Assembly (NCBI RefSeq): GCF_001280435.1
Contig: NZ_LBIP01000013.1
Span: forward strand, 1,674,001-1,738,000
Direction of reading: 5' to 3'
DNA length: 64,000 nucleotides
Source: Mangrovimonas xylaniphaga
GTDB lineage: Bacteria; Bacteroidota; Bacteroidia; Flavobacteriales; Flavobacteriaceae
Part shown: positions 1 through 64,000 of the stretch, one piece after another
Position numbering within the stretch: position 1 is the first letter of the stretch
How the letters are laid out: every line of letters starts with the position of its first letter
The notes under the pieces: model-generated
Told to the model about the DNA's origin: nothing
Seen by the model: only the letters and a program-made list of their open reading frames with translations
Database searches by the model: none
Made by a program: the position numbers and the translations under genes

Positions 1-996
1 CAGCATTACAGGTACAATTGCAGAGTCTCCGTCAATAATGTCGAAACCGGCAGACTTCATTCCTTTTTTGAAATATTTGGTGTTCCAATCCAACTTATCT
101 CTAAGTGAAGTGTCGGATGAAAGCATCTCGAATACCTTAATAGAAGCTCCTACGATTGCCGGAGCCAATGAGTTGGAAAATAAATAAGGTCTAGAGCGTT
201 GACGTAACATTTCGATAACCTCTTTTTTGGCAGTTGTATAACCACCCATAGCGCCTCCTAAGGCTTTTCCAAGAGTTCCGGTAATAATGTCAATGCGTCC
301 CATTACGCCTTTTTCTTCCAAGGTACCTCTTCCGGTTTCTCCTATAAAGCCAGCAGCGTGACATTCGTCAATCATTACTAAGGCATCGTATTTATCTGCC
401 AAATCACAAATTTGGTCCAAAGGAGCAACGAGCCCGTCCATGGAGAATACCCCATCCGTTACAATAATTTTGAAACGGGCGCCATTTTCATTGGCAGCGA
501 TCAACTGTTTCTCCAAATCGGCCATATCGTTATTTTGGTAACGATATCTTGCCGCTTTACACAAACGTACCCCATCAATAATGGAAGCGTGATTCAGTGA
601 ATCTGAGATAATGGCATCTTCAGCGCCTAATAATGGTTCAAAAACGCCTCCATTGGCATCGAAAGCTGCAGCGTAAAGGATGGTGTCTTCAGTGCCGTAG
701 TATTCAGCAATTTTGGCTTCTAAGGTTTTGTGGATATCCTGTGTTCCACAAATAAACCTCACGGATGACATTCCAAAACCATGAGTGTCCATAGCGTCCT
801 TGGCTGCTTGGATGACTTCAGGATGGTCTGATAGTCCTAGATAGTTATTGGCGCAAAAATTTAAAACGGTTTGCCCCGTGCTTAAAGTAATTTCTGCATT
901 TTGAGGTGAAGTAATGATGCGTTCTTCTTTAAATAATCCCACATCTTTTATGTCTTGTAGTTCTTGCTGTAAGTGCTCCTTAATTTTTCCGTACAT
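1..996 (-). CDS. kbl: Glycine C-acetyltransferase (2-amino-3-ketobutyrate CoA ligase), C-terminus beyond window
   Basis: This PLP enzyme of the alpha-oxoamine synthase family joins glycine and acetyl-CoA to give 2-amino-3-oxobutyrate, or runs in reverse in threonine breakdown, in the cytoplasm. I translated the minus strand from the ATG at 994-996 and the frame is open to base 1, giving 332 codons; the full enzyme is about 397 residues, so roughly 65 C-terminal residues lie outside. The N-terminus reads [13 protein letters not shown]. The PLP-lysine motif [14 protein letters not shown] places the lysine at residue 244, the same position as in the E. coli enzyme. The pocket motifs [14 protein letters not shown] and [10 protein letters not shown] are also present. 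No threonine dehydrogenase gene is visible here. Identification is firm. Confidence 0.95.
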
Positions 997-1019
997 GATA
1001 ATTTCAATTTACTGCAAAG

Positions 1020-4000
1020 TTAAAATTCTTTTATATGAATATCATCATTGACGTAGACAAGAATTTTGTTAGCAACCTTGAAGCCCATATCTTCCAATAC
1101 TGTTTGGTAGCCTTCTAGCTGTTTGAGATGGGAAGTGGTTTCCGTTCCGGTTTTATAATCGATGATGGTAGCTTCTTTTTGGGAATTGATGACCACTCTA
1201 TCTGGTCTTACAATGTCGCCATGTTTTGTAATAATGTCCCTTTCGTTATAAATTTCCAAATCTGAATTGAAGAATGGTTTTAGGGAACTATGGTTAATGA
1301 TTTTCAGAATTAATGGTTTTAATTCTTCGTGTTGTTTTGAATTCAGTTTTCCTGTGTCAAGGAATTGTCTAAGGGCAAAATCTACATCTTGATCAGAATG
1401 TACCAAGGCCATAATATCATGCACCAAATTTCCTTTTTCGATGGCCCGCTCTTGTTCTGTCTCCCAAAGTAATCCTGCTTTTGTAAGAATCCTTAAGCTG
1501 TGATCTTCTTTTGGGGTAGAAATAAAGGCTTCTTGAATGAGGTTGGCTTCAGCTAATTCTATTTTTTTAGATTGTCTTTGTGGTGTTCCAAAGGTGTATT
1601 CTAGAGTTGTATCTTGCCAAAGTTGTTCCTGCGCCAGATATTGCATCAAAATACCAGCATAGGTTTTGTTGTTGAAGTTCCCTTTGGAGTCGGCATCCTT
1701 TTTTGAAATTATATAAAGTTGTTCAATGGGTCTTGTGCAAGCCACGTAGAGTAGGTTGATGTTGTCCAATTCCAATTGAGCCTGTTGTACTTCGTAGAGC
1801 ATTTGGCCTATCTCGCCAAAGTGTTCAATATCTTTTCCGTAGTTAAGTAGTGCATAGTCGAATCCATTAAAATCTTCAGGTGTTAATGGAAACCAAACCT
1901 TTGGGTCTATCTGTCTGTATATGTCCATATCCGCATAAGGGAAAATCACGACAGGAAATTCCAACCCTTTGGATTTGTGGATGGTCATGATCCGTACTGC
2001 ATTTTGACCTTCGGGAGAGATGATGCTCAATTGATCTTGCTTGTTTTCAAAATGGGAAACAAATCCAGCAAGGTCATAGGTGTGCTTTTGAGAATATTCT
2101 AAAACCAAATCCAAGTAAAACTGAATATAGGCATTGGAGGTATCTGTAAGTTGAAAGCTTCTTATGACGGTTTCTATTAAATCATAGATTGGTAGAAGCA
2201 AGAGCGCAGAACTGTCAAGGAAAATCCCATATTCTGAAAGGCTTTGTATGAATTCTTTCAGTTCCAAAGGAATATGTTTCTTGAAAAAAGCATGCCTATC
2301 TTCAAGATTCAGTTTTTCAGAAAGAAAATTTAATACGTCTACCTTTAACTCGTTGTTTTTTGGCTGTATCAAGAGTTTTAAAAAGGCATTGGTAAAGGCA
2401 ACTTCAGGAGAATTTTTAATCAATAAAGTTTCCGAAGAGACAATATCGATGCCTTTTTCGTTTAAAAAATCGGCTATAGCAACACCTTCTTTGCCTTTTC
2501 TTACCAACACACAAATGTCTTTGGCTTCAAAACCATTGTCCATGCAGGTTAAAATGCTTTCATATGTTTTTTGACAATAAAGTTCATCCCTGTCATCATC
2601 CTTGGAAATTTCCAAAAAGGAAAGGTTGACATATCCCTGATCCTTGGAAAAGGTTTTTTGGGAGGCGGTTTGGTAAAGCGATTGATAGGTTGGATGGTTA
2701 AAGGTGTGCTCCGAGATAAAATCAAATAGATTGTTGTTGAATTCAACAATGGTTTGAAAACTACGGTAATTGGTAGGGAGGTTTTCCACCTTTTTCTCCA
2801 CTTGGAATGGATTGACGTCTGTGAACAAATCAATAAACTGTTCTGCTTCACCACCTCGCCAACGATAAATAGCCTGTTTAGCATCCCCTACTAACATGGC
2901 CGTTCCACTTTCCGAGGCCAAGGTGTTGTTAAGTAACGGAATGAGATTTTGCCATTGCAATGCGGAGGTATCCTGGAACTCATCGATGAAATAATGGCGA
3001 AATTTTTCCCCAAGGCGCTCATAAATAAAAGGGGAAGGCAAGCCTTTAATTTCGTTATTGATTATGTTGTTAAATTCCGAAATCAATAGTTTGTTCTGTT
3101 CCTTTTGAATAGTTGTGAGTTCGTGTTGTATGGCATTGAGCACTGAAAGTGGTGTGCTGTTTTTGTATATGGCCTTTGCAAATCTAGATTGATAAAAGGC
3201 GTTTTTTATATTGTTGTAGTGTTCTATGAGTTGAGGCTGAATGGCATCAATTGTGGAAGCAACATTGTCGGTTACTTTTTTAGGATATAAACGCTCGCTC
3301 TCCACGAATCCTTTTTCCCATTGTGTGGAACCAAAGTCGTATTTAAAGTTGCTGTCGGTAGCCTTGATAAAGAATTTAGGGAGGCTTCCTCTTGTGAAAT
3401 CACCATGTTCCAAACCACTTTCATCAATCAATTCCAAAGCAGCTTCCGCTTCTATTTTAATAGAGTTGTCAAGGTTGGAGCTTTTTTTGATCAATTCCTT
3501 TTTTAGGCTTGTAAAATCTTGCAAGGATTTATCCTTAAAGGTTTTTACAAAAGGCAATTCGTTTTCATTGATTAATAATTTGGCAATCTTGTTGAAATCG
3601 AATGAAATGTCCCAACTTTTATCGTCATCTGCCTTTTCAATGGCGAAATCTACCAAAACCTTAGTAAGTTCTTTGTTGGTTCCAGCTTTTGAAATAAGAC
3701 TGTCAACAGCTTCGTTCAATAAGGTGTTTTGGTCCAGTTCTACTTCAAAGTTTAAAGGGAGTTTTAAATCGTGTGCAAAAGTCCTTATAAGTTTATGGGT
3801 AAAACCGTCTATTGTAGAAATGTCAAAACTTGCGTAATTGTGCACAATGGCATTTAGGATGCGTTTGGATTTTTTATGAAGTTCTTGCGGGGACAATTTG
3901 GCTTCCATGCAAAGCTCTTCAAACATACTATTACCCTGTTCCAAAATCTCGGGTTTTGCAAATAATTGCAAGGTGTTTATAATACGTTCCTTCATCTCTC

Positions 4001-4157
4001 CAACCGCTTTGTTGGTAAACGTGATGGCCAAGATATGCTTAAACTGTTTTGGGTGCGTGGAGGTAACTAGAATTTTCAGGTAATCTTTAACTAGAGTATA
4101 TGTTTTTCCACTTCCGGCAGAGGCATTATAGATTGAAAATGGGCTCAGGTTTTGCAT
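1020..4157 (-). CDS. UvrD/RecB-like helicase-nuclease, AddA-type exonuclease V subunit
   Basis: A superfamily 1 DNA helicase joined to a PD-(D/E)XK nuclease, the layout of AddA and RecB, which process double-strand DNA ends for recombination repair. In about 1045 residues I see Walker A ASAGSGKTYTL near the start, motif II FIDEFQDTSAL mid-protein, motif III GDAKQAIYRWRGGE, motif V IMTIHKSKGLEFPVV, motif VI LLYVACTRP, and near the C-terminus the nuclease motif IDYKTG. The frame extends to 4190, but I prefer the ATG at 4155-4157 because the product then starts MQNLSPFSIYNASAGSGKT, with Walker A at the usual distance from the N-terminus. An AddB partner is not in the window. It is divergent from the superoxide dismutase gene. 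AddA versus RecB naming is not settled by sequence alone. Confidence 0.88.
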   Translation of the reverse strand: MQNLSPFSIYNASAGSGKTYTLVKDYLKILVTSTHPKQFKHILAITFTNKAVGEMKERIINTLQLFAKPEILEQGNSMFEELCMEAKLSPQELHKKSKRILNAIVHNYASFDISTIDGFTHKLIRTFAHDLKLPLNFEVELDQNTLLNEAVDSLISKAGTNKELTKVLVDFAIEKADDDKSWDISFDFNKIAKLLINENELPFVKTFKDKSLQDFTSLKKELIKKSSNLDNSIKIEAEAALELIDESGLEHGDFTRGSLPKFFIKATDSNFKYDFGSTQWEKGFVESERLYPKKVTDNVASTIDAIQPQLIEHYNNIKNAFYQSRFAKAIYKNSTPLSVLNAIQHELTTIQKEQNKLLISEFNNIINNEIKGLPSPFIYERLGEKFRHYFIDEFQDTSALQWQNLIPLLNNTLASESGTAMLVGDAKQAIYRWRGGEAEQFIDLFTDVNPFQVEKKVENLPTNYRSFQTIVEFNNNLFDFISEHTFNHPTYQSLYQTASQKTFSKDQGYVNLSFLEISKDDDRDELYCQKTYESILTCMDNGFEAKDICVLVRKGKEGVAIADFLNEKGIDIVSSETLLIKNSPEVAFTNAFLKLLIQPKNNELKVDVLNFLSEKLNLEDRHAFFKKHIPLELKEFIQSLSEYGIFLDSSALLLLPIYDLIETVIRSFQLTDTSNAYIQFYLDLVLEYSQKHTYDLAGFVSHFENKQDQLSIISPEGQNAVRIMTIHKSKGLEFPVVIFPYADMDIYRQIDPKVWFPLTPEDFNGFDYALLNYGKDIEHFGEIGQMLYEVQQAQLELDNINLLYVACTRPIEQLYIISKKDADSKGNFNNKTYAGILMQYLAQEQLWQDTTLEYTFGTPQRQSKKIELAEANLIQEAFISTPKEDHSLRILTKAGLLWETEQERAIEKGNLVHDIMALVHSDQDVDFALRQFLDTGKLNSKQHEELKPLILKIINHSSLKPFFNSDLEIYNERDIITKHGDIVRPDRVVINSQKEATIIDYKTGTETTSHLKQLEGYQTVLEDMGFKVANKILVYVNDDIHIKEF

Positions 4158-4235
4158 ACAACGAATTTTTGACAAGATAGAAACTATCAATCATTTCATA
4201 GCTATTTAATATTTTTAATTGCGCTGTATTATGTG

Positions 4236-4243
4236 TAAATTTG
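4236..4243 (+). promoter_or_regulatory. Probable -7 element for the superoxide dismutase gene
   Basis: TAAATTTG matches the Bacteroidota -7 consensus TAnnTTTG exactly and lies 35 bases before the ATG. I do not see a well-spaced TTTG -33 element, so this rests on the -7 box and position. Confidence 0.45.
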
Positions 4244-4278
4244 GATGAAATTAATATTAATCAAATAAAACAAATATT

Positions 4279-4887
4279 ATGGCTTTCGAATTACCGAAAT
4301 TAAAATATGCATACGATGCTTTGGAACCACACATCGATGCGCGTACTATGGAAATACATCATACAAAACATCATAACGGCTATACCACCAACTTGAATAA
4401 CGCTATTGCAGGAACTGATTTGGAAGGAAAAACGGTAGAAAATATTCTTACCAATTTAGATATGGACAATACCGCTGTAAGAAACAATGGTGGAGGATTT
4501 TACAACCACAATTTATTTTGGGAGGTTATGAATCCTGAAGGAAAAGGAGTTTTGTCTGGAGAATTAAAAGACGCTATCGAAGCTGCATTTGGTTCGGAAG
4601 AAGCCTTCAAGGATGCGTTCAGTAAAGCTGCAGCAACTAGATTTGGATCTGGATGGGCATGGTTATGTGTTCACAAAGGAGGAAAAGTAGAAGTTTGTTC
4701 TACTCCTAACCAAGACAACCCATTAATGCCAGGAATTGGTTGCGAAGGAACTCCTATTTTAGGATTGGATGTTTGGGAGCACGCTTACTATTTACACTAC
4801 CAAAACAGAAGACCAGATTATATCAACGCATTTTTCAACCTTATCAACTGGAATGAAGTTGAGCGTAGATATGCTGAAGCAAAATAA
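4279..4887 (+). CDS. sodA: Superoxide dismutase, Mn/Fe family
   Basis: It converts superoxide to oxygen and peroxide in the cytoplasm. The 202-residue length is normal. Expected metal ligands are visible: His27, His77 (in FYNHNLFW), Asp164 and His168 (in LDVWEHAYY). Gln145 in [10 protein letters not shown], together with glycines before the second histidine, is the arrangement typical of Mn-type rather than Fe-type enzymes; real metal use may be either or both. The gene stands alone with its own promoter-like element upstream and a strong terminator just downstream. It starts at the first ATG, product [20 protein letters not shown], which aligns with E. coli SodB from residue 1. Confidence 0.96.
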
Positions 4888-4912
4888 TTTTAGTATAGCT
4901 AAATTTATAAAG

Positions 4913-4937
4913 GCAAGCCAAAAGGCTTGCTTTTTTT
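4913..4937 (+). terminator. Intrinsic terminator of the superoxide dismutase gene
   Basis: Seven-base perfect stem GCAAGCC/GGCTTGC with an AAAA loop, followed directly by seven T. It starts 26 bases after the stop codon. Confidence 0.85.
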
Positions 4938-4969
4938 ATGTCATGTATTTTTAAGAAGCTATGACAAAT

Positions 4970-5040
4970 AAAAAAGGTGAACTAATGTTCACCTTTTTTG
5001 CCCCAAATCTACCATAAACTTAACCTACTTATGTTATGGT
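4970..5040 (-). ncRNA. Putative small RNA, copy 1 of 3
   Basis: A 71-bp unit that recurs nearly unchanged at 5233 and 5484. Read on the minus strand it starts ACCATAACATAAGTAGG, can pair ACCATAA with TTATGGT about 15 bases later, continues AGATTTGGGGC, and ends in a terminator hairpin GGTGAAC-ATTA-GTTCACC followed by six T. A promoter-like TATATTCG lies five bases before the first base, with TTTG 21 bases further upstream. The conserved body sits on the 5' side of the hairpin only when read on this strand, which is the main reason for the strand call. No open reading frame of note. I do not recognise the family; Flavo-1 RNA or another Rfam family is possible. The hairpin is bidirectional and could also back up termination from the superoxide dismutase gene. 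Confidence 0.65.
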
Positions 5041-5114
5041 GACAACGAATATAGAAGCACTTTTTAAATTATTTCAAAAATTTAGATGAACAACGTTTAA
5101 ATTAGTTGAAAAGT
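5041..5114 (-). promoter_or_regulatory. Promoter and conserved upstream block of putative small RNA copy 1
   Basis: On the minus strand: TATATTCG (plus 5046-5053; one mismatch to TAnnTTTG), TTTG (plus 5075-5078) with 21-base spacing, and just upstream TTCATCTAA (plus 5082-5090), then CTAATTTAAA and ACTTTT. The 74-base stretch aligns gap-free with the 74 bases upstream of copy 3, with the conserved bases clustered in these boxes. Confidence 0.55.
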
Positions 5115-5232
5115 ATTTTTTGTAAAATAAATATCTGATTTTTAAATATTTGCACTAAAAACGAAGTGAATTTTGAGAAGAGTGCAATTTCCTATTTAAT
5201 GAAAATTTTGAGGAGTAAAGAAATATCAAAAT

Positions 5233-5303
5233 AAAAAAGGTGAACTGACGTCCACCTTTTTTGCCCCAAATCTACCATAAACTTAACCTACTTATGTTAT
5301 GGT
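5233..5303 (-). ncRNA. Putative small RNA, copy 2 of 3
   Basis: The 41-base body is identical to copy 1; the hairpin differs only in its loop and one stem base. On the minus strand the stem is GGTGGAC/GTTCACC, where the changed base gives a G-U pair; on the plus strand the same change gives an A-C mismatch, which favours the minus strand as the RNA. Six T follow. It lies 192 bases from copy 1, and the spacer is not a repeat of the body. Confidence 0.65.
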
Positions 5304-5387
5304 ATTGACAAATATATAAGGTCTTAATTTTAACATTTAAATTTTTTAGATTAAAGACCCATAAATCGGTTTAAGCGGTAAAAAGTG
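5304..5387 (-). promoter_or_regulatory. Promoter and upstream block of putative small RNA copy 2
   Basis: On the minus strand an exact TAnnTTTG (TATATTTG, plus 5309-5316) lies five bases before the RNA start. No clean TTTG is seen at the -33 position. A TTAATCTAA box (plus 5346-5354) sits 43 bases upstream, matching the TTCATCTAA box of the other two copies at 42 bases. Farther upstream the similarity weakens, with ACTTTTTA retained. Confidence 0.5.
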
Positions 5388-5483
5388 ATTTTATTTTGAT
5401 ATGTTATGGACTCGCTGAAAGTTATTTGTTCGATGAAATGCAGTCTGAAATAGAGGTGATTAGGTGTAGAATTGAATGGAAAT

Positions 5484-5556
5484 AAAAAAAGGTGAACTGT
5501 TGTTCACCTTTTTTTGCCCCAAATCTACCATGAACTTAACCTACTTATGTTATGGT
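5484..5556 (-). ncRNA. Putative small RNA, copy 3 of 3
   Basis: A 73-bp unit with the same body as copies 1 and 2 except one base, hairpin GGTGAAC-AACA-GTTCACC with seven-base A and T flanks. The single body change gives an A-C mismatch inside the ACCATAA/TTATGGT pairing on the minus strand (G-U on the plus strand), so that first stem is less certain than the terminator. It lies 112 bases downstream of purF on the same strand. Confidence 0.65.
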
Positions 5557-5630
5557 GATGCTAAAGTATACGTAATTTGCTTAACTTTTGATAATTATTA
5601 GATGAAATGCATTTAAATTAGATAAAAAGT
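5557..5630 (-). promoter_or_regulatory. Promoter and conserved upstream block of putative small RNA copy 3
   Basis: On the minus strand TACTTTAG (plus 5561-5568) is a one-mismatch -7 box. TTCATCTAA (plus 5598-5606) lies exactly 42 bases from the RNA start, as in copy 1, preceded by CTAATTTAAA and ACTTTT at the same offsets. A good -33 TTTG is not apparent. Confidence 0.5.
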
Positions 5631-5668
5631 CGTTTTATCGGATAAAGTGCTCTAAAATATCAAAGCTG

Positions 5669-7567
5669 TTAATAAGCTCTTTCTTTGTTTCCTTCAAAGA
5701 AATTGATGAACGCTCTGTTAACCACGCGGTTACCTCCAGCCGTTGGATAGTCTCCTGTGAAATACCAATCTCCTAAGTTCTTCGGACACGCAGTATGCAA
5801 ATTATCCACTGTTTGGAAGATGGCTTTAACCTCGGCATTAATGCTGTCATCACAGATCAATTCAGAAATTTTATCAGATATTTCATCATCTGTAAATTGA
5901 TCGTAAAGCTCTTTTACAAAGTTTTGAACATCCTTGTCTTCCAAGTCTACCTGCTCTTTACATTTGTGGTAAACTTCCTCAACCATATGGTATTTGTCAT
6001 TTTCTTTCAACAATTCCAACATGGCTCTAAAAGCAATTAGGTCTTCAAGTCTTGCCATGTCAATACCATAACAATCTGGATATCTAATTTGTGGAGCCGA
6101 GGATACAACAACAATTTTCTTAGGATGTAAACGGTCCATCATTTTAATGATGCTCTTTTTAAGAGTTGTACCGCGTACAATACTGTCGTCGATAATTACC
6201 AAATTGTCCTGTGGCTTAATAACCCCATAAGTGGCATCATAAACGTGTGCAACCAAATCGTCTCTACTGCTGTCTTCGGTAATGAAGGTTCTTAATTTAA
6301 CGTCCTTGATGGCAATTTTTTCAATTCTTGGTCTTTCTGATAAAATTTCAGTTACATGTTCTGCTGAAAGTTTACCTCCTCCATCAAGAATTGCTTTTGT
6401 TTTCTTTTCGTTAAGGTGTTTTTCAATAGACTCAATCATTCCGAAAAATGATGTTTCCGCAGTATTTGGAATAAAGGAGAATACCGTATTTTTAGTATCG
6501 TTTTCTATTGTTTCAAGTACTTTAGGCATTAAAAGTTTACCAAGGGTTTTGCGCTCTTGGTATATTTCGGCATCACTTCCTCTTGAAAAATAGATGCGCT
6601 CAAAAGAACACGCCTTACGCTCTAAAGGCTCAAGAATCTTTTTGATGGCAACTTCTCCAGATTTTTTGGTGATGATGGCATGACCAGGATCCAATTCAAT
6701 TACCTTATCAAAATCTACATTGAATACGGTTTGGATTACTGGACGTTCCGAAGCTACTACCACAACTTCATCATCCTTGTAGTAATAAGCTGGTCTAATA
6801 CCTGCTGGATCACGTAAAACGAAGGAATCTCCGTGACCTAACAAACCGGCCATAGCGTAACCTCCATCCCAATTCTTGGCGGCTCTTTTTAATATTTTGG
6901 CTACGTTTAAACGTTCTGCAATAATTGGAGAACATTCTCTTTTGCTGTAACCTTCTGCTTTAAGTTGTTTGTATTTTTTAGAAACGGCATCATCCAAAAA
7001 GTGACCAATCTTTTCCATGATGGTAATGGTGTCTGCCTTTTCTTTTGGATGCTGACCCAAACGTACCAATCCATCAAATAATTGATTTACATTGGTCATG
7101 TTGAAGTTACCTGCAACAATAAGGTTTCTGTGCATCCAGTTGTTTTGTCTTAAAAATGGGTGAACGCTTTCTACACTGTTCTTTCCAAAAGTCCCATAGC
7201 GAACATGTCCTAAAAGCAGTTCTCCTACATAAGGAATATGACGCTTTTGAAGCTCTACATCGTCGGCATATTCTGGATTCTCGCTCAATTCCTTGTTGAT
7301 TCTGGAATTGATTTGAGCAAAAATATCCTGTATTGGCTGTTGGGCAATAGACCGCACACGACTTATATAGCGCTCTCCAGGATCTGTATCTAATTTAATA
7401 CTGGCAAAACCTGCACCGTCCTGACCACGGTTGTGCTGTTTTTCCATCATCAAATACATTTTGTTAACGCCATAAAAAGCACTTCCATACTTTTCTTTAT
7501 AGAATTCCAATGGTTTTAAAAGTCTAATAAGTGCGATTCCGCATTCATGTTTTAAAGCATCACTCAT
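5669..7567 (-). CDS. purF: Amidophosphoribosyltransferase (glutamine PRPP amidotransferase), long Bacteroidota form
   Basis: It catalyses the first committed step of purine synthesis, moving the glutamine amide onto PRPP. The N-terminal Ntn-type glutaminase starts at Cys9 in MSDALKHECGIALIRL, so eight residues would be removed to free the catalytic cysteine. The PRPP loop reads VIIDDSIVRGTTL, about two thirds along. At 632 residues it is longer than the classic 470-510, with an extra C-terminal part, which is usual for this phylum. The frame continues to a TTG at 7582; I chose the ATG at 7565-7567 because it gives the short propeptide. A terminator separates it from the pfkB-like gene upstream, so it should have its own promoter. 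The three putative small RNAs follow it. Confidence 0.9.
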   Translation of the reverse strand: MSDALKHECGIALIRLLKPLEFYKEKYGSAFYGVNKMYLMMEKQHNRGQDGAGFASIKLDTDPGERYISRVRSIAQQPIQDIFAQINSRINKELSENPEYADDVELQKRHIPYVGELLLGHVRYGTFGKNSVESVHPFLRQNNWMHRNLIVAGNFNMTNVNQLFDGLVRLGQHPKEKADTITIMEKIGHFLDDAVSKKYKQLKAEGYSKRECSPIIAERLNVAKILKRAAKNWDGGYAMAGLLGHGDSFVLRDPAGIRPAYYYKDDEVVVVASERPVIQTVFNVDFDKVIELDPGHAIITKKSGEVAIKKILEPLERKACSFERIYFSRGSDAEIYQERKTLGKLLMPKVLETIENDTKNTVFSFIPNTAETSFFGMIESIEKHLNEKKTKAILDGGGKLSAEHVTEILSERPRIEKIAIKDVKLRTFITEDSSRDDLVAHVYDATYGVIKPQDNLVIIDDSIVRGTTLKKSIIKMMDRLHPKKIVVVSSAPQIRYPDCYGIDMARLEDLIAFRAMLELLKENDKYHMVEEVYHKCKEQVDLEDKDVQNFVKELYDQFTDDEISDKISELICDDSINAEVKAIFQTVDNLHTACPKNLGDWYFTGDYPTAGGNRVVNRAFINFFEGNKERAY

Positions 7568-7610
7568 AATGTCTGTTGTCAAGGTTTCTGCCGTAGCAGG
7601 ATAATTGTTT

Positions 7611-7641
7611 AATTAAAAACGCACTCGTGTGAGAGCGCGTT
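7611..7641 (-). terminator. Intrinsic terminator after the pfkB-like gene
   Basis: On the minus strand AACGCGCTC and GAGTGCGTT pair over nine bases with one G-U, loop TCACAC, followed by a T-rich stretch. It lies between the pfkB stop and the purF start. Confidence 0.7.
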
Positions 7642-7649
7642 ATATTATG

Positions 7650-8570
7650 CTAGTTAATTTTAAACTGCGTTAAATTTTCAAATTGCTGTATGCGTTTATG
7701 GATTTCATTGGATGATAAATCCTGCATTCGCTCGGTTCCAAATCTTTCAACACTGAAAGATGCCATAGCCGATCCATAAATGACCGCATTTTTCATGTTC
7801 TCAAAAGACAAGTCTTTGGATTTTGCCAAATATCCAGCAAAGCCTCCTGCAAAGGTGTCGCCTGCGCCTGTTGGATCAAAAACTTGCTCCAATGGTAACG
7901 CGGGAGCTGCAAACATGTGTTCTTCATGGAACAGCAAAGCACCGTGTTCACCTTTTTTAATTACCACATATTTAGGACCCATTTCATGGATTTTTTTAGC
8001 AGCAGTTAATAAAGAGTGTTCTCCTGTAAGCTGTTTGGCCTCTTCATCGTTGATGGTGATCACATCGATACGCTTGATGACATTTAAAAGGTCTTCCAGG
8101 GCATGATCCATCCAAAAGTTCATGGTGTCCAAAATGGCCAATTTTGGTGTGTTCACCATTTGGTCCAAGACGCTAGATTGCACGATAGGGTGTAAATTTC
8201 CTAACATTACAATTTCAGAATCTCTATATTTTTCGGGAACTACTGGGTTGAAATCTGCCAAAACGTTCAGTTCGGTTACCAAGGTGTCCCGGGAGTTCAT
8301 ATTGTTGTGGTAACGGCCGCTCCAAAAGAAGGTTTTGCCGTGTTCCACTATTTCAATCCCGGAAATATCCAAACGTCTGTTGGATAAAAGGTTCAAGTAG
8401 TCTTGTGGAAAATCGCCTCCCACTACAGATACAATTGAGGCGTCTACATTAAATTCTGAAGCTGCCAAACCTATAAAGGTTGCGGCACCTCCAAGTATTT
8501 TATCGGTTTTTCCGAAAGGGGTTTCAATAGCATCGAATGCTACCGTTCCAACAATAACTAACTTGCTCAT
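7650..8570 (-). CDS. PfkB/ribokinase-family kinase
   Basis: A 306-residue cytoplasmic kinase of the ribokinase fold that phosphorylates a sugar or nucleoside with ATP. The family signature near the C-terminus, DPTGAGDTFAGGF, carries the catalytic base at Asp238; the N-terminal glycine motif is LGGAATFIGLAAS. Substrate cannot be read from sequence. It is the last gene of a minus-strand run purN-rnhA-pfkB and is followed by a terminator, then purF. Its purine-gene neighbours suggest a nucleoside such as adenosine, but that is inference. Confidence 0.82.
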   Translation of the reverse strand: MSKLVIVGTVAFDAIETPFGKTDKILGGAATFIGLAASEFNVDASIVSVVGGDFPQDYLNLLSNRRLDISGIEIVEHGKTFFWSGRYHNNMNSRDTLVTELNVLADFNPVVPEKYRDSEIVMLGNLHPIVQSSVLDQMVNTPKLAILDTMNFWMDHALEDLLNVIKRIDVITINDEEAKQLTGEHSLLTAAKKIHEMGPKYVVIKKGEHGALLFHEEHMFAAPALPLEQVFDPTGAGDTFAGGFAGYLAKSKDLSFENMKNAVIYGSAMASFSVERFGTERMQDLSSNEIHKRIQQFENLTQFKIN

Positions 8571-8626
8571 AAAGAGGTTTCAAAATTTTGTGCAAATATA
8601 GTGTTTTACGCTCTAAATTACGAATA

Positions 8627-9268
8627 TTATTTTCTTCCAAAATCTGCTGGAATTTCACCCCAAGCTTTGGTTTCCCATTTAACAATGGTGGTGGTATAGT
8701 CGTTATTTTTTAGCCAACTTACAGCGCGGTCTACAAGTTCAAAAAGTGCCTTGTTTTTCTCATTGCGAGGAAGCTTGGTATTGCATGTTTTTTTCTTTAC
8801 CCAGCTCATGGCGGTTTTGGAATCGGTGTAGATAATGCGGTTACTATTGTTTTTTTTGAGCATTGCCAAGCCGTGTACAATGGCAAGAAACTCACCAATA
8901 TTATTGGTGCCTTCAGGGAAGGGGCCTTGAATGAAGAGTTGTTTTTTGGTCTTGGTGTCCACGCCGCGGTATTCCATAATGCCTGGGTTGCCACTTGAGG
9001 CAGCATCCACCGAAATGGAATTGTAATTTGGTTGTCCTATCTTTTGGAGTTCTGCAGGAGAAAGTGTGCTTTTAAAGGTTTTGGGCTGTCCGATAAAATC
9101 TTTGTAATTCCCTTTGAAGGCAGCTTTTGCGGCCTCAAAAGTGGGGAAAGATTTATACAAAGCTCCTTGATAATCCTTTATCTGGGCTTTACAGTCATTC
9201 CAATTGTCGAACACACCGGTGTTATGGCCTTTCCAAACGGTGTAGTATTTTTGCTTTTTCTTGGCCAT
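8627..9268 (-). CDS. rnhA: Ribonuclease HI with N-terminal viroplasmin-like domain
   Basis: It cuts the RNA strand of RNA-DNA hybrids, such as replication primers and R-loops. Residues 1 to about 55 (KYYTVWKGHNTGVFDNW) form the small hybrid-binding domain also found in eukaryotic RNase H1 and caulimovirus viroplasmin. The catalytic domain follows, with acidic residues in SVDAASSGNPG, NNIGEFLA, YTDSKTA and the final IPADFGRK. At 213 residues it is the common form in this phylum. It sits between purN and the pfkB-like gene on the same strand with gaps under 70 bases. Start ATG at 9266-9268. Confidence 0.9.
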   Translation of the reverse strand: MAKKKQKYYTVWKGHNTGVFDNWNDCKAQIKDYQGALYKSFPTFEAAKAAFKGNYKDFIGQPKTFKSTLSPAELQKIGQPNYNSISVDAASSGNPGIMEYRGVDTKTKKQLFIQGPFPEGTNNIGEFLAIVHGLAMLKKNNSNRIIYTDSKTAMSWVKKKTCNTKLPRNEKNKALFELVDRAVSWLKNNDYTTTIVKWETKAWGEIPADFGRK

Positions 9269-9336
9269 TTATACCTTAATATATAGGAGTAAATTTTAGT
9301 AGTGGTAAACTTTGTCTCTTTTAAGAGAGAAAACAG

Positions 9337-9915
9337 TTATTTTAAATGTTCTTCGGTTAGGAGTTTTTCAACTACAACAGGAAAATGTTTCATCTCCAAA
9401 TCGTGAATTTTTTTGGCAACATCATTTGCATTATCCAAAGTATCAACAAAACAACTGTCTTGGAAAATGATGGCTCCTTCGTCATAGTTTTCATTAACGT
9501 AGTGGATTGTGATTCCTGTTTGTAGTTCTTTGTTGGCTACAACCGCTTCGTGCACATGCATGCCATACATGCCTTTTCCTCCATATTTAGGTAGTAGGGC
9601 GGGATGGATGTTGATGACTTTGTTTGGGAACTCATGTAGGATATTTTCGGGGAATTTCCATAAAAAGCCTGCCAACACAATCAAGTCTGGTTTGGAGGCT
9701 TTGAGAATATTTAAAACATCATCCGTTTTATAAAGGGAAACTCTGTTGAACGAAAGGGCGCTCACTTCTAGTTTTTTGCAACGATCCAAGACTGTGGCTT
9801 GCGGATTGTTGGTCAGAACTTGAACTACCGAAGCTGTTTTTGATTTCGAAAAATACTTGATTAAATTCTCGGCATTGCTACCACTGCCCGATGCAAATAT
9901 GACAATACGTTTCAT
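9337..9915 (-). CDS. purN: Phosphoribosylglycinamide formyltransferase
   Basis: Third step of purine synthesis: it transfers formyl from 10-formyltetrahydrofolate to GAR. The 192-residue length is normal. Visible motifs are FASGSGSNAENLI at the N-terminus (phosphate binding), VINIHPALLPKYGGKG with the Asn and His of the active site, and NYDEGAIIFQ with the catalytic Asp. It leads the purN-rnhA-pfkB run on the minus strand and is divergent from acpP, the standard order in flavobacteria. Confidence 0.95.
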   Translation of the reverse strand: MKRIVIFASGSGSNAENLIKYFSKSKTASVVQVLTNNPQATVLDRCKKLEVSALSFNRVSLYKTDDVLNILKASKPDLIVLAGFLWKFPENILHEFPNKVINIHPALLPKYGGKGMYGMHVHEAVVANKELQTGITIHYVNENYDEGAIIFQDSCFVDTLDNANDVAKKIHDLEMKHFPVVVEKLLTEEHLK

Positions 9916-10150
9916 GTTTCAGTCTTCTATTTTGGATATTACGTTGAAAATAACAGTAGGGTTGCGCGCGCTTCCTTAGGTATTGGTGTTTCGTTCTTTA
10001 TAATGTTTTAACAGCGCCCCTAAAAACCTAAACAAAAAAAAGAATAATATTTCACAATAAGAAGCGTAAAATGAAAATACTTAGATGAGAATTTAGTAAT
10101 TTTAGAAACACATTTTTAAAGTAAAGGTGTGTTATAAGAATAAAGTTTTT

Positions 10151-10158
10151 TATTTTTG
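10151..10158 (+). promoter_or_regulatory. Probable -7 element for acpP
   Basis: TATTTTTG matches TAnnTTTG exactly, about 31 bases before the acpP start codon. The -33 position holds only a weak GTG. The divergent 273-base gap (9916-10188) otherwise shows no gene. Confidence 0.5.
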
Positions 10159-10188
10159 CCAACTAATTAAAACTTAAAATTAAAGATT

Positions 10189-10422
10189 ATGTCAGACATT
10201 GCATCAAGAGTAAAAGCGATTATCGTAGACAAATTAGGTGTTGATGAAAACGAAGTGGTAGCTGAAGCAAGCTTCACTAACGATTTAGGCGCAGATTCAT
10301 TGGACACTGTAGAATTAATTATGGAGTTCGAAAAAGAATTCGATATTCAAATTCCAGACGATCAAGCTGAGAACATTGCAACAGTTGGTCAAGCTATTTC
10401 GTACATAGAAGAAGCAAAATAA
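10189..10422 (+). CDS. acpP: Acyl carrier protein
   Basis: The 77-residue carrier of growing fatty acyl chains. Ser37 in [10 protein letters not shown] takes the phosphopantetheine arm, and the acidic helix II follows. Directly upstream of fabF (13-base gap), so both belong to one fatty-acid synthesis transcript. Start is fixed by the full match from [12 protein letters not shown]. Confidence 0.97.
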
Positions 10423-10435
10423 TTAAAAACAATTT

Positions 10436-11686
10436 ATGGAATTAAGGCGAGTAGTAGTTACAGGTCTGGGTGCTTTGACCCCTATAGGTAATACCAAGGA
10501 TGAATATTGGGAAGGCCTTGTGAGTGGAAAAAGCGGTGCAGCACCTTTAACATATTTTGATGCTGAAAAATTCAAAACCAAATTTGCTTGCGAGTTAAAA
10601 AACTTCAACGCTACCGATTTTATCGATAGAAAAGAGGCTCGTAAAATGGACCGTTTTACCCAATATGCAATGGTAGCTTCAGACGAGGCAATCGCCGATG
10701 CAAAATTGGATTTGGACGCCATTAACAAATTACGTGTAGGAGTTATTTGGGGAGCAGGAATTGGAGGTTTGGAGACCTTTCAGGATGAAGTGCTAAACTT
10801 TGCTTCTGGAGACGGTACCCCAAGGTTTAATCCGTTCTTTATTCCTAAAATGATTGCAGACATTGCACCTGGTAACATTTCCATCAAAAATGGATTTATG
10901 GGACCAAACTACACAACGGTTTCTGCCTGTGCCTCTTCTGCAAACGCTATGATCGATGCTTTAAACTATATTAGATTGGGGCATTGTGATGTAGTAGTAA
11001 CAGGAGGAAGCGAAGCGGCCGTAACCATTGCAGGTATGGGAGGATTTAACGCCATGCATGCCTTGTCCACAAGAAACGAGAGTCCGGAAACGGCCTCAAG
11101 GCCTTTTGATGCCACCAGAGATGGTTTTGTTTTAGGAGAAGGAGCAGGTGCTATTATCCTTGAAGAATATGAGCATGCCAAAGCAAGAGGCGCCAAAATA
11201 TATGCCGAAGTTTTAGGAGGCGGGTTGTCATCAGATGCCTATCATATGACAGCGCCACATCCAGACGGTATTGGTGTAATTGCAGTAATGAAAAATTGTT
11301 TGGAGAATGCAGGAATTGCTCCTGAAGAAGTTGATCATATCAACACTCACGGAACATCAACGCCTTTAGGGGATGTTGCGGAGCTTAAGGCAATTTCTGA
11401 GGTTTTTGGTGATCATGCCAAAAACATCAATATCAATTCTACCAAATCTATGACAGGTCACTTATTGGGAGCTGCTGGAGCTATTGAAGCAATTGCTTCT
11501 ATTTTAGCGATGGAGCACGGTATTGTACCGCCAACGATCAATCATGAGGTTGTAGATGAAAATATTGACCCATCATTGAATTTAACATTGAACAAAGCTC
11601 AAAAGCGCGACATTAAGGTTGCCATGAGCAATACCTTTGGCTTTGGAGGACACAATGCTTGTGTCTTATTCAAAAAATTAGATTAA
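10436..11686 (+). CDS. fabF: Beta-ketoacyl-ACP synthase II
   Basis: The condensing enzyme that extends acyl-ACP with malonyl-ACP. It shows the Cys-His-His triad at Cys165 (TVSACASSANAM), His305 (NTHGTSTPLGD) and His342 (TGHLLGAAGA), and the GFGGHN motif at the C-terminus. 416 residues, the usual length. It sits between acpP and rnc in one operon; the rnc start follows seven bases after its stop. Confidence 0.97.
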   Translation: MELRRVVVTGLGALTPIGNTKDEYWEGLVSGKSGAAPLTYFDAEKFKTKFACELKNFNATDFIDRKEARKMDRFTQYAMVASDEAIADAKLDLDAINKLRVGVIWGAGIGGLETFQDEVLNFASGDGTPRFNPFFIPKMIADIAPGNISIKNGFMGPNYTTVSACASSANAMIDALNYIRLGHCDVVVTGGSEAAVTIAGMGGFNAMHALSTRNESPETASRPFDATRDGFVLGEGAGAIILEEYEHAKARGAKIYAEVLGGGLSSDAYHMTAPHPDGIGVIAVMKNCLENAGIAPEEVDHINTHGTSTPLGDVAELKAISEVFGDHAKNININSTKSMTGHLLGAAGAIEAIASILAMEHGIVPPTINHEVVDENIDPSLNLTLNKAQKRDIKVAMSNTFGFGGHNACVLFKKLD

Positions 11687-11693
11687 TTCCCGA

Positions 11694-12440
11694 ATGAATT
11701 ACATTCGTAACATATTAAATTCCCGTTCTAAAAATGACGGGAATTTTTTTTTACAACTGAAAAGTATTCTAGGGTTTAGGCCAAAGGATAAAAGCTTGTA
11801 TGTTAAGGCGTTTACCCATCGTTCCATGAATTTAAGGGACAAAAAGGGGAACCCTATCAATTATGAGCGTTTGGAGTTTGTAGGGGACGCTATGTTGAGT
11901 GCGGTTGTAGCATCTTATCTGTTTAGTGAAGTGCCACAAGGAGATGAGGGCTATCTTACCAAAATGCGTTCTAAGGTGGTAAGCCGAGAACATTTAAATG
12001 AGCTTGGGAAGGAACTTAAGCTTATTGATTTGGTGGAGAGTAAGATTGCAAAGTCTAACTTTGGGAACAATATTCATGGAAACCTTTTTGAAGCCTTGGT
12101 TGGGGCCATCTTTTTAGATCGCGGATATAAGTATTGTGAACGCTTTATTTATGACCGTGTCATCAATCCGCATGTAGATATTGAAACATTAGAAGGAAAG
12201 GTTATCAGCTATAAAAGTTTGTTGATTGAATGGTGCCAAAAGGAGAAGAAAACCTTCGATTACAATGTTTACGAAGATACAGGCAACGATAACCTAAAAC
12301 ACTTTTCGGTGAAGTTGTCAATAGACAATAAGGTTGTGGCAAAGGCAAGGGCCACATCCAAGAAAAAGGCTGAGGAAAAAGCTTCCAAAAGAGCCTTCTT
12401 TGCCTATCAAAATAAAATCACAAAGTTTTTTAACGAATAG
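11694..12440 (+). CDS. rnc: Ribonuclease III
   Basis: Cuts double-stranded RNA, notably rRNA precursors. The signature ERLEFVGDAML (residues about 57-67) holds metal ligands; a second acidic motif is in NLFEALVGAIFLDRG. A dsRNA-binding domain fills the last 70 residues, ending in a KKKAEEKASKRA helix. 248 residues with about 25 extra at the N-terminus. Part of the acpP-fabF-rnc run. Confidence 0.95.
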   Translation: MNYIRNILNSRSKNDGNFFLQLKSILGFRPKDKSLYVKAFTHRSMNLRDKKGNPINYERLEFVGDAMLSAVVASYLFSEVPQGDEGYLTKMRSKVVSREHLNELGKELKLIDLVESKIAKSNFGNNIHGNLFEALVGAIFLDRGYKYCERFIYDRVINPHVDIETLEGKVISYKSLLIEWCQKEKKTFDYNVYEDTGNDNLKHFSVKLSIDNKVVAKARATSKKKAEEKASKRAFFAYQNKITKFFNE

Positions 12441-12569
12441 CCACAATATTGCAATAAATTATAATTAACTATAACGTTTTCGTTGGGTTTCGAAAGAAGA
12501 TTAACGGAAACTTCATTTTTAAATTATTTTAATATAGTATATTTACACCATCAATATTTTGATGGGAGC

Positions 12570-13049
12570 ATGGCTTTGCATAAATTACTTGTTGACGATT
12601 TTTATGATGCCTCTTTTTCACTTTTAGCCATTCATTGTAGGTTGGAAGATTACAGATTGGCTTACCTGCTGAATTCCTACTTAGATATCAAATTGAAGCG
12701 TAAACCCCAAGATTTGGATTATAAATATTTTGCGGCTACTTACGCTATATATGAGTGGGATAATGAAAAGAAGTACATCACTTGGAATTTAATTTCCAAT
12801 GTATGTAAAAAGGAAGAAGACAGTTTGCAAAGCTCCGGATCACTTTTTGATGTTCAGGAAAAGGTGTTGAAGACCTATAATTTGATCCCCGAACTGAAAA
12901 ATGTTGATTATTTAGTGAAGATCACAGACGAGAATGAACAGTTTAATGAAAAGCTGGTCCTCGATAAAATACAGTCTATACCACAGGTCATTACGGCTTA
13001 TAGTGTAGATACAGAACAATTGAAATCTAAAGATTATTTAATTTTTTAA
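12570..13049 (+). CDS. IPExxxVDY family protein, function unknown
   Basis: A small cytoplasmic protein of about 159 residues with the name-giving motif in LIPELKNVDYLVKI near residue 120. The family is confined to Bacteroidota and typically lies between rnc and pyk, as here; its role is not known. The open frame begins further upstream at a TTG (12483), but the ATG at 12570 gives the usual N-terminus MALHKLLVDDFYDASFSLLAIH. It ends three bases before pyk, so the two are surely cotranscribed. Confidence 0.85.
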   Translation: MALHKLLVDDFYDASFSLLAIHCRLEDYRLAYLLNSYLDIKLKRKPQDLDYKYFAATYAIYEWDNEKKYITWNLISNVCKKEEDSLQSSGSLFDVQEKVLKTYNLIPELKNVDYLVKITDENEQFNEKLVLDKIQSIPQVITAYSVDTEQLKSKDYLIF

Positions 13050-13052
13050 TTA

Positions 13053-14498
13053 ATGCAACAAAGAAAGAAAACTAAAATAGTTGCCACTTTAGGCCCTGCA
13101 ACCAGTACTAAGGAAGTATTGAAAGGCATGATGGAAGAAGGTGTTAACGTGTTCCGAATTAACTTTTCTCACGCCGATTATAGTGATGTGGCAGAACGCA
13201 TCAAAATGATCCGAGAGCTGAATGAAGAATTTGGGTTCAACACGGCCATATTGGCGGATCTTCAAGGGCCAAAACTTCGCGTTGGGGTTATGAAAGGGGA
13301 AGTGGTAGTGAATGAAGGAGACGAGATCATTTTTGCTACTGGAGAGCGCTTTGAAGGGACCAAAGAGCGTGTTTACATGACTTATGAAAAGTTCCCTAAA
13401 GATGCCAAACCAGGAGAGCGTATTTTGCTGGATGACGGAAAATTGATCTTTGAAGTTGTATCAACAAATAACGAAACGGAAGTTAAGGCTAGAGTAATTC
13501 AAGGAGGACCTTTAAAGTCTAAAAAAGGAGTTAACCTTCCAAATACAAACATCTCTCAGCCTGCATTAACCGAAAAGGATATTGAAGATGCTATTTTTGC
13601 CATTGGTCAAAAGGTAGATTGGATTGCCTTGTCTTTTGTGCGTCATGCAGAGGATTTAATGCAATTGCAGGAATTGATCAAGGAGCATAGCGATGAAAAA
13701 ATTCCAATCGTAGCGAAGATTGAAAAGCCTGAAGCGGTAGAAAATATCGATAAGATTGTAGCTTACTGTGACGGTTTAATGGTAGCTCGTGGAGATTTAG
13801 GGGTGGAAGTTCCTGCTCAGGAAGTGCCTTTAATTCAAAAGCAATTGGTATTACGTGCCAAAAAGGCTAGAATACCGGTAATTATTGCTACGCAGATGAT
13901 GGAAACAATGATTTCCAGTTTAACGCCAACACGTGCCGAGGTAAATGACGTTGCTAACTCTGTAATGGACGGTGCCGATGCGGTAATGCTTTCTGGAGAA
14001 ACCTCTGTTGGATCTTATCCTGTACAGGTAATTAGAACAATGTCTAACATTATTCGTAGTGTGGAAGATTCTCACTTAATCCAAGTGCCACAATCGCCTC
14101 CGCACATTCGTACAAAGCGATATATTACTAAGTCCATTTGTTACCACGCTGCCAATATGGCTAATGAAATCAATGCCAAAGCTATTTCTACTTTGACAAA
14201 CAGTGGTTATACAGCATTCCAGATTTCGGCATGGAGACCAAAGTCGCACATCTTGGTATTTACTTCTAACAAGCGTATTTTAACCCAACTTAGTTTACTT
14301 TGGGGTGTAAATGCATTCTATTATGACAGGTTTGTAAGTACTGATGAAACCATCGAAGATGTTAACGCCATTGCTTGTGAAAAGGGTTATTTAACAGAAG
14401 GTGATATGTTGGTGAGTTTGGCTGCTATGCCTATTCAGGAGAAAGGTATGGTAAATACGTTAAGGGTGACCGAAATTACAAGTTGTAATATTAAATAA
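13053..14498 (+). CDS. pyk: Pyruvate kinase
   Basis: Last step of glycolysis: PEP plus ADP to pyruvate plus ATP. The family signature with the active-site lysine reads IVAKIEKPEAVENIDKIV; metal and phosphate-binding parts are FRINFSHADYSDV, MVARGDLGVEVP and the helix TQMMETMI. 481 residues, normal. It ends the operon that starts at acpP and has a strong terminator downstream. Start MQQRKKTKIVATLGPATS is set by the short gap to the preceding gene. Confidence 0.97.
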   Translation: MQQRKKTKIVATLGPATSTKEVLKGMMEEGVNVFRINFSHADYSDVAERIKMIRELNEEFGFNTAILADLQGPKLRVGVMKGEVVVNEGDEIIFATGERFEGTKERVYMTYEKFPKDAKPGERILLDDGKLIFEVVSTNNETEVKARVIQGGPLKSKKGVNLPNTNISQPALTEKDIEDAIFAIGQKVDWIALSFVRHAEDLMQLQELIKEHSDEKIPIVAKIEKPEAVENIDKIVAYCDGLMVARGDLGVEVPAQEVPLIQKQLVLRAKKARIPVIIATQMMETMISSLTPTRAEVNDVANSVMDGADAVMLSGETSVGSYPVQVIRTMSNIIRSVEDSHLIQVPQSPPHIRTKRYITKSICYHAANMANEINAKAISTLTNSGYTAFQISAWRPKSHILVFTSNKRILTQLSLLWGVNAFYYDRFVSTDETIEDVNAIACEKGYLTEGDMLVSLAAMPIQEKGMVNTLRVTEITSCNIK

Positions 14499-14523
14499 AA
14501 CATTGGTCAAAAATTGATCAAAA

Positions 14524-14559
14524 AGGCGTCTTGAAACTATCGAGACGCCTTTCTTTTTA
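14524..14559 (+). terminator. Intrinsic terminator after pyk
   Basis: AGGCGTCT pairs with AGACGCCT across an 11-base loop, followed by TTCTTTTT. It lies between the convergent pyk and aceA genes. An upstream A-run could help termination from the other side, but the evidence is better for pyk. Confidence 0.75.
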
Positions 14560-14582
14560 TGTGAAATGTGTAAATTGAAAAA

Positions 14583-16214
14583 CTATGCTGTCAAAGGGAG
14601 TTTCTTAATAGCTTTATTTTCATTCTTATTATTTTCAAATTGATGAGAAGTGTTTTTCTTGCCGCTCGCTTTTAAGGCTTGTTCGCCAGAAAAGAACGTC
14701 TTATGGTCATCACCGAGGTCCGAACCTGCCATTCTTTGGTGCTTTACGCAGGAAACGCCTTTTCGAATTTCTTGTCGCTGCACTTTTTTAACGTAAGCCA
14801 ACATGCCATCTTCTCCAAAATAGTTTTCAGATAAATCATTCATATGGAGAGCTGTGGTGTGGTAAGTTGGAAGTGTAATTAAATGGTGAAAACCCCCCGC
14901 CTCATTCGAAGCATCTTTTTGAAACGATCTTATTTTATCATCTGCTATATTAGATAGTTCTGAGTTATCATATTTTATATCCATTAAATTATCCTTGTCA
15001 TAAAAGGACATATCTTTTCCAGATGAAAGCATTTCTTCGTACGCCTGCTTCCTAAAATTCAAGGTCCAATTAAATGAAGGAGAATTGTTATAAACCAATT
15101 TGGCATTAGGAACAACAGCTTTTACTCGGTTAACCATGTGCGCAATTTGTTTCAGGTTTGGTGTTGGGGTTTCAATCCAAAGTAAATCCGCTCCATTTTG
15201 CAAGCTGGTAATGCAATCTAAAACTACCCTGTCAATATTGGTATGTTCTCTGAATTTATAAAGCCCATTTGGAAGCCTAACAGGTTTTACTAGTTTACCG
15301 TCGCGTTTAAAGAGCACATCATCTTCTTTGGCGTTAATAATACTAGTTTCTTCAGCTTGAATAAAGGCTAGATATTGCGAAGCTAAATCACCTGGCTCTT
15401 TGCTAACCGGTAGTTTTTGAGTGAGACCTGCACCTTCTGAATCTGTTCTTGCCACAATAATGCCATCTTCAACACCTAATTCAAGGAACGCATACCTCAC
15501 GGCATTAAGTTTGGCTATAAAATCTTCATGAGGAACAGTAACTTTACCATCTTGGTGGCCGCATTGTTTGGCATCTGATACTTGGTTCTCAATTTGAATA
15601 GCGCAAGCACCAGCTTGGATCATTTGTTTGGCCAAAAGGTAAGTGGCTTCTTCATTTCCAAAACCTGCATCGATATCGGCAATGATAGGGACGATGTGTG
15701 TTTCAAAATTATCAATTTGTTCTTGGACATCTTCCCCGTTTTCCAATCTTCTAAACAAATCATTAAGCTCTATGGCATCCGCTTGACGTAAAAACTGATA
15801 GATTTCATGAATCAATTTTGGCACTGCTGTTTTTTCATGCATGGATTGGTCTGGCAATGGTCCAAACTCTGAGCGCAAAGCGGCTACCATCCAGCCCGAT
15901 AGATAAAGGTATTTCTTGTTAGTGGTTTTATGGTGTTTCTTGATGGCGATCATTTTTTGCTGGGCGACAAAACCGTGCCAACAGCCAAGGGACTGAGTGT
16001 AATTTGAAGAATCGGCGTCGTATTCTGCCATGTCCTTTCTCATAATGCTAGCCGTGTATTTAGCTATGTCCAAACCTGTTTTAAAAGGATTTTGCGCAAT
16101 CATTCTAGCAGCATTTTCTGAGCTAATTGATTTCCAGGATTCACCGTATTTTTCTTTCAGATTTTGTACGGTCTGTAAGGCCGAGCAGTAATTGCTTTGT
16201 TGTAGATTTTTCAT
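14583..16214 (-). CDS. aceA: Isocitrate lyase
   Basis: Splits isocitrate to glyoxylate and succinate, the first step of the glyoxylate shunt used for growth on acetate or fatty acids. The catalytic motif KQCGH is at residues 216-220 with Cys218 as the acid; another signature is IIADIDAGFGNEEATYLL. It has 543 residues, the longer form rather than the 434 of E. coli. Lies 72 bases downstream of aceB on the same strand, with no terminator between, so aceB-aceA is one operon. Confidence 0.95.
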   Translation of the reverse strand: MKNLQQSNYCSALQTVQNLKEKYGESWKSISSENAARMIAQNPFKTGLDIAKYTASIMRKDMAEYDADSSNYTQSLGCWHGFVAQQKMIAIKKHHKTTNKKYLYLSGWMVAALRSEFGPLPDQSMHEKTAVPKLIHEIYQFLRQADAIELNDLFRRLENGEDVQEQIDNFETHIVPIIADIDAGFGNEEATYLLAKQMIQAGACAIQIENQVSDAKQCGHQDGKVTVPHEDFIAKLNAVRYAFLELGVEDGIIVARTDSEGAGLTQKLPVSKEPGDLASQYLAFIQAEETSIINAKEDDVLFKRDGKLVKPVRLPNGLYKFREHTNIDRVVLDCITSLQNGADLLWIETPTPNLKQIAHMVNRVKAVVPNAKLVYNNSPSFNWTLNFRKQAYEEMLSSGKDMSFYDKDNLMDIKYDNSELSNIADDKIRSFQKDASNEAGGFHHLITLPTYHTTALHMNDLSENYFGEDGMLAYVKKVQRQEIRKGVSCVKHQRMAGSDLGDDHKTFFSGEQALKASGKKNTSHQFENNKNENKAIKKLPLTA

Positions 16215-16286
16215 AATTTTGTGATACGTTATTTTTATTAATAATTAGATCCTGTTGATTGTTGCCGCAATCGCAGGATTGTTTTT

Positions 16287-17885
16287 TTATAGGTACTTGT
16301 ATGCAGGAATCGTTAAAAATTCTTCAAATTCTTCAGAAAGTACCAAGCCGTTGAATAGGCTAATGGCTTGTTTAAGCTTCGAATCTTTAATATTACTTCC
16401 GCTTAGTTCTGTGATGATTTTTTCTACTTCATCATCAAATATTTCTGAATAAAGGTTTTTTGAAAAGGCTCTTCCGTCTTCAAGGATTACTTCGTTTTTA
16501 AGCCATTGCCAAACCTGGGTTCTCGATATTTCTGCAGTGGCCGCATCTTCCATTAGATGGTAGAGTGCCACGGCTCCGTAACCTCGTAACCATGCTTCTA
16601 AATATAGTATGCCAACATTAATATTTTTTCGTATTCCAGCCTCTGTAACGGTACCTTGAGGCTGTGCAACCAAATCCATTTCTGTTATATTAACATCCTC
16701 TCTCTTTAAGTGTATTTGGTTAGGGGTAGACATATATTTGTCGAATTCGTCGATAGCAACGCGTACCAAATCAGGGTGTGCAACCCAAGTGCCATCATGC
16801 CCGTTTTTAGCTTCACGCTCCTTATCCTTTCGTACTTTTTCCAAAGCTAAATTGTTAGCTGTTGGGTTGTTTTTAATGGGGATTTGAGCAGCCATTCCAC
16901 CAATGGCATGAATGCCGCGTTTGTGGCAGCGCTGAATCACCAATTTAGAATAGGCCTCCATAAATGGGGTGGTCATGGTGACTTGATCTCTGTTTGGGAC
17001 ATTGAATTCAGTATGATTTCTGAATTTTTTGATATATGAAAATATGTAATCCCATCGGCCGCAATTGAGGCCTACAATATGGTCTTTTAGTTCGTATATA
17101 ATTTCATCCAATTGGAAACTAGCCGTGATTGTTTCAATTAAAACGGTGGCTTTAAATGTACCGTTGGGAATGTTAAGGTACTCTTGTGCAAACATAAATA
17201 CCTCGTTCCACCAACGAGCCTCAAGGTAATGCTCTAATTTTGGTAAATAGAAGTAGGGGGCAGTGTTGTTTTTTAGAAGTGTTTTCGCGTTATGAAAAAC
17301 GTACAGAACAAAATCCACTAAACTTGCGGAGACTTCAACATTGTTTAATAATAAGTGTCGTTCATTTAAATGTAGACCACGAGGTCTCACCAATAGTACA
17401 GCAGGATTGTCGTTTAGTGAATAGGTTTTACCTTTGGCATGGTCTATTAGGCTAATGGTTCTTTTATTGGCATCAATTAAGTTTTGTTGGCCTTGCATGC
17501 AGTTTTTCCAGGTTGGGGCATTACTGTCCTCAAAATCGGCCATAAAGGTTTTGGCTCCGGAGTTTAAGGCGTTAATAATCATTTTTCTGTCCACAGGTCC
17601 TGTAATTTCAACACGTCTATCTTGAAGATCAATTGGGATTTCTCCTGCGGTCCATTGGCTTTCTCTAATGGTTTTGGTTTCCTCAGGAAACTTTGGAAGG
17701 TCTCCTTTGTCAAACAGCTGCTGTTGTAGTTTTCGATCGTTAAGTAACTCCAGTCGCCTGGAATTAAATTGATCATGAAGCAGGGCAATAAACTTTAAGG
17801 CTTCCTTGGTTAAAATTTCAGGATAAAAGTTTTGAACGTTATTATCCAATTTGATTTTTGACGTTTTTAAAATTGTATTTTCCAT
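16287..17885 (-). CDS. aceB: Malate synthase A
   Basis: Condenses glyoxylate with acetyl-CoA to malate, completing the glyoxylate shunt. The family signature KDHIVGLNCGRWDYIFS is intact. 532 residues, typical of the A form. First gene of the aceB-aceA operon, divergent from a RamB-like regulator with 125 bases between start codons that hold operator-like sites, which points to control by that regulator. Confidence 0.96.
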   Translation of the reverse strand: MENTILKTSKIKLDNNVQNFYPEILTKEALKFIALLHDQFNSRRLELLNDRKLQQQLFDKGDLPKFPEETKTIRESQWTAGEIPIDLQDRRVEITGPVDRKMIINALNSGAKTFMADFEDSNAPTWKNCMQGQQNLIDANKRTISLIDHAKGKTYSLNDNPAVLLVRPRGLHLNERHLLLNNVEVSASLVDFVLYVFHNAKTLLKNNTAPYFYLPKLEHYLEARWWNEVFMFAQEYLNIPNGTFKATVLIETITASFQLDEIIYELKDHIVGLNCGRWDYIFSYIKKFRNHTEFNVPNRDQVTMTTPFMEAYSKLVIQRCHKRGIHAIGGMAAQIPIKNNPTANNLALEKVRKDKEREAKNGHDGTWVAHPDLVRVAIDEFDKYMSTPNQIHLKREDVNITEMDLVAQPQGTVTEAGIRKNINVGILYLEAWLRGYGAVALYHLMEDAATAEISRTQVWQWLKNEVILEDGRAFSKNLYSEIFDDEVEKIITELSGSNIKDSKLKQAISLFNGLVLSEEFEEFLTIPAYKYL

Positions 17886-17905
17886 GTTTTCAGAATTTTA
17901 CAATA

Positions 17906-17936
17906 CAATATTAGAATAAAGATTTTTAAAAAACAA
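17906..17936 (-). promoter_or_regulatory. Probable aceBA promoter
   Basis: On the minus strand TAATATTG (plus 17906-17913) is one mismatch from TAnnTTTG, and TTG (plus 17934-17936) lies 20 bases upstream at the -33 position. Confidence 0.5.
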
Positions 17937-17986
17937 GCGAACGTTCGCTAAAAATGTATTTTCGCTTTTTTCCTTTGATTCGCAAA
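17936..17986. promoter_or_regulatory. Candidate operator region for the aceBA/ramB-like divergon
   Basis: AGCGAACGTTCGCT at 17936-17949 is a perfect 14-bp palindrome that touches the aceB -33 element on its upstream side. Two further TTCGC copies follow at 17961-17965 and 17979-17983, the latter in ATTCGCAAA, at 17- to 18-base steps. RamB in corynebacteria binds sites containing TTTGCAAA next to aceA and aceB; the similarity is suggestive, not proof. Confidence 0.5.
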
Positions 17987-17992
17987 TTTTGT

Positions 17993-18000
17993 TATTTTTG
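17993..18000 (+). promoter_or_regulatory. Probable -7 element for the RamB-like regulator
   Basis: TATTTTTG matches TAnnTTTG exactly only ten bases before the ATG at 18011, so transcription would start within a few bases of the start codon, giving a very short or absent leader. Confidence 0.5.
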
Positions 18001-18010
18001 TTAATGTAGT

Positions 18011-19486
18011 ATGGAACAAGATTATATAAAACTCATATTTGGGCTTAAGCTGAAGCAAATTAGAACCGATAAGAATTTATCCTTATTTGGGCTGTCCAAG
18101 CTTACGGGACTGTCAAAATCCTATTTAAATGAAATAGAAAAGGGTAAAAAATACCCCAAGCCAGACAAAATTGCTGTATTATCCGAAAAATTGGATGTCC
18201 CGTATGACCAAATGGTTTCCTTAAAGCTTGACAAAAATTTGGCGCCCATTGGAGAATTACTGCAGTCAAAAATTTTAAAGGAAATTCCCTTAGATCTTTT
18301 TGGAATAAAGGAGAGCAACCTTATTGATATTGTGGCCAATGCACCGGCCAAAGTGAATGCATTTGTGAGCACTATTATTGAGATTGCAAAACATTACAAT
18401 TTTAGTAGGGAGAGTTTTTTTCTGGCTTCAGTGCGTTCCTTCCAGGAGGCCAATAACAACTATTTTGAGGATTTGGAACAAGGCGTTTTAAGGTTTGCAA
18501 AATCTTATCAAGTGGATTTAACAATGCCAATTTCATCCAAAGAGTTGGAGGAAATTTTGGTTGAAGAATATGGATATAGCATTAATGAAAATGAATTGGG
18601 CAAACATGAAGCCTTAGGTAATTTAAGGTCTGTTTTTGTACCCAAAAGTAAAACATTGCTCTTGGCAAATGGTATTGATGAGCCACAACGTACCTTTATT
18701 TTTGCTAAAGAGATTGCCTATAATTATTTGGAAATTAACGATAGGTTGTACACTTTTCCTTGGATAAAATTTAAAAGTTTCGATCAGGTACTTAATAACT
18801 TTTATGCGTCCTATTTTGCTGGTGCTTTGATTCTTCCAAAAGCCCAACTTTCTGCGAAATTAGAAACACTCTTTGAACAAGACACTTTTGATGCCGGTTT
18901 GTTTTTGAAAACCATGGAAAGTTTTAATGCCTCGCCAGAGTCCTTTTACCAGCGGTTGACAAATATTTTGCCTAAATCATTCAATATACAAGACCTGTTT
19001 TTTTTAAGGTTTACGCATAGGGCCAATAGCGACAAATTTTACTTGAAAAAGGAGTTGCACTTAGCACATCAACATTCCCCTAGGGCCAATGAAACCAACG
19101 AGCATTATTGTAGGCGTTGGGTGGCCCTGAAAGTTTTGGAAGATATCAGCAAGAGCCATAAAGACCATGAATTTGATATTCAAATTTCTAATTATGTTAG
19201 TGATGACATGAAGTATTTAGTGCTGTCGTCTGCTACGCGGGATCCATTTCGGGACAATCAATACAGAAGTATTACCATAGGTTTGCTCATTAATAAGCAG
19301 TTGGAACGGAAGCTGAACTTTTTAAATGACGATAGAATTAAAACACAAGAAGTTGGGGTAACTTGCGAGCGCTGTTCTATCATGGATTGTAAGGTGAGGC
19401 AGGTGCCCGCCTTAGCTTTGGAAAAGGCTTATAAAAACAAAAAAATTGAGAATATTGTAGAAACCTTGAACGATAAATTTTCTTAA
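18011..19486 (+). CDS. XRE-family regulator of the RamB/short-chain fatty acyl type
   Basis: A DNA-binding regulator of 491 residues. Residues about 10-65 form an XRE-type helix-turn-helix (LFGLSKLTGLSKSYLNEIEK). The long central part fits the IrrE-like region of these proteins. The C-terminus has a cysteine cluster, CERCSIMDC, as in the family of short-chain acyl-CoA-responsive regulators that includes RamB, which controls acetate and glyoxylate genes in actinobacteria. It is divergent from aceB-aceA, the expected target. Its stop codon overlaps that of dinB on the other strand. I infer that it senses an acyl-CoA or acetate-related signal. Confidence 0.82.
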   Translation: MEQDYIKLIFGLKLKQIRTDKNLSLFGLSKLTGLSKSYLNEIEKGKKYPKPDKIAVLSEKLDVPYDQMVSLKLDKNLAPIGELLQSKILKEIPLDLFGIKESNLIDIVANAPAKVNAFVSTIIEIAKHYNFSRESFFLASVRSFQEANNNYFEDLEQGVLRFAKSYQVDLTMPISSKELEEILVEEYGYSINENELGKHEALGNLRSVFVPKSKTLLLANGIDEPQRTFIFAKEIAYNYLEINDRLYTFPWIKFKSFDQVLNNFYASYFAGALILPKAQLSAKLETLFEQDTFDAGLFLKTMESFNASPESFYQRLTNILPKSFNIQDLFFLRFTHRANSDKFYLKKELHLAHQHSPRANETNEHYCRRWVALKVLEDISKSHKDHEFDIQISNYVSDDMKYLVLSSATRDPFRDNQYRSITIGLLINKQLERKLNFLNDDRIKTQEVGVTCERCSIMDCKVRQVPALALEKAYKNKKIENIVETLNDKFS

Positions 19487-20595
19487 AAGTCAAATTTCAA
19501 TTGTACACTTACAGTGCTTTCTTCGTCTTTGATTTTGTCTTTATCCTTGTGTTTTTCAGTGTTTAAATTGGAAATGGAAATTCCCAACAGCCTTACGGAA
19601 TTGTCAAGTTTTTCCTGATACAAGAGGTCCTTTGCAGTTTCAAGAATGATGCTTTTATCACTTATGAAATAGGGCAAGGTTTTGCTTCTGGTTTGTAGGG
19701 TGAAATCGGAGTATTTTATTTTTAATGTCACTGTTTTTCCTGCCACTTTACTTTTTGTCAATCGTTTGGAAACTTCCTCTGAAATATGCTCAAGTTTTTC
19801 GAGCATGAATATTTCCGAGGATAGATTTTCACTGAATGTGCGTTCTGCAGCCAAGGATTTTCTAATGCGGTTGGGTTTGACTTCACTTGTATGGATTCCC
19901 CTAACTACATTATAATAGTAGCGCCCCGATTTTCCAAAGTGCTCGTCCAAATACTCCATAGATTTTAATTTCAAATCCTTTCCTGTGAAAATCCCCAATT
20001 GGTACATTTTTTCGGCCGTCACTTTCCCTACACCGTAAAATTTCCGAATATCCAAGGCTTCAATAAAATCCAAGACCTCTTCTGGTCCAACTGTTTTTTG
20101 TCCGTTCGGCTTGTTGTAATCACTGGCAACTTTGGCAATAAATTTATTGATGGAAATCCCTGCGGAAGCTGTTAGGCCTATCTCATCAAAAATGCGCTGT
20201 CTGATTTCCTTGGCAATCATGGAAGCACTGTAAAGTCCCTTTTTGTTGGTGGTAACATCTAAATAGGCTTCGTCAAGGGATAGGGGTTCTACCAAATCGG
20301 TGTAATTGTAAAAGATTTTCCTGATTCTTTTAGAGATTTCTGTGTAGCGTTCAAAATTAGGGCGGACAAAAATTAGTTCCGGACAAAGGCGTTTGGCCTG
20401 AATGCCGCTCATGGCACTTTTCACACCAAACTTCCTGGCTTCATAACTAGCGGCACTTACTACGCCACGTTTACTGCTACCTCCAACCGCAATGGCTTTA
20501 CCTTTGAGTTCAGGATTATCCATTTGCTCCACAGAGGCATAAAAGGCGTCCATGTCTACATGTATAATCTTTCTTATTGGTAAATCACTTTGCAT
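19483..20595 (-). CDS. dinB: DNA polymerase IV (Y family)
   Basis: An error-prone translesion polymerase. Catalytic acids are in HVDMDAFYASVEQ (Asp14 region) and SLDEAYLDVT; the helix-hairpin-helix part is in RKFYGVGKVTAEKMYQLG. The last residues, VQLKFDF, look like a beta-clamp binding tail. 370 residues, normal. No LexA-type site was recognised upstream. Its stop shares the four bases TTAA at 19483-19486 with the convergent regulator. Confidence 0.95.
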   Translation of the reverse strand: MQSDLPIRKIIHVDMDAFYASVEQMDNPELKGKAIAVGGSSKRGVVSAASYEARKFGVKSAMSGIQAKRLCPELIFVRPNFERYTEISKRIRKIFYNYTDLVEPLSLDEAYLDVTTNKKGLYSASMIAKEIRQRIFDEIGLTASAGISINKFIAKVASDYNKPNGQKTVGPEEVLDFIEALDIRKFYGVGKVTAEKMYQLGIFTGKDLKLKSMEYLDEHFGKSGRYYYNVVRGIHTSEVKPNRIRKSLAAERTFSENLSSEIFMLEKLEHISEEVSKRLTKSKVAGKTVTLKIKYSDFTLQTRSKTLPYFISDKSIILETAKDLLYQEKLDNSVRLLGISISNLNTEKHKDKDKIKDEESTVSVQLKFDF

Positions 20596-20658
20596 GCCGT
20601 AAATTTAGGCATTAAATGCCTTTTAATGATTGGTTTTTAAAAGGAGTAAGAAAGGTTT

Positions 20659-21129
20659 ATGATAGAAATAGAACGTAAATTTTTAGTGTCGTCGGAAGCG
20701 TTTAAAACTGAAGCAACCAGTAGCAAGCAGATTGTTCAGGGGTTTTTGAATACGGATAAAGAACGCACAGTTCGAGTTAGGATTTCAGGTGATAAAGGTA
20801 TCCTGACGGTAAAAGGGAAGAGCACTGAAGATGGATTGAGCAGATTTGAATGGGAAACCATCATCGAAAAGGCAGAAGCTGAAGCATTGTTGCAGATTTG
20901 TGAGCCCGGTGTTATCAATAAAACACGCTATGAAATACCAATGGGAAACCATTTGTTTGAAGTAGATGAATTTCATGATGAAAACGAAGGTTTAATAGTT
21001 GCTGAAGTTGAATTGAATGCTGTAGATGAAGACTTTTTGAAGCCTTCATGGTTGGGAGAAGAGGTGACTGGAAAAGTGGAATATTACAATTCCTATTTAA
21101 GTAAAACGCCTTATAAAACTTGGAAATAG
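20659..21129 (+). CDS. CYTH-domain protein (triphosphate tunnel metalloenzyme)
   Basis: A 156-residue single-domain protein starting with the family motif EIERKF (ExExK). Further basic and acidic strands of the tunnel are visible: RVRISGDKGILTVKGK, RFEWE, KTRYEI and LIVAEVEL. Family members act on triphosphate groups: inorganic triphosphatase, thiamine triphosphatase or class IV adenylate cyclase. In bacteria of this type inorganic triphosphatase activity is the most likely, but that is inference. It is followed 18 bases later by the YciI-like lipoprotein gene on the same strand. Confidence 0.85.
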   Translation: MIEIERKFLVSSEAFKTEATSSKQIVQGFLNTDKERTVRVRISGDKGILTVKGKSTEDGLSRFEWETIIEKAEAEALLQICEPGVINKTRYEIPMGNHLFEVDEFHDENEGLIVAEVELNAVDEDFLKPSWLGEEVTGKVEYYNSYLSKTPYKTWK

Positions 21130-21150
21130 AGTGATGAAAAATCAGAATTG

Positions 21151-21693
21151 ATGAGAAAAATAATAGTAATGATGTTCGTTTTTGGGATGTTGTTTGCTTG
21201 TAAAGATAACTCCAAAGGACATGAGGAGTCCAATATTGAAACTACCGTAGAAGCTGTTGTGGATTCCATTGTGGTTCAAGAAGAGACTCTTGTCGAGAAA
21301 AAAATATCGGTTAGGGCTCTTAAGGATTCATTAACTTCAAAAGGGTTTCAAACCTTCGAATATGTGGATTCCAAGACCAAAGATACGGTGTTGATGCAAC
21401 AATATTTTATAGCTTTTTTAAAGAAAGGCACGGTCAGAAATCAAAATGAAGAGGAAGCAGCATTGCTTCAGGAGGAACATCTTAAACATCTAGGGAAAAT
21501 GTATGAGCTGGGTTATGCAGATATCTCAGGACCTTTTGGAGATGATGGGGATATAAGAGGTATTACTATTTATAATGTGCCAACATTAGGGATAGCAGAT
21601 AGTTTGGCTAAATCGGATCCTATGGTAAAAGCAGGCCGATTAGAGGTTGAGGTTCATCCATGGTGGGCCGCCAAAGGATTTCAGCTTAGATAA
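21151..21693 (+). CDS. Lipoprotein with YciI-like domain
   Basis: A 180-residue protein. Residues 1-17 look like a lipoprotein signal (VFGMLFACKDN, lipobox cysteine at about 16), then an acidic low-complexity linker to about 60. The rest resembles the YciI-related fold: QYFIAFLKKG, then EEHLKHLGKMYELGYADISG and the family-like pattern SDPMVKAGRLEVEVHPWW. YciI-like proteins are normally cytoplasmic, so a membrane-anchored one is uncommon. I chose the ATG at 21151; the frame has a TTG one codon earlier. Cotranscription with the CYTH gene is likely. The function is unknown. Confidence 0.7.
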   Translation: MRKIIVMMFVFGMLFACKDNSKGHEESNIETTVEAVVDSIVVQEETLVEKKISVRALKDSLTSKGFQTFEYVDSKTKDTVLMQQYFIAFLKKGTVRNQNEEEAALLQEEHLKHLGKMYELGYADISGPFGDDGDIRGITIYNVPTLGIADSLAKSDPMVKAGRLEVEVHPWWAAKGFQLR

Positions 21694-21694
21694 T

Positions 21695-21727
21695 AAAAAA
21701 AGCCGCTTGATATTAGCGGCTTTTTTT
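21695..21727. terminator. Bidirectional terminator between convergent genes
   Basis: AGCCGCT/AGCGGCT stem with six A on one side and seven T on the other, two bases after the YciI-like gene and 20 before the end of the HMA gene. Confidence 0.82.
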
Positions 21728-21746
21728 ATGTGTTTAATAGTGAAAA

Positions 21747-22157
21747 TTAGTGAGCACTTGCAGTGGAAGTTTCAGTGAAAGCTTCTACGGTTTTCATATC
21801 GTTCACTTTGTACATGGTTCCTGTTTTTGTAACGGTTTCTTCCAAAGAAGTTGGTGTTACCTTTGCTTCGTCATATTCAACCATAGCCAATTTTTTGTCA
21901 AAATCAACTGTGGCAGATTTTACACCTTCCATTTTAGAAATGTTCTTTTCAATGGTTTTGGCACATCCAATGGCGCAGGTCATTCCTTCAATGCTGAATT
22001 CGGCTTTAGCGTAAGTTGCATTAGGATCCAATTGCTTTCCTTCTTCTGCATGAGATTCAATTGCAACGGTCTTAACTTCAGGAGCAGAATTGTCCTTGCA
22101 AGCCACAGTGCTTAATGTTAATGCGCCAACAGCCAAAATAGTAAAGATAGATTTCAT
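21747..22157 (-). CDS. Heavy-metal-associated (HMA) domain lipoprotein
   Basis: A 136-residue protein with a lipoprotein-type signal (TLSTVACKDN, cysteine at about 20), a short linker and one HMA fold (residues about 50-120). The metal site reads GMTCAIGCAKTIE, so the cysteines are three residues apart (CxxxC) rather than the usual CxxC; this variant is frequent in flavobacteria. It may bind copper or zinc in the periplasm. The stand-alone gene has an 8-bp palindrome CCCTAGGG at 22174-22181 upstream of its start, of unknown meaning. Confidence 0.8.
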   Translation of the reverse strand: MKSIFTILAVGALTLSTVACKDNSAPEVKTVAIESHAEEGKQLDPNATYAKAEFSIEGMTCAIGCAKTIEKNISKMEGVKSATVDFDKKLAMVEYDEAKVTPTSLEETVTKTGTMYKVNDMKTVEAFTETSTASAH

Positions 22158-22272
22158 AGTTTTTCGTTTGTGCCCCTAGGGAGGGACTGTATGTTAATGT
22201 AAGACAAATCTAATAATTATTGATGTTTCCTGCAGAATAATTAACGAATTTTGTGATTTTCAAATAAGAAGC

Positions 22273-23151
22273 ATGGAAAGAATCAATATTAAATGGATTT
22301 ACCTCATTGTTCTGTCATTGATTTGGGGGAGTTCTTTTATACTTATCAAGAAATCTTTGTTGGGCTTGACACCTTGGCAATTGGGGGCGTTGAGGACGAT
22401 TATTACTGGGTTGTTCCTTTTTACTGTGGGAGTGAAGCATTTAAAAGAAGTAAAAGCTAGACAATGGTTGTGGATTTCCATTTCTGGTTTTTTAGGTTCC
22501 TTCTTTCCTGCGTTTTTGTTTGCCATAGCCGAAACCGAAATTGATAGTGCGGTAACTTCTGTGCTGAATTCTTTGGTGCCTTTGAATACCTTGTTGATGG
22601 GGATGGCGGTATTTAAAATAGGCTCCACCAAAAGACAATTGTTAGGGGTAATCATTGGCTTTATTGGGACCTGTTTGCTTATTTTAAAAGGCGCAGCACT
22701 AAATCCGGAACAGAATTATTTATATGCAGGGTTTGTGTTGTTGGCCACGGTAATGTACGCAAGTAATGTGAACATTATTAAAAGATATCTGCAAGATGTA
22801 AAGCCTTTGGCAATTGCCACTGGAAATTATGTTGCCATTATTGTTCCTGCGATATTGGTGCTGGTTTGGTCTGGATTTTTTGCTGAAACTACTTTTACAA
22901 ATCCAGAGTTTAAAATGTCCTTGGTGTATGTGACGATTTTGTCCTTTTTTGGGACTGCTTTGGCAAAGGTGCTGTACACTACTTTGGTACAGATTTCAAC
23001 CCCTGTATTTGCTTCTTCGGTAACGTATTTAATGCCTGTGGTGGCCTTAATGTGGGGTGTGTTGGATGGAGAATCGTTCAGTGTGTTGCAGGGATTAGCT
23101 ACCGCTATAGTGTTGCTTGGAGTTTATCTTTCGCATAGAAGGAATCGTTGA
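22273..23151 (+). CDS. EamA-family (DMT) transporter
   Basis: A 292-residue inner-membrane protein, about ten transmembrane helices in two EamA repeats (LIVLSLIWGSSFILIKK in the first, ATVMYASNVNIIKRY opening the second). The family exports or imports metabolites; the substrate cannot be told from sequence. Single gene with its own terminator 7 bases downstream. Confidence 0.88.
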   Translation: MERINIKWIYLIVLSLIWGSSFILIKKSLLGLTPWQLGALRTIITGLFLFTVGVKHLKEVKARQWLWISISGFLGSFFPAFLFAIAETEIDSAVTSVLNSLVPLNTLLMGMAVFKIGSTKRQLLGVIIGFIGTCLLILKGAALNPEQNYLYAGFVLLATVMYASNVNIIKRYLQDVKPLAIATGNYVAIIVPAILVLVWSGFFAETTFTNPEFKMSLVYVTILSFFGTALAKVLYTTLVQISTPVFASSVTYLMPVVALMWGVLDGESFSVLQGLATAIVLLGVYLSHRRNR

Positions 23152-23156
23152 AAAAA

Positions 23157-23189
23157 GAAAAGGGCAAAACATATCGTTTTGCCCTTTTG
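23157..23189. terminator. Strong bidirectional terminator
   Basis: AAAAGGGCAAAAC pairs perfectly with GTTTTGCCCTTTT across a five-base loop. It lies between the EamA gene and the convergent M16 peptidase gene and can serve both. Confidence 0.85.
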
Positions 23190-23210
23190 TATTCATGTTA
23201 ATCCTTTTTC

Positions 23211-25259
23211 TTATTTGAAATCGGCATCACTTACACCTTCGTTTACTTTGATTTCTTTTACTGTGAAATCGAAACGACGTGGACCAAATGTTTGACCAAT
23301 AGTAAATGGGAACTTAACTCCAGCTACTTCTTGGTAGTTGGTATAGAAAGTAGATTGAACACCCATTGGGGTTGTTTTTTCTTCTTTAATTTTTAATCCA
23401 GATTCTACACTGTAGAAAATAGCAGTTTCAGCGTCAACTTTAATTTTGTAAGCTTTTTCGCCATCAACTACTTCAATTTTTTCCAAAGTAACACCACCGT
23501 TTAGATAGTTAACTTCTGGGAAAGGAGATGATTCTACTTGTACAGCTTTAACTTGCTCTTCGTTCATGTCAATTTTTTGACCTTGAGCTGAGGAATATCC
23601 AGAATTACCGTCTAAAACTTGTTTTTGAGATTGCCCCATCATGGTAATTTCTTGAAGGAATTGGTTTTTTACCGTTTTTTTCATCTCAAGGTTCATAACC
23701 ATTCCTGGTTGCAATTCAGCTTCAGCAGACATGTATACAGAGTTTACGGCGTCCAATTTAGACTGACCTCCAATAGCAGCGATATAAGCGTTCAATACCT
23801 TGTTGGCATCCATATCAGCAGGCATTGGGATTTCGTAAACCGGCTTTTCAGTAGGCTTTGCATTTGTGTCATAATATTTAATAGGAAATCCTGTTTTTTC
23901 AAGGTTTTCCAATACGTCGCTTCCTTTTCCAACTACAATTACACGAGCATTTTGTGTCGCAAAGTGCTTGTTGGCAGCATTGGTGATATCCTGAACAGTT
24001 ACATTGTTAACACGCTCCAAATAAGTTTCGTAATAGTTCTCTGGAAGGTTATTCAATTTAATGTTAAGGGCATATTCAGCAACAGTAGAAGGGTTTTCCA
24101 AGTTCATTACAAAGGAACCGATGTATTTAGCTTTTGCATTTTTAAGTGCTTCTGCATCTACAGGTTCTGTTTTGATACGGTTGATTTCTTTTAATGCTTC
24201 TACGATAGAGCTATCTGTTACGGTATTTCTAACTTTGGCAGAAGCGTTAAAACGTGATGTTTTGTATCTGCTGGATCCAATGCTTGAGTAAGCGCCATAA
24301 GTATATCCATGAGCTTCACGAAGGTTCATGAACAAATAACCTTCACCTCCACCACCAAGGATGTAGTTAGCTAATTTTGTTGCAAGGTAGTCTTCGTCAT
24401 TCATTTTCAAATCTACATTGTTGGTCACAGAAATGTTAGATTGTACAGCATTTGGCATGTCGATGAAATCAATCTCAGTTGTAGCTACGTTAGCTTTTGG
24501 AGCAGGTACAGCAGTAGTGATTTCTTGACCTTTTTCCCATTTTCCGAAGTACTTTTTGATTTGCTTTTTAACGTCTTTAACTTTTACGTCTCCAACCACT
24601 ACAATGTAAGCGTGGTTAGGAGTAAAATATTTATTGTAAAAAGCCTTAACGTCATCAAGAGTTACATTGTTCAAAGTTTCCTCTGTCATGAACTCTCCAT
24701 AAGCGTTATCCAAACCGTATGATAAAGCGCCACCAACACGACCGGCAATGGCGTCAACACTTTTTTCGCTAGATTTTAGGCCTTCCAAAGCTTTTGCTTT
24801 CTCTTTTTCAAACTCTTCTTGAGTCAATAATGGGTTGATTGCAGCATCTGCCATCAATTCCAAAATTCTTTCAGAGTATTGAGATAAAGAGCTTCCGTAA
24901 GCACTTTGTGAGCTAAACCCTAGACGCGCTCCCAAGAAGTCTATTTCTTCGTTAAAGGCATCTTTAGAGATGGTAGTTGTCCCGTTTCCTAACATAGATC
25001 CCAATAAACTGGATACGCCAGCTTTGTCGCCTTCAATGATAGGCTTGTTATCTATTTGAAGGGAATAAGATACTCTTGGCAATTTGTGGTTTTCTACTAC
25101 AAGCACCTTGATACCGTTTTTTAGTTCAAATTCATTTGGTTTTTCGAGGGTGATTTTTGGAGCTGGCCCCGCTTCTGGTTGTTTTGATCTGTCAATTTGT
25201 GCAGTGGCACCTAAAGACATTAAAAACAAGACTAATAAAGTTGATATTTTTGCTTTCAT
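23211..25259 (-). CDS. M16-family peptidase-like subunit without zinc motif, with C-terminal extra domain
   Basis: A secreted 682-residue protein (signal peptide about 1-20, MSLGATAQ). Residues about 40-460 have the two-lobed M16 fold, but the HxxEH site of the first lobe is replaced (GVSSLLGSMLGNGTTT), so it cannot bind zinc there. The second lobe keeps the substrate-side Arg-Tyr motif NLREAHGYTYGAY. From about 480 an extra domain of roughly 200 residues follows that resembles LolA-like lipoprotein carriers in its strand pattern. Such proteins pair with an active M16 subunit, which is encoded 17 bases upstream. Likely periplasmic. Confidence 0.87.
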   Translation of the reverse strand: MKAKISTLLVLFLMSLGATAQIDRSKQPEAGPAPKITLEKPNEFELKNGIKVLVVENHKLPRVSYSLQIDNKPIIEGDKAGVSSLLGSMLGNGTTTISKDAFNEEIDFLGARLGFSSQSAYGSSLSQYSERILELMADAAINPLLTQEEFEKEKAKALEGLKSSEKSVDAIAGRVGGALSYGLDNAYGEFMTEETLNNVTLDDVKAFYNKYFTPNHAYIVVVGDVKVKDVKKQIKKYFGKWEKGQEITTAVPAPKANVATTEIDFIDMPNAVQSNISVTNNVDLKMNDEDYLATKLANYILGGGGEGYLFMNLREAHGYTYGAYSSIGSSRYKTSRFNASAKVRNTVTDSSIVEALKEINRIKTEPVDAEALKNAKAKYIGSFVMNLENPSTVAEYALNIKLNNLPENYYETYLERVNNVTVQDITNAANKHFATQNARVIVVGKGSDVLENLEKTGFPIKYYDTNAKPTEKPVYEIPMPADMDANKVLNAYIAAIGGQSKLDAVNSVYMSAEAELQPGMVMNLEMKKTVKNQFLQEITMMGQSQKQVLDGNSGYSSAQGQKIDMNEEQVKAVQVESSPFPEVNYLNGGVTLEKIEVVDGEKAYKIKVDAETAIFYSVESGLKIKEEKTTPMGVQSTFYTNYQEVAGVKFPFTIGQTFGPRRFDFTVKEIKVNEGVSDADFK

Positions 25260-25276
25260 CTGTGAAATTTATGTTT

Positions 25277-26599
25277 TTAGTTGTTGCTTTTTTCTTCTGG
25301 TAAGTACTCTAATAACAAACGTTGGTTAGGGTTTAGGTACTTTTTAGCAACGGCTTGAATGTCTTCTCTAGTAATAGATCTGTAGATATCAATCTCATTA
25401 TTGATAAGGTTGGTATCTCCATAAAGCATGTAGTATCTTGCTAAAGAATTGGCAATACCTTCAACATTTGAGTTGGCATTTACAAATTGGTTTTCAAATT
25501 GGTTGAGAAGTTTTTGGTAGTCACGCTCAGAGATTAGGTTGCTCTGTAGGTTCACAATTTCCTCGTCGATTTCTTTGATGATGGCATCTAGAGTTACATC
25601 TCCTAAAGGTAATCCTAGCAAGATATAAGCACTGTAGTCTTCTTGGCTAAAGTTGAAAGCAGCTACTTCCAAAGCCATTTTTTTCTCATCTACAATCTTT
25701 TTGTACAATTTTGAAGATTTTCCTCCACTTAAATAAGTTGAAATCATATCCAAAACATAAGCGTCTCTATCTTTAAAAGAAGGTGTTCTATAAGCAGCAA
25801 TGATAGCTGGGATTTGAATGTTTGGATCGTAAGCTTTAGCGTGGATGGTCTCGGTGATAGGATCTTCTTTAGGAAGGTTTCTAACCACATCTTCCCCGCG
25901 AGGAATTGGTCCAAAATAGTTTTCGATCATGGTTTTAACTTCTGCTTTGTTGAAGTCTCCAGCTACAACCAAAACAGCATTGTTAGGCACATAGAACTTT
26001 GCGTTGAAATCTTGGAACTCTTCCAAAGTGGCAGCATCCAAGTGTTCCATTTTACCAATGGTAGTCCAACGGTATGGGTGCTTTTTGAATAGGTTTACCT
26101 TTACATTTTCCAAAAACTTACCATATGGGCTGTTGTCTACACGCATGCGCTTTTCTTCCTTAACAACCTCGTTTTGGGTATCTACGCCAATTTGGTTGAT
26201 TACTGGGTGCATTAAACGCTCAGACTCCAACCATAATCCAAGCTCTACTTGGTTAGAAGGGAATACTTCGTAGTAATATGTACGGTCATCGGTAGTGTTG
26301 GCGTTGTTTTTTCCACCGTTGGCAGCAACGATTTTGAAAAATTCTCCTCTATCGATGTTTTCGGTACCTTCAAACAACAAGTGTTCGAAAAAGTGGGCAA
26401 ATCCAGTACGGTCTGGATTTTCGTCTTTAGCTCCAACATGGTACATAACAGAGGTAGTTACTACTGGAGCAGAATTATCTTGATGTAAGATGACGTGCAT
26501 CCCGTTATCTAAGTCATACTCTTCAAATTCAACTTTTTGCGCCATGGTCAAATTACCAATAAGCAACAAAGAAGCTAAAGAAAATAAGCCTTTTTTCAT
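25277..26599 (-). CDS. M16-family zinc peptidase, active subunit
   Basis: A secreted 440-residue metallopeptidase. After a signal peptide of about 20 residues, the zinc-binding motif HFFEH is at residues 69-73, with the third ligand expected in TQNEVVKEEKRMR about 75 residues later. The second lobe lacks an obvious Arg-Tyr pair of the kind seen in its partner, so the two gene products probably form one composite enzyme, as in mitochondrial processing peptidase. It comes first in the two-gene operon. Likely substrate: periplasmic peptides. Confidence 0.9.
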   Translation of the reverse strand: MKKGLFSLASLLLIGNLTMAQKVEFEEYDLDNGMHVILHQDNSAPVVTTSVMYHVGAKDENPDRTGFAHFFEHLLFEGTENIDRGEFFKIVAANGGKNNANTTDDRTYYYEVFPSNQVELGLWLESERLMHPVINQIGVDTQNEVVKEEKRMRVDNSPYGKFLENVKVNLFKKHPYRWTTIGKMEHLDAATLEEFQDFNAKFYVPNNAVLVVAGDFNKAEVKTMIENYFGPIPRGEDVVRNLPKEDPITETIHAKAYDPNIQIPAIIAAYRTPSFKDRDAYVLDMISTYLSGGKSSKLYKKIVDEKKMALEVAAFNFSQEDYSAYILLGLPLGDVTLDAIIKEIDEEIVNLQSNLISERDYQKLLNQFENQFVNANSNVEGIANSLARYYMLYGDTNLINNEIDIYRSITREDIQAVAKKYLNPNQRLLLEYLPEEKSNN

Positions 26600-26779
26600 T
26601 GTGCGTTTTTTAGTTTTAAAATTATAAGTTTCAATGTAAGTCTAACACAGGTTGAAAATGTTACACTCCTTGCAAAAATAGAAATCAAAGTTGGCTTTGT
26701 ATAGCAATTATGTAAAAAGTATTATAAAAATTATATTAATACATAAATTTTCACGAAATTTAAAGGTGGTTGATTTTTA

Positions 26780-27247
26780 ATGGATTGGATTATGAAGACA
26801 CCTTTTTCTGTTTCCGTAAAATTCGGAATTATTATTGCGGTTGGTTTGACGGCTTATTTTTTATTGGTACGCCTGGTTGGGCTACATCAAAATCCTTGGC
26901 TGCGACTTTTTAACGGAATTATCATGGCGGCCGGCATATACTATGCTATTAAAAACTACAAACTTGCCTCGGAAGAAGCTTTTACCTATATAGATGGTTT
27001 TAAAACGGGGTTGATGTCAGGGGTGGTAGGGACCCTAATTTTTACCGGTTTTATGGCGGTTTATATGTATCACATAGATCCTGAATTTACAAAATACCTG
27101 CTCGGGGAGTGGTTCGGGAACTACGGTGCAGGGCCTGGAATTCTGGTGTTTATCATCCTTATAGAAGGCCTAACTTCAAGCATTGTTCTTACCTTATCCT
27201 TCATGCAAATCTTTAAAAAAAGCTATAATACGCCTCAAAACGTATAA
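26780..27247 (+). CDS. Membrane protein resembling the DUF4199 family
   Basis: A 155-residue protein with about four hydrophobic segments (near 12-32, 40-57, 75-97 and 118-143). Length, helix pattern and the ITYIDGFKTG-like centre (FTYIDGFKTGLMSG) fit DUF4199, a Bacteroidota membrane family of unknown role. The start may be the ATG at 26780 or the one at 26792. It is a single gene before rplU, separated by the rplU promoter. Confidence 0.62.
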   Translation: MDWIMKTPFSVSVKFGIIIAVGLTAYFLLVRLVGLHQNPWLRLFNGIIMAAGIYYAIKNYKLASEEAFTYIDGFKTGLMSGVVGTLIFTGFMAVYMYHIDPEFTKYLLGEWFGNYGAGPGILVFIILIEGLTSSIVLTLSFMQIFKKSYNTPQNV

Positions 27248-27251
27248 AAGG

Positions 27252-27282
27252 TTTGTAGATTAATTATTTAGGAGTATATTTG
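27252..27282 (+). promoter_or_regulatory. Promoter of rplU-rpmA
   Basis: TTTG at 27252-27255, 19-base spacer, TATATTTG at 27275-27282: a full match to the Bacteroidota -33/-7 pattern, about 41 bases before the rplU ATG. It is the cleanest promoter in the window. Confidence 0.8.
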
Positions 27283-27323
27283 CACTCATTTTTTAATAAA
27301 CATTTTAATTTAAACGTAACGCT

Positions 27324-27806
27324 ATGTACGCAATTGTAGAGATAGCAGGGCAACAATTTAAAGTTGAAAAAGACCAAAAAGTGTTTGTTCACCGTTTAGC
27401 TACTGAAGAAGGAGATGCAGTATCTTTTGATAATGTACTTCTAATTGGTGACGGAAAGAACATTACTGTTGGCGCCCCAGCTATAGACGGAGCTCAAGTA
27501 GGAGCAAAAGTTTTAAAGCACCTTAAAGGTGACAAAGTAATCGTTTTCAAAAAGAAACGTAGAAAAGGTTACCGTGTTAAGAATGGTCACAGACAAGCTT
27601 TAACAGAGATTGTTATTGAAAGTATTGTTGCTTCTGGTGCTAAGCCAGCTGCAAAAGCTGAGAAAAAAGTAGCAGCTCCTAAGGCTGAAGCGTCTCAAGA
27701 TTTAAGCGCTTTAACTGTTGCTGAATTAAGAGAAATGGCGAAAGCAAAAGATGTTTCAGGATATTCTACTATGAAGAAAGCTGAATTAATCGCTGCTTTA
27801 AGTTAA
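27324..27806 (+). CDS. rplU: 50S ribosomal protein L21 with C-terminal extension
   Basis: The first 105 residues are L21 (MYAIVEIAGQQFKVEKDQK, then KVIVFKKKRRKGYRVKNGHR), which binds 23S rRNA domain I. After an Ala/Lys-rich linker, residues about 125-160 (LSALTVAELREMAKAKDVSG) form a helical segment like a SAP or Rho-N motif, which may bind nucleic acid. The usual length is about 103; extended forms are known in flavobacteria. It is cotranscribed with rpmA 25 bases downstream. Confidence 0.95.
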   Translation: MYAIVEIAGQQFKVEKDQKVFVHRLATEEGDAVSFDNVLLIGDGKNITVGAPAIDGAQVGAKVLKHLKGDKVIVFKKKRRKGYRVKNGHRQALTEIVIESIVASGAKPAAKAEKKVAAPKAEASQDLSALTVAELREMAKAKDVSGYSTMKKAELIAALS

Positions 27807-27831
27807 TAACAAAACATAAAATCGAAATAAA

Positions 27832-28092
27832 ATGGCACATAAAAAAGGAGTCGGAAGTTCGAAAAACGGTAGAGAATCAGAATCGAAACGCTTAGGTGTT
27901 AAGATTTTTGGTGGTCAAGCTGCTGTAGCTGGAAACATTATCGTTAGACAAAGAGGTACTGCACACAATCCTGGTGAGAATGTGTATGCTGGAAAAGACC
28001 ACACTTTACATGCTAAAGTAGATGGTATCGTTAAATTTGAGAAAAGAAAAGGTGGAAAATCTTTTGTTTCTATTGAGCCTTTCGAAGCTTAA
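27832..28092 (+). CDS. rpmA: 50S ribosomal protein L27
   Basis: 86 residues starting [20 protein letters not shown], the normal N-terminus that reaches the peptidyl transferase centre. No cleavable N-terminal extension as in Firmicutes. Standard rplU-rpmA order, with a terminator after it. Confidence 0.97.
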
Positions 28093-28114
28093 GAAACAAT
28101 TCTCATATATTCTA

Positions 28115-28150
28115 AAAAATCCCTACCTATTACAGGTGGGGATTTTTATT
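28115..28150 (+). terminator. Terminator of rplU-rpmA
   Basis: AAATCCCTACCT pairs with AGGTGGGGATTT (one G-U) and is followed by TTATTT. Confidence 0.75.
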
Positions 28151-28214
28151 TGCAGTCATTTAACATTGGCATCAACATTAAGTAACATGCAAACTGTTTC
28201 TTTGGTTGTTTTAC

Positions 28215-29816
28215 ATGTTAATGATGATGAAAATTGCCAAAGCCCTTCCTTTAATTACCAATTTCTTTATACTTTATTTTTTTTTGGGTTGTCAGGTACA
28301 TGCCCAAGAAAGTAGTCTCAAAAGTCACTTTGTAGATTCCATTTTTAAGGATTTTAAAGCACAACTCCAGAAATCAGAAAATCTTCAGGACGAATTAGGA
28401 ATTGTAAAGGCCCATATTAAAATGGCCGATTTTTATGGAAGTTTAGGAATTGCCAATGAAGCCTTGAAGCACTATCACGAAGCTTTGGAGGTTCAAATTA
28501 CTCAGGATACCTTATCAGTATACATAAATAACAAATTGGGGGCGTTGCATTTGTCTTTAAAAAAGTACGGACCCTCCAAAATTCATTTAGATGAAAGCTT
28601 AAATCTAGCCGAGGCCCTGCAATTTGAAAAAGGAAAAGCTATAGCGATAGGCTTGTTGGGTGGTGTAGCTGAAAAGGAATCCGATTATGATAATGCCCTG
28701 GAGTATCAGCGCCAGAGTCTTGCCTTATTTGAGAAGTTAAGTGACAGTACAGGTTTGGCGGTTACCTTTGAAAATATGGGAAGTATTTATGAGGATTTGG
28801 AGGATTTTGACAAGGCCTATGAATACTTCACGAAAGCAAGGAATTATGCACTTCACAGTCCTTTGAGTGTTCAAGTGAACATTATCAATAATCTAGGGGA
28901 TATCAAACGAAAAAACGGAGAGTTTGAAAAGGGGATGGAGTATACCCAACAGGCTTTGGAGTTGGCCAAAAGTATAGGCAGTACCCATCAAGAGGAAAGT
29001 GCCTTGAAGGATATGGCTAAAGTGTATGCGGAACTTGGCAATTTCCGACAGGCCTTTGAATTCATGGAAGCCCATGCCGATCTGAACGAACAAGAAATCC
29101 AACGTAAAAATACAGAGCAGGTGGGGGCACTTCAGGTACTGTACGAAGTGAAGGAAAAGGAAGCGCAAGTGGCTCTGTTGAATCAACGAAATGAAATCCA
29201 AAGCATTCGACAAAATATTATGACCCTCACGAGTGTTTTTATTCTCTTGGGACTTTCAGGATGGTTTATCTATTTCAAAAAGAAGAAGCAACAAGAAGCT
29301 AAAATAAGTGTATACAAGCAACAGATTTTACAGGCCGATTTGGACAGGAAAACAGCGGAGGAAGCTTCGTTGCAAAGGGAAATAGAGTTTAAACTTTCGG
29401 CATTGACCAACTATAGCTTGCATTTGTCCAATAAAAATAAAATGTTGGAAAATATTTCCCGAACACTGTCTAATTTAAAAGGAAGGAACCAGACAATGGT
29501 AGCTTCGAAGTTGGAAGCTTTGGTAAAGGAAATCGATTTTGACCTTTCCAAAGAAAATGAGTGGACCGAATTCACCGGGTATTTTGAACAGATCCATCCA
29601 CAATTCTTCCAAGATTTGAATGCTTTTGCCGTTGAACCATTATCACCTGCCGAATTGCGTTTATGTATGCTGTTGCGCCTAAATTTGTCTTCAAAGGAAA
29701 TAGCCTCCATTTTAAGGATAACTCCTGACAGTGTGAGAATAGCACGGTATAGAATGCGTAAAAAATTACCCTTAGATTCCAAAGACGATTTACAGGCATT
29801 TCTCTTACAACTCTAG
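28215..29816 (+). CDS. Membrane-anchored TPR/LuxR-type HTH regulator
   Basis: About 533 residues. An N-terminal signal (LPLITNFFILYFFLGCQVHAQ) exports the sensory part, which is a row of five or six TPR repeats (residues about 30-330). A single membrane helix (TSVFILLGLSGWFIYF) and a coiled coil follow, and the C-terminus is a LuxR-like HTH (LRLNLSSKEIASILRITPDS). It resembles the regulators often found next to TonB receptor genes in this phylum. The next gene downstream is such a receptor, followed by a phytase, so it probably controls them. In-frame ATGs at 28215, 28221, 28224 and 28227 are all possible; I report the first. Confidence 0.82.
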   Translation: MLMMMKIAKALPLITNFFILYFFLGCQVHAQESSLKSHFVDSIFKDFKAQLQKSENLQDELGIVKAHIKMADFYGSLGIANEALKHYHEALEVQITQDTLSVYINNKLGALHLSLKKYGPSKIHLDESLNLAEALQFEKGKAIAIGLLGGVAEKESDYDNALEYQRQSLALFEKLSDSTGLAVTFENMGSIYEDLEDFDKAYEYFTKARNYALHSPLSVQVNIINNLGDIKRKNGEFEKGMEYTQQALELAKSIGSTHQEESALKDMAKVYAELGNFRQAFEFMEAHADLNEQEIQRKNTEQVGALQVLYEVKEKEAQVALLNQRNEIQSIRQNIMTLTSVFILLGLSGWFIYFKKKKQQEAKISVYKQQILQADLDRKTAEEASLQREIEFKLSALTNYSLHLSNKNKMLENISRTLSNLKGRNQTMVASKLEALVKEIDFDLSKENEWTEFTGYFEQIHPQFFQDLNAFAVEPLSPAELRLCMLLRLNLSSKEIASILRITPDSVRIARYRMRKKLPLDSKDDLQAFLLQL

Positions 29817-29941
29817 TGAGTTTTCCTAAGTTTTATCTGTATGTTACCACAATGTTAATGTTGCCTTGTTATATAGCCTAAAACCAGAGGGTTGTTACAT
29901 TTTGTTAACGCTAATTTTAGCTCCAATCCAAGCTCCAAATA

Positions 29942-29949
29942 TAGTTTTG
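29942..29949 (+). promoter_or_regulatory. Possible -7 element for the TonB receptor-phytase operon
   Basis: TAGTTTTG matches TAnnTTTG exactly, 30 bases before the receptor start. There is no clear -33 element, as would be expected if an activator were needed. Confidence 0.4.
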
Positions 29950-29978
29950 CTCTCAACTAATCTATATAACAAACAGAA

Positions 29979-32825
29979 ATGAAACTACTCAAAAGTTTAT
30001 TTATTTGGTGTCTTTTAGTATTTGGTTCAAATGCGCTATTGGCACAAAATGGTATTATCCGCGGGGTCATTACAGATGACAATGGATTGAGCGTCCCAGG
30101 AGCCACCGTGGCAATTGACAGTTTAAAAAAGGGAGCTGTTTCCGATTTTGATGGAGCCTATACCCTTTTGGAAGTTCCTGAGGGAACCCATACTGTAACG
30201 GTGAAATATTTGGGATATTCCGATATCAGCAAAGAGGCCACTGTTGTCCCTGGAGGAACCGTGATTCTTGATTTCACCTTAACCTCTAAAAATACCGAAT
30301 TGGATGAAGTATTGGTAACCGGGTACGGTTTAAGTGGTCAAGCAAGAGCCTTGAACACCCAGAAGAACAAAACCAACATTACCAATATTGTATCTACCGA
30401 CCAGATTGGGAAATTCCCAGATGCCAACATTGGGGATGCTGTAAAACGTATTCCAGGTATCACGATGCAGGTAGACCAAGGAGAAGCGCGTAATATTATT
30501 GTAAGAGGTTTATCACCACAATTGAACTCTGTAACCTTAAACGGAAGTAGAATTCCTTCGGCAGAGGGTGACAATAGAAATGTACAAATGGACTTGATTC
30601 CTTCGGACATGATCCAAACCATTGAGGTAAACAAAGCCGTAACGCCTGATATGGATGGTGATGCTTTGGGTGGATCGGTGAACTTGATTACCAGATCATC
30701 ACCACAGGGGTTCAGATTGTCTGCTACTGCTGGGTCTGGTATCAACTTCATTACCGACAAAAGAATTCTTAACGGATCCTTTTTGGTAGGAGACCGTTCT
30801 AAAAATGACAAATTTGGTTGGATGGTAGCAGCCTCTATTAACGACAATGATTTTGGAAGTGATAACGTAGAAGCAGAGTGGGAAGATGAATTTGAATTCA
30901 ACAATGGTGATGAGGATAACTTGGAAGAGGTAGAGGTAAACCCTTATGCCAGTGTATTTGAAATAAGAGAGTACCTGGTACAACGTGTACGCAGAAGTTT
31001 CTCTGCAAATTTTGATTATAAATTAGATCAAAACAACACGCTTTATTTCAAGTCTATCTATAACTGGAGAGATGACCGCGAAAACAGATTCCGTTTGGAA
31101 AATGAAATTTTGGATGGAGAAGATATCGAATTGGGTGATTTCACAGTAGATAGCAATGGCAACTTAACAAGCTTCCCTGTAGAGGCAAAACGTCAAACTA
31201 AAGGAGGGATCTCAGGTGGACGTAACCAAAATGCACGTTTGGAGGACCAACGTATGCAAAACTATAGCTTAAGTGGGGATCATTTGTTGAAAAACTGGAA
31301 AATTGACTGGTTGGCATCGTATTCCAAAGCTTCTGAACAGCGTCTAAACGAGCGTTATATGACTTACGAAAGTGAGTATGCCGTGACATTTAATGGAAAT
31401 GAGGATAAGCCATTATTTTCTCCAGTAGATGCTGGCGATGCTGATTTCGCACTTTTCGAATTTGATGAATTATCAGAGGAAAATCAATATACAGAAGAGC
31501 AGGACATTAACTTCTTCGTAAATGCTCAAGTACCGTTAAGCTTCATCGCGGAAGAGGAAGGCTTCTTGAAGTTTGGTGGAAAAACCAGATTAAAGAATAA
31601 AAATAGAGATAACGATTTTACAGAATTCAGCCCAGAAGGAAGTGACTACGATTTCTTAGGGGATGTGCCAACGAGAAACTATTCAGATTCAGATTTCTTG
31701 GCTGGTGGCCAATACCAAGTAGGGTCGTTTGTTGATCCAAGCTTTTTGGGAGGTTTGAACTTATATGATACGAATCTCTTTGAAGGAGAAGATTTACCAG
31801 AGGAATACCTAACTGCCAACTTCGACGTCAATGAAAATGTGTATGCGGGATATGCCATGATGAGCCAGAACTTTTCTAGTAAGTTCAGTGTATTGTTTGG
31901 AGCAAGAGTAGAGCACACGGCTATTGAGAGTGAAGGGAATGAAATCATTTTTGATGAAGAAGGTGATTTTGCAGGTACCAATGTTCTTAAAGATAAAAAT
32001 AACTATACTAATGTTTTGCCAAGTGTACATTTAAAGTACGGATTTGGAGACAATACGGTGTTAAGAGCTGCTTGGACCAACACTTTGGCGCGTCCAAATT
32101 ATGTGGACTTAGTACCATATATGGAAGTGAACAATGAGGATGAAGAAATCTTCTTAGGAAATTCAGAACTGGATCCAACAACATCCATGAACTTTGATGT
32201 CATGGCAGAGCATTACTTTAAATCTGTGGGAATCATCTCTGGAGGTGTGTTCTATAAAAACATCGATAAATTTGTATACACAAGACAAACGGAGGATGCT
32301 AACGGATATGAAATCTACCAGCCTTTAAATGGCGATGGAGCAAGCGTATTTGGTGCTGAGGTGTCTTTACAACGTCGTTTGGATTTCTTACCAGGCTTTG
32401 CTAAAAACTTCAACATCTATTTAAACTATACCTATTTAAAATCGGATGCTGATGGTATTTTCAACGAAGATGGGGAAGAGCGTACAGATTTGGATTTGCC
32501 TAACACGGCTCCTAACATGTTCAACGGATCTTTGGGATATAACGGAAAGTATTTCAGTGTACGTTTGTCTGCTAACTATTCAGATTCCTATATCGATGAA
32601 ATCGGTGGACGTCCATTCGAAGATCGTTACTATGATGAGCAATTGTTCGTAGACTTCAATGCAACAGCTGCTATTACCAAAAACTTGAGTTTGTATGTTG
32701 ATTTGAATAACATCACCAACCAACCATTACGCTACTTCCAAGGTTCTAAAGGAAGAACGATGCAGATGGAATACTATGAAAAGCGTTTAACTTTTGGATT
32801 GAAATACGATTTGTTTAAGAAATAA
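29979..32825 (+). CDS. TonB-dependent receptor with carboxypeptidase-like N-terminal domain
   Basis: A 948-residue outer-membrane transporter: signal peptide to about 22 (SNALLAQ), a CarboxypepD_reg-like domain to about 105, a plug (DANIGDAVKRIPGI, IIVRGLSPQLNSVTLNG) to about 240, and a 22-strand barrel ending in LTFGLKYDLFKK. The plug sequence is of the type often seen in carbohydrate-related receptors of Xanthomonas and Caulobacter. There is no SusD partner. The phytase gene follows three bases after the stop, so the likely cargo is a phytate-derived or other organic phosphate; this is inference from context. Confidence 0.92.
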   Translation: MKLLKSLFIWCLLVFGSNALLAQNGIIRGVITDDNGLSVPGATVAIDSLKKGAVSDFDGAYTLLEVPEGTHTVTVKYLGYSDISKEATVVPGGTVILDFTLTSKNTELDEVLVTGYGLSGQARALNTQKNKTNITNIVSTDQIGKFPDANIGDAVKRIPGITMQVDQGEARNIIVRGLSPQLNSVTLNGSRIPSAEGDNRNVQMDLIPSDMIQTIEVNKAVTPDMDGDALGGSVNLITRSSPQGFRLSATAGSGINFITDKRILNGSFLVGDRSKNDKFGWMVAASINDNDFGSDNVEAEWEDEFEFNNGDEDNLEEVEVNPYASVFEIREYLVQRVRRSFSANFDYKLDQNNTLYFKSIYNWRDDRENRFRLENEILDGEDIELGDFTVDSNGNLTSFPVEAKRQTKGGISGGRNQNARLEDQRMQNYSLSGDHLLKNWKIDWLASYSKASEQRLNERYMTYESEYAVTFNGNEDKPLFSPVDAGDADFALFEFDELSEENQYTEEQDINFFVNAQVPLSFIAEEEGFLKFGGKTRLKNKNRDNDFTEFSPEGSDYDFLGDVPTRNYSDSDFLAGGQYQVGSFVDPSFLGGLNLYDTNLFEGEDLPEEYLTANFDVNENVYAGYAMMSQNFSSKFSVLFGARVEHTAIESEGNEIIFDEEGDFAGTNVLKDKNNYTNVLPSVHLKYGFGDNTVLRAAWTNTLARPNYVDLVPYMEVNNEDEEIFLGNSELDPTTSMNFDVMAEHYFKSVGIISGGVFYKNIDKFVYTRQTEDANGYEIYQPLNGDGASVFGAEVSLQRRLDFLPGFAKNFNIYLNYTYLKSDADGIFNEDGEERTDLDLPNTAPNMFNGSLGYNGKYFSVRLSANYSDSYIDEIGGRPFEDRYYDEQLFVDFNATAAITKNLSLYVDLNNITNQPLRYFQGSKGRTMQMEYYEKRLTFGLKYDLFKK

Positions 32826-32828
32826 GGA

Positions 32829-33842
32829 ATGAAGAATATATTAAGTTTAGTTTGTGCCCTAGCATTGATGGGATGTAAGGAGTCTTTACCTGTGATTGCT
32901 CCAACTTTAGTAACGGAAAAAACACCACATGATAGTGACGATCCAGCTATTTGGATCAATCCAAACGATCCTGCAAAGAGTATTGTTTTCGGAACCGATA
33001 AGGATGAAATTAATGGCGGTGTGTATGCTTTTGATTTGGACGGAAAAATCATTCCAGAAAAAAGCATTGTGGGCATCAGTTATCCCAACAATGTGGATGT
33101 GGAATACGGTTTTAAGTTGAATGATTCTACAGCTACCGATATCCTTGTGTTTACGGAAAGGGAGAAGCACCAAGTTCGTGTGTTTTCTGTGCCAGATATG
33201 ACCGAGTTGGACAATGGTGGTTTTAAGGTGTTTGAAGATGAAACCAATGTTGAAATGAAGCGCCCAATGGGAGTGTCTGTTTACAAAAATCCTGAAACGG
33301 GAGAGGTGTCATTTATCGTGAGCCGTAAAAACGGGCCTAAGGAAGGGTATCTACATCAATATGGTTTAATAGCAGATTCTTTGGGAGTTTCGGCTACGTT
33401 GTTGAGAAAGTTCGGGACGTTTAGTGGTCAAAAGGAAATCGAAGCCATCGCGGTAGACGATGCCCTTGGGTATGTATACTATTCCGATGAAGGTGTTGGG
33501 ATTAGAAAATACCATGCCAACCCATCAAAAGGAGATGAAGAGATAGCGCTTTTTGGAGGTGAACATTTCAAGGAAGATATCGAAGGAATTGCCATTGCGG
33601 CCTATGATAATGGAGAGGGCTTTTTGATAGTGTCCAACCAACAGGATCACAGCTTCAATATTTTCAAGCGTAACGATAACACTTATGTGAAAACGATCAA
33701 TTTGGGAACTAAGGAAACCGATGGTTGCGATGTAACCACCATACCATTAGGAGCTAAATATCCAAAAGGCTTATTTGTATCAATGAATGATGAACAGGAT
33801 TTCTTTTATCATGAACTTGGTGCACTTATGTTAGCTGAATAA
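32829..33842 (+). CDS. Beta-propeller phytase lipoprotein (3-phytase)
   Basis: A 337-residue six-bladed propeller enzyme that removes phosphates from phytate with calcium. Lipobox LALMGCKES puts it on the membrane surface. Family motifs are present: DSDDPAIW (DA-x-DDPAIW type) and YPNNVDVEYGF (NN-V-D). IEAIAVDDALGYVYYSDE and DIEGIAIA are later propeller strands. It shares an operon with the TonB receptor, and a terminator follows. I am confident of the family; phytate as true substrate in vivo is inferred. Confidence 0.92.
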   Translation: MKNILSLVCALALMGCKESLPVIAPTLVTEKTPHDSDDPAIWINPNDPAKSIVFGTDKDEINGGVYAFDLDGKIIPEKSIVGISYPNNVDVEYGFKLNDSTATDILVFTEREKHQVRVFSVPDMTELDNGGFKVFEDETNVEMKRPMGVSVYKNPETGEVSFIVSRKNGPKEGYLHQYGLIADSLGVSATLLRKFGTFSGQKEIEAIAVDDALGYVYYSDEGVGIRKYHANPSKGDEEIALFGGEHFKEDIEGIAIAAYDNGEGFLIVSNQQDHSFNIFKRNDNTYVKTINLGTKETDGCDVTTIPLGAKYPKGLFVSMNDEQDFFYHELGALMLAE

Positions 33843-33867
33843 AATCAGCAGTTGTTTTAATTCGATG

Positions 33868-33897
33868 AACCCTTTCCGTTTACGGAGAGGGTTTTTT
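33868..33897 (+). terminator. Terminator of the receptor-phytase operon
   Basis: AACCCTTTCCG pairs with CGGAGAGGGTT (one G-U), loop TTTA, then a short T-run. Confidence 0.78.
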
Positions 33898-33962
33898 CGT
33901 GTGTAGGAATAAGTAATTGGGAATTAATAGGTATCTTTCAACACAAACTAATATTTCTCCCA

Positions 33963-35855
33963 ATGAAACTAAAGTTATGGTGTGTCGTGGGCTTTTCGGC
34001 CCTAATGTGGTCCTGTGGAACAACCAAGGAAACTGTAAAGGCGCCTTCAGCAATAAAAGTAGGCGTAGACCTCGTAAATGTAACCAACGATCAAGTAAAG
34101 GTTACCGTAACGCCTCCTGCAATAGGCAGTTCAGAGGTGACCTATTATATGGCGAAAATTATCCCTGGTACTTATGCTATAGCGGATTATGGGCGCTATA
34201 TTTCAGAAGTTAAGGCTTTCGATTCCAAAGGAAATGTATTGGAAGTTGCAAATAAGGATGTTAATTCTTGGGAAATCAAAGATGCTCAAAAACTTCATCA
34301 TATCACTTATTTGGTTGATGATACTTTTGACAATGAAGGGGTTTCGCATTTCGTGTCGGCAGACTCCGAGACCATTTTTTCTCCAGCAGGGACTAATATT
34401 TTAGCCGATAAAAACTTCGTTCTTAATATGAGTGGTTTTGTGGGGTATTTTTCGGAAATGTTGGAGTATCCTTATCAAGTAACCGTAACGCATCCTGAGA
34501 ATTTATTGGGAAGCAGTGCTCTAGTGGATCAAAATTCCAAAAATGATGTAGATAGTTTTTATACCTCACGTTTTGCTGAATTGGTAGATTCTCCAATTAT
34601 GTATGCAGCTCCAGATGTGTCAACTTTCAACTACAATGATATGGAGGTGCTGTTGAGCATGTATTCGCCTAAAAATACCAGCATCACATCAAAAGTCTTT
34701 TTGCCGGATTTAAAAAAGATCATCGTGGCTCAAAAAAACTATATGGGCGAGGCCAACAACACTAAAAAATATGCGGTGTTAAATTATATTACATCTTTTG
34801 AAAAGGATGATGCCAAGGGTATTGGAGCCTTGGAACACAACTATTCTACGGTGGGCGTATTCCTAGAAACCATGAAAAGCAATGATCTGGTAGATGTTAT
34901 TTCCCATGAGTTTTTCCATACACTAACACCACTGCACATCCATTCCAAAGAAATTCAATATTTCGATTTTAACGATCCTAAAATGTCGGAGCATTTATGG
35001 ATGTATGAAGGCATTACAGAATATTTTGCCCAACATTTTCAGGTGTACGAAGGATTGATAGATGAGGCTGCGTTTTTAGCCACTATGATGAAAAAGATAA
35101 AAATATCCTACGGCTATAACGACCATTTGTCCTTTATCGAAATGAGCAAAAATGTTTTGGATGGTAAAATGCAGGTACAGTATGCCAATGTATACCAAAA
35201 GGGAGCGTTGATGGGCATGTGTTTGGATATTATCATTCGGGAGCAGTCCAATGGGGAGCGTAGCCTTATGGATGTTATGGCCGAATTGGCCAAAATGTAT
35301 GGTCCAGGCAAAGCCTTTGATGATGAGGAGCTAATCCCTGTGTTTGTAAAACTAACGTATCCGGAAGTAGGCGAGTTTATCAACGATTACATAGTAAATG
35401 GTTCGCCTATCGATTATGATGCGTATTTGGGTAGAATGGGAATTACCCGAGCGAAAATGCCAGTCGCTGATCCTTTGGTGTTTCTTAAGGGAGGTAAGCC
35501 CTATATCGGTTTAGACCAAATTAGCGGGAAGATTATAGCTGTGGTTCCTGATGATAAAAATGCATTTTTCAATGCCATGGGAATTGAACAAGGAGATATT
35601 CTGTTGGAAATGAATGGAACCGAATTTGATAGTAGTAATCTTCAAAAAACCTTGATGATGGGTTATGATCTTCAAGAAGGAGCGCCCATGACAATAAAAG
35701 TTGAGCGTGGAGGAGAAATAATGGAACTGAAAGGGAATGTAGTCCTTAATTATTCGGAGGGAGAAGGTTATAGATTTACTGATACTTCCAAAAAAGCACT
35801 TAAAGATGCTTGGCTAAAAGGAGGGGAGTACTATAAAATAAAGGGAACACCATAA
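33963..35855 (+). CDS. M61-family aminopeptidase lipoprotein with PDZ domain
   Basis: A 630-residue periplasmic or surface zinc peptidase. Lipobox near LMWSCGTT. Zinc site HEFFH in VDVISHEFFHTLTPLH, with the third ligand in YEGITEYFAQHF. A PDZ-like domain lies near 510-600 (MGIEQGDILLEMNG). M61 enzymes such as glycyl aminopeptidase release N-terminal Gly or Ala. It has its own short upstream region and is convergent with the GH3 gene. A weak hairpin (GGGAACACC/GGTATTCCC, 35843-35864) covers its stop codon. Confidence 0.88.
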   Translation: MKLKLWCVVGFSALMWSCGTTKETVKAPSAIKVGVDLVNVTNDQVKVTVTPPAIGSSEVTYYMAKIIPGTYAIADYGRYISEVKAFDSKGNVLEVANKDVNSWEIKDAQKLHHITYLVDDTFDNEGVSHFVSADSETIFSPAGTNILADKNFVLNMSGFVGYFSEMLEYPYQVTVTHPENLLGSSALVDQNSKNDVDSFYTSRFAELVDSPIMYAAPDVSTFNYNDMEVLLSMYSPKNTSITSKVFLPDLKKIIVAQKNYMGEANNTKKYAVLNYITSFEKDDAKGIGALEHNYSTVGVFLETMKSNDLVDVISHEFFHTLTPLHIHSKEIQYFDFNDPKMSEHLWMYEGITEYFAQHFQVYEGLIDEAAFLATMMKKIKISYGYNDHLSFIEMSKNVLDGKMQVQYANVYQKGALMGMCLDIIIREQSNGERSLMDVMAELAKMYGPGKAFDDEELIPVFVKLTYPEVGEFINDYIVNGSPIDYDAYLGRMGITRAKMPVADPLVFLKGGKPYIGLDQISGKIIAVVPDDKNAFFNAMGIEQGDILLEMNGTEFDSSNLQKTLMMGYDLQEGAPMTIKVERGGEIMELKGNVVLNYSEGEGYRFTDTSKKALKDAWLKGGEYYKIKGTP

Positions 35856-35900
35856 CGGTATTCCCTCTAGAGTCTCCATTTAGTTAGTTATTGGAATGGA

Positions 35901-38210
35901 TTAATTTATTGTGAATTCAGATTCTAAACCACTTGCTGAACTTCCTCCAACAAACACTTTAAAATCTCCTGGCTCTACAATGTAATTACCTTGGTTATCG
36001 TAGAAACCTAACTCTTTTTCTGTTAAAGTGAAGGTTACGGTTTGGGAAGTTCCCGGTTCTATGGAAATCATTTCAAAACCTTTCAATTCTTTTATTGGGC
36101 GGGTAACACTTGCAAACAAATCATGGATATACAACTGCACCACTTCTTTTCCAGAATATGCCCCCGTATTGGTTACGGTACCTGAAACCTTTACGCTATT
36201 ATTTTCAACATTCGAAACTTGTAGGTTGCTATACTCAAAAGATGTATAGCTTAGGCCATATCCAAATGGGTACAAAGGCGAATTGCTTTCGTCCGTATAA
36301 TGCGACCAAAACACTTCTCCTGGAGAAGGCTCATTAGGTCTTCCTGAGCTTTTGTGATTGTAGTAAATAGGTACTTGTCCTACATTTCTAGGAAAGGTCA
36401 TTGGTAACTTCCCGCTTGGGTTATAATCGCCATACAGTACTTGGGCAATGGCATTTCCGCTTTGGGTTCCCAAATGCCAAGTTTCCAAAATAGCAGGGAT
36501 ATTCTCGTTAGCCCAGTTAATTGCCAAAGGGCGTCCGTTACTTAAAACCAAAACAACATTAGGATTGGCCTTGTGAACCGCTTCCAATAATTCTTGTTGT
36601 AATGGGTCCATTTCAATATTGGCTTGACTTCGTCCTTCACCTGTTTGCATAGCATGTTCCCCTAAAGCCATTAATACCACATCGGCATTTTTTGCAGCCG
36701 AAACAGCTTCCTGTAAGCCTTTTTTATTGGAGATGTTAAATTCTAACTGGCGAGAAAAAACAATGTCGTTTTCAACAAAATTGGGGCCTTGTACATAGGT
36801 GATGGTATTTCCTTTGTAAGCCTGAAGTCCTTCTAAAAGGGAAACGGCCGTTCCGTTTTTTGCTCCCAATCGCCAATTTCCCAAAGGACTCGTTTTATCG
36901 TTGGCAAGTGCTCCAATGATAGCAATATTAAGACCTTCTTTTTTGAGGGGAAGCAGTTGTTTGTCGTTTTTAAGAAGTACAATAGATTTTTTGGCCATGT
37001 CCAAAACCGCTTCCTGTATTTCGGTACTACCCACTACATTGGCTTCGTTGGTTTCGTTGGAATATTTGTAGGGATCCTCAAATAATCCCAATTCATATTT
37101 TAATCTTAAAATACGTCTCGCAGCATCATCAATATAGGCTTCTTTCACGTCTCCATCTTTTACCACTTGTGAAAGGTGTTCTACATATAAATGGGATTCC
37201 ATATCCATGTCGGAGCCTGCATTGGCCGCAATCTTGGCGGCTTCTTTTCCGTCTTTGGCATAACCATGGGCAATCATTTCACCAATGGAGCCCCAATCGG
37301 ACACTACAAAGCCATTAAAGTTCCAGTCGCCTTTTAAAATTTGGCGTTGAAGAAAAGCATCTCCAGTGGCAGGAATACCGTTTAATTCATTAAAAGAATT
37401 CATAAAGGTTCTTGCGCCAGCTTCATTGGCTGCTTTGAAAGGGGGGAGTACAACGTTGTACAAAGTAGAGGTTCCTAAGTCTGCAGTATTGTAGTCTTTT
37501 CCGGATTCGGGAAATCCATAGGCAGCAAAATGCTTGGCACAGGCTGCAATGGTACTGTTGGCAGAAAGGTCATCTCCCTGAAATCCCTTTACTCTTGCGA
37601 TTGCAATTTTACTTCCCAGAAAAGGGTCTTCTCCGGCGCCTTCCATAACGCGTCCCCATCTGGCATCTCTAGAAATGTCTACCATTGGGGCAAAGGTCCA
37701 GTTTATTCCTGAGGCAGCTGCTTCTTTGGCGGCTACTTCGGCTGAACGTTGGATGGCTTCCAAATCCCAGCTGGCAGCTTCGGCCAAAGGAATGGGACTA
37801 ACCGTTTTATAGCCGTGTACCACATCAAACCCAATGATCAATGGAATTCCCAAGCGGGTTTCCTCAACCGCAATTTTTTGCAGGGCAGTTACCTCTTTGG
37901 CTCCCGTAACATTCAGCATGGAGCCTACCCATCCTTTTTTAAGGTGTTCGTATTTTAAGGCTTGATTCCCTTCGCTTGGAGTTGGGCCCGTAACTTCCCA
38001 AAATCCTGTGTATTGATTCATCTGACCAATTTTTTCTTCAAGGGTCATAAGTGAGAGAAGAGAGTCTACTTTTCTTTCAATATCAGGATTGAGTCCTTGT
38101 TGAGATTTTACGTTGGTATCAGCTGATTTTCCAGTATCGTTTGTATTTCCGCAGGCACAAAAAAGTACCGCTAGGGCATAGCCCCAAACATAATTTAACC
38201 GTGTTTTCAT
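35901..38210 (-). CDS. bglX: GH3 beta-glucosidase
   Basis: Releases glucose from beta-linked oligosaccharides, likely in the periplasm. 769 residues with a lipoprotein-like signal (VLFCACGNTND). The catalytic nucleophile Asp305 lies in GFVVSDWGS; the substrate-binding motif KHFAAYGFPESGKDY and the C-terminal fibronectin-like domain (from about 670) are present. It is the last gene of the first polysaccharide locus, 7 bases after the GH16 gene, so it would degrade the products of GH16. The symbol follows the best known homologue. Confidence 0.9.
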   Translation of the reverse strand: MKTRLNYVWGYALAVLFCACGNTNDTGKSADTNVKSQQGLNPDIERKVDSLLSLMTLEEKIGQMNQYTGFWEVTGPTPSEGNQALKYEHLKKGWVGSMLNVTGAKEVTALQKIAVEETRLGIPLIIGFDVVHGYKTVSPIPLAEAASWDLEAIQRSAEVAAKEAAASGINWTFAPMVDISRDARWGRVMEGAGEDPFLGSKIAIARVKGFQGDDLSANSTIAACAKHFAAYGFPESGKDYNTADLGTSTLYNVVLPPFKAANEAGARTFMNSFNELNGIPATGDAFLQRQILKGDWNFNGFVVSDWGSIGEMIAHGYAKDGKEAAKIAANAGSDMDMESHLYVEHLSQVVKDGDVKEAYIDDAARRILRLKYELGLFEDPYKYSNETNEANVVGSTEIQEAVLDMAKKSIVLLKNDKQLLPLKKEGLNIAIIGALANDKTSPLGNWRLGAKNGTAVSLLEGLQAYKGNTITYVQGPNFVENDIVFSRQLEFNISNKKGLQEAVSAAKNADVVLMALGEHAMQTGEGRSQANIEMDPLQQELLEAVHKANPNVVLVLSNGRPLAINWANENIPAILETWHLGTQSGNAIAQVLYGDYNPSGKLPMTFPRNVGQVPIYYNHKSSGRPNEPSPGEVFWSHYTDESNSPLYPFGYGLSYTSFEYSNLQVSNVENNSVKVSGTVTNTGAYSGKEVVQLYIHDLFASVTRPIKELKGFEMISIEPGTSQTVTFTLTEKELGFYDNQGNYIVEPGDFKVFVGGSSASGLESEFTIN

Positions 38211-38217
38211 GTGCTTA

Positions 38218-39327
38218 TTATTGGTATACCCTTACATAGTCTACTTCCATGGTGGATTCCATAAAATTGGGGTCTATAGTACCGCCTAGATTTCCTCCCA
38301 TGGCAACATTCATAATGATAAATTGATCTAAATCAAATGGCCAGGTTTGGTCATTTTTATTACTTGGTTGATAGGTGTAATGTACATTGCCGTCTACCGA
38401 AAACACCATTTTCTCAGAAGTCCATTCCAGCTCGTAGGTATGAAATTCACTAGAAACATTAGCGACTTGCTGTCCGCCTAAATTGGAAGTGTTCCCAAAA
38501 CTAGAAGGAGTGTGTATGGCACTTTGTATATAGCCTTGGTTGTTGCCAACATGTTCCATAATGTCGGTTTCGCCACAGGCTGGCCATCCCACCGCATCTA
38601 TATTGGCACCCAATAGCCATAGTGCAGGCCAAGTACCTCCTCCTTCTGGAAGTTTGGCGCGAATTTCAACTTTACCATGGGTGAATTCAAACTTATCCTT
38701 GGTTAACAATCTTGCTGAGGTGAACTCTGATCCTTGATAGTTTTCACGTTTGGCGATGATTTTTAACACCCCATCTTCAACAATAACATTGTCCGCTCTA
38801 TCGGTATAATATTGCGACTCATTGTTTCCCCAACCGCTTTGTCCCGTTCCAATATTGTAGCCCCATTTGGAGGCATTAGGCGCACCGTTAAGATCAAATT
38901 CATCAGACCAAACCAATTGCACGGAATCGTCTACATATAGTGAGATGGTTTCTGAGGTGCTGATATTGTGATCGGTGCTGGAATAGGCAAAAACATAGAT
39001 GGTGTAATTGTTTGTGCCGGGATTGGTATAGGTGAATTCCATAGTGCCATCGGTACTCGGTATTTCCTCTCCATTTCCAAAACGGAAGCCGTAACTCACG
39101 GCATCTATTGCCGTGGCTGTACATTGAATGGTGCCGGAACCATCTCCGTTGGGAAATTGTTCGCTGGCTCCAACTTTGGTAATATTTAATACCAAAGCCG
39201 AAGGAATAATTGGCACAATGCCCCCATCATCATCTCCAGTGGATTGTGAATCATCACCACCACTAGAGCATGATATGGAAAGAGCACAAAGCAAACTAAG
39301 ACATATATTTAACATGGTCTGTTTCAT
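38218..39327 (-). CDS. GH16 endo-beta-glucanase (laminarinase-like) lipoprotein
   Basis: A 369-residue secreted enzyme. Lipobox ALSISCSSGGDD, a PKD-like domain (about 45-130), and a GH16 jelly-roll with the catalytic motif ETDIME giving Glu253 and Glu258 with Asp255. This motif type (ExDxxE) is that of laminarinases rather than agarases or carrageenases with other neighbours, though specificity needs assay. Pairs with a GH3 beta-glucosidase downstream and a SusCD system upstream. Confidence 0.9.
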   Translation of the reverse strand: MKQTMLNICLSLLCALSISCSSGGDDSQSTGDDDGGIVPIIPSALVLNITKVGASEQFPNGDGSGTIQCTATAIDAVSYGFRFGNGEEIPSTDGTMEFTYTNPGTNNYTIYVFAYSSTDHNISTSETISLYVDDSVQLVWSDEFDLNGAPNASKWGYNIGTGQSGWGNNESQYYTDRADNVIVEDGVLKIIAKRENYQGSEFTSARLLTKDKFEFTHGKVEIRAKLPEGGGTWPALWLLGANIDAVGWPACGETDIMEHVGNNQGYIQSAIHTPSSFGNTSNLGGQQVANVSSEFHTYELEWTSEKMVFSVDGNVHYTYQPSNKNDQTWPFDLDQFIIMNVAMGGNLGGTIDPNFMESTMEVDYVRVYQ

Positions 39328-39347
39328 TTTAAATCAATTTGTTGTGT

Positions 39348-40232
39348 CTAGTCTTCGGCGATCAAAATGGCAAACCAACCGTTGCCATCAGATCCTACCG
39401 TTTTAATCATCATTTCATTGGCTGAACGTTCCAGAATGGCATAACTATGATCGCCACCAACGTAAAATCCATGGTATCCTACATTTGAGAATGTCAAGGT
39501 TTCCTGTCCTCCAGGAGCACTTAACGACCATGATTCGGAATAATCATCTAGAGGGTAGTTAACGTATTCGTCATCGGCATTAGGTGTTTGTCCTGCAACT
39601 CCAAAATCTTGGTCAAGAGGTGTTGCTTTTCCGTATCCTGTTCCATTGGTAATGTGGGTGAAAGTTCCATCTATATTAAAAATAAAGCGATCATCGTAAG
39701 CTCCTAGCCCTTCCTTGTCGTAGGGAGCTGCTGACCACCAAACTGGGCTGGTTTCATCGGCTGGTCCAACTCCAAAGTGGCCTGCTGCTTCAGCTTTCAA
39801 TCGCCAAGTTCTAGAACTGTCGTTGGTCAACATGGTTAGTAAATCTGCTGGAGGTGCATAAAGCGCTAAAACTTCCACTTCTACAGTAGCACTGGTGGTG
39901 GCGCCTCCAGTTCCAAAAGCCAAAACAGTTACGGTGTAGGTATGTACTCCTGTGTTGCCAAAACTGTAGGTCTTTTCTCCGCTAGGAGCCAACGATTCTG
40001 AACCGTTGTAAACATATTGATAAGTAATGGCGTTGTCTGCATTTGCCGAAAAGTTGACATTTCCGCTTCCATCTCCGTAAGGATTATCGGCATCTTGACC
40101 AACAATATTGGCTGTAATCTGCAGATTGGAAGGAGCTATGATATCTCCAAATTCGTAGTCTTCTTCCTCACAACTAAAGAAGGTAAAGAAGCCAACAAGT
40201 AATAATCCAATGATATATTTTAAATGTTTCAT
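39348..40232 (-). CDS. Surface lipoprotein with PKD-like and glycan-binding-like domain
   Basis: A 294-residue lipoprotein (lipobox VGFFTFFSCEEED). Residues about 35-120 look like a PKD domain. The rest (about 130-294) has the pattern TWRL-AEAAGHFGVGP-VWWSAAPYDKEG-DDRFIFNIDGTF, which matches two repeats in the 693-residue protein next to it. It lies between that gene and GH16 with gaps of 11 and 20 bases. By position it is a surface glycan-binding protein of the first locus. I do not know a named family for the C-terminal domain. Confidence 0.72.
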   Translation of the reverse strand: MKHLKYIIGLLLVGFFTFFSCEEEDYEFGDIIAPSNLQITANIVGQDADNPYGDGSGNVNFSANADNAITYQYVYNGSESLAPSGEKTYSFGNTGVHTYTVTVLAFGTGGATTSATVEVEVLALYAPPADLLTMLTNDSSRTWRLKAEAAGHFGVGPADETSPVWWSAAPYDKEGLGAYDDRFIFNIDGTFTHITNGTGYGKATPLDQDFGVAGQTPNADDEYVNYPLDDYSESWSLSAPGGQETLTFSNVGYHGFYVGGDHSYAILERSANEMMIKTVGSDGNGWFAILIAED

Positions 40233-40243
40233 CTTGTTTATTT

Positions 40244-42325
40244 TTATTGCTTAATCAATTTATAGGTCCAGAATACACCTGATCCCGCTTCAATGCTGAC
40301 GGTCATTGTCATGTCATTATCTGTAAGGGTAACATTGTAGGTAATGGCACTTGGAACGGCCACATTAGGAAGCTCTCCATCGTTATTGGCTTTTGGAAGT
40401 CCTAAATACGCTCCAGAACCATTTAGTGTTAATGTTCCTGTAGCTTCATCGTAATCAAAGGAAGCACTGTTTGATCCATCATGAGGTGCTACAGGCGCAG
40501 CACAGCCTTCAGGATCGGCACCTTGCCAGCCTTCTACCCAAGTTTCATCTCCAAGGATATTGCTAAATGAACCGTCTGATGTAAAGAGATATACATCATC
40601 ATAATAACAAGCTCTGTCTGATACTGCCTGCGCATCAATTGACCACCAATCGCCACTTCCAGCAGTTGGCCCAACCATAAGGGATCCTGCTTCAGGAGCC
40701 ATTTGCCAAGACCCAACGATTGGAGAAATGTAACGCACCAGTTTGTAGGTCCAGAAAACTCCTGAACCAGCTTCAATACTCACAATCATGGTATTGTTGT
40801 TGTCTAAAAGTGTAATGTCGTAAGTGACGGAACTCGGCACGGCTACATTGGGAAGTTCGCCATCGTTATTGGCCTTAGGGAGGCCTAGATAAGCACCAGT
40901 TCCATTCAATGTTAAAGTGCCATCTCCTTCATTGTATGTAAAGGTAGCAGGATTGGAACCATCGTGTGGGGCCACAGGCGCACCACAGGCTTCAGGATCC
41001 ATTCCTTGCCAAGGTTCAATCCAAGTTTCTCCATCCAATACATTATTGAAAGTGCCTCCCAGGGAGAATACATATTTATCGTCGAAGAAACAGGCACGAT
41101 CCGCTACTACTTGTGCATCGTTGGACCACCAATCTCCACTACCAGGGTTAGGGCCAACCATCAAGGCTCCTGCTTCTGGTGCCAATTGCCAAATGCCTTC
41201 AATTCCAGAAGCTGCTGCAGGTGCTTTCCAGAAATAAAGATTGTCTATAAATACAGTTCCTCCGGCCCATGGCTCTCCAACAAATTTAAATTGGTGTAAG
41301 TCTGCCATAGATAATCCTTGATCTGTAAATGCCGAAAGTGGAATGTCGAAACTGTTCCATTGGTCTGGAGTTAAATCTTGGGTAACCTGTTGTTCTCCCG
41401 TACCTAAGCTAATTGGGAATATTTGTATTTGGTCTACATCGGCAGTCCAAACATCAATATGCAAATACTCCATTTGGGAAGCATCTACAGTTTCTCCAAA
41501 CTGAATACCTTGATAGCTAAGATTGATGTATTGCAGCATTTCGTCACCATTTAAGTTGAACATGGCATAACTGCTACCTTGACCAGATTGTCCCCAATCT
41601 GGATTATAATCAGTTCCAGCTATATTGGTGTAGGCTCCTGCAAAAATTGAAATATAATCCGATTCATATCTCGATGGTTGCGCAGGTGCTGGGTTGATAG
41701 GTTGTAGAATTTCGGTTACTGTAAATTCTTCTGTATAGGTGGTTGTTTCAATGGCGGCACTCATGGCTACCACTGTGATGGTGTAAGTGCCGGCTTCTTG
41801 GTAAACATAAGAAACGGTCTCACCCATATTGCCACTTACAGGGTCTGTAACTCCAGGTTCTCCAAAATAGACATCGTATGTAATTCCAAAATCTGCCGTT
41901 GCTGTGACGTTGACTTGTTTTGAAACCGCCAAATCATTTTCAATGGTTACCATTAAATTTTCGGGAGGATTAAAGGAAACTACCAAACTTTGGGACGCTT
42001 CGGCTTCCAGACCTGTAATGCCGTAGGCAACTAATTGTACGTTATAAGTGCCTTCTGCATAAATGTGTTCAACGCTTTCTCCTGCTGTTAGAGTAGTAGG
42101 CTCTTCGGTAGTATCTCCAAAATGCACATCAAAAGCTACGGCGCCTTGCCCGGTTGGCGTAATCGTTACCAAGCCTGTATTGTCTTGGGTAACATTAAAA
42201 GCCGCCGAGACATTGGAAGGTGCTACGGCAGAGTTTACAAAATCTGCGTTGTCATCATCATTGCTACAGGCAAACACTAACAATGCTATCAGACAAATGG
42301 AAGCTATGTATTTAATATTTTTCAT
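40244..42325 (-). CDS. Surface glycan-binding lipoprotein (SusE-position) with duplicated C-terminal domain
   Basis: A 693-residue lipoprotein (lipobox LLVFACSNDD). Two PKD-like domains (about 35-120 and 120-205) are followed by a jelly-roll-like region (about 220-370, with VFIDNLYFWKA at its end). The last 320 residues are two copies of a domain starting IWQLAPEAGALMVGP and SWQMAPEAGSLMVGP. It is immediately downstream of susD and so fits the SusE or surface glycan-binding position. The frame continues to a TTG at 42334, but ATG at 42323-42325 gives the better signal peptide. No catalytic motif was recognised. Confidence 0.78.
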   Translation of the reverse strand: MKNIKYIASICLIALLVFACSNDDDNADFVNSAVAPSNVSAAFNVTQDNTGLVTITPTGQGAVAFDVHFGDTTEEPTTLTAGESVEHIYAEGTYNVQLVAYGITGLEAEASQSLVVSFNPPENLMVTIENDLAVSKQVNVTATADFGITYDVYFGEPGVTDPVSGNMGETVSYVYQEAGTYTITVVAMSAAIETTTYTEEFTVTEILQPINPAPAQPSRYESDYISIFAGAYTNIAGTDYNPDWGQSGQGSSYAMFNLNGDEMLQYINLSYQGIQFGETVDASQMEYLHIDVWTADVDQIQIFPISLGTGEQQVTQDLTPDQWNSFDIPLSAFTDQGLSMADLHQFKFVGEPWAGGTVFIDNLYFWKAPAAASGIEGIWQLAPEAGALMVGPNPGSGDWWSNDAQVVADRACFFDDKYVFSLGGTFNNVLDGETWIEPWQGMDPEACGAPVAPHDGSNPATFTYNEGDGTLTLNGTGAYLGLPKANNDGELPNVAVPSSVTYDITLLDNNNTMIVSIEAGSGVFWTYKLVRYISPIVGSWQMAPEAGSLMVGPTAGSGDWWSIDAQAVSDRACYYDDVYLFTSDGSFSNILGDETWVEGWQGADPEGCAAPVAPHDGSNSASFDYDEATGTLTLNGSGAYLGLPKANNDGELPNVAVPSAITYNVTLTDNDMTMTVSIEAGSGVFWTYKLIKQ
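40247..41206. repeat. Intragenic tandem duplication encoding two related domains
   Basis: Copies at 40247-40714 and 40733-41206 encode about 156 residues each with the shared words GDWWS, VAPHDGSN, LTLNG-GAYLGLPKANN and EAGSGVFWTYKL. Many silent differences are visible, so the duplication is not recent. Confidence 0.85.
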
Positions 42326-42336
42326 ATGATTCAATT

Positions 42337-43806
42337 TTAGTATTGTGGGTTTTGTGTTAATCCTGAAATATCAATTTCACGTTGCGGCACAGGGAATACA
42401 TCATGTTTGCCGGAAACAAACCCTTCTATTTCGGTAGCTGCCTGTCCAGTTCTTACCAAATCAAAAAAGTGATGGCCTTCCATGGAAAGTTCCAAATTCC
42501 GTTCGGCCCAAATGGCTTGTACCAGAGCAGTTCCTGAACTTGAAATATTATGGTCTGAATTTCCAAAGGCACGTTCTCTCACTTGATTTAAGTATTGTCT
42601 GGCCAAATCTTCATTGATGTTACCTCTGGCATTCGCTTCGGCCGCCATTAACAGCACGTCGGCGTAACGGATCGCTCTATAGTTGGTGAGGTAGTTCAAT
42701 TCTGTTTGTGCGCCACTTTCACCTGCTCTAGGAATGTACTTTCTATTGAAGTATCCCGTGTGTTCGTAACCCTCAGCGTAGGAGGCTCCGGTTTCTTCGG
42801 AAAACGCTACAATGTTTAGGATGGAAGCATCACGGCGGGTATCTCCTTCATCAAAAGAATTGTAAAGCGCTGCAGTTGGTACATTAAAGCTCCACCCAGA
42901 GGCAAATTGTGGTCCAGAGTAAGCTCTTGGTCCGTTGTGGATGATTCCGAAGTTTCCTTCCCCACAGGTTGGACATCCCCAATCGTACCATTCTGATTCA
43001 TTGGAATATTGAATTTCAAATACGGATTCGGGACCATTTTCTCCAGACTTTAAAAATTGACTTTCATAGTCTGGAACTAAGCTGTACACGCCAATTACAT
43101 TTTGTAGCATTGAGGCTGCTTCCTGGAATTTATCCTGAAACAGGTATACTTTTCCCAAAAGTGCCTGTGCTGCATATTTATTGATGCGTCCTGCTTGATT
43201 TTGTGTGGTTGGAAGGCTGTTAACGGCTTCCAATAGATCGTTTTCTATTTGGGCATACACCTCTTCTTTAGATGTTCTTTGAAGCGTTCCTGAATCTGTA
43301 CCGTCGAGTCTGCGCTCTGTAAATAAAGGAACGTCTCCAAAAAACTTAACTAACTCAAAATAATAGTATGCTCTTAAGAAATAGGCTTGACCGTAAATGG
43401 CATCCTTGCCTTCGAAATCTAGCTTAGCTTTGTTTTCTTCCAAATAATTCACGCGATTCACACCTTCGTAACACCATTGCCAAATAGAGGTTAGGTTGTC
43501 ATTATTTGGGTTGTGTGTATAATCGTCTATTTGCTGTAATCCTATAACGTCGGTGGCACTTTCTCCACCGCATAGGGAGTTTCGTGTAGCAATGTCCCCA
43601 ATCAACGTGTTGAGGTAAAGCCATTGCAGTGGGTCGTAGCAGCCTGTAAGAATGGCTTCGTAATCGCCTTTGGACTGAAAGTATACCCCGGCAACAATTT
43701 CATGTGTTTCGGATGGTTCAAAATCGACGTAATTTGTGCAGGCATTAGCTGTTAAAAGTACGGTACCTATCACGAAAATTTTATTTAGATATTTCATAGT
43801 ATTCAT
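42337..43806 (-). CDS. SusD/RagB-family glycan-binding lipoprotein
   Basis: A 489-residue surface lipoprotein that forms the lid of the SusC transporter and captures oligosaccharides. Lipobox LLTANACTNYVDFEPS, TPR-like helices (YGQAYFLRAYYYFELVKFFGDVPL, a family hallmark split here as two parts) and a C-terminus of IDISGLTQNPQY type. The partner SusC ends four bases upstream. There are two possible starts nine bases apart (43806 and 43797). Confidence 0.93.
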   Translation of the reverse strand: MNTMKYLNKIFVIGTVLLTANACTNYVDFEPSETHEIVAGVYFQSKGDYEAILTGCYDPLQWLYLNTLIGDIATRNSLCGGESATDVIGLQQIDDYTHNPNNDNLTSIWQWCYEGVNRVNYLEENKAKLDFEGKDAIYGQAYFLRAYYYFELVKFFGDVPLFTERRLDGTDSGTLQRTSKEEVYAQIENDLLEAVNSLPTTQNQAGRINKYAAQALLGKVYLFQDKFQEAASMLQNVIGVYSLVPDYESQFLKSGENGPESVFEIQYSNESEWYDWGCPTCGEGNFGIIHNGPRAYSGPQFASGWSFNVPTAALYNSFDEGDTRRDASILNIVAFSEETGASYAEGYEHTGYFNRKYIPRAGESGAQTELNYLTNYRAIRYADVLLMAAEANARGNINEDLARQYLNQVRERAFGNSDHNISSSGTALVQAIWAERNLELSMEGHHFFDLVRTGQAATEIEGFVSGKHDVFPVPQREIDISGLTQNPQY

Positions 43807-43809
43807 TTT

Positions 43810-46800
43810 TTAAAATTTAACATTTACACCCATGGCCCAAATTCGTGGGATTGGATAGGTTCCTCGGTCAATTCCTGTATCAGAAAAAGAACCGGCAGAT
43901 ATTTCAGGATCGTAACCTGAATAGTCGGTAAACGTAAAGGCATTTTTAACCTGTGCATAGAGACGCACACTGCTCAAACCAGTTTGGTCGTATACGGATT
44001 GAGGAAGTGTGTACCCCAATTGGATGTTTTTCACTCTGAAATAGCTTCCGTCTTCAATATATCTGTCTGAAGCCCTACGGTTGTTATTGGTGTCTACAAA
44101 AGTTACTCTAGGCTCGCTATTGCTTGTACCTTCTCCCGTCCATCTATCCAACGTGGCAGCAAATCTGTTGGTGTAGTTTAGGTTTCTTTCATAGGCACGA
44201 TAAATATCGTTGCCTACGGAAGCAAACGTGGACACGTTGAAGTCTATGTTTTTAAAGTTGAAGGACAAGTTCCATCCAATAGTAAAATCAGGGAAAGGGT
44301 CTCCAATTTTTGTACGGTCGCTATCGTTGATAACACCGTCTCCATTAACATCTTTATAGCGGATATCTCCAGGTTGTGCACCATCTTGAGTAGCATGAGC
44401 ATCAACTTCTGATTGGTTTTGGAAAATTCCGTCTGTTTGGTAGCCAAAGAAATACCATGGGGTAAAGCCTTCTTCAAAGCGGGTGATGTTTGTATAAGGA
44501 ATACCGTAACCAGATCCCCATATAAACTTACTGTCATTGCTAACTTCTTCTACATTGGTGCTTACCGTTGTAAAGTTTACGCTAGTACTAAAGGAGAAGT
44601 TTTCTGAAAAGCTATTGTTATAACCCAAGGAAAGGTCAACCCCGTTGGTTTTGGACTTTCCAATATTGGCAGGCGGTGCCGTGATTGAACCCAAATATAG
44701 GGAAGGCGTAGGGTCAAAAAGTAAATCGTCGGTAGTTTTTTGATAGTAATCCGCAGTAAGGGATAATGAGTTATTGAACACTCTTAAATCAAAACCGGCA
44801 TTGATCTGTATTTGTTTTTCCCAGGATACATCCTCATTTGGAATGGTTCCTAAAGTGGCACCACTAATGATATTTCCATCAAACACATATTTTGGGAACG
44901 TAGAGATTCTTGAAAATTGGTTAGGGATATTGTCACTTCCTACGGTACCATAACTACCTCTAATTTTTAGGTAGTCGAAAGTGTTGGAACTGTAAAAGTC
45001 TTCGTTTGAAATAACCCAACCAAGGGATCCTGAAGGGAAAAATCCGAACTTGTTGTTCTTTCCAAATACGGTGGAACCATCCACACGCCCTGTGAAAGAT
45101 AACAGGTATTTTCCTTTATAGTCGTAATTGACACGTCCAAAATAAGATAGGTTACGTTTTACATATTGCCAAGAACTTGAGGTCTGTGATTCGGCATCCC
45201 CTGTAGCTGAACTAACATCGGCGTAGGTCCATGAATTGAATGGAATATCCTGTGCATTGGCAGTGATGTTTTCGCCTTTGTCACGTTGAAGTGACATTCC
45301 CAGAACGGTTTCAAAATTGTGGTTTTCATTAATCATGAAATTGTAGTTCGCGAACAGTTCATAGGTATAATTGAAGTAATTAGTCTTGGACTCGCTTACT
45401 CTGTTATGTGTTCTAGTTTCTTCACCTGTTTCTGCATCCACTGTTACAATTGGGGATAAATCTGGATTTGCATTTGTTGCGTTATGTCCAACCCCGTAGA
45501 ATACAAAAGGAGAGAAATTTTTGTTGTAAATATCTACATAGGTATAACCTAAGCGAGAGGTTACTTTTAAGTTGTCCAAAAGATCATACTGCAATTCAAT
45601 TTTACCAAAAAGTTTGTTGGTATTACTTTCATTAAAGGTGTTTGCAATTTGAGCTAGTGGGTTTACGATTTCCTGAGTAATGGTGTTACTGATGCTGTAG
45701 TCGCCATTTTCATTGTATACAGGAACGGTGGGGTCAAAGTTCAAAGCATTGGCTAGTACACTGTTCACACTGTTTTCTGCCAGCCCCTTACCTTTTATAT
45801 TGGTGTAATTGGTGTTTAGAAGAAGTTTGAATTTGTCCGAAAGGTCGGCATTCAATCTATTGGCCAAGGTCAATCTGTCAAAAAACGATTTGTCACCACC
45901 GCCTACAACACCTTCTTGACTTAAATATCCTGCAGAAACATAGTAATCTACTTTTTCCCCACCTCCTGCGGCAGAAATGTTGTAGGTTTCAATTGGAGCT
46001 GTGCGAAGCACTTCATCCTGCCAATTGGTGCCTACCCCAAATTGGGAAATATCCGGAAATATAATGCCCTCTCCTGCATTGGCACTGGCTTCATTTAGAA
46101 TTGCCGCATATTCACTGGCATTAAGGACGTCAATGGTTTTGGTAACTTCTTGAACTCCATAATACGAATCGAAGTTAAAGGTGGTTTTGCCATATTTGGA
46201 TCCAGATTTAGTGGTTACTACAATAACCCCATTTCCTCCTTTTACTCCGTAGATGGCAGCCAAGGCAGCATCTTTAAGCACGCTAATGGAAGCGACATCG
46301 GAAGGGTTAAGGGAGTTTAAATCCGCCAAAGTTTGCTGAATACCATCGATAACTACCAAAGGACTGCTTCCGCTGTTGGAAACAACTCCTCTAATGGCTA
46401 TTGCGGGACCCGCTCCAGGAGAGCCACTGGAAATAATATTGACACCAGCAGCATTGGATTGAAGGGCTTCTTCAACTCGAACTGGCTTGAGTTGCTCTAC
46501 CGCTTCTTCTTTTACTGTGGCTACAGAACCAGATACCTTGCTCAGTTTTTGGGTTCCGTATCCTACCACTACCACCTCATCTAGAGTTTCGGTGTCTACC
46601 TGAAGTATGACATTAAGAGTTGTGCTTTCTGTAATGACAATTTCTTGGGTTTGGTAACCTACATAGGAGAACACCAAAATGGAATTGATAGGGACATTTT
46701 CCAAAAGGAAATTACCGTCAAAATCTGTGGTTACTCCTTTACTGGTATTCTTAATAATGATATTGACACCTGGTAACGGTAGGGCGTCTGTGTCAGATAC

Positions 46801-46884
46801 CGTTCCAGTAACATTGCCATTCTGGGAGAATGCCAATGTCGACACTAAAAGGAAAAGTGTCGTTGAAATAAGTTTTGAAATCAT
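43810..46884 (-). CDS. SusC/RagA-family TonB-dependent transporter
   Basis: An outer-membrane oligosaccharide importer of about 1024 residues. Signal peptide LVSTLAFSQ, CarboxypepD_reg-like domain, plug with VVIDGIQQTLADLN and KDAALAAIYGVKGGNG (a SusC hallmark), and the barrel ending in WAMGVNVKF. The frame reaches 46959, but I chose the ATG at 46882-46884 (MISKLISTTLFLLV), which starts a good signal peptide. First gene of the operon susC-susD-two binding proteins-GH16-GH3, reading toward laminarin or another beta-glucan. Confidence 0.93.
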   Translation of the reverse strand: MISKLISTTLFLLVSTLAFSQNGNVTGTVSDTDALPLPGVNIIIKNTSKGVTTDFDGNFLLENVPINSILVFSYVGYQTQEIVITESTTLNVILQVDTETLDEVVVVGYGTQKLSKVSGSVATVKEEAVEQLKPVRVEEALQSNAAGVNIISSGSPGAGPAIAIRGVVSNSGSSPLVVIDGIQQTLADLNSLNPSDVASISVLKDAALAAIYGVKGGNGVIVVTTKSGSKYGKTTFNFDSYYGVQEVTKTIDVLNASEYAAILNEASANAGEGIIFPDISQFGVGTNWQDEVLRTAPIETYNISAAGGGEKVDYYVSAGYLSQEGVVGGGDKSFFDRLTLANRLNADLSDKFKLLLNTNYTNIKGKGLAENSVNSVLANALNFDPTVPVYNENGDYSISNTITQEIVNPLAQIANTFNESNTNKLFGKIELQYDLLDNLKVTSRLGYTYVDIYNKNFSPFVFYGVGHNATNANPDLSPIVTVDAETGEETRTHNRVSESKTNYFNYTYELFANYNFMINENHNFETVLGMSLQRDKGENITANAQDIPFNSWTYADVSSATGDAESQTSSSWQYVKRNLSYFGRVNYDYKGKYLLSFTGRVDGSTVFGKNNKFGFFPSGSLGWVISNEDFYSSNTFDYLKIRGSYGTVGSDNIPNQFSRISTFPKYVFDGNIISGATLGTIPNEDVSWEKQIQINAGFDLRVFNNSLSLTADYYQKTTDDLLFDPTPSLYLGSITAPPANIGKSKTNGVDLSLGYNNSFSENFSFSTSVNFTTVSTNVEEVSNDSKFIWGSGYGIPYTNITRFEEGFTPWYFFGYQTDGIFQNQSEVDAHATQDGAQPGDIRYKDVNGDGVINDSDRTKIGDPFPDFTIGWNLSFNFKNIDFNVSTFASVGNDIYRAYERNLNYTNRFAATLDRWTGEGTSNSEPRVTFVDTNNNRRASDRYIEDGSYFRVKNIQLGYTLPQSVYDQTGLSSVRLYAQVKNAFTFTDYSGYDPEISAGSFSDTGIDRGTYPIPRIWAMGVNVKF

Positions 46885-47045
46885 AGAATTAGCTTTTAGT
46901 AAGGTAAACTTATTATAATACAGTGTGAAATCCTTAAAATAGACCACAACAAAAAACATACAATTTAAAAATGTTGGTGTTTTTATGAGAATATGACAAT
47001 AAAGTCCTTGTGTATAAAGGCTTTTAGGTAGAGTGTTTTTGTTGC

Positions 47046-47057
47046 GAAAACGTTTTC
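47046..47057. promoter_or_regulatory. Perfect palindrome upstream of the first susC, LacI-like operator candidate
   Basis: GAAAACGTTTTC is a perfect 12-bp palindrome with a central CG, the pattern of many LacI-family operators. It lies 162 bases upstream of the chosen susC start, in the 236-base gap before the regulator gene. No LacI-type gene occurs in this window. Confidence 0.45.
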
Positions 47058-47120
47058 TAGATGCTGAAAATCAGTCTGTGTAGTGGTAATGTATAGGTGA
47101 TTTTAAGCTTTGTATAGGCT

Positions 47121-49919
47121 CTATATTTCCAAAATGTAATTTGTTAAGCTAGCTTCGTGAGGTAAATCCATTTTTTTTCGAAGTCTGTAACGCTTTACTT
47201 CCACGCTTTTTGCAGAAATATTTAACAAGGGTGCAATTTCTTTGGATGAAAGGTTGAGCCTTAAATAAGCGCAAAGTTTTAAATCGTTAGGAGTAAGGGA
47301 TGGATGTTTGTCTTTGATCTTGTTTAAAAAGTCTTTGTCAGCATTGTTAAATGCTTCCTCGAAGAATTTCCAATCCTCCTTATTGTTGAGGTTTTTGTCA
47401 ATAATACGAATAACCGATTTAATGCTCTTGTCTTCTTTTGAATTTTTGAGTTCGTTTTTAATGCCATTCAAGAATTCGTTTTTCTTGATGAGGCTCATAG
47501 TGGAGATAGCCAATTCCCGATTTTTGTTTTCAATATCCTGCTGTAGCTTTTCATTTTGAAACTGCATGAGTTGCTGTTCATTTTCAAGCTCTTTCAATTC
47601 AAGTTCATGTTCCGCCTCTTTCAGCAGTTTGTGTTGTTGCTTTTTGTAGTAGTTCCTATAAACGTTATGAAGTAGTAAAGACAGTAAAATAAGACAAATA
47701 GCATAAAATCCCCAAGCTAAATTTGATAAATACCAAGGTCTGCCAATCGTAAATTTGTAGCTAGCTACATTATCCGTTAGTGTATCCCCTACCTTGCCTC
47801 TCACTTTAAAAATATATGTGCCATATGGTAGGTTTTTAAATAGTTCAGAGGAAGATTCACTCCATGGACTCCAATGATCATAGAAACCTTCTAATTGATA
47901 CTGGTATTCGGGCTTTAGGTATTTGTCAAATTCAGGGATACTAAAGGTGAATTCAAGGTTGTTCTGCTTGTTTTTGAATTCCCCTGTTTGTGTTTTGTCT
48001 GCAAAAAAGATATCTGAGTCTAAGGATTGGTTGCTTACCGTGTTTAAAGAAATTTCATATTGTTTTGTGGAAATTTTGTCTAGATCTAAAATGGTGTAGC
48101 CTGTTGATGACCCAAATAAGTAGTTGTTTTGGTTGATATAACTTATATTTTCATAGCCGGTCATTCCTTTTCTTAAGGTATTTGGAAAGGCAATTTTTGT
48201 GAGTTTGGGATGACCGCTGAAATTCCTCTCAGAAAGGAAACTAATATCTTCCTTTGAGAATCCCCAAAGGGTGTTGGTAAGTTTTTCAGAGATTAATTTT
48301 CCTGAAGTATAGGATTCTTCATCAAACATTTGGCTTAAAATGGTGTCTTTTATAAAGGTTTTATTTTCTGGGGTATACGCAAATATTCCCTTTTTATATG
48401 CATACAAAATCTCTCCGTTGTACTTAACGAGACTTGAATTGATGCCCTGTTCAATAGGAACTTTTTCGACGTTGAGAACTTTTGTGTAATCTTTGTCTGT
48501 GGTAATTTTATAAACCCCTTTGTACTCGTGATCCACAAAAAACTCATTGGTGCCCAAAACTTCAAAGAACTTAGTGGAATTGTTGAAACCTTCAATTTTA
48601 TTTTTAAAGGTCCATTCGCCATTTACTTTTTGGAGTACGTTGATGCCGTTATAATTTCCTTGAAATAATAAGTTGTTATGATTTGGGACAGGTTTAAGAT
48701 CCCAAGTACCATCGATAGGAATTTTTAAGGAGGCTTTGTAGCCTTCAACTATGAAGGTGCCAATGTTATGTCCGCAAAAGAGTGAGTTGTCATGGGTAAC
48801 CAAACACCAAACTTGACCTTTGGTACCTTCAACAAAAGTGAATTCCTCTGAAGAATTTAAAGGCTTTGCAAATAGTCCTTGGTTGGTGCCCAAATATAGC
48901 AGACCCTTAAAAATGGCCGAAGCATAAACAGTTCCTAAGGTGCCATTTTCGTCTTTGTAAATACGAAATGGAGAGGTAATATTTACGCAATTGATACCAT
49001 TGTCCAATCCTAGCCAGATATTCTGTTCCATATCCTCAAACATGGAAAGCACGGTGTTGTTGCTTAAGCCATTTTGCTGATTTATAATGTAATTGGCTTC
49101 TCCGTCTTTGGTTAAATGAATAATTCCTTTGGAAATGGTTCCAAGGGCAAAACTCCCATCCTGTAATTGAATGCTGCTATAGACACTTACTTTGGAGAGT
49201 AGGTCTTTAGCCGGAATATCCCATTGTTTGGTTGTCCCATTTTCTATAACATAAAAACCATTGTCTTGGGTTTCCGCTAAAAGCATATTTTTATGAAAAT
49301 AAACATTAACGACAACATTCTGGGTCATTACAGGATCGCCTGATAATACTTTTGATTGACCATTTTCAATCTTGCAAATTCCCAAACCAATGTCTTGGTA
49401 ATAAATGCTATTGTCTACTTTGTACATTTTGGTTACGGCTACCTTAGATTCAATTACATTGAATTCAGAAGTTGTCATGTCGTAAACATAAATCCTGTTA
49501 AGGGATTGAAAGAGAATCCAGTTGTCTATTGCTAGAATTTTCCAAAACTGTTCGTCCTCAATTAAAGGAGTGGAAAGGTCTTTAGAAAGTGATGTGTACT
49601 CCAAAGCTCCCAATGAATTTTTTTGCCAGTATCCAAACTCCATATAACAGCCAGTGTAAATCACATCGTTAATGACCTTTACTGAGCGAATCACTGTTTC
49701 GTTTGGAGAGGCATATAAACGCCATTTGGCACCATCAAACTCTAAAAGGCCTTTGTTATTGGCTACATAAATGGTTTTGTTGGAAGTTTGTGAAATGCCC
49801 CAGTTTTGGTTTTCTGCACCGTATTGTGTGGGAGTATAAATTTCAATGGGAGGCAGCTCTTGGCCTACCAAATTCAATATACAACAGAGTGCAAAAAGAG
49901 GGATGAGATATAATTTCAC
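47121..49919 (-). CDS. Beta-propeller/Y_Y_Y/LuxR-type sensor-regulator
   Basis: A one-protein sensor and regulator of about 933 residues. After a signal peptide (FALCCILNLVGQ) come propeller repeats (about 25-620; WGISQTSNKTIYVANNKGL, NIWLGLDNGINCV), a Y_Y_Y-type domain (about 640-720; YQYQLEGFYDHWSPWS), one membrane helix (AWGFYAICLILLSLLLH), a coiled coil and a C-terminal HTH (LRLNLSSKEIAPLLNISAKS). There is no in-frame ATG at the N-terminus: the frame opens at TTG 49949, while GTG 49917-49919 directly precedes KLYLIPLFALC and is preferred. It sits between the two polysaccharide loci on the same strand and probably controls one or both. Confidence 0.85.
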   Translation of the reverse strand: MKLYLIPLFALCCILNLVGQELPPIEIYTPTQYGAENQNWGISQTSNKTIYVANNKGLLEFDGAKWRLYASPNETVIRSVKVINDVIYTGCYMEFGYWQKNSLGALEYTSLSKDLSTPLIEDEQFWKILAIDNWILFQSLNRIYVYDMTTSEFNVIESKVAVTKMYKVDNSIYYQDIGLGICKIENGQSKVLSGDPVMTQNVVVNVYFHKNMLLAETQDNGFYVIENGTTKQWDIPAKDLLSKVSVYSSIQLQDGSFALGTISKGIIHLTKDGEANYIINQQNGLSNNTVLSMFEDMEQNIWLGLDNGINCVNITSPFRIYKDENGTLGTVYASAIFKGLLYLGTNQGLFAKPLNSSEEFTFVEGTKGQVWCLVTHDNSLFCGHNIGTFIVEGYKASLKIPIDGTWDLKPVPNHNNLLFQGNYNGINVLQKVNGEWTFKNKIEGFNNSTKFFEVLGTNEFFVDHEYKGVYKITTDKDYTKVLNVEKVPIEQGINSSLVKYNGEILYAYKKGIFAYTPENKTFIKDTILSQMFDEESYTSGKLISEKLTNTLWGFSKEDISFLSERNFSGHPKLTKIAFPNTLRKGMTGYENISYINQNNYLFGSSTGYTILDLDKISTKQYEISLNTVSNQSLDSDIFFADKTQTGEFKNKQNNLEFTFSIPEFDKYLKPEYQYQLEGFYDHWSPWSESSSELFKNLPYGTYIFKVRGKVGDTLTDNVASYKFTIGRPWYLSNLAWGFYAICLILLSLLLHNVYRNYYKKQQHKLLKEAEHELELKELENEQQLMQFQNEKLQQDIENKNRELAISTMSLIKKNEFLNGIKNELKNSKEDKSIKSVIRIIDKNLNNKEDWKFFEEAFNNADKDFLNKIKDKHPSLTPNDLKLCAYLRLNLSSKEIAPLLNISAKSVEVKRYRLRKKMDLPHEASLTNYILEI

Positions 49920-49988
49920 AATTGGCAATTCCTTGATGTTAATATACAATAATACAAATTAAATAATGTCGATTTTTAAGGAATCCAT

Positions 49989-50025
49989 AAAAAAAGCCAT
50001 ATCCTTTTGATAGTGATATGGCTTT
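49989..50025 (-). terminator. Terminator of the second polysaccharide operon
   Basis: On the minus strand AAGCCATATC and GATATGGCTT form a ten-base stem followed by a T-run, about 25 bases after the GH97 stop. Confidence 0.78.
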
Positions 50026-50049
50026 CAAATTAACATTTAAACAAATGAA

Positions 50050-52071
50050 CTACTCGGTAACTGGGGTGAACCTAATGGCGGTTCCTCCACCAGCAGCCCA
50101 GTTCAATTCTAAAGTGGGGTTTCGGTCCACTGTTTTAGTAGTTATGTTAATTGGGTAGGGATTACTTTTGTAATTGGCGCCTTCGCCGTCCTCATAAATT
50201 TGAGCTGTATAAGAAGTGTTTTCATCTAAAAAGGTCAAGGGAACCTGTAGTTGGCGAGCGTCCGCATTGGTAATGGCTCCTAAATACCAATCTAGGCTAT
50301 TCCAATCCTTGCGAGCCATAGTGACGTACTTGCCAATTTCGGCATTTGGCACCACAGTTTCTGACCAAATTTCAGGGATGTCCTTTATAAATTGAAACGC
50401 TGGTTTGCCTTCGTAATTTTCCGGTAGGTCTGATGCCATTTGCAGCGGGCTGAACATAGTAACGTACAAAGCCAATTGTTTTGCAAGGGTAGTTGGTACC
50501 ATGGCTTTGTTTGGAGTTTCGTAACTGAAGTCGAAGTTTCCGGGAGTAAAGTCCATGGGGCCGGATAACATTCTTGTGAATGGTAGAATGGTGGTGTGCT
50601 CCGGAGGATTGCCTCCATCAGAAGACCAAGCATTGTACTCTTGGCCTCTTCCGCCTTCTTGGGTCATCAAGTTGGGGTAGGTGCGTTGTAACCCCGTGCC
50701 TTTGACAGGTTCATGGTTGTCGATCATGATATGGTATTTGGCAGCGGTTTCAATTACTTTTCGGTAGTGACGCACGCCATACTGGCCATCGTGCCATTCC
50801 TTCTTATCCAAATATTTGTTGACATAACCTGTTTTTACCGCATTCACACCAATCCTGTTGTAAAGTTTGAAGGCGTCCTCCAATTGGTCTTCATAATGTT
50901 TGGCAGCTCCTGCGGTTTCGTGGTGCCCAATCAAGCGCACATTGTTCATGGCTGCATATTCACCTATGGCTTCAATATCAAAGTCGGGGTAAGGCTGTGT
51001 AAAGCTGAATGCTCTTCCATCGGCAGTCCAGTCGCCATCCCAGCCTACATTCCAACCTTCCACTAAAACGCCATCCAAACTATGCTTCGCAGCAAAGTCG
51101 ATGTATTTTTTAGTATTTTCGGTGGTGGCACCGTGCTTGTCTCCTTGTCCCCAAGAATATTTATCCAAATGCATTCCCCACCAAATGCCAATATATTTGG
51201 AAGGTTTGATCCAAGACAAATCCTCAATTTTAGAAGGTTCGTTAAGGTTGAGCATTAAAGTTGACGTTACCAAATCGCCAGGTTGATCGCCAATAATTAA
51301 GGTTCTCCATGGCGTTTCAAAAGGAGTTTGGGCGTAGACTTTTACACCATTGGCCCAAGGCACCAAATCACTTTCATATTGATTGTCTTTGGATTTCACT
51401 AAGGTCATCGAAGCAAAGTCTGTTAAGTTAGCTTCGTGAAGTGCCAAATACAGTCCGTCCTTGGTTTCGAATGTTGCAGGGGTGTTGATAGTATCAGTGG
51501 TGTTCATGGGGCTTTTTTTATACAGACTTTCGTAGTAGCTGTTTTCTGCATGAACAGGAATCCACCATACATCATAGTTTTGTGGAAAGGTAAACTGAGT
51601 CAATTCGTTTGAGATTTTTACACTGTCCATATGTTCTTGCTTTGGAAAGGCATATCTAAACCCAAGTCCATTATCAAACAAACGGAATTTTAAGTCCATC
51701 AAACGTTGCTCTCCATCAGTTTCTTTAAGGTGTACCACCAATTCGTTGTGATGATCCCTTATGGTTTTAAATTCACCCCAAGGTTGCTCCCAAGAGGTGT
51801 CGGTGTTATGCTCTTCACTGCCTATGACTTCAAAACCATCGGTCATGTCTTTTAGGTCTTCAAATTCAAATCCCAATAAGGAAGGCTCCAAAACAGAGGC
51901 TCCGTTATGAGATACCTTGTATTGTGGCGCTCCTGATTCGGTGAGGCTAAACTCTAATGTGGTTGTTTGGTCTGGAGAGCTAAGCTTGTAGGTTGGTTGC
52001 TCTTTGGCGCAGGACACAATGAGCGCGCAGCTGCAGAGGGTGAGGCCAAATGTATAGAGGTAATTTTTCAT
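50050..52071 (-). CDS. GH97 glycosidase (SusB-like alpha-glucosidase)
   Basis: A 673-residue lipoprotein (lipobox ALIVSCAKEQ) of the GH97 family, which removes alpha-linked glucose or galactose from oligosaccharides. N-terminal beta-sandwich with NSYYESLYKKSPMN, a barrel with GVNAVKTGYVNKYLD, the acidic DNHEPVKGTGLQRTYPN and QEGGRGQEYNAW, and LPENYEGKPAFQF near the C-terminus. The glutamates in those motifs are compatible with the inverting, SusB-like group, but I cannot settle mechanism by eye. Last gene of the second locus, 21 bases after the GH71/99-like gene. Confidence 0.9.
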   Translation of the reverse strand: MKNYLYTFGLTLCSCALIVSCAKEQPTYKLSSPDQTTTLEFSLTESGAPQYKVSHNGASVLEPSLLGFEFEDLKDMTDGFEVIGSEEHNTDTSWEQPWGEFKTIRDHHNELVVHLKETDGEQRLMDLKFRLFDNGLGFRYAFPKQEHMDSVKISNELTQFTFPQNYDVWWIPVHAENSYYESLYKKSPMNTTDTINTPATFETKDGLYLALHEANLTDFASMTLVKSKDNQYESDLVPWANGVKVYAQTPFETPWRTLIIGDQPGDLVTSTLMLNLNEPSKIEDLSWIKPSKYIGIWWGMHLDKYSWGQGDKHGATTENTKKYIDFAAKHSLDGVLVEGWNVGWDGDWTADGRAFSFTQPYPDFDIEAIGEYAAMNNVRLIGHHETAGAAKHYEDQLEDAFKLYNRIGVNAVKTGYVNKYLDKKEWHDGQYGVRHYRKVIETAAKYHIMIDNHEPVKGTGLQRTYPNLMTQEGGRGQEYNAWSSDGGNPPEHTTILPFTRMLSGPMDFTPGNFDFSYETPNKAMVPTTLAKQLALYVTMFSPLQMASDLPENYEGKPAFQFIKDIPEIWSETVVPNAEIGKYVTMARKDWNSLDWYLGAITNADARQLQVPLTFLDENTSYTAQIYEDGEGANYKSNPYPINITTKTVDRNPTLELNWAAGGGTAIRFTPVTE

Positions 52072-52092
52072 GGTGATATATTGAGTGGTTAT

Positions 52093-53349
52093 TTAGTCTT
52101 CAATTGCCTGTAGCAGTGCAAGGGCATCATCCACCTGCAAAGCCACGAAATAATAGAATACTTGATCCAATTGTTTTTGTATGTTGGTATTGTTGGCATG
52201 CGCCTTTCTAAGGGTATACAGCTGATATATGCTGCTGAATACATTAGGAAGGTTTTGAACCTCTGCAAAGGATTTTATGCTTTCCAAAGAACTGTATCCA
52301 AATTCCTGAGTGGGTTCCAGCATGGTGCCTTCTCCAAAATCGTTCCAAGTTATTAACTGCAAATATTCAGCATTAGAGCCAGTAGCTAAAGATAAGGTTT
52401 CAGTTAAGGTTGCTCCACTATTATGATCTATGCTCCAACCGATGCCTGCTTCGGCACCGCCTTCTTCGTAAAAATCGTCAAAGCCGGGGTAGGCGCTTCC
52501 GAAGGCTAAGTCAAGATTTGGGAATTGGTTGTTGTAAAAATTGGTGAGATGGGTATTGTCTTCATATACCCAAGAAAACTCGCCTTGGGCATTATCGCCA
52601 GCCTCTGCCGATTCATACCACAGCGTCAAAAAGCTAGGTTTAGGGCTCAAAACACTAAAGGTTTCTGTCCATTGTTCTGGAGTCGTCAAGGTAATGGGGC
52701 CAAAATTGAGCAACAGGGGTTTGTTGTTTATTTGAATGTAGGCATTGTCGTTAAAGTAGTTACTTTGCATATAACTCATATCCGACTTGGCAGCGCTCTC
52801 TATAGTTGGTGCCATTCCTTGGTCTACAATAGCTTGTAAAAAGCGGTCTTCATACACTATGGCGTAGCCAATGCCTACTTCATCCAAAACATCTATTAGG
52901 GCTTCGGTGTTGTCGCGAATCATCCTGTAGTCATTTACATCATATCGACCATACCAATCTATTAAAACGCCATCAATACCGGCATACTTCATCAATAGCA
53001 AATGGTATTCTATGACATCTTTATCACCTGAGTGGTAAGGACCAATCAACGGATAGAAATGCGAGGCAATTTCCCGTTTTCCTGTCCCATCCACATTGTT
53101 TGGGTTTTTGTTGGCCATGGTCCAATGGTAGCCCCATTGGTTATTGCCGCTGCTCTCGTTGGTCTCAAACCAAGGCATATAATGCATGTACACTTTGGTG
53201 CTATTGATTTTGCTAACAGCTACGGGATCTAGTACTTCTACTTCTGGGGTAGGATCAGGATTATCGCTTCCGCCATCGTCGGAACCACAGCCCAAAATGG
53301 ACACGAAGAGCATTGCGCAAACTGTTTTTAAACTTTTGGAAGTTATCAT
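52093..53349 (-). CDS. GH71/GH99-like glycosidase lipoprotein
   Basis: A 418-residue lipoprotein (lipobox VSILGCGSDD). The sequence has the look of the GH71/GH99 clan: KVYMHYMPWFET near the start, GIDGVLIDWYGRYDV and YAIVYEDRF as barrel strands, then WNDFGEGTMLEPT. GH71 enzymes cut alpha-1,3-glucan, GH99 endo-acting on mannose-containing glycans; which applies here is open. It follows susD in the second locus and precedes GH97, so an alpha-linked glycan is likely. Family call moderate. Confidence 0.7.
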   Translation of the reverse strand: MITSKSLKTVCAMLFVSILGCGSDDGGSDNPDPTPEVEVLDPVAVSKINSTKVYMHYMPWFETNESSGNNQWGYHWTMANKNPNNVDGTGKREIASHFYPLIGPYHSGDKDVIEYHLLLMKYAGIDGVLIDWYGRYDVNDYRMIRDNTEALIDVLDEVGIGYAIVYEDRFLQAIVDQGMAPTIESAAKSDMSYMQSNYFNDNAYIQINNKPLLLNFGPITLTTPEQWTETFSVLSPKPSFLTLWYESAEAGDNAQGEFSWVYEDNTHLTNFYNNQFPNLDLAFGSAYPGFDDFYEEGGAEAGIGWSIDHNSGATLTETLSLATGSNAEYLQLITWNDFGEGTMLEPTQEFGYSSLESIKSFAEVQNLPNVFSSIYQLYTLRKAHANNTNIQKQLDQVFYYFVALQVDDALALLQAIED

Positions 53350-53427
53350 TGTTATAAAATTAATCGATAAAGAGTTGACCTCCTAAGAACTAATTCAAAT
53401 ATCTTAGAAGGCCAACATGAAAACAAC

Positions 53428-54942
53428 TTAATACCCTGGGTTTTGAGTTAGATTAGTATTGGTACTGAGTACCGTTGCAGGTATTGGGAAAATGGCTCTA
53501 TAAGGCTCGGTGGATCCTTTTTCCCACCAAGGCTCAAAGAACGTTCCAAAACGGATGGTATCTGTACGTCGTTTTCCTTCAAATATAAATTCTCTTAAAC
53601 TCTCTTGGTTGATGAACTGTAGGTCGATCATGTCTGGCATGTCTGTACCTGCTCTTTCGGTAATTTGGGTCAAGAACGGTATGGCACCATCTGGATTCCC
53701 TAAACGCACATAACATTCGGCTTGCATTATCAGGATTTCGGCATAGCGAATGATTACCAAATCATGGTCGCGTTCCCACTGCTCCCCGGCTTTGGTTTCG
53801 TATTTAAACAGGCGGCCTCCTTCATTTTCCTGTGCATCTGCAAGACTGCTGATCTCTTCTGTATAGGTTAATGGCGATCCGTTGTCCATCATAATTACCG
53901 AGTTGGTTGCTACGTTGATTTGATCCCCAATAAGGATGGCATCTATTCGCATATCATTTTCAGCAAAAGAAGAATATACTCCCGGTTGGGCCGACATTCC
54001 GTTGGCAGACCAAGGAAAATCATTTCCTGAAGCCGAAACCGTTAAACGGTGCAAATAGTGTAGGGACATGGAGTTCATGTAGTTGCCGATAGTTCCTGCA
54101 TCATTGTCATAAGGAATGGCGAAAATGGTTTCACTGGAGTTTTCATTTTCTGTCAAGAAATTGGCGAAATAATCAGGTTCCAAAGTGTATCCAGAGATGT
54201 TTTGGCACATGTTGATGCAGTCCTGCCATCTTGGAGTTCCTACAAAAGCTTCGGAGTTTAAATACAACCTTGCTAATAGGGCATAAGCTACATTTTTAGT
54301 GAATTTAGAATACACAATTTCCGATTTCAGATAAGGTAAGGATTCTAACAATTCAGCCTCTACAAAGTTGTATACTTCCTGACGTGATGAGTTGGAAGGT
54401 AAGCCCGTATCTTCAAAGTCGGTTACAATTGGCACATTTCCAAACATGTCCAACAACATGTAGTAGTAATAGGCTCTCACCGATCTCAATTCGGCATAGA
54501 TAGGGGTCTTTTCAGCTTCCGTCAAACCAGATTGGTCTACTTGATAGATGATGGAATTCACCTTAGCAATTCCTGCATAGCAATAGCGCCATGCCGAAAG
54601 GATGATGCCGTCCTCTGCCAACCATGTGTGGTTTTGGGCGCGTTGGTACACCCCGCCATCGTACCAGTTGGTTCCTCGGGTTGGGATGGTAGCCTCGTCT
54701 GACACTACTTCGTTAAGAAAGAATACAAACTCACTGCCAGGGAAGGCATTGGAGATTTCGTCGCTAAAGCCTCTTAGGGACGAATAGGCGCCCCCAACAA
54801 GGGCATCTATTTCATCTGGGGTGGTCCCAAAGTTGTTGTCTTCTACGCGGTCGTACAGATCCTCGTCCAAATCGGTACAGGATACCGTCACAAACAAACT
54901 GCTTAGTAGTACTGCAAATATTTTAAATTTCATTGTCTTCAT
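53428..54942 (-). CDS. SusD-like glycan-binding lipoprotein, second locus
   Basis: A 504-residue lipoprotein (lipobox LFVTVSCTDLDEDLYD, a common SusD start). It has the SusD helix motif SVRAYYYYMLLDMFGNVPI and ends in LSTNTNLTQNPGY. It follows its SusC partner by 23 bases. Two ATG starts nine bases apart exist (54942, 54933). Confidence 0.93.
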   Translation of the reverse strand: MKTMKFKIFAVLLSSLFVTVSCTDLDEDLYDRVEDNNFGTTPDEIDALVGGAYSSLRGFSDEISNAFPGSEFVFFLNEVVSDEATIPTRGTNWYDGGVYQRAQNHTWLAEDGIILSAWRYCYAGIAKVNSIIYQVDQSGLTEAEKTPIYAELRSVRAYYYYMLLDMFGNVPIVTDFEDTGLPSNSSRQEVYNFVEAELLESLPYLKSEIVYSKFTKNVAYALLARLYLNSEAFVGTPRWQDCINMCQNISGYTLEPDYFANFLTENENSSETIFAIPYDNDAGTIGNYMNSMSLHYLHRLTVSASGNDFPWSANGMSAQPGVYSSFAENDMRIDAILIGDQINVATNSVIMMDNGSPLTYTEEISSLADAQENEGGRLFKYETKAGEQWERDHDLVIIRYAEILIMQAECYVRLGNPDGAIPFLTQITERAGTDMPDMIDLQFINQESLREFIFEGKRRTDTIRFGTFFEPWWEKGSTEPYRAIFPIPATVLSTNTNLTQNPGY

Positions 54943-54965
54943 ATTTTCTAATTACTATCGCTCTA

Positions 54966-57899
54966 TTAATTACCTAGTGTTAAGTTAAGACCCAAAGAAA
55001 TGGTGGTTGGTCTTGGGTAATTATTAAATCTGTCAATTCCAGGATTTGCCAATCCGCTCATGTCAATTTCAGGATCTACACCTTCGTAGCCTGTAAATAC
55101 AGCCAAGTTTTCTCCCAATAGGTATACACGCAATTTAGAGTTGGATTTCTCAAACGGAATGGTGTAACCCAAGCTCATAGACTGTAATCTGAAGAAAGAA
55201 GCATCCTCAATCCAGTAGCTAGAGTAGGTAGGAGAAGGTTCATTAATGCCGCTGTCTAAATATCCGTCTGGTACATTATAGGCAGGCAAACGATTTGGGT
55301 TGTACAATACCATATTGGTAGCGTTCAATACTTCTTGCCCGAACATTCCGTAACCTGTAATGGCAAAGTCGAAATTGGAGTAGGTGAAGTTCATGGCCAA
55401 TCCCATAGATAGGTCCGGTTGAATGTTTCCTATGTCTGTTTTTTCTTCGCTCAGGATGAAGTTCCCATTTTCATCCAAACCAGAACTTTCATATCCCCAA
55501 AAGGTTCCTACAGGATAACCCTCGGCAATGATTTGAGAGAATTGGTTGGACAATCCTGACAAGCCGTGAAGCGATCCACTGTAAATCACATCGGTTTCAT
55601 AAGTTTGGTTGGATAGCTTTTCTATCTTTTGTTTGTTATGTGCCATGGTAAGGTTGGCATCCCAAGTAAACTTATCGGTGTTGATGATGTTGGCGTTTAA
55701 GCTCAACTCAATCCCCTTGTTGGAAAGTTCCCCCACGTTAGCCAACATGGTTCCCACCAAATAAGGCGGCTGAGGTACTTCGTAAGTATACAATAGGTCT
55801 TTAGTGTATTTGTTGTACCATTCAATAGTACCGTTCAAGAAGTTGAACAAACTAAAGTCCAAACCAATGTTGAACTGCTCAGTAGTTTCCCACTTTAAGT
55901 CTGGATTTGGGTTTTGTGTTGGTGAATAGGCTAAACTCCAATCGCCGGTTGCAGGGTCGTAGTAAGAATCGTTTCCTGCACCCAAAATAGAAAGGGATTT
56001 GTACTCGCCAATTCCATCTTGGTTACCGGTTACCCCATATCCAGCACGAAGTTTTAGGTTGGTCAACCAGCTGGAATCTTCTAAAAATGCTTCGTTGGAA
56101 ATTCTCCAAGCTACTGACGCTGAAGGGAAGGTTCCCCATTTGTTGTTTTTACCAAAGCGACTTGATCCATCCTCTCTAATAGTTGCGGTAAGCATAAAGC
56201 GGCTGTTGAAGCTATAGTTGGCTCTTGCAAAGAAAGATACCAAACGCGATTTTCCTTTATAGGAGTACACATCACCAATGCGGTAGTTGGTTCCCGCGCC
56301 AAGGTTGTTGTAGCCAAAAGCATTGGTTACAAAACCACTACGTTGTGCTCCAAAACCTTCGTATACATTTTCAAGGAAGGAATAACCACCCATTAAGTTC
56401 AGGTTATTCTTTCCAAATTCCTTGGTGTAGTTTAAGTAGGTCTCCAACTGCATGTTGGTGTATTCCCCATAGGTTTTTTGGGCATAACCGTTTTCGGTAA
56501 TCCCTTCCAAAATAGCATAAGAAGGCTTGTATGTATTTCCTGTGCTTGCATTATGCTCGTAAGAAAGGTTTAATACGGCCTTAAGGTCTGTGCAAAGGTC
56601 GGCCTCTGTTTTAAAGTATCCCAACAGGCGGTTACGCTTGCTGTCTGCGGTACGGTTGGTCAAGATTTCCACAGGGTTTTCGTATAAGGTTCCGTCTACA
56701 GAAGTGAAATTCCCGTTTTCGTCATATACTGGGATGGTTGGATTTAAGTTGAAGGCACGCTCGAAAATGCGGTAATCCAATGGATTCCATTTGTCAACCG
56801 TAGCAAACATTCCTGCATCGAATTTTAACTTCTTGTCCATAGCATATTGGTAAATGCTCAAGTTTCCACTCAAACGCTCCAATCCGGTAGTTTTAATGAT
56901 CCCTTTATTGTCCAAATAGGATACCGATGCTCTCAAACCATTGTATTCAGCTCCAGAAGCTAAGCTTACGGTATGCGACATGGTTGCTGAGGTTGTCTGG
57001 AGTTCTTCCTGCCAATCGGTGTCTCCACCGTAGTCGATAGCACCCGTAACATTATTGTCACGTACATATTGACGCCATTGGTTGGCCGAAAGCATGTCTA
57101 GGTTGTTGCTGGCATAGCTTATCCCAGTATACCCATTATAAGTCACATTGAAACCAGATTTTTGACTCTTTGTGGTAATGATGATGACTCCGTTGGCTCC
57201 TCTAGATCCATAAATGGCGGTAGCCGAAGCATCCTTAAGAACGTCTATGGTTTTGATGTCGTTTGGTTGTACGGTGTTGATGTCTACCCCCGGAATCCCA
57301 TCTACTACCACCAACGGATTGTTGCTGGCCGTTAAGGAGGTACCTCCTCTAAGGCGTAGCGACGCCCCGCTACTTGGATCTCCTGTACCTTGTATTACGG
57401 TTAAACCCGCTACCTTCCCTTGTAGCACCTGCTCTGTAGAAGAAATCACTCCTTTTTCAAGCTCGTCTGCCGATACGGTAGAAATAGCTCCGGTAAGGTC
57501 CGATTTTCTCATAGTACCATAACCAACGGCTACCAGTTCTACAGCGTCCAAGGCATAGGCATCTTCCTGAAGGGTCACCTGCAAAGGCATGGCCGTATTG
57601 GCGGTAATGTTAATGGTTTGTGTGGCATATCCTAAATAGGAAATTTGAATGTCATTGCCGGTGGTCACTTGTAAGCTGAACTTTCCATCAAAGTCTGCTG
57701 TGGTTCCATTGGTGGTTCCCACCTCCAAGATCGTGGCACCGGCCAATTCTAATCCGTTGTTGTCAAATATGGTTCCTGTTACCAAAAGCTTTTCTTGGGC
57801 ATAGGCTGTCATAGACAGGCAACACAGGAGCAATAGAGCAAACAACGCCTTAAAAGTCCTGAATGGATTTGGACTTTTGTGTATGTTTTTAAGTGTCAT
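54966..57899 (-). CDS. SusC-like TonB-dependent transporter, second locus
   Basis: A 977-residue outer-membrane importer: signal peptide to about 34 (LSMTAYAQE), CarboxypepD_reg-like domain to about 120, plug with VVVDGIPGVDINT and KDASATAIYGSRGANGV, and a barrel ending in TTISLGLNLTLGN. It is distinct from the first SusC, from which it differs over most of the barrel. Unusually, it is third in its operon, behind two small secreted-protein genes. Confidence 0.93.
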   Translation of the reverse strand: MTLKNIHKSPNPFRTFKALFALLLLCCLSMTAYAQEKLLVTGTIFDNNGLELAGATILEVGTTNGTTADFDGKFSLQVTTGNDIQISYLGYATQTINITANTAMPLQVTLQEDAYALDAVELVAVGYGTMRKSDLTGAISTVSADELEKGVISSTEQVLQGKVAGLTVIQGTGDPSSGASLRLRGGTSLTASNNPLVVVDGIPGVDINTVQPNDIKTIDVLKDASATAIYGSRGANGVIIITTKSQKSGFNVTYNGYTGISYASNNLDMLSANQWRQYVRDNNVTGAIDYGGDTDWQEELQTTSATMSHTVSLASGAEYNGLRASVSYLDNKGIIKTTGLERLSGNLSIYQYAMDKKLKFDAGMFATVDKWNPLDYRIFERAFNLNPTIPVYDENGNFTSVDGTLYENPVEILTNRTADSKRNRLLGYFKTEADLCTDLKAVLNLSYEHNASTGNTYKPSYAILEGITENGYAQKTYGEYTNMQLETYLNYTKEFGKNNLNLMGGYSFLENVYEGFGAQRSGFVTNAFGYNNLGAGTNYRIGDVYSYKGKSRLVSFFARANYSFNSRFMLTATIREDGSSRFGKNNKWGTFPSASVAWRISNEAFLEDSSWLTNLKLRAGYGVTGNQDGIGEYKSLSILGAGNDSYYDPATGDWSLAYSPTQNPNPDLKWETTEQFNIGLDFSLFNFLNGTIEWYNKYTKDLLYTYEVPQPPYLVGTMLANVGELSNKGIELSLNANIINTDKFTWDANLTMAHNKQKIEKLSNQTYETDVIYSGSLHGLSGLSNQFSQIIAEGYPVGTFWGYESSGLDENGNFILSEEKTDIGNIQPDLSMGLAMNFTYSNFDFAITGYGMFGQEVLNATNMVLYNPNRLPAYNVPDGYLDSGINEPSPTYSSYWIEDASFFRLQSMSLGYTIPFEKSNSKLRVYLLGENLAVFTGYEGVDPEIDMSGLANPGIDRFNNYPRPTTISLGLNLTLGN

Positions 57900-57930
57900 T
57901 CTAATCGATGTTTTAAAGTGATAGTATTAG

Positions 57931-59013
57931 TTAGTCTAGTGTTTTCAATGGAAGGGTAGTGTCAATTATGGTGTTGCCCTGGTTGTCCACTACCAATACC
58001 TGAATTTCGGTAAGGTTAGGAATGCCCTGTAATAGGGTAGGCAAATCGATAAACCCTTTGATCTCGTCCATATTGCCCGAGAATTCACCATTGATTTCCG
58101 TACTGCCCGCTGTAATCGTATAGATCAAGGTATTGATACCTGTTTCGTTATTGATACGGGAAATTTGTAGAAAGTCCTTTTGACTGATCTGCAACGGAAA
58201 GAATCTAAACTCTGGTGGTGGTGGCGGAATATATTCAGCGGCATAGATTACCAGTTCAGGGGAAGTGCCTGCCCAGTCGTCCTTTACAAACAAAAAGGTA
58301 ATATTCTCCATGATAAAGCCTTCTGGAATATCATTATAGTACTCTGAAGGAATCAAGTCCATTTTGTAAAAGCCGTCCCCCATGTCTTTCAACTTGGTCT
58401 TTTCCACAATCTCTGGGAGCCACGATTGGTATTCTTGTAAAATGGCCCAAGTGTTCATTCCCGAGTGTATATGTACGCTAGTAGCGTCTGCAAAACCATC
58501 TACTAAATTGGAATTGAACAGGATGCTCAAACCTCCATCCAAGGTTGCTTCGGTTGGGTAGGAACGCATCATTTCATCTGCCGTAAAGAAGGAGTCTATT
58601 GGCGTGTAGGGCATATTGGCCACTTCGGTTTGTTTGCTTCCTGTAAGGTCTTTTAAACGGAACCAAAAGCCCGCGCTACCCGCAATGTCTTCGGCACTCA
58701 TAGAAAAGTACTCGGTAGGAGTTAAGGTAAAGCTCCATACAAAATTGCCCTCATAACTAAGGTGTGCAAACTCAGAGGAGTTTTCCCAGTTGCCTGCATC
58801 GGGTTCGCTAGGCGACCAGATCCAGATGTATACATCTTCGTTTTCGGCAAAGGTGGTACCTGAAAGGTCAAAGTACCAAGTGACTTCCTCGCTATATTGG
58901 TACACTACCGGGTAGGACCACATAGAGCCTACCGAGCCTACCAACTCCTGAGCCTGTGTCAGGTTGGGGATGAGGTACAGTGCCATTAATAAGGTATATA
59001 ATAGTTTCTTCAT
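57931..59013 (-). CDS. Secreted protein with two related beta-sandwich-like halves, SusE/F analogue
   Basis: A 360-residue protein with a plain signal peptide (PNLTQAQ) and no lipobox. Residues about 30-140 (DVYIWIWSPSEPD ... FTLTPTEYFSM ... GFWFRLKD) and about 170-265 (SVHIHSGMNTWAI ... MDLIPSEYYND ... ITFLFVKDDW) share the order aromatic strand, P-S/T-EY-F/Y, then F-R/V-K-D, suggesting two copies of one fold like starch-binding modules. It is directly before susC in the operon. I do not recognise a named family. Confidence 0.6.
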   Translation of the reverse strand: MKKLLYTLLMALYLIPNLTQAQELVGSVGSMWSYPVVYQYSEEVTWYFDLSGTTFAENEDVYIWIWSPSEPDAGNWENSSEFAHLSYEGNFVWSFTLTPTEYFSMSAEDIAGSAGFWFRLKDLTGSKQTEVANMPYTPIDSFFTADEMMRSYPTEATLDGGLSILFNSNLVDGFADATSVHIHSGMNTWAILQEYQSWLPEIVEKTKLKDMGDGFYKMDLIPSEYYNDIPEGFIMENITFLFVKDDWAGTSPELVIYAAEYIPPPPPEFRFFPLQISQKDFLQISRINNETGINTLIYTITAGSTEINGEFSGNMDEIKGFIDLPTLLQGIPNLTEIQVLVVDNQGNTIIDTTLPLKTLD

Positions 59014-59023
59014 TAGTGTTAGA

Positions 59024-59545
59024 TTAGTTGTTAGCCATTAAGTTGAATACATAGGATACAAATGGAGTTCCGCCCGAAGTGCGCACCAAAGTAATTTGCA
59101 TTTGTGCGTTGGTACCAGGTACCGCTGTAAGCTGTAGCACATCGGTAAGGTTGGTGTGGGCCGCATCGCTATACAGATGGATCAGGATTGGATTGGCAGT
59201 GGTAGGCTGAAAAGGCGTGCTCAACTCATAGTACCCACTGGCAGCAAACAAAGGCGGCACATTGCCCATCACCTCATAGGTAGTAGGCTGGTTGTCGCCA
59301 TCTACATTAAAGGTAATTTGGAAGGTGTCATAATTGAACCAAGTGCTCAAGTTTTGTTCGTTGGGGGAGATGTTGGTGGCCTTGGCCACTTCGTCCACCA
59401 TTTTTAGGTTCATCAAGTTCCATTGGCCCGCGATTTTTTCGTACACGGTAATGGGGGCTACATAACTCCCATCATCGGATTTGTTGCATCCAAAAAATGC
59501 CAAGAAACCAATGATCATTAGAAACCGAATGTTAGTGTATTTCAT
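59024..59545 (-). CDS. Small lipoprotein, DUF5004-like, first gene of second locus
   Basis: A 173-residue lipoprotein (lipobox LAFFGCNKSDD). After a short linker it reads EKIAGQWNLMNLKMVDE, then YYELSTPF and a C-terminus of VSYVFNLMANN; this lipocalin-like small-domain pattern is similar to DUF5004 proteins that occur in polysaccharide loci. Function unknown. Ten bases separate it from the next gene. The operon is thus led by this and the 360-residue protein. Confidence 0.6.
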   Translation of the reverse strand: MKYTNIRFLMIIGFLAFFGCNKSDDGSYVAPITVYEKIAGQWNLMNLKMVDEVAKATNISPNEQNLSTWFNYDTFQITFNVDGDNQPTTYEVMGNVPPLFAASGYYELSTPFQPTTANPILIHLYSDAAHTNLTDVLQLTAVPGTNAQMQITLVRTSGGTPFVSYVFNLMANN

Positions 59546-60296
59546 AAAAAAAGTAATTGGTGATTGTTAGACTTGTACCACTCCTAAAAAGCGATGGTCT
59601 AAATTATCTGTTAAGAAATCCTTAAAAAAAAGATTGAGTTAAAATCAAAGTGTTTCAAGACGGAAAATTCTCCTAAAACGTTGTAGTATATGGGTTTATT
59701 GAAATTGGTAAATGGAAAAAATCAAGATGATATTAAGAAAAATCAAAGTGTTTTTTGCTGAAAATAATGTGGATTTCATAATATAAAAGGCATGTTTTTT
59801 GCTAATTCGCAAATAAAGCTCTTTTAATTCGTTTAAAAATAATGCCGCTAATCATTTATTGTCAATTTGACAATAAGCACTTGTTTTTTGCTTTGAAATG
59901 TGAGAAGTAATGCATGTGTGTTTTTATGGAATAGGCACTACAAATTGTATGCGTATATGCCTAGGAGTAGTTGTGTAGTTATGGTTAGTCTAAAATTAGG
60001 ATTTGGAAGGAGTAATTTATGTTTTGTTTTATTCAATGTGATTGTATTGTGGGATAAATACAGTTTTTTAACAAAAATATTGAGTTTTATTTTATTTGTA
60101 AGTTAAATCGTATATATTTGAGATAATGATGACGACATAAATAAGCTTCTTAATAGCTACTATTTTATATATAGGTTGGTGTGAATAGAAAATTTTAATG
60201 TTGGGTGAATTTGTACATCTAGAATTTTAAGTGTACGAAAACTAAAATGGATCTATAAATAACCAGTTAGCAACCATAAAAACAAACAACTAGTGT
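59546..60296. other. AT-rich divergent promoter region without a gene
   Basis: 751 bases between the second locus and the T9SS gene. I see no credible gene (a 68-codon frame at 59900-60106 lacks any support). It holds a direct repeat AAAATCAAAGTGTTT at 59641-59655 and 59739-59753, and a near-palindrome CTAAAACGTTGTAG at 59673-59686 with the same AACGTT core as the palindrome upstream of the first susC. No exact -33/-7 pair was identified for either side. Confidence 0.6.
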
Positions 60297-61241
60297 ATGA
60301 AACACATTTACATTCTAACTTTAGCCTTTTTGGGTCTTTTTATTTTCACCGGTAAGATGCAGGCGCAATCAATTATTGATTTTAATTCAACGGCAGATTT
60401 AACCACCAATTTCAATCCTAGTTCTACCACAACGGTTAGCAATGGGAGTTCAAGTGGTATTTCTAATTCAGGAGCTGTAAATTTTAGCGGAAGTACCAAT
60501 GGTAATTGGACTTTAAAAGAAGGATTCCCAGTAGCATTAAATGCCGATTATAAAGTGTCTGCTTATGTTAAGATTGAAGGTAATGCCGGCCGTGGTGGTA
60601 TAGGTTTTGCCGTAAACAGTGCTAACACAGCCAATACCTATGGGCATCCTGCTAAAACCTTGGGTTTTGCGTTCCATGGTGGAGGTGGGGATCTTATCAA
60701 TAATGCATCTGCTTCTGCAGTAAATTGGCCGCCAGATTTAGTGTTGGGTAATTGGTATTACATGGAGTTGACCGTATCATACATTAGTGCCAATACATTT
60801 TCTATCGACTTTAATATCTATAACAGCGATGCTGAGGGGAATTTGGGAGCGTTGAAAACAAACCATAAATTCTCTCAGGTAACAAATGCCGATTTAGGAG
60901 GAGCCACTATCTTGTATCCTTATTTTTGTCATGACGGCTATAGATTATCTGAGTTGGATAATTTCTATTATGCAACATTTAATAACGCGTTGGGTGTAGA
61001 AGATTATGATATGCTGTCTAGGAATATTTCCATCTACCCAAACCCTTCTTCCGATTACATTAAAGTTTCCAATTTAAGCAATAGGGAGGATTATAGTATT
61101 TATGATATTTTAGGTAAAAAAGTATTGAGTGGTACTGTTTCAAAAAGTGAGGCTATTAATATTCAAAACATACCAAACGGTCTGTATTTTGTACAATTTG
61201 AAAATAATAATAAACTAACGTTGAAATTTATAAAGGAATAA
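60297..61241 (+). CDS. T9SS-secreted protein with lectin-like domain
   Basis: A 314-residue exported protein: signal peptide to about 24 (TGKMQAQ), a single beta-rich domain (about 25-225; YKVSAYVKIEGNAGRGGIGF and GNWYYMELTVSY suggest a jelly-roll or concanavalin-like fold), and a type IX sorting domain of about 75 residues (ISIYPNPSSDYIKV, then NGLYFVQFENNNKLTLKFI) for secretion and surface attachment. No catalytic motif was seen. It is divergent from the second polysaccharide locus, so it may bind the same glycan; this is weak inference. Confidence 0.82.
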   Translation: MKHIYILTLAFLGLFIFTGKMQAQSIIDFNSTADLTTNFNPSSTTTVSNGSSSGISNSGAVNFSGSTNGNWTLKEGFPVALNADYKVSAYVKIEGNAGRGGIGFAVNSANTANTYGHPAKTLGFAFHGGGGDLINNASASAVNWPPDLVLGNWYYMELTVSYISANTFSIDFNIYNSDAEGNLGALKTNHKFSQVTNADLGGATILYPYFCHDGYRLSELDNFYYATFNNALGVEDYDMLSRNISIYPNPSSDYIKVSNLSNREDYSIYDILGKKVLSGTVSKSEAINIQNIPNGLYFVQFENNNKLTLKFIKE

Positions 61242-61280
61242 ACTACCTACTAAAACTTGCCAGCTTGTTATGTGTAGATT

Positions 61281-61327
61281 AGCAGTTAGGTATACATCGT
61301 AATGTTTGTACTGAGCTGCTTTTTTTA
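61281..61327 (+). terminator. Probable terminator of the T9SS gene
   Basis: AGCAG pairs with CTGCT around an imperfect longer stem (GTATACA with TGTTTGTAC), followed by seven T. Confidence 0.55.
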
Positions 61328-61777
61328 TGTCTTATTGGGTTTGAATTTGATGAAGTTTACCTTAACCGTTGAGTATTTTTAACTCTTTCTGGATAACAAT
61401 GCTAATGAGTTAATCCTAGTCAATTTCAAGTGTATGTAAGTGCTTTCTAAAGTCGATGGTTTGTAGTATTTTTAGTATTTAATCTAGGGGGATTCGGTCT
61501 TTCTGTAATCGATTGTTTCGATGAAGTGTTAAAAATATGCGACTCAGGACGTTATGTTGAAATAATTGATGAATTTAATATTGCTATTTCAACATGTTTT
61601 TTTATATTCGTCACGCTATCAGGTACAAAGGTCTAATGCCCTATGGTGCCAAAACAATTACAAACAATTTCCTGACCAAGTACGTTGTTTGTTGGACGGC
61701 TTATCCCGCCATCCGCATTTAAAAACCCATATTAATTAAACAATAACTAAAGTTAGTAATCCATTAACTAGAACTAT
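61328..61777. other. Gene-free stretch
   Basis: 450 bases between the terminator and a tiny membrane-protein gene. I see no coding region or RNA gene. A short imperfect hairpin (GGACGGC/GCCATCC) lies at about 61693-61713. Confidence 0.5.
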
Positions 61778-61984
61778 ATGCATACCAAAAATTTAAAAGT
61801 AGCCTTAGGCCTTGTATCCTTTGTGTTGGGGTTTGGCTTAAGCCTACAGATTAGAACCAATGTTGCTGAGGTTATGCCATCCTCTTTCTTTCTCAATGTA
61901 TTAACCCTTATTTTTACTACTATAGGATCCCTATTAATGTACCGTCAACTTATGCGTCTTTTATATGTAAAGGCTACAGTGTAG
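61778..61984 (+). CDS. Small hypothetical membrane protein
   Basis: 68 residues with two hydrophobic segments (about 7-24, LKVALGLVSFVLGFGLSL, and 38-55, FLNVLTLIFTTIGSLL). Charged ends are consistent with a hairpin in the inner membrane. No family recognised. Support is limited to composition, length and an ATG start; it could be a chance frame. Confidence 0.45.
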   Translation: MHTKNLKVALGLVSFVLGFGLSLQIRTNVAEVMPSSFFLNVLTLIFTTIGSLLMYRQLMRLLYVKATV

Positions 61985-62102
61985 CTTATAACTAAGTATT
62001 TAATATAGAGTAGATAGATAGAATCACAGATTTTTTACAAGAATTTGTGATGTCACCTCTTTCCATCGCCTACCTTTTGGATAGTATCCAATTGGGGAAT
62101 TG

Positions 62103-62110
62103 TATATTTG
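62103..62110 (+). promoter_or_regulatory. Probable -7 element for the CDF-like transporter
   Basis: TATATTTG is an exact TAnnTTTG, 31 bases before the start codon. The nearest TTTG is 23 bases upstream (62076-62079), slightly far. Confidence 0.5.
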
Positions 62111-62141
62111 TTAGGGCTCTTGGCCTATAACATAACTGTAC

Positions 62142-62936
62142 ATGGAAAAAACCATCTTCGAGATTAGTAAAATGGACTGCCCTTCAGAGGAGAACCTTAT
62201 TCGTATGAAGCTTCAGGGCATGCCAGGTATCCAGCAACTGGATTTTGATATTCCCAATAGGGCCTTGACAGTATTCCACGAAGGCCACCTTTCCCAAATA
62301 GAGCAGGCTATTGTAGGCCTCAATTTAGGAGGGAAGCAAATTAGCAGTGAACACACCAATCAAACAGAGTTCTCCGAACACAAAGACCAGAGCAAACTGC
62401 TATGGACAGTCTTGGTCATTAACTTTGCCTTTTTTGTGGTTGAAATGACCACGGGGCTGCTTTCCAAATCGATGGGCTTGGTAGCCGATAGCCTTGATAT
62501 GTTGGCCGATGCCTTTGTGTATGGCATCAGTTTGTTTGCAGTGGGCGGTACCTTGATACGCAAAAAGCGCATTGCCAAACTAGCGGGCTATTTTCAGATA
62601 CTGTTGGCCCTTATTGGCTTTGCAGAAGTGCTGCGCCGTTTTTTTGGCAGCGAAAAGCTTCCAGATTTTAATACCATGATATGGGTGTCTGTTTTGGCAT
62701 TATTGGCCAATGGCTACTGTTTGTACTTGCTGCAGAAGTCCAAAAGCAAGGAGGAGGCCCATATGAAAGCTAGCATGATTTTTACTTCCAACGACGTTAT
62801 CATCAACCTAGGTGTGATAATAGCCGGTGCTTTGGTGCACTGGTTGCACTCCAATAAACCCGACTTGATCATTGGCAGCATTGTATTTGTTTTGGTGGTG
62901 CAGGGTGCCATTAGGATTTTGCAGTTGGGCAAGTAG
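62142..62936 (+). CDS. CDF-like cation transporter with N-terminal HMA-like domain
   Basis: A 264-residue inner-membrane protein. Residues 1-65 look like an HMA fold (FEISKMDCPSEENLIRMKL) with one cysteine, Cys13, where metal-binding HMA domains have two. Six transmembrane segments follow in cation diffusion facilitator order. The TM2 metal motif is LDMLAD (Asp119-xxx-Asp123), where zinc transporters have His-xxx-Asp; in TM5 the equivalent is Phe214-xxx-Asp218. The C-terminal cytoplasmic dimer domain of most CDF proteins is absent. Whether it moves a metal, and which one, is open. Confidence 0.78.
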   Translation: MEKTIFEISKMDCPSEENLIRMKLQGMPGIQQLDFDIPNRALTVFHEGHLSQIEQAIVGLNLGGKQISSEHTNQTEFSEHKDQSKLLWTVLVINFAFFVVEMTTGLLSKSMGLVADSLDMLADAFVYGISLFAVGGTLIRKKRIAKLAGYFQILLALIGFAEVLRRFFGSEKLPDFNTMIWVSVLALLANGYCLYLLQKSKSKEEAHMKASMIFTSNDVIINLGVIIAGALVHWLHSNKPDLIIGSIVFVLVVQGAIRILQLGK

Positions 62937-63016
62937 GGTTTGGGAGTATTGAGGAGTTAGTATGGAGTAGTGAGATGGAGGGTGCACATTTTTTTGTGTT
63001 ATCACTAGTGGCTATT

Positions 63017-63051
63017 GAGGTAAATAGCTCATGTTTTCAAGATGAGACCTC
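63017..63051 (+). terminator. Hairpin between the CDF-like and SMR genes
   Basis: GAGGT pairs with ACCTC and inside it CTCAT with ATGAG, with a six-base one-sided bulge; TATTTTTG follows. It may end the CDF transcript, and TATTTTTG also fits a -7 element for the SMR gene. I looked for a guanidine riboswitch because of the SugE-like gene downstream and did not recognise one. Confidence 0.4.
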
Positions 63052-63143
63052 TATTTTTGTTTAAGATTTCGTGTATATTGCCATTAGGTTGTAAGGCTTA
63101 TGCCGAAGCCATATAGAACCATTATTTAGCAAGACTACTACAA

Positions 63144-63470
63144 ATGAATTGGGTACTATTAATTATCGCCGGACTTTTTGAAGTGGCCTTTGCGGCCTGT
63201 TTGGGAAAGGCAAAGGAGGCCAAGGGCGTGGACGTTACCTATTGGTACATTGGTTTTTTGGTGTGTTTGGCCATTAGTATGTTTCTCTTGGTTAAGGTTA
63301 CCAAGCAACTGCCCATTGGTACAGCCTATGCCGTTTGGACGGGCATAGGGGCCGTTGGTACCGTATTGGTTGGCATCTTGGTGTTTAAGGAGCCCGCAAC
63401 CTTTTGGAGGCTCTTCTTCATTACAACTTTAATTGCTTCCATTGTAGGGTTGAAAATCGTGTCGCATTGA
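63144..63470 (+). CDS. Small multidrug resistance (SMR) exporter, Gdx/SugE-like
   Basis: A 108-residue four-helix membrane protein that works as an antiparallel dimer with a conserved Glu in helix 1, Glu13 in IIAGLFEVAFAACLGKAK. The AYAVWTGIGAVGT helix 3 motif is typical. The helix 1 sequence and the absence of the EmrE-type pattern favour the Gdx (SugE) group, which exports guanidinium; this is inference. Confidence 0.88.
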   Translation: MNWVLLIIAGLFEVAFAACLGKAKEAKGVDVTYWYIGFLVCLAISMFLLVKVTKQLPIGTAYAVWTGIGAVGTVLVGILVFKEPATFWRLFFITTLIASIVGLKIVSH

Positions 63471-63828
63471 GGTTATTTGCTTTTTCGGTTAATGCAATTT
63501 TAAAACGAATTCCAAAATAGTATTGTCATTATCTGCGTGGAATCTTGGATTTCATAATGGAGCACAATGCAATGAAGCATCCATGGGCAGTAGATGAGAT
63601 TCCTCCTTCGTCGGAATGACAGTTGTGCTATTGCTTGATTTGTTGGCGCATCGTTGGGCTTCGTTCGATACCTTCTCAACACATATTCTTCTTTTCTAAA
63701 CTCTTTTATACTTAACTAGCGCTAACTCACTTATAAACAATAAGTTGTTGATAATAAACATGGGTGTTTTGTGGTGACGTGTTGAAAATGAATATCTTAG
63801 GGTATGTTAACCAACTCAAATAAACGTT
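63471..63828. other. Gene-free stretch with one REP-like sequence
   Basis: 358 bases without a credible gene. The segment at 63596-63620 (around ATTCCTCCTTCGTCGGAAT) resembles small palindromic repeats scattered in many flavobacterial genomes; only one copy is in the window, so it cannot be shown here to be a repeat. Confidence 0.45.
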
Positions 63829-64000
63829 ATGCAAAACCCAAGACACACAGTGCCCATTGCGGATCAGGGTCAGTTGGTATTCAACCTGAAACTGGCCCAA
63901 AAGGAAGATTGGCTTACCTCTGAAGATGTAATGGCTTTGTTGAACATTAGTTCCAGTACGCTCTACCGCTACCGAAAGGATGGGCGGATCCCCTACATAA
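63829..64000 (+). CDS. HTH-domain protein, cut by window edge
   Basis: The first 57 codons of a protein starting MQNPRHTVPIADQGQLV. Residues about 31-57 (LTSEDVMALLNISSSTLYRY) are a helix-turn-helix of the excisionase/MerR-like type common in small DNA-binding proteins of Bacteroidota, often near mobile elements. The rest lies outside the window. Confidence 0.7.
   Translation, partial: MQNPRHTVPIADQGQLVFNLKLAQKEDWLTSEDVMALLNISSSTLYRYRKDGRIPYI

Follow-up and report, generated by a model that had tools for sequence, protein, structure and literature searches.

A tandem array of putative small RNA genes conserved between purF and sodA in Flavobacteriaceae, with a small-protein mRNA as its predicted target

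The 64-kb stretch of Mangrovimonas xylaniphaga DNA analyzed here (the window) carries, between the convergent genes sodA and purF, three minus-strand tandem copies of a short unit, present where the initial annotation had placed them (Table 1). The units share the 41-nt body ACCATAACATAAGTAGGTTAAGTTYATGGTAGATTTGGGGC, which varies at a single base (T, T, and C in order of coordinates), and are spaced by 263 and 253 nt; matches between the copies within this genome (E = 7e-27 and 3e-26) are far beyond chance. In all three units a terminator hairpin, perfect or nearly so, and a T-run follow the body, with the layout A-tract/GGTG(A/G)AC...GTTCACC/T-run, and a -7 box precedes it at about 5 nt, both as the initial annotation had described.

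Table 1 Features of the purF-sodA locus (positions in the window).
Feature	Position	Strand	Details
sodA, convergent neighbor	4279..4887	+	conserved synteny
sRNA unit 1	4970..5045	-	body 5000-5040, terminator 4970-4999; covariance model R1, 91.6 bits
-7 box of unit 1, TATATTCG	5046..5053	-	sequence; TAnnTTWG conservation over 150 non-redundant units
20-bp-pitch direct repeat upstream of unit 1, probable activator site	5080..5115	-	motif score 16.8
sRNA unit 2	5233..5308	-	body 5263-5303, terminator 5233-5262; R1, 90.5 bits
-7 box of unit 2, TATATTTG, exact TAnnTTTG	5309..5316	-	sequence; TAnnTTWG conservation
20-bp-pitch direct repeat upstream of unit 2	5344..5379	-	motif score 20.5, best of the window
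sRNA unit 3	5484..5561	-	body 5516-5556, terminator 5484-5515; R1, 95.2 bits
-7 box of unit 3, TACTTTAG	5561..5568	-	sequence; TAnnTTWG conservation
Three-fold direct repeat upstream of unit 3 (two overlapping 36-nt matches)	5596..5651	-	motif scores 18.5, 16.2
purF, same-strand upstream neighbor	5669..7582	-	conserved synteny

The predicted RNA of ~75 nt consists of a 5' hairpin, the single-stranded stretch AGAUUUGGGG, which includes GAUUUGGGG, and an intrinsic terminator. Whole units fold with a z of about -5 relative to shuffles, a value owed mostly to the terminator; on its own, the body hairpin is weak (z about -1). We also considered whether the unit encodes a peptide. In unit 1, ATGGTAGATTTGGGGCAAAAAAGGTGA would provide 8 codons followed by a stop; this candidate was rejected because neither unit 3 nor the GGTAAGATTTGGGG clade retains the frame. 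The initial annotation would have yielded to a protein-coding repeat or to a purely terminator repeat; the body has no conserved reading frame, and the units comprise more than a terminator.

The spacers had been described as not being copies of the body. That part stands, but they are not unrelated to each other, each containing a direct repeat with a 20-bp pitch upstream of the -7 box. Alignment of 150 non-redundant upstream regions revealed two conserved blocks, TAnnTTWG at -7 and this repeat (two copies of approximately GCnTTTnAnCnAA), which sits immediately upstream of the -33 region. Within the window, the sRNA upstream regions supply the four best matches to the motif, the window units being 3 of the ~150 sequences used for its training. 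The conserved -7 box and direct repeat argue that the units are transcribed separately and that the regulator is a dimer. Each copy would thus be transcribed from its own sigma-A-type promoter (TAnnTTTG -7 box), and a dimeric regulator bound to the direct repeat would probably activate these promoters. With at least two near-identical copies, each having its own promoter and terminator, the array has the makeup of a sibling sRNA family; the proposal of a family expressed as separate transcripts is further supported comparatively, promoter, body, and terminator being conserved as a unit over ~200 genera.

The search of Rfam proposed in the initial annotation was run over the whole window with all 4227 families; it gave no match at gathering thresholds, and in E-value mode only subthreshold chance matches. 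When 60 relatives were searched at the DNA level, most genomes belonging to the same family proved to carry the unit, mostly in tandem, and the matches listed from a scan of named genomes include Mangrovimonas, Zobellia, Maribacter, Winogradskyella, Aquimarina, Formosa, Flavobacterium, and many others. The covariance-model search that had also been suggested was performed with a model (R1) built from 60 diverse units. At E ≤ 1e-3, R1 matches 164 of the 199 Flavobacteriaceae genomes (198 genera), or 143 of 165 when good-quality genomes are considered, as well as 69 of the 81 genomes of one further large genus of the family, probably Flavobacterium. Among 149 genomes of the class, those outside the family gave only chance-level, terminator-like matches, the best at 38.8 bits vs ~90. 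The location is equally stable: in nearly all of the 106 loci with enough flanking sequence, the sRNA follows the 3' end of purF, on the strand of that gene, and faces sodA, in 1-6 copies. Extra full-length copies away from this array were seen at G026:C2:1751403, G008:C32:74982, G016:C1:980913, and G007:C13:463967.

Nearly all of the 25 invariant columns in the 60-unit alignment fall within the body, and the terminator stem covaries, with two-sided changes at 11 of 13 pairs, which argues that the body is constrained in sequence and the terminator in structure; the 5' hairpin is too conserved to allow a covariation test. Merely repeated terminators, or some other non-functional repeat between convergent purF and sodA, would suit the location, and the hairpin at the end of the unit also reads as an inverted repeat. 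We nevertheless hold this to be very improbable, given that every unit has its own conserved promoter elements, that the body is conserved across so many genera, that arrays of a single copy are preserved too, and that an antisense partner is located in trans.

Weak sRNA matches elsewhere led to this partner, an intergenic region that adjoins scoB and neighbors an ABC-transporter ATPase gene. On the strand of scoB, this region holds up to three reverse-complement copies of the sRNA body, in an array within which a small ORF starts. In the window organism the ORF lies at G000:C5:1339308-1339433, about 335 kb from the sRNA array (G000:C5:1678970-1679561). The antisense sites, of ~35 nt each, occupy the leader and the first codons and cover the start codon. 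When the sRNA body was paired with the leader from -100 to +48, RNAduplex, which disregards competing intramolecular structure, gave energies of -34.1 to -52.4 kcal/mol in 35 distinct genomes; in each of these, none of 150-200 dinucleotide shuffles (means near -20) did as well as the observed duplex, and the best duplex among 34 control gene starts from the window reached -29.0. The three sites of the window organism score -25.8, -40.2, and -42.1, site 2 extending up to the start codon and site 3 lying just inside the ORF. The unpaired segment had been suggested as the target-binding element. Its AGATTTGGGGC does take part in the antisense match to the predicted target, but so do the loop of the hairpin, AUAAGUAGGUUAA, and the greater part of the body.

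Of 34 ORFs, 32 use CTA for the Leu codon within the site, vs 47 of the 188 other Leu codons of the same ORFs (p = 1e-14), a preference that points to constraint on the sRNA site at the RNA level. In the Zobellia/Maribacter clade the pairing is weaker and shifted towards the start codon (AAACCTA...CTATGG vs CCATAGCATAAGTAGGTT), and 17 of 28 leaders of this type rank in the best 2.5%, beating all but at most 5 of 200 shuffles. Most of the other CCCCAAATCTA sites in the genome of the window organism are inside genes or far from starts and were discarded as candidates. One was retained: CCCCAAATCTATTTT, complementary to the single-stranded segment of the sRNA, precedes by 19 nt the start of a gene for a ~217-aa lipoprotein in three Mangrovimonas genomes (G000:C5:1792474, L057; G002:C1:522354, L279; G001:C34:14983, L276). 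This site lacks the sRNA promoter motif, and the lipoprotein mRNA is a candidate second target.

The small ORF, which stands for an unannotated protein family, has 40-42 codons, is usually found beside scoB, and follows the consensus MNxAxNLPxPTxxESK..LxFLKSxxxLTKKxFML; the protein of the window organism is MENVAPNLPRPTYFENRILTVIQNTLSLLKNIFALIKKLFML. Over the last 30 codons, with the pairing site left out, pN/pS is 0.29 and third positions account for 51% of the differences, so that by its substitution pattern the ORF is a gene under protein-level selection. A domain search against Pfam and NCBIfam gave no family match. Because its C-terminal half resembles an amphipathic, lysine-rich helix, a membrane-associated role is possible. 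In the Zobellia/Maribacter clade a second form, MEAQxNxxxEEIQVYKNDFFSGIxMLTKKLFML, replaces the first, mostly at the corresponding place. Paralogous pairs with a TKK(I/L)FM-type tail were seen in one genome each (G132:C1:2304656 and 2305525; G099:C10:100871 and C15:131940), near each other in one case. At another locus (L083, G007:C12:30903) the ORF is frameshifted after codon 25 with its antisense sites intact; it may be a pseudogene, or have an RNA-level (sponge) role in that genome.

With both profiles (E ≤ 1e-3), the small ORF was detected in 111 of the 164 sRNA-bearing genomes and in 0 of the 35 sRNA-less ones (Fisher p = 4e-15, a value that overstates independence, since the genomes are related and many of the sRNA-less ones are small or incomplete). 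In the remaining 53 of the 164, the sRNA would have other targets, or the ORF has diverged beyond the profiles. The two genes also appear to share their upstream signals. On the same strand, the position weight matrix of the sRNA promoters gave a mean of 13.9 on the promoters of first-form small ORFs vs 4.15 ± 0.42 on shuffles, at least as high as the mean of the sRNA promoters themselves (10.3). Sequence inspection in the window organism shows that the sRNA and the small-ORF gene space the repeat and the -7 box differently, by about one helical turn. This sRNA-type motif is mostly missing before the second form. In the Zobellia/Maribacter-type clade (L252-L264), the small ORF is instead preceded by a different direct repeat, TTCACAACA-n12-TTCACAACA, with a pitch of 21 bp and a LytTR-like geometry.

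From these comparisons we consider it probable that the three units are near-identical tandem genes for a single trans-acting antisense sRNA of ~75 nt, which limits the small protein through an incoherent feed-forward loop. The loop is proposed because the direct-repeat motif precedes both the sRNA genes and the small ORF: an activator would switch on both, and the sRNA, by pairing with the leader and first codons of the small-protein mRNA, would occlude the start codon and stop translation, thereby limiting or delaying the protein. Against this explanation count the sRNA-bearing genomes in which the small ORF was not detected, the weaker pairing and mostly missing promoter motif in the Zobellia/Maribacter-type clade, the frameshifted ORF of G007, and a sRNA body more conserved than a single diverging target explains. 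Its near-invariance, together with its presence in the 53 genomes in which the small ORF was not detected, suggests that there are more targets.

Two other readings predict the same complementarity as the feed-forward loop, which therefore does not separate the three. In the first, the small-ORF leader is a sponge whose tandem antisense sites titrate the sRNA, keeping it from main targets that lie elsewhere, and the small protein has a secondary part. The presence of up to three tandem sites in one leader, a near-universal sRNA better conserved than the small ORF, and the promoter motif common to both would fit such a role. We find it unlikely, because the sites overlap the start codon of an ORF under protein-level selection, the clades with a re-coded N-terminus retain pairing near the start codon and not the tandem sites, and no other conserved target set was found in these comparisons. 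The second is a type I toxin-antitoxin-like pair, with the small protein as membrane-active toxin and the multicopy sRNA as trans antitoxin. It would account for the amphipathic, lysine-rich C-terminal half, the long antisense complementarity over the start codon, and the restriction of the small ORF to sRNA-bearing genomes, and we rate it somewhat lower still: the sRNA is hundreds of kb from the small ORF and not at the same or an adjacent locus, both loci have fixed chromosomal neighbors in most genomes and no signs of mobility, the sRNA persists in many genomes in which the ORF was not detected, and the small protein has neither a strongly hydrophobic transmembrane stretch nor a toxin match in Pfam or NCBIfam.

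Returning to the feed-forward loop, we see about even chances that it forms a core circuit across Flavobacteriaceae, in which tandem sRNA genes and an mRNA with tandem sites respond to one activator, near-full-length pairing in trans sets the level of a ~40-aa protein, and the pairing is kept while the N-terminus is re-coded around the sRNA site. If so, the sRNA would rank among the best-conserved regulatory RNAs of this large family of aquatic and fish-associated bacteria (~82% of sampled genera, a fixed locus, and an almost invariant 41-nt body), one for which Rfam holds no model, and the circuit would exemplify long trans-antisense pairing with matched multiplicity of sRNA genes and sites. 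The concrete predicted target, the candidate regulator site, and the simplicity of the circuit make it testable in cultivable strains.

Sibling sRNAs such as NgncR_162/163, OmrA/B, LhrC, and Qrr act through short seeds on many mRNAs. The present array resembles them in its several near-identical, partly tandem copies with separate promoters and terminators, and differs in that the sRNA is complementary over nearly its whole body to its best predicted target, with several sites per leader. With the type I antitoxin RNAs of IstR/TisB and Sib/Ibs it shares long complementarity around the start of an mRNA for a small protein, whereas the present pair sits at distant loci, with conserved synteny of both and a shared promoter motif. 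In the literature searched we found no earlier description of the purF-sodA array, and the sRNA/small-protein circuit appears to be undescribed; the nearest entries, compared by description only, are unnamed sRNA candidates of F. columnare without an Rfam match (PMC5395568) and the Rfp RNAs of Flavobacterium psychrophilum (PMC9723704). The latter RNA-seq study catalogs 85 new RNAs, among them Rfp18, for which it describes wide conservation within the genus, three or more stem-loops, and metalloproteases as predicted targets (PMC9723704). Rfp18 is likewise an sRNA of Flavobacteriaceae; judged by that description, the present RNA differs in having two hairpins and another predicted target. It is possible that the array sRNA is an RNA already seen in those data, such as Rfp18, from which it is set apart by description only. 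Among Bacteroidota, FopS of Bacteroides (Rfam RF04319) comprises paralogous sRNAs in dispersed copies that target susC-type PUL mRNAs (PMC11697453). The present RNA is likewise multicopy and of ~65-75 nt, with putative sigma-A promoters, terminators, and predicted pairing near a start codon. They are not homologous (the array scores 24.0 and 17.6 bits vs a FopS gathering score of 56), and the present sRNA forms a fixed tandem array whose best predicted target is a small-protein mRNA with tandem sites.

Follow-up and report, generated by a model that had tools for sequence, protein, structure and literature searches.

The GacA-RsmY/RsmZ and LuxO-Qrr systems are examples of regulation in which one response regulator activates several paralogous small RNA (sRNA) genes through the same upstream site. 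The circuit proposed here, with the orphan LytTR response regulator L140 as candidate activator, would follow the same one-regulator, several-sRNA logic, but with other regulator families, and its site would in addition drive an mRNA predicted to pair with the sRNA. Another multicopy sRNA of Bacteroidota is FopS/GibS of Bacteroides (RF04319), which is likewise short and has a 5' seed and a terminator. The sRNA described here is partially similar to FopS (UUCAUGGUA..AGAUUU) but is not a member of that family, scoring 24.4 bits against a gathering score of 56. FopS targets are susC-type mRNAs, in contrast to the small-protein target predicted here, and its promoters are canonical sigma-ABfr promoters for which the available part of the source names no regulator and leaves the activator open (PMC11697453). 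The Rfp sRNAs of Flavobacterium psychrophilum (e.g., Rfp18) are likewise flavobacterial and intergenic and have TAnnTTTG promoters. According to the portion of the source at hand, Rfp18 pairs via a third stem-loop (PMC9723704), whereas the sRNA described here has two hairpins in all; it could be one of the 89 Rfp transcripts of F. psychrophilum.

The closest precedents for the DNA site are those of LytTR regulators. In the accessible part of one source, the LytTR response regulator YpdB of Escherichia coli binds GGCATTTCAT-N11-GGCATTTCAT, and LytTR sites are given as repeats of 9 to 11 nt, with 11 to 13 nt between them, that share no common consensus (PMC4847170); an excerpt of another places such sites typically just upstream of -35 (PMC6193735). 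As far as these partial sources describe YpdB at yhjX and HdrR/BrsR of S. mutans, their sites likewise consist of two direct repeats of 9 to 11 nt about two turns apart, just upstream of the promoter, and the YpdB half-site GCATTTCAT also occurs in the tandem box upstream of the sRNAs. Unlike those sites, this box is found in Bacteroidota, before a multicopy sRNA, with a period of 20 rather than 21; the promoter is of the -7/-33 type, and the gene of the candidate regulator is an orphan located between rpsF and priA.

The window, that is, the whole 64-kb stretch of DNA analysed (G000:C5:1674001-1738000, in a genome of 3.8 Mb), contains three minus-strand sRNAs of about 75 nt each, with inferred first bases at 5040, 5303, and 5556. 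The array is flanked by sodA (4279-4887, plus strand) and purF (5669-7582, minus strand), both named from reading their translations, and comprises the following features.

4966..5040, minus strand: sRNA copy 1 (R2 103.6 bits; fold z -4.9; first base inferred at 5040)
5046..5053, minus strand: -7 box of copy 1, TATATTCG (aligned TAnnTTnG at about -12 to -5)
5078..5094, minus strand: box 2 (downstream half-site) of copy 1, GTTGTTCATCTAAATTT (logo, period scan, box model)
5098..5114, minus strand: box 1 (upstream half-site) of copy 1, ACTTTTCAACTAATTTA (logo, period scan, box model)
5229..5303, minus strand: sRNA copy 2 (R2 101.1 bits; fold z -4.5)
5309..5316, minus strand: -7 box of copy 2, TATATTTG (alignment; consensus TAnnTTTG from the available part of PMC9723704)
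5341..5357, minus strand: box 2 of copy 2, TCTTTAATCTAAAAAAT (R1 29.8 bits for the pair)
5361..5377, minus strand: box 1 of copy 2, CGCTTAAACCGATTTAT (box model)
5482..5556, minus strand: sRNA copy 3, the variant with C at body position 25 (R2 98.6 bits; fold z -4.6)
5561..5568, minus strand: -7 box of copy 3, TACTTTAG (alignment)
5594..5610, minus strand: box 2 of copy 3, GCATTTCATCTAATAAT (box model)
5614..5630, minus strand: box 1 of copy 3, ACTTTTTATCTAATTTA (R1 matched only the box-2 half of copy 3)

Each sRNA has a 5' hairpin followed by single-stranded GAUUUGGGGC and an intrinsic terminator, and body nucleotides 1 to 41 are nearly invariant across 169 copies, except for C or T at position 25 (one of 30 body rows was dropped for alignment A3). 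This base divides the copies into two subtypes, between which the upstream consensus differs too, and position 25 is where the second seed of the sRNA would meet the last base of AUG. The nearly palindromic terminator hairpin of copy 1 (window positions 4970-4999) could also terminate sodA transcription. No Rfam match within the 64-kb window reached its gathering score, and low-threshold matches (STnc40, RsaF, and similar) were rejected as terminator-driven chance matches. A search of 15 genomes from other families of the order, one per family, gave a best score of 32.2 bits and nothing convincing. Literature searches found the core strings of the sRNA in no paper of the collection searched, and searches on LytTR with flavobacterial sRNAs or regulons found nothing on such a system.

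The preliminary description had placed conserved boxes at fixed distances before the RNA bodies, and these positions were confirmed: TTCATCTAA, TTAATCTAA, and TTCATCTAA (copies 1, 2, and 3) end at -42, -43, and -42 from the first body base, and the boxes are conserved in Flavobacteriaceae copies. Computed logos resolve the element into two direct-repeat half-sites about 20 bp apart, with centres near -66 and -46 (approximately -74 to -58 and -54 to -38), distinct from the -7 box (TATATTCG, TATATTTG, TACTTTAG; TAnnTTnG at -12 to -5). Copies 1 and 3 do align without gaps upstream and share ACTTTT..CTAATTTAAA, as described; ACTTTT, however, is not an independent box, since it and CTAATTTAAA are both parts of the upstream half-site of the tandem pair. 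The sRNA promoters are AT-rich and combine a good -7 box with no clear -33 element. The -7 box has the same position as that published for F. psychrophilum sigma-A in the part of the source available (PMC9723704), and because of this agreement +1 was set at the A of ACCATAAC, an inferred start for which there are no transcription start site data. Within the window, the box model R1 matched the three sRNA copies at 29.8, 23.6, and 13.6 bits, with no more than a partial match in the third; its sole other match was weak (6.6 bits, 5635-5655, E 0.91).

Conservation was computed from 174 copies at 90 loci (169 non-redundant, Flavobacteriaceae), after exclusion from the logo of 12 of 102 loci that were overlapping stretches or partial matches of genus genomes, and the columns of the two half-sites and of the -7 box are far more conserved than those flanking them. 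When a matrix was trained on the downstream half-site alone, the best second position lay exactly 20 bp upstream, with a mean best second-site score of 5.6 bits versus 0.0 in a control stretch; the period was 20 in 104 of the 169 copies, 19 in 37, and 21 in 20. R1 itself leans to the common spacing because 6 of 41 rows were dropped between alignments A1 and A2 (two misaligned, one overlapping the RNA body, three divergent or needing an extra gap). In a test on named genomes (128 copies, 78 loci), 60 of 70 independent copies, defined as having less than 70% upstream identity to the training copies and to each other, exceeded the 99th percentile of shuffles, which contradicts the possibility, raised with the preliminary description, that relatives retain the RNA body without constraint on the upstream boxes. 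On visual inspection, several of the 10 misses contain a diverged repeat, e.g., in Flavobacterium swingsii (L221). Two loci, L024 and L029 (genomes G089 and G292, without a clear L140 hit), have three half-sites in a row upstream of the sRNA, not two.

The clearest copies read TGCATTTCATCTAAAAAAAATGCATTTCATCTAA (L020), and the best half-site, GCATTTCAT (L020 and window copy 3), is the core of the E. coli YpdB site, while other copies vary. This half-site likeness is accompanied by a spacing that agrees with that of LytTR sites: with the 9-mer GCATTTCAT and a period of 20, the repeats are 11 nt apart, at the lower limit of the range given in the accessible part of the source (PMC4847170), and a 10-mer half-site at the same period would leave 10 nt between repeats. 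Box 2, at about -54 to -38, also agrees in placement, as it lies immediately before the promoter.

The window's genome has 14 LytTR genes, and for this reason reduced genomes were surveyed. L140 (G000:C5:27148-27936), whose protein contains Response_reg and LytTR domains, lies between rpsF and priA (names from reading translations). Sixteen of 18 reduced genomes with the sRNA have LytTR genes, nine of them exactly one. In a tree, 14 of the 18 genomes each contribute one LytTR gene to a clade that contains L140 (support, 99/99); for seven of the nine single-LytTR genomes this is their sole LytTR gene. The tandem box (P < 0.05 against same-sequence shuffles) was kept in 12 of the 14 reduced genomes with an L140 gene and in none of the four without it, the boxes for four of those 14 genomes being taken from loci L020, L021, L028, and L042; the chance that all four L140-less genomes fall among the six box-less ones is 15/3060, or about 0.005 (by hand). 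The box is lost, the sRNA body kept, and L140 not found in G140, G188, G166, G193, and also G066, all of which except G188 (95%) are 78 to 89% complete. A PurF tree that includes G066 but not G140, which has no purF beside its sRNA, requires at least two changes of label. On a wider scale, 222 of 299 Flavobacteriaceae genomes have both the sRNA (E ≤ 1e-8) and L140 (E ≤ 1e-50), 16 the sRNA only, 8 L140 only, and 53 neither (Fisher P = 1e-35, uncorrected for relatedness); the 16 fall to 11 after five tree-assigned L140 orthologues.

Co-occurrence and joint absence in several reduced genomes are thus observed computationally, while binding by L140 is inferred without binding data, and the tandem site might be bound instead by another regulator of the AraC/HTCS or OmpR type, with L140 merely sharing its fate in reduced genomes. 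We regard this as a minor possibility. Direct repeats with a spacing of about two turns also occur in AraC-type and OmpR-type sites, and joint loss does not single out L140, because streamlined genomes lose many regulators together. The box persists in six genomes (G247, G080, G195, G189, G089, and G292) that lack a clear L140 hit (E > 1e-50), and this counter-case is unexplained; three of the six are only 81 to 87% complete, and absence of L140 rests on the E ≤ 1e-50 cutoff. Conversely, G167 has the regulator and no box, and G022 is marginal (P = 0.07). Against another regulator stand the exact match of the best half-site to a LytTR site, as far as the partially available source gives it, the L140-clade gene carried by seven of the nine single-LytTR genomes, and a similar repeat before the L140 gene itself, although AraC and OmpR profiles were not part of the comparison. 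R1 gave no match at E ≤ 1 in the LytTR gene neighbourhoods of the window's genome; with a looser matrix, a similar direct repeat in the promoter of L140 reached P values of 0.01 to 0.07 in nine near-identical loci and was weaker in four others (P = 0.09 to 0.40), while 10 of 23 loci remained unscored. Upstream of this gene (L140 1000-1080, G000:C5), the repeat TTTTACCGA/TTTTATCCGA, about 21 bp apart, precedes a -7-like TACTATTG. Autoregulation of L140 is possible, judging from this repeat alone. As a possible sRNA target, the L140 leader scored -25.4 versus -19.6 for shuffles (standard deviation 3.0).

A second type of gene carries the same box. Among the best other R1 matches in the window's genome was G000:C5:1339542-1339582 (18.9 bits, E 0.006), at a locus (L008/L106, G000:C5:1339246-1339606, minus strand) that encodes a small-protein mRNA complementary to the sRNA and is convergent with the end of an ABC transporter ATPase gene. 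A reading of L008 as an sRNA sponge was rejected: its repeats looked sense-like at first, but promoter and box lie on the other strand, which makes the transcript complementary to the sRNA, and in relatives this transcript proves to be a small-protein mRNA as well. Forty genomes were searched for this locus, of which 33 matched at E ≤ 0.1 (mostly trivially) and 11, including the window's own, were examined. R1 had its best match at the corresponding place in all 11 loci (7.1 to 20.5 bits), and 10 of them encode a protein of 29 to 42 residues, mostly ending in KK[LIV]FML, for which no Pfam or NCBIfam family fits (two examples tried). Second codon positions differ least (0.28 versus 0.45 and 0.54), as in coding sequence. 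In G007 (L150), frameshifts break the frame, as judged by eye, yet the promoter box and the sites for the sRNA are retained, a hint that the mRNA may have a role as a sponge.

The computed complementarity between sRNA and mRNA is extensive. In all 11 genomes, pairing of the sRNA head with the small-protein mRNA has a computed energy between -33.7 and -52.7 kcal/mol, a value reached by none of 200 mRNA shuffles in 10 genomes and by one of 200 in the remaining one. Sites better than -25 kcal/mol number one to three per mRNA, in most cases two or three, and one of them usually spans the start codon, the leader and first codons being complementary to the sRNA. Two further R1 matches in the window's genome remain unproven: for L105 (22.8 bits), visual inspection shows no -7 box at the proper distance, and in L107 (18.3 bits) a -7-like sequence lies about 20 bp too close. 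Further candidate targets with ACCTACTTATG at the start codon are L177, L178, L182, and L183; only L182 (matched by 0/200 shuffles) and L178 (3/200) pair better than shuffles, in contrast to L177 (10/200) and L183 (33/200). L182 (G000:C5:1745767) encodes a signal-peptide protein, with ACCTACTTATG at the start and pairing at -36.7 kcal/mol. L178 (G000:C5:1177995) is a hydrophobic open reading frame of 22 residues (MKNLKRIIILVSLIVLVSKIFF) with a weak box; its start codon lies within TTAACCTACTTATG, a full match to the complement of the sRNA loop, and it is possibly a type-I-toxin-like target. Allowing two mismatches, CCAAATCTACCATG has 66 sites versus 28 for the reversed control.

The spacing of box and promoter bears on the other half of the preliminary description, which had left open a shared activator site or an extended promoter. 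Read as an extended promoter or UP-like element, the boxes would be contacted by RNA polymerase alone, without a dedicated regulator, and the AT-rich sequence, the fixed distance to the -7 box, and the lack of a clear -33 element would all suit this. It is nonetheless improbable, more so than another regulator: the boxes have C- and G-specific columns and a 20-bp direct repeat, and they are gone in five sRNA-bearing genomes in which the -7 box stays. Moreover, the start of box 2 lies 42 bp from the -7 box in sRNA promoters, 31 bp in the target gene, and about 21 bp in the L140 gene (the last two by hand), that is, in steps of about one helical turn, and polymerase contact would not tolerate a box some 10 bp nearer. 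An activator site is favoured over a plain extended promoter because of the direct repeat two helical turns apart, its presence before a second gene type, and its loss where the regulator was not found, although neither binding nor expression data exist. That the upstream likeness merely reflects recent duplication of the array, as the gap-free alignment of copies 1 and 3 might suggest, is refuted by conservation in many genera whose flanking sequences have diverged (columns carry 0.25 and 0.29 bits in the two boxes versus 0.04 far upstream).

We return to the LytTR reading and consider it probable, from sequence comparison, that the element is a LytTR-type upstream activating site, with L140 as likeliest regulator, which drives both the multicopy sRNA and its target mRNA. 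A LytTR regulator would occupy both half-sites on one helix face, from about -74 to -38, and bring RNA polymerase to a sigma-A promoter with a good -7 box but lacking a clear -33 element; all sRNA copies would thus be switched on together. The same site would drive the gene for the protein of about 42 residues, whose mRNA is predicted to pair through its leader and start codon with the sRNA, and activator, sRNA, and target mRNA would form one circuit. Both the direction of control and repression of the target are inferences. A wider reading, in our estimate as likely as not, makes the circuit family-wide: throughout Flavobacteriaceae, L140 would activate, by way of a single tandem box, both the sRNA, present in one to several copies with its nearly invariant 41-nt head, and the mRNA of a cationic amphipathic protein of about 42 residues, with two anti-start-codon seeds in the sRNA head, CATAAGTAGGTTAAG and CATGGTAGATTTGGGG, pairing with several sites in the mRNA leader and first codons. 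In this reading, the mRNA would be target and sponge at once, and protein would be made only when the mRNA outruns the sRNA.

The kind of site is already known from LytTR regulators, while the control circuit itself appears to be undescribed. Regulators of sRNAs in Bacteroidota are largely unknown, and here sequence analysis alone puts forward, for a large family of marine bacteria, a putative regulator with its DNA site, a near-invariant sRNA, and a target under shared control. If true, the proposed circuit would explain an sRNA gene cluster that no RNA family library names.
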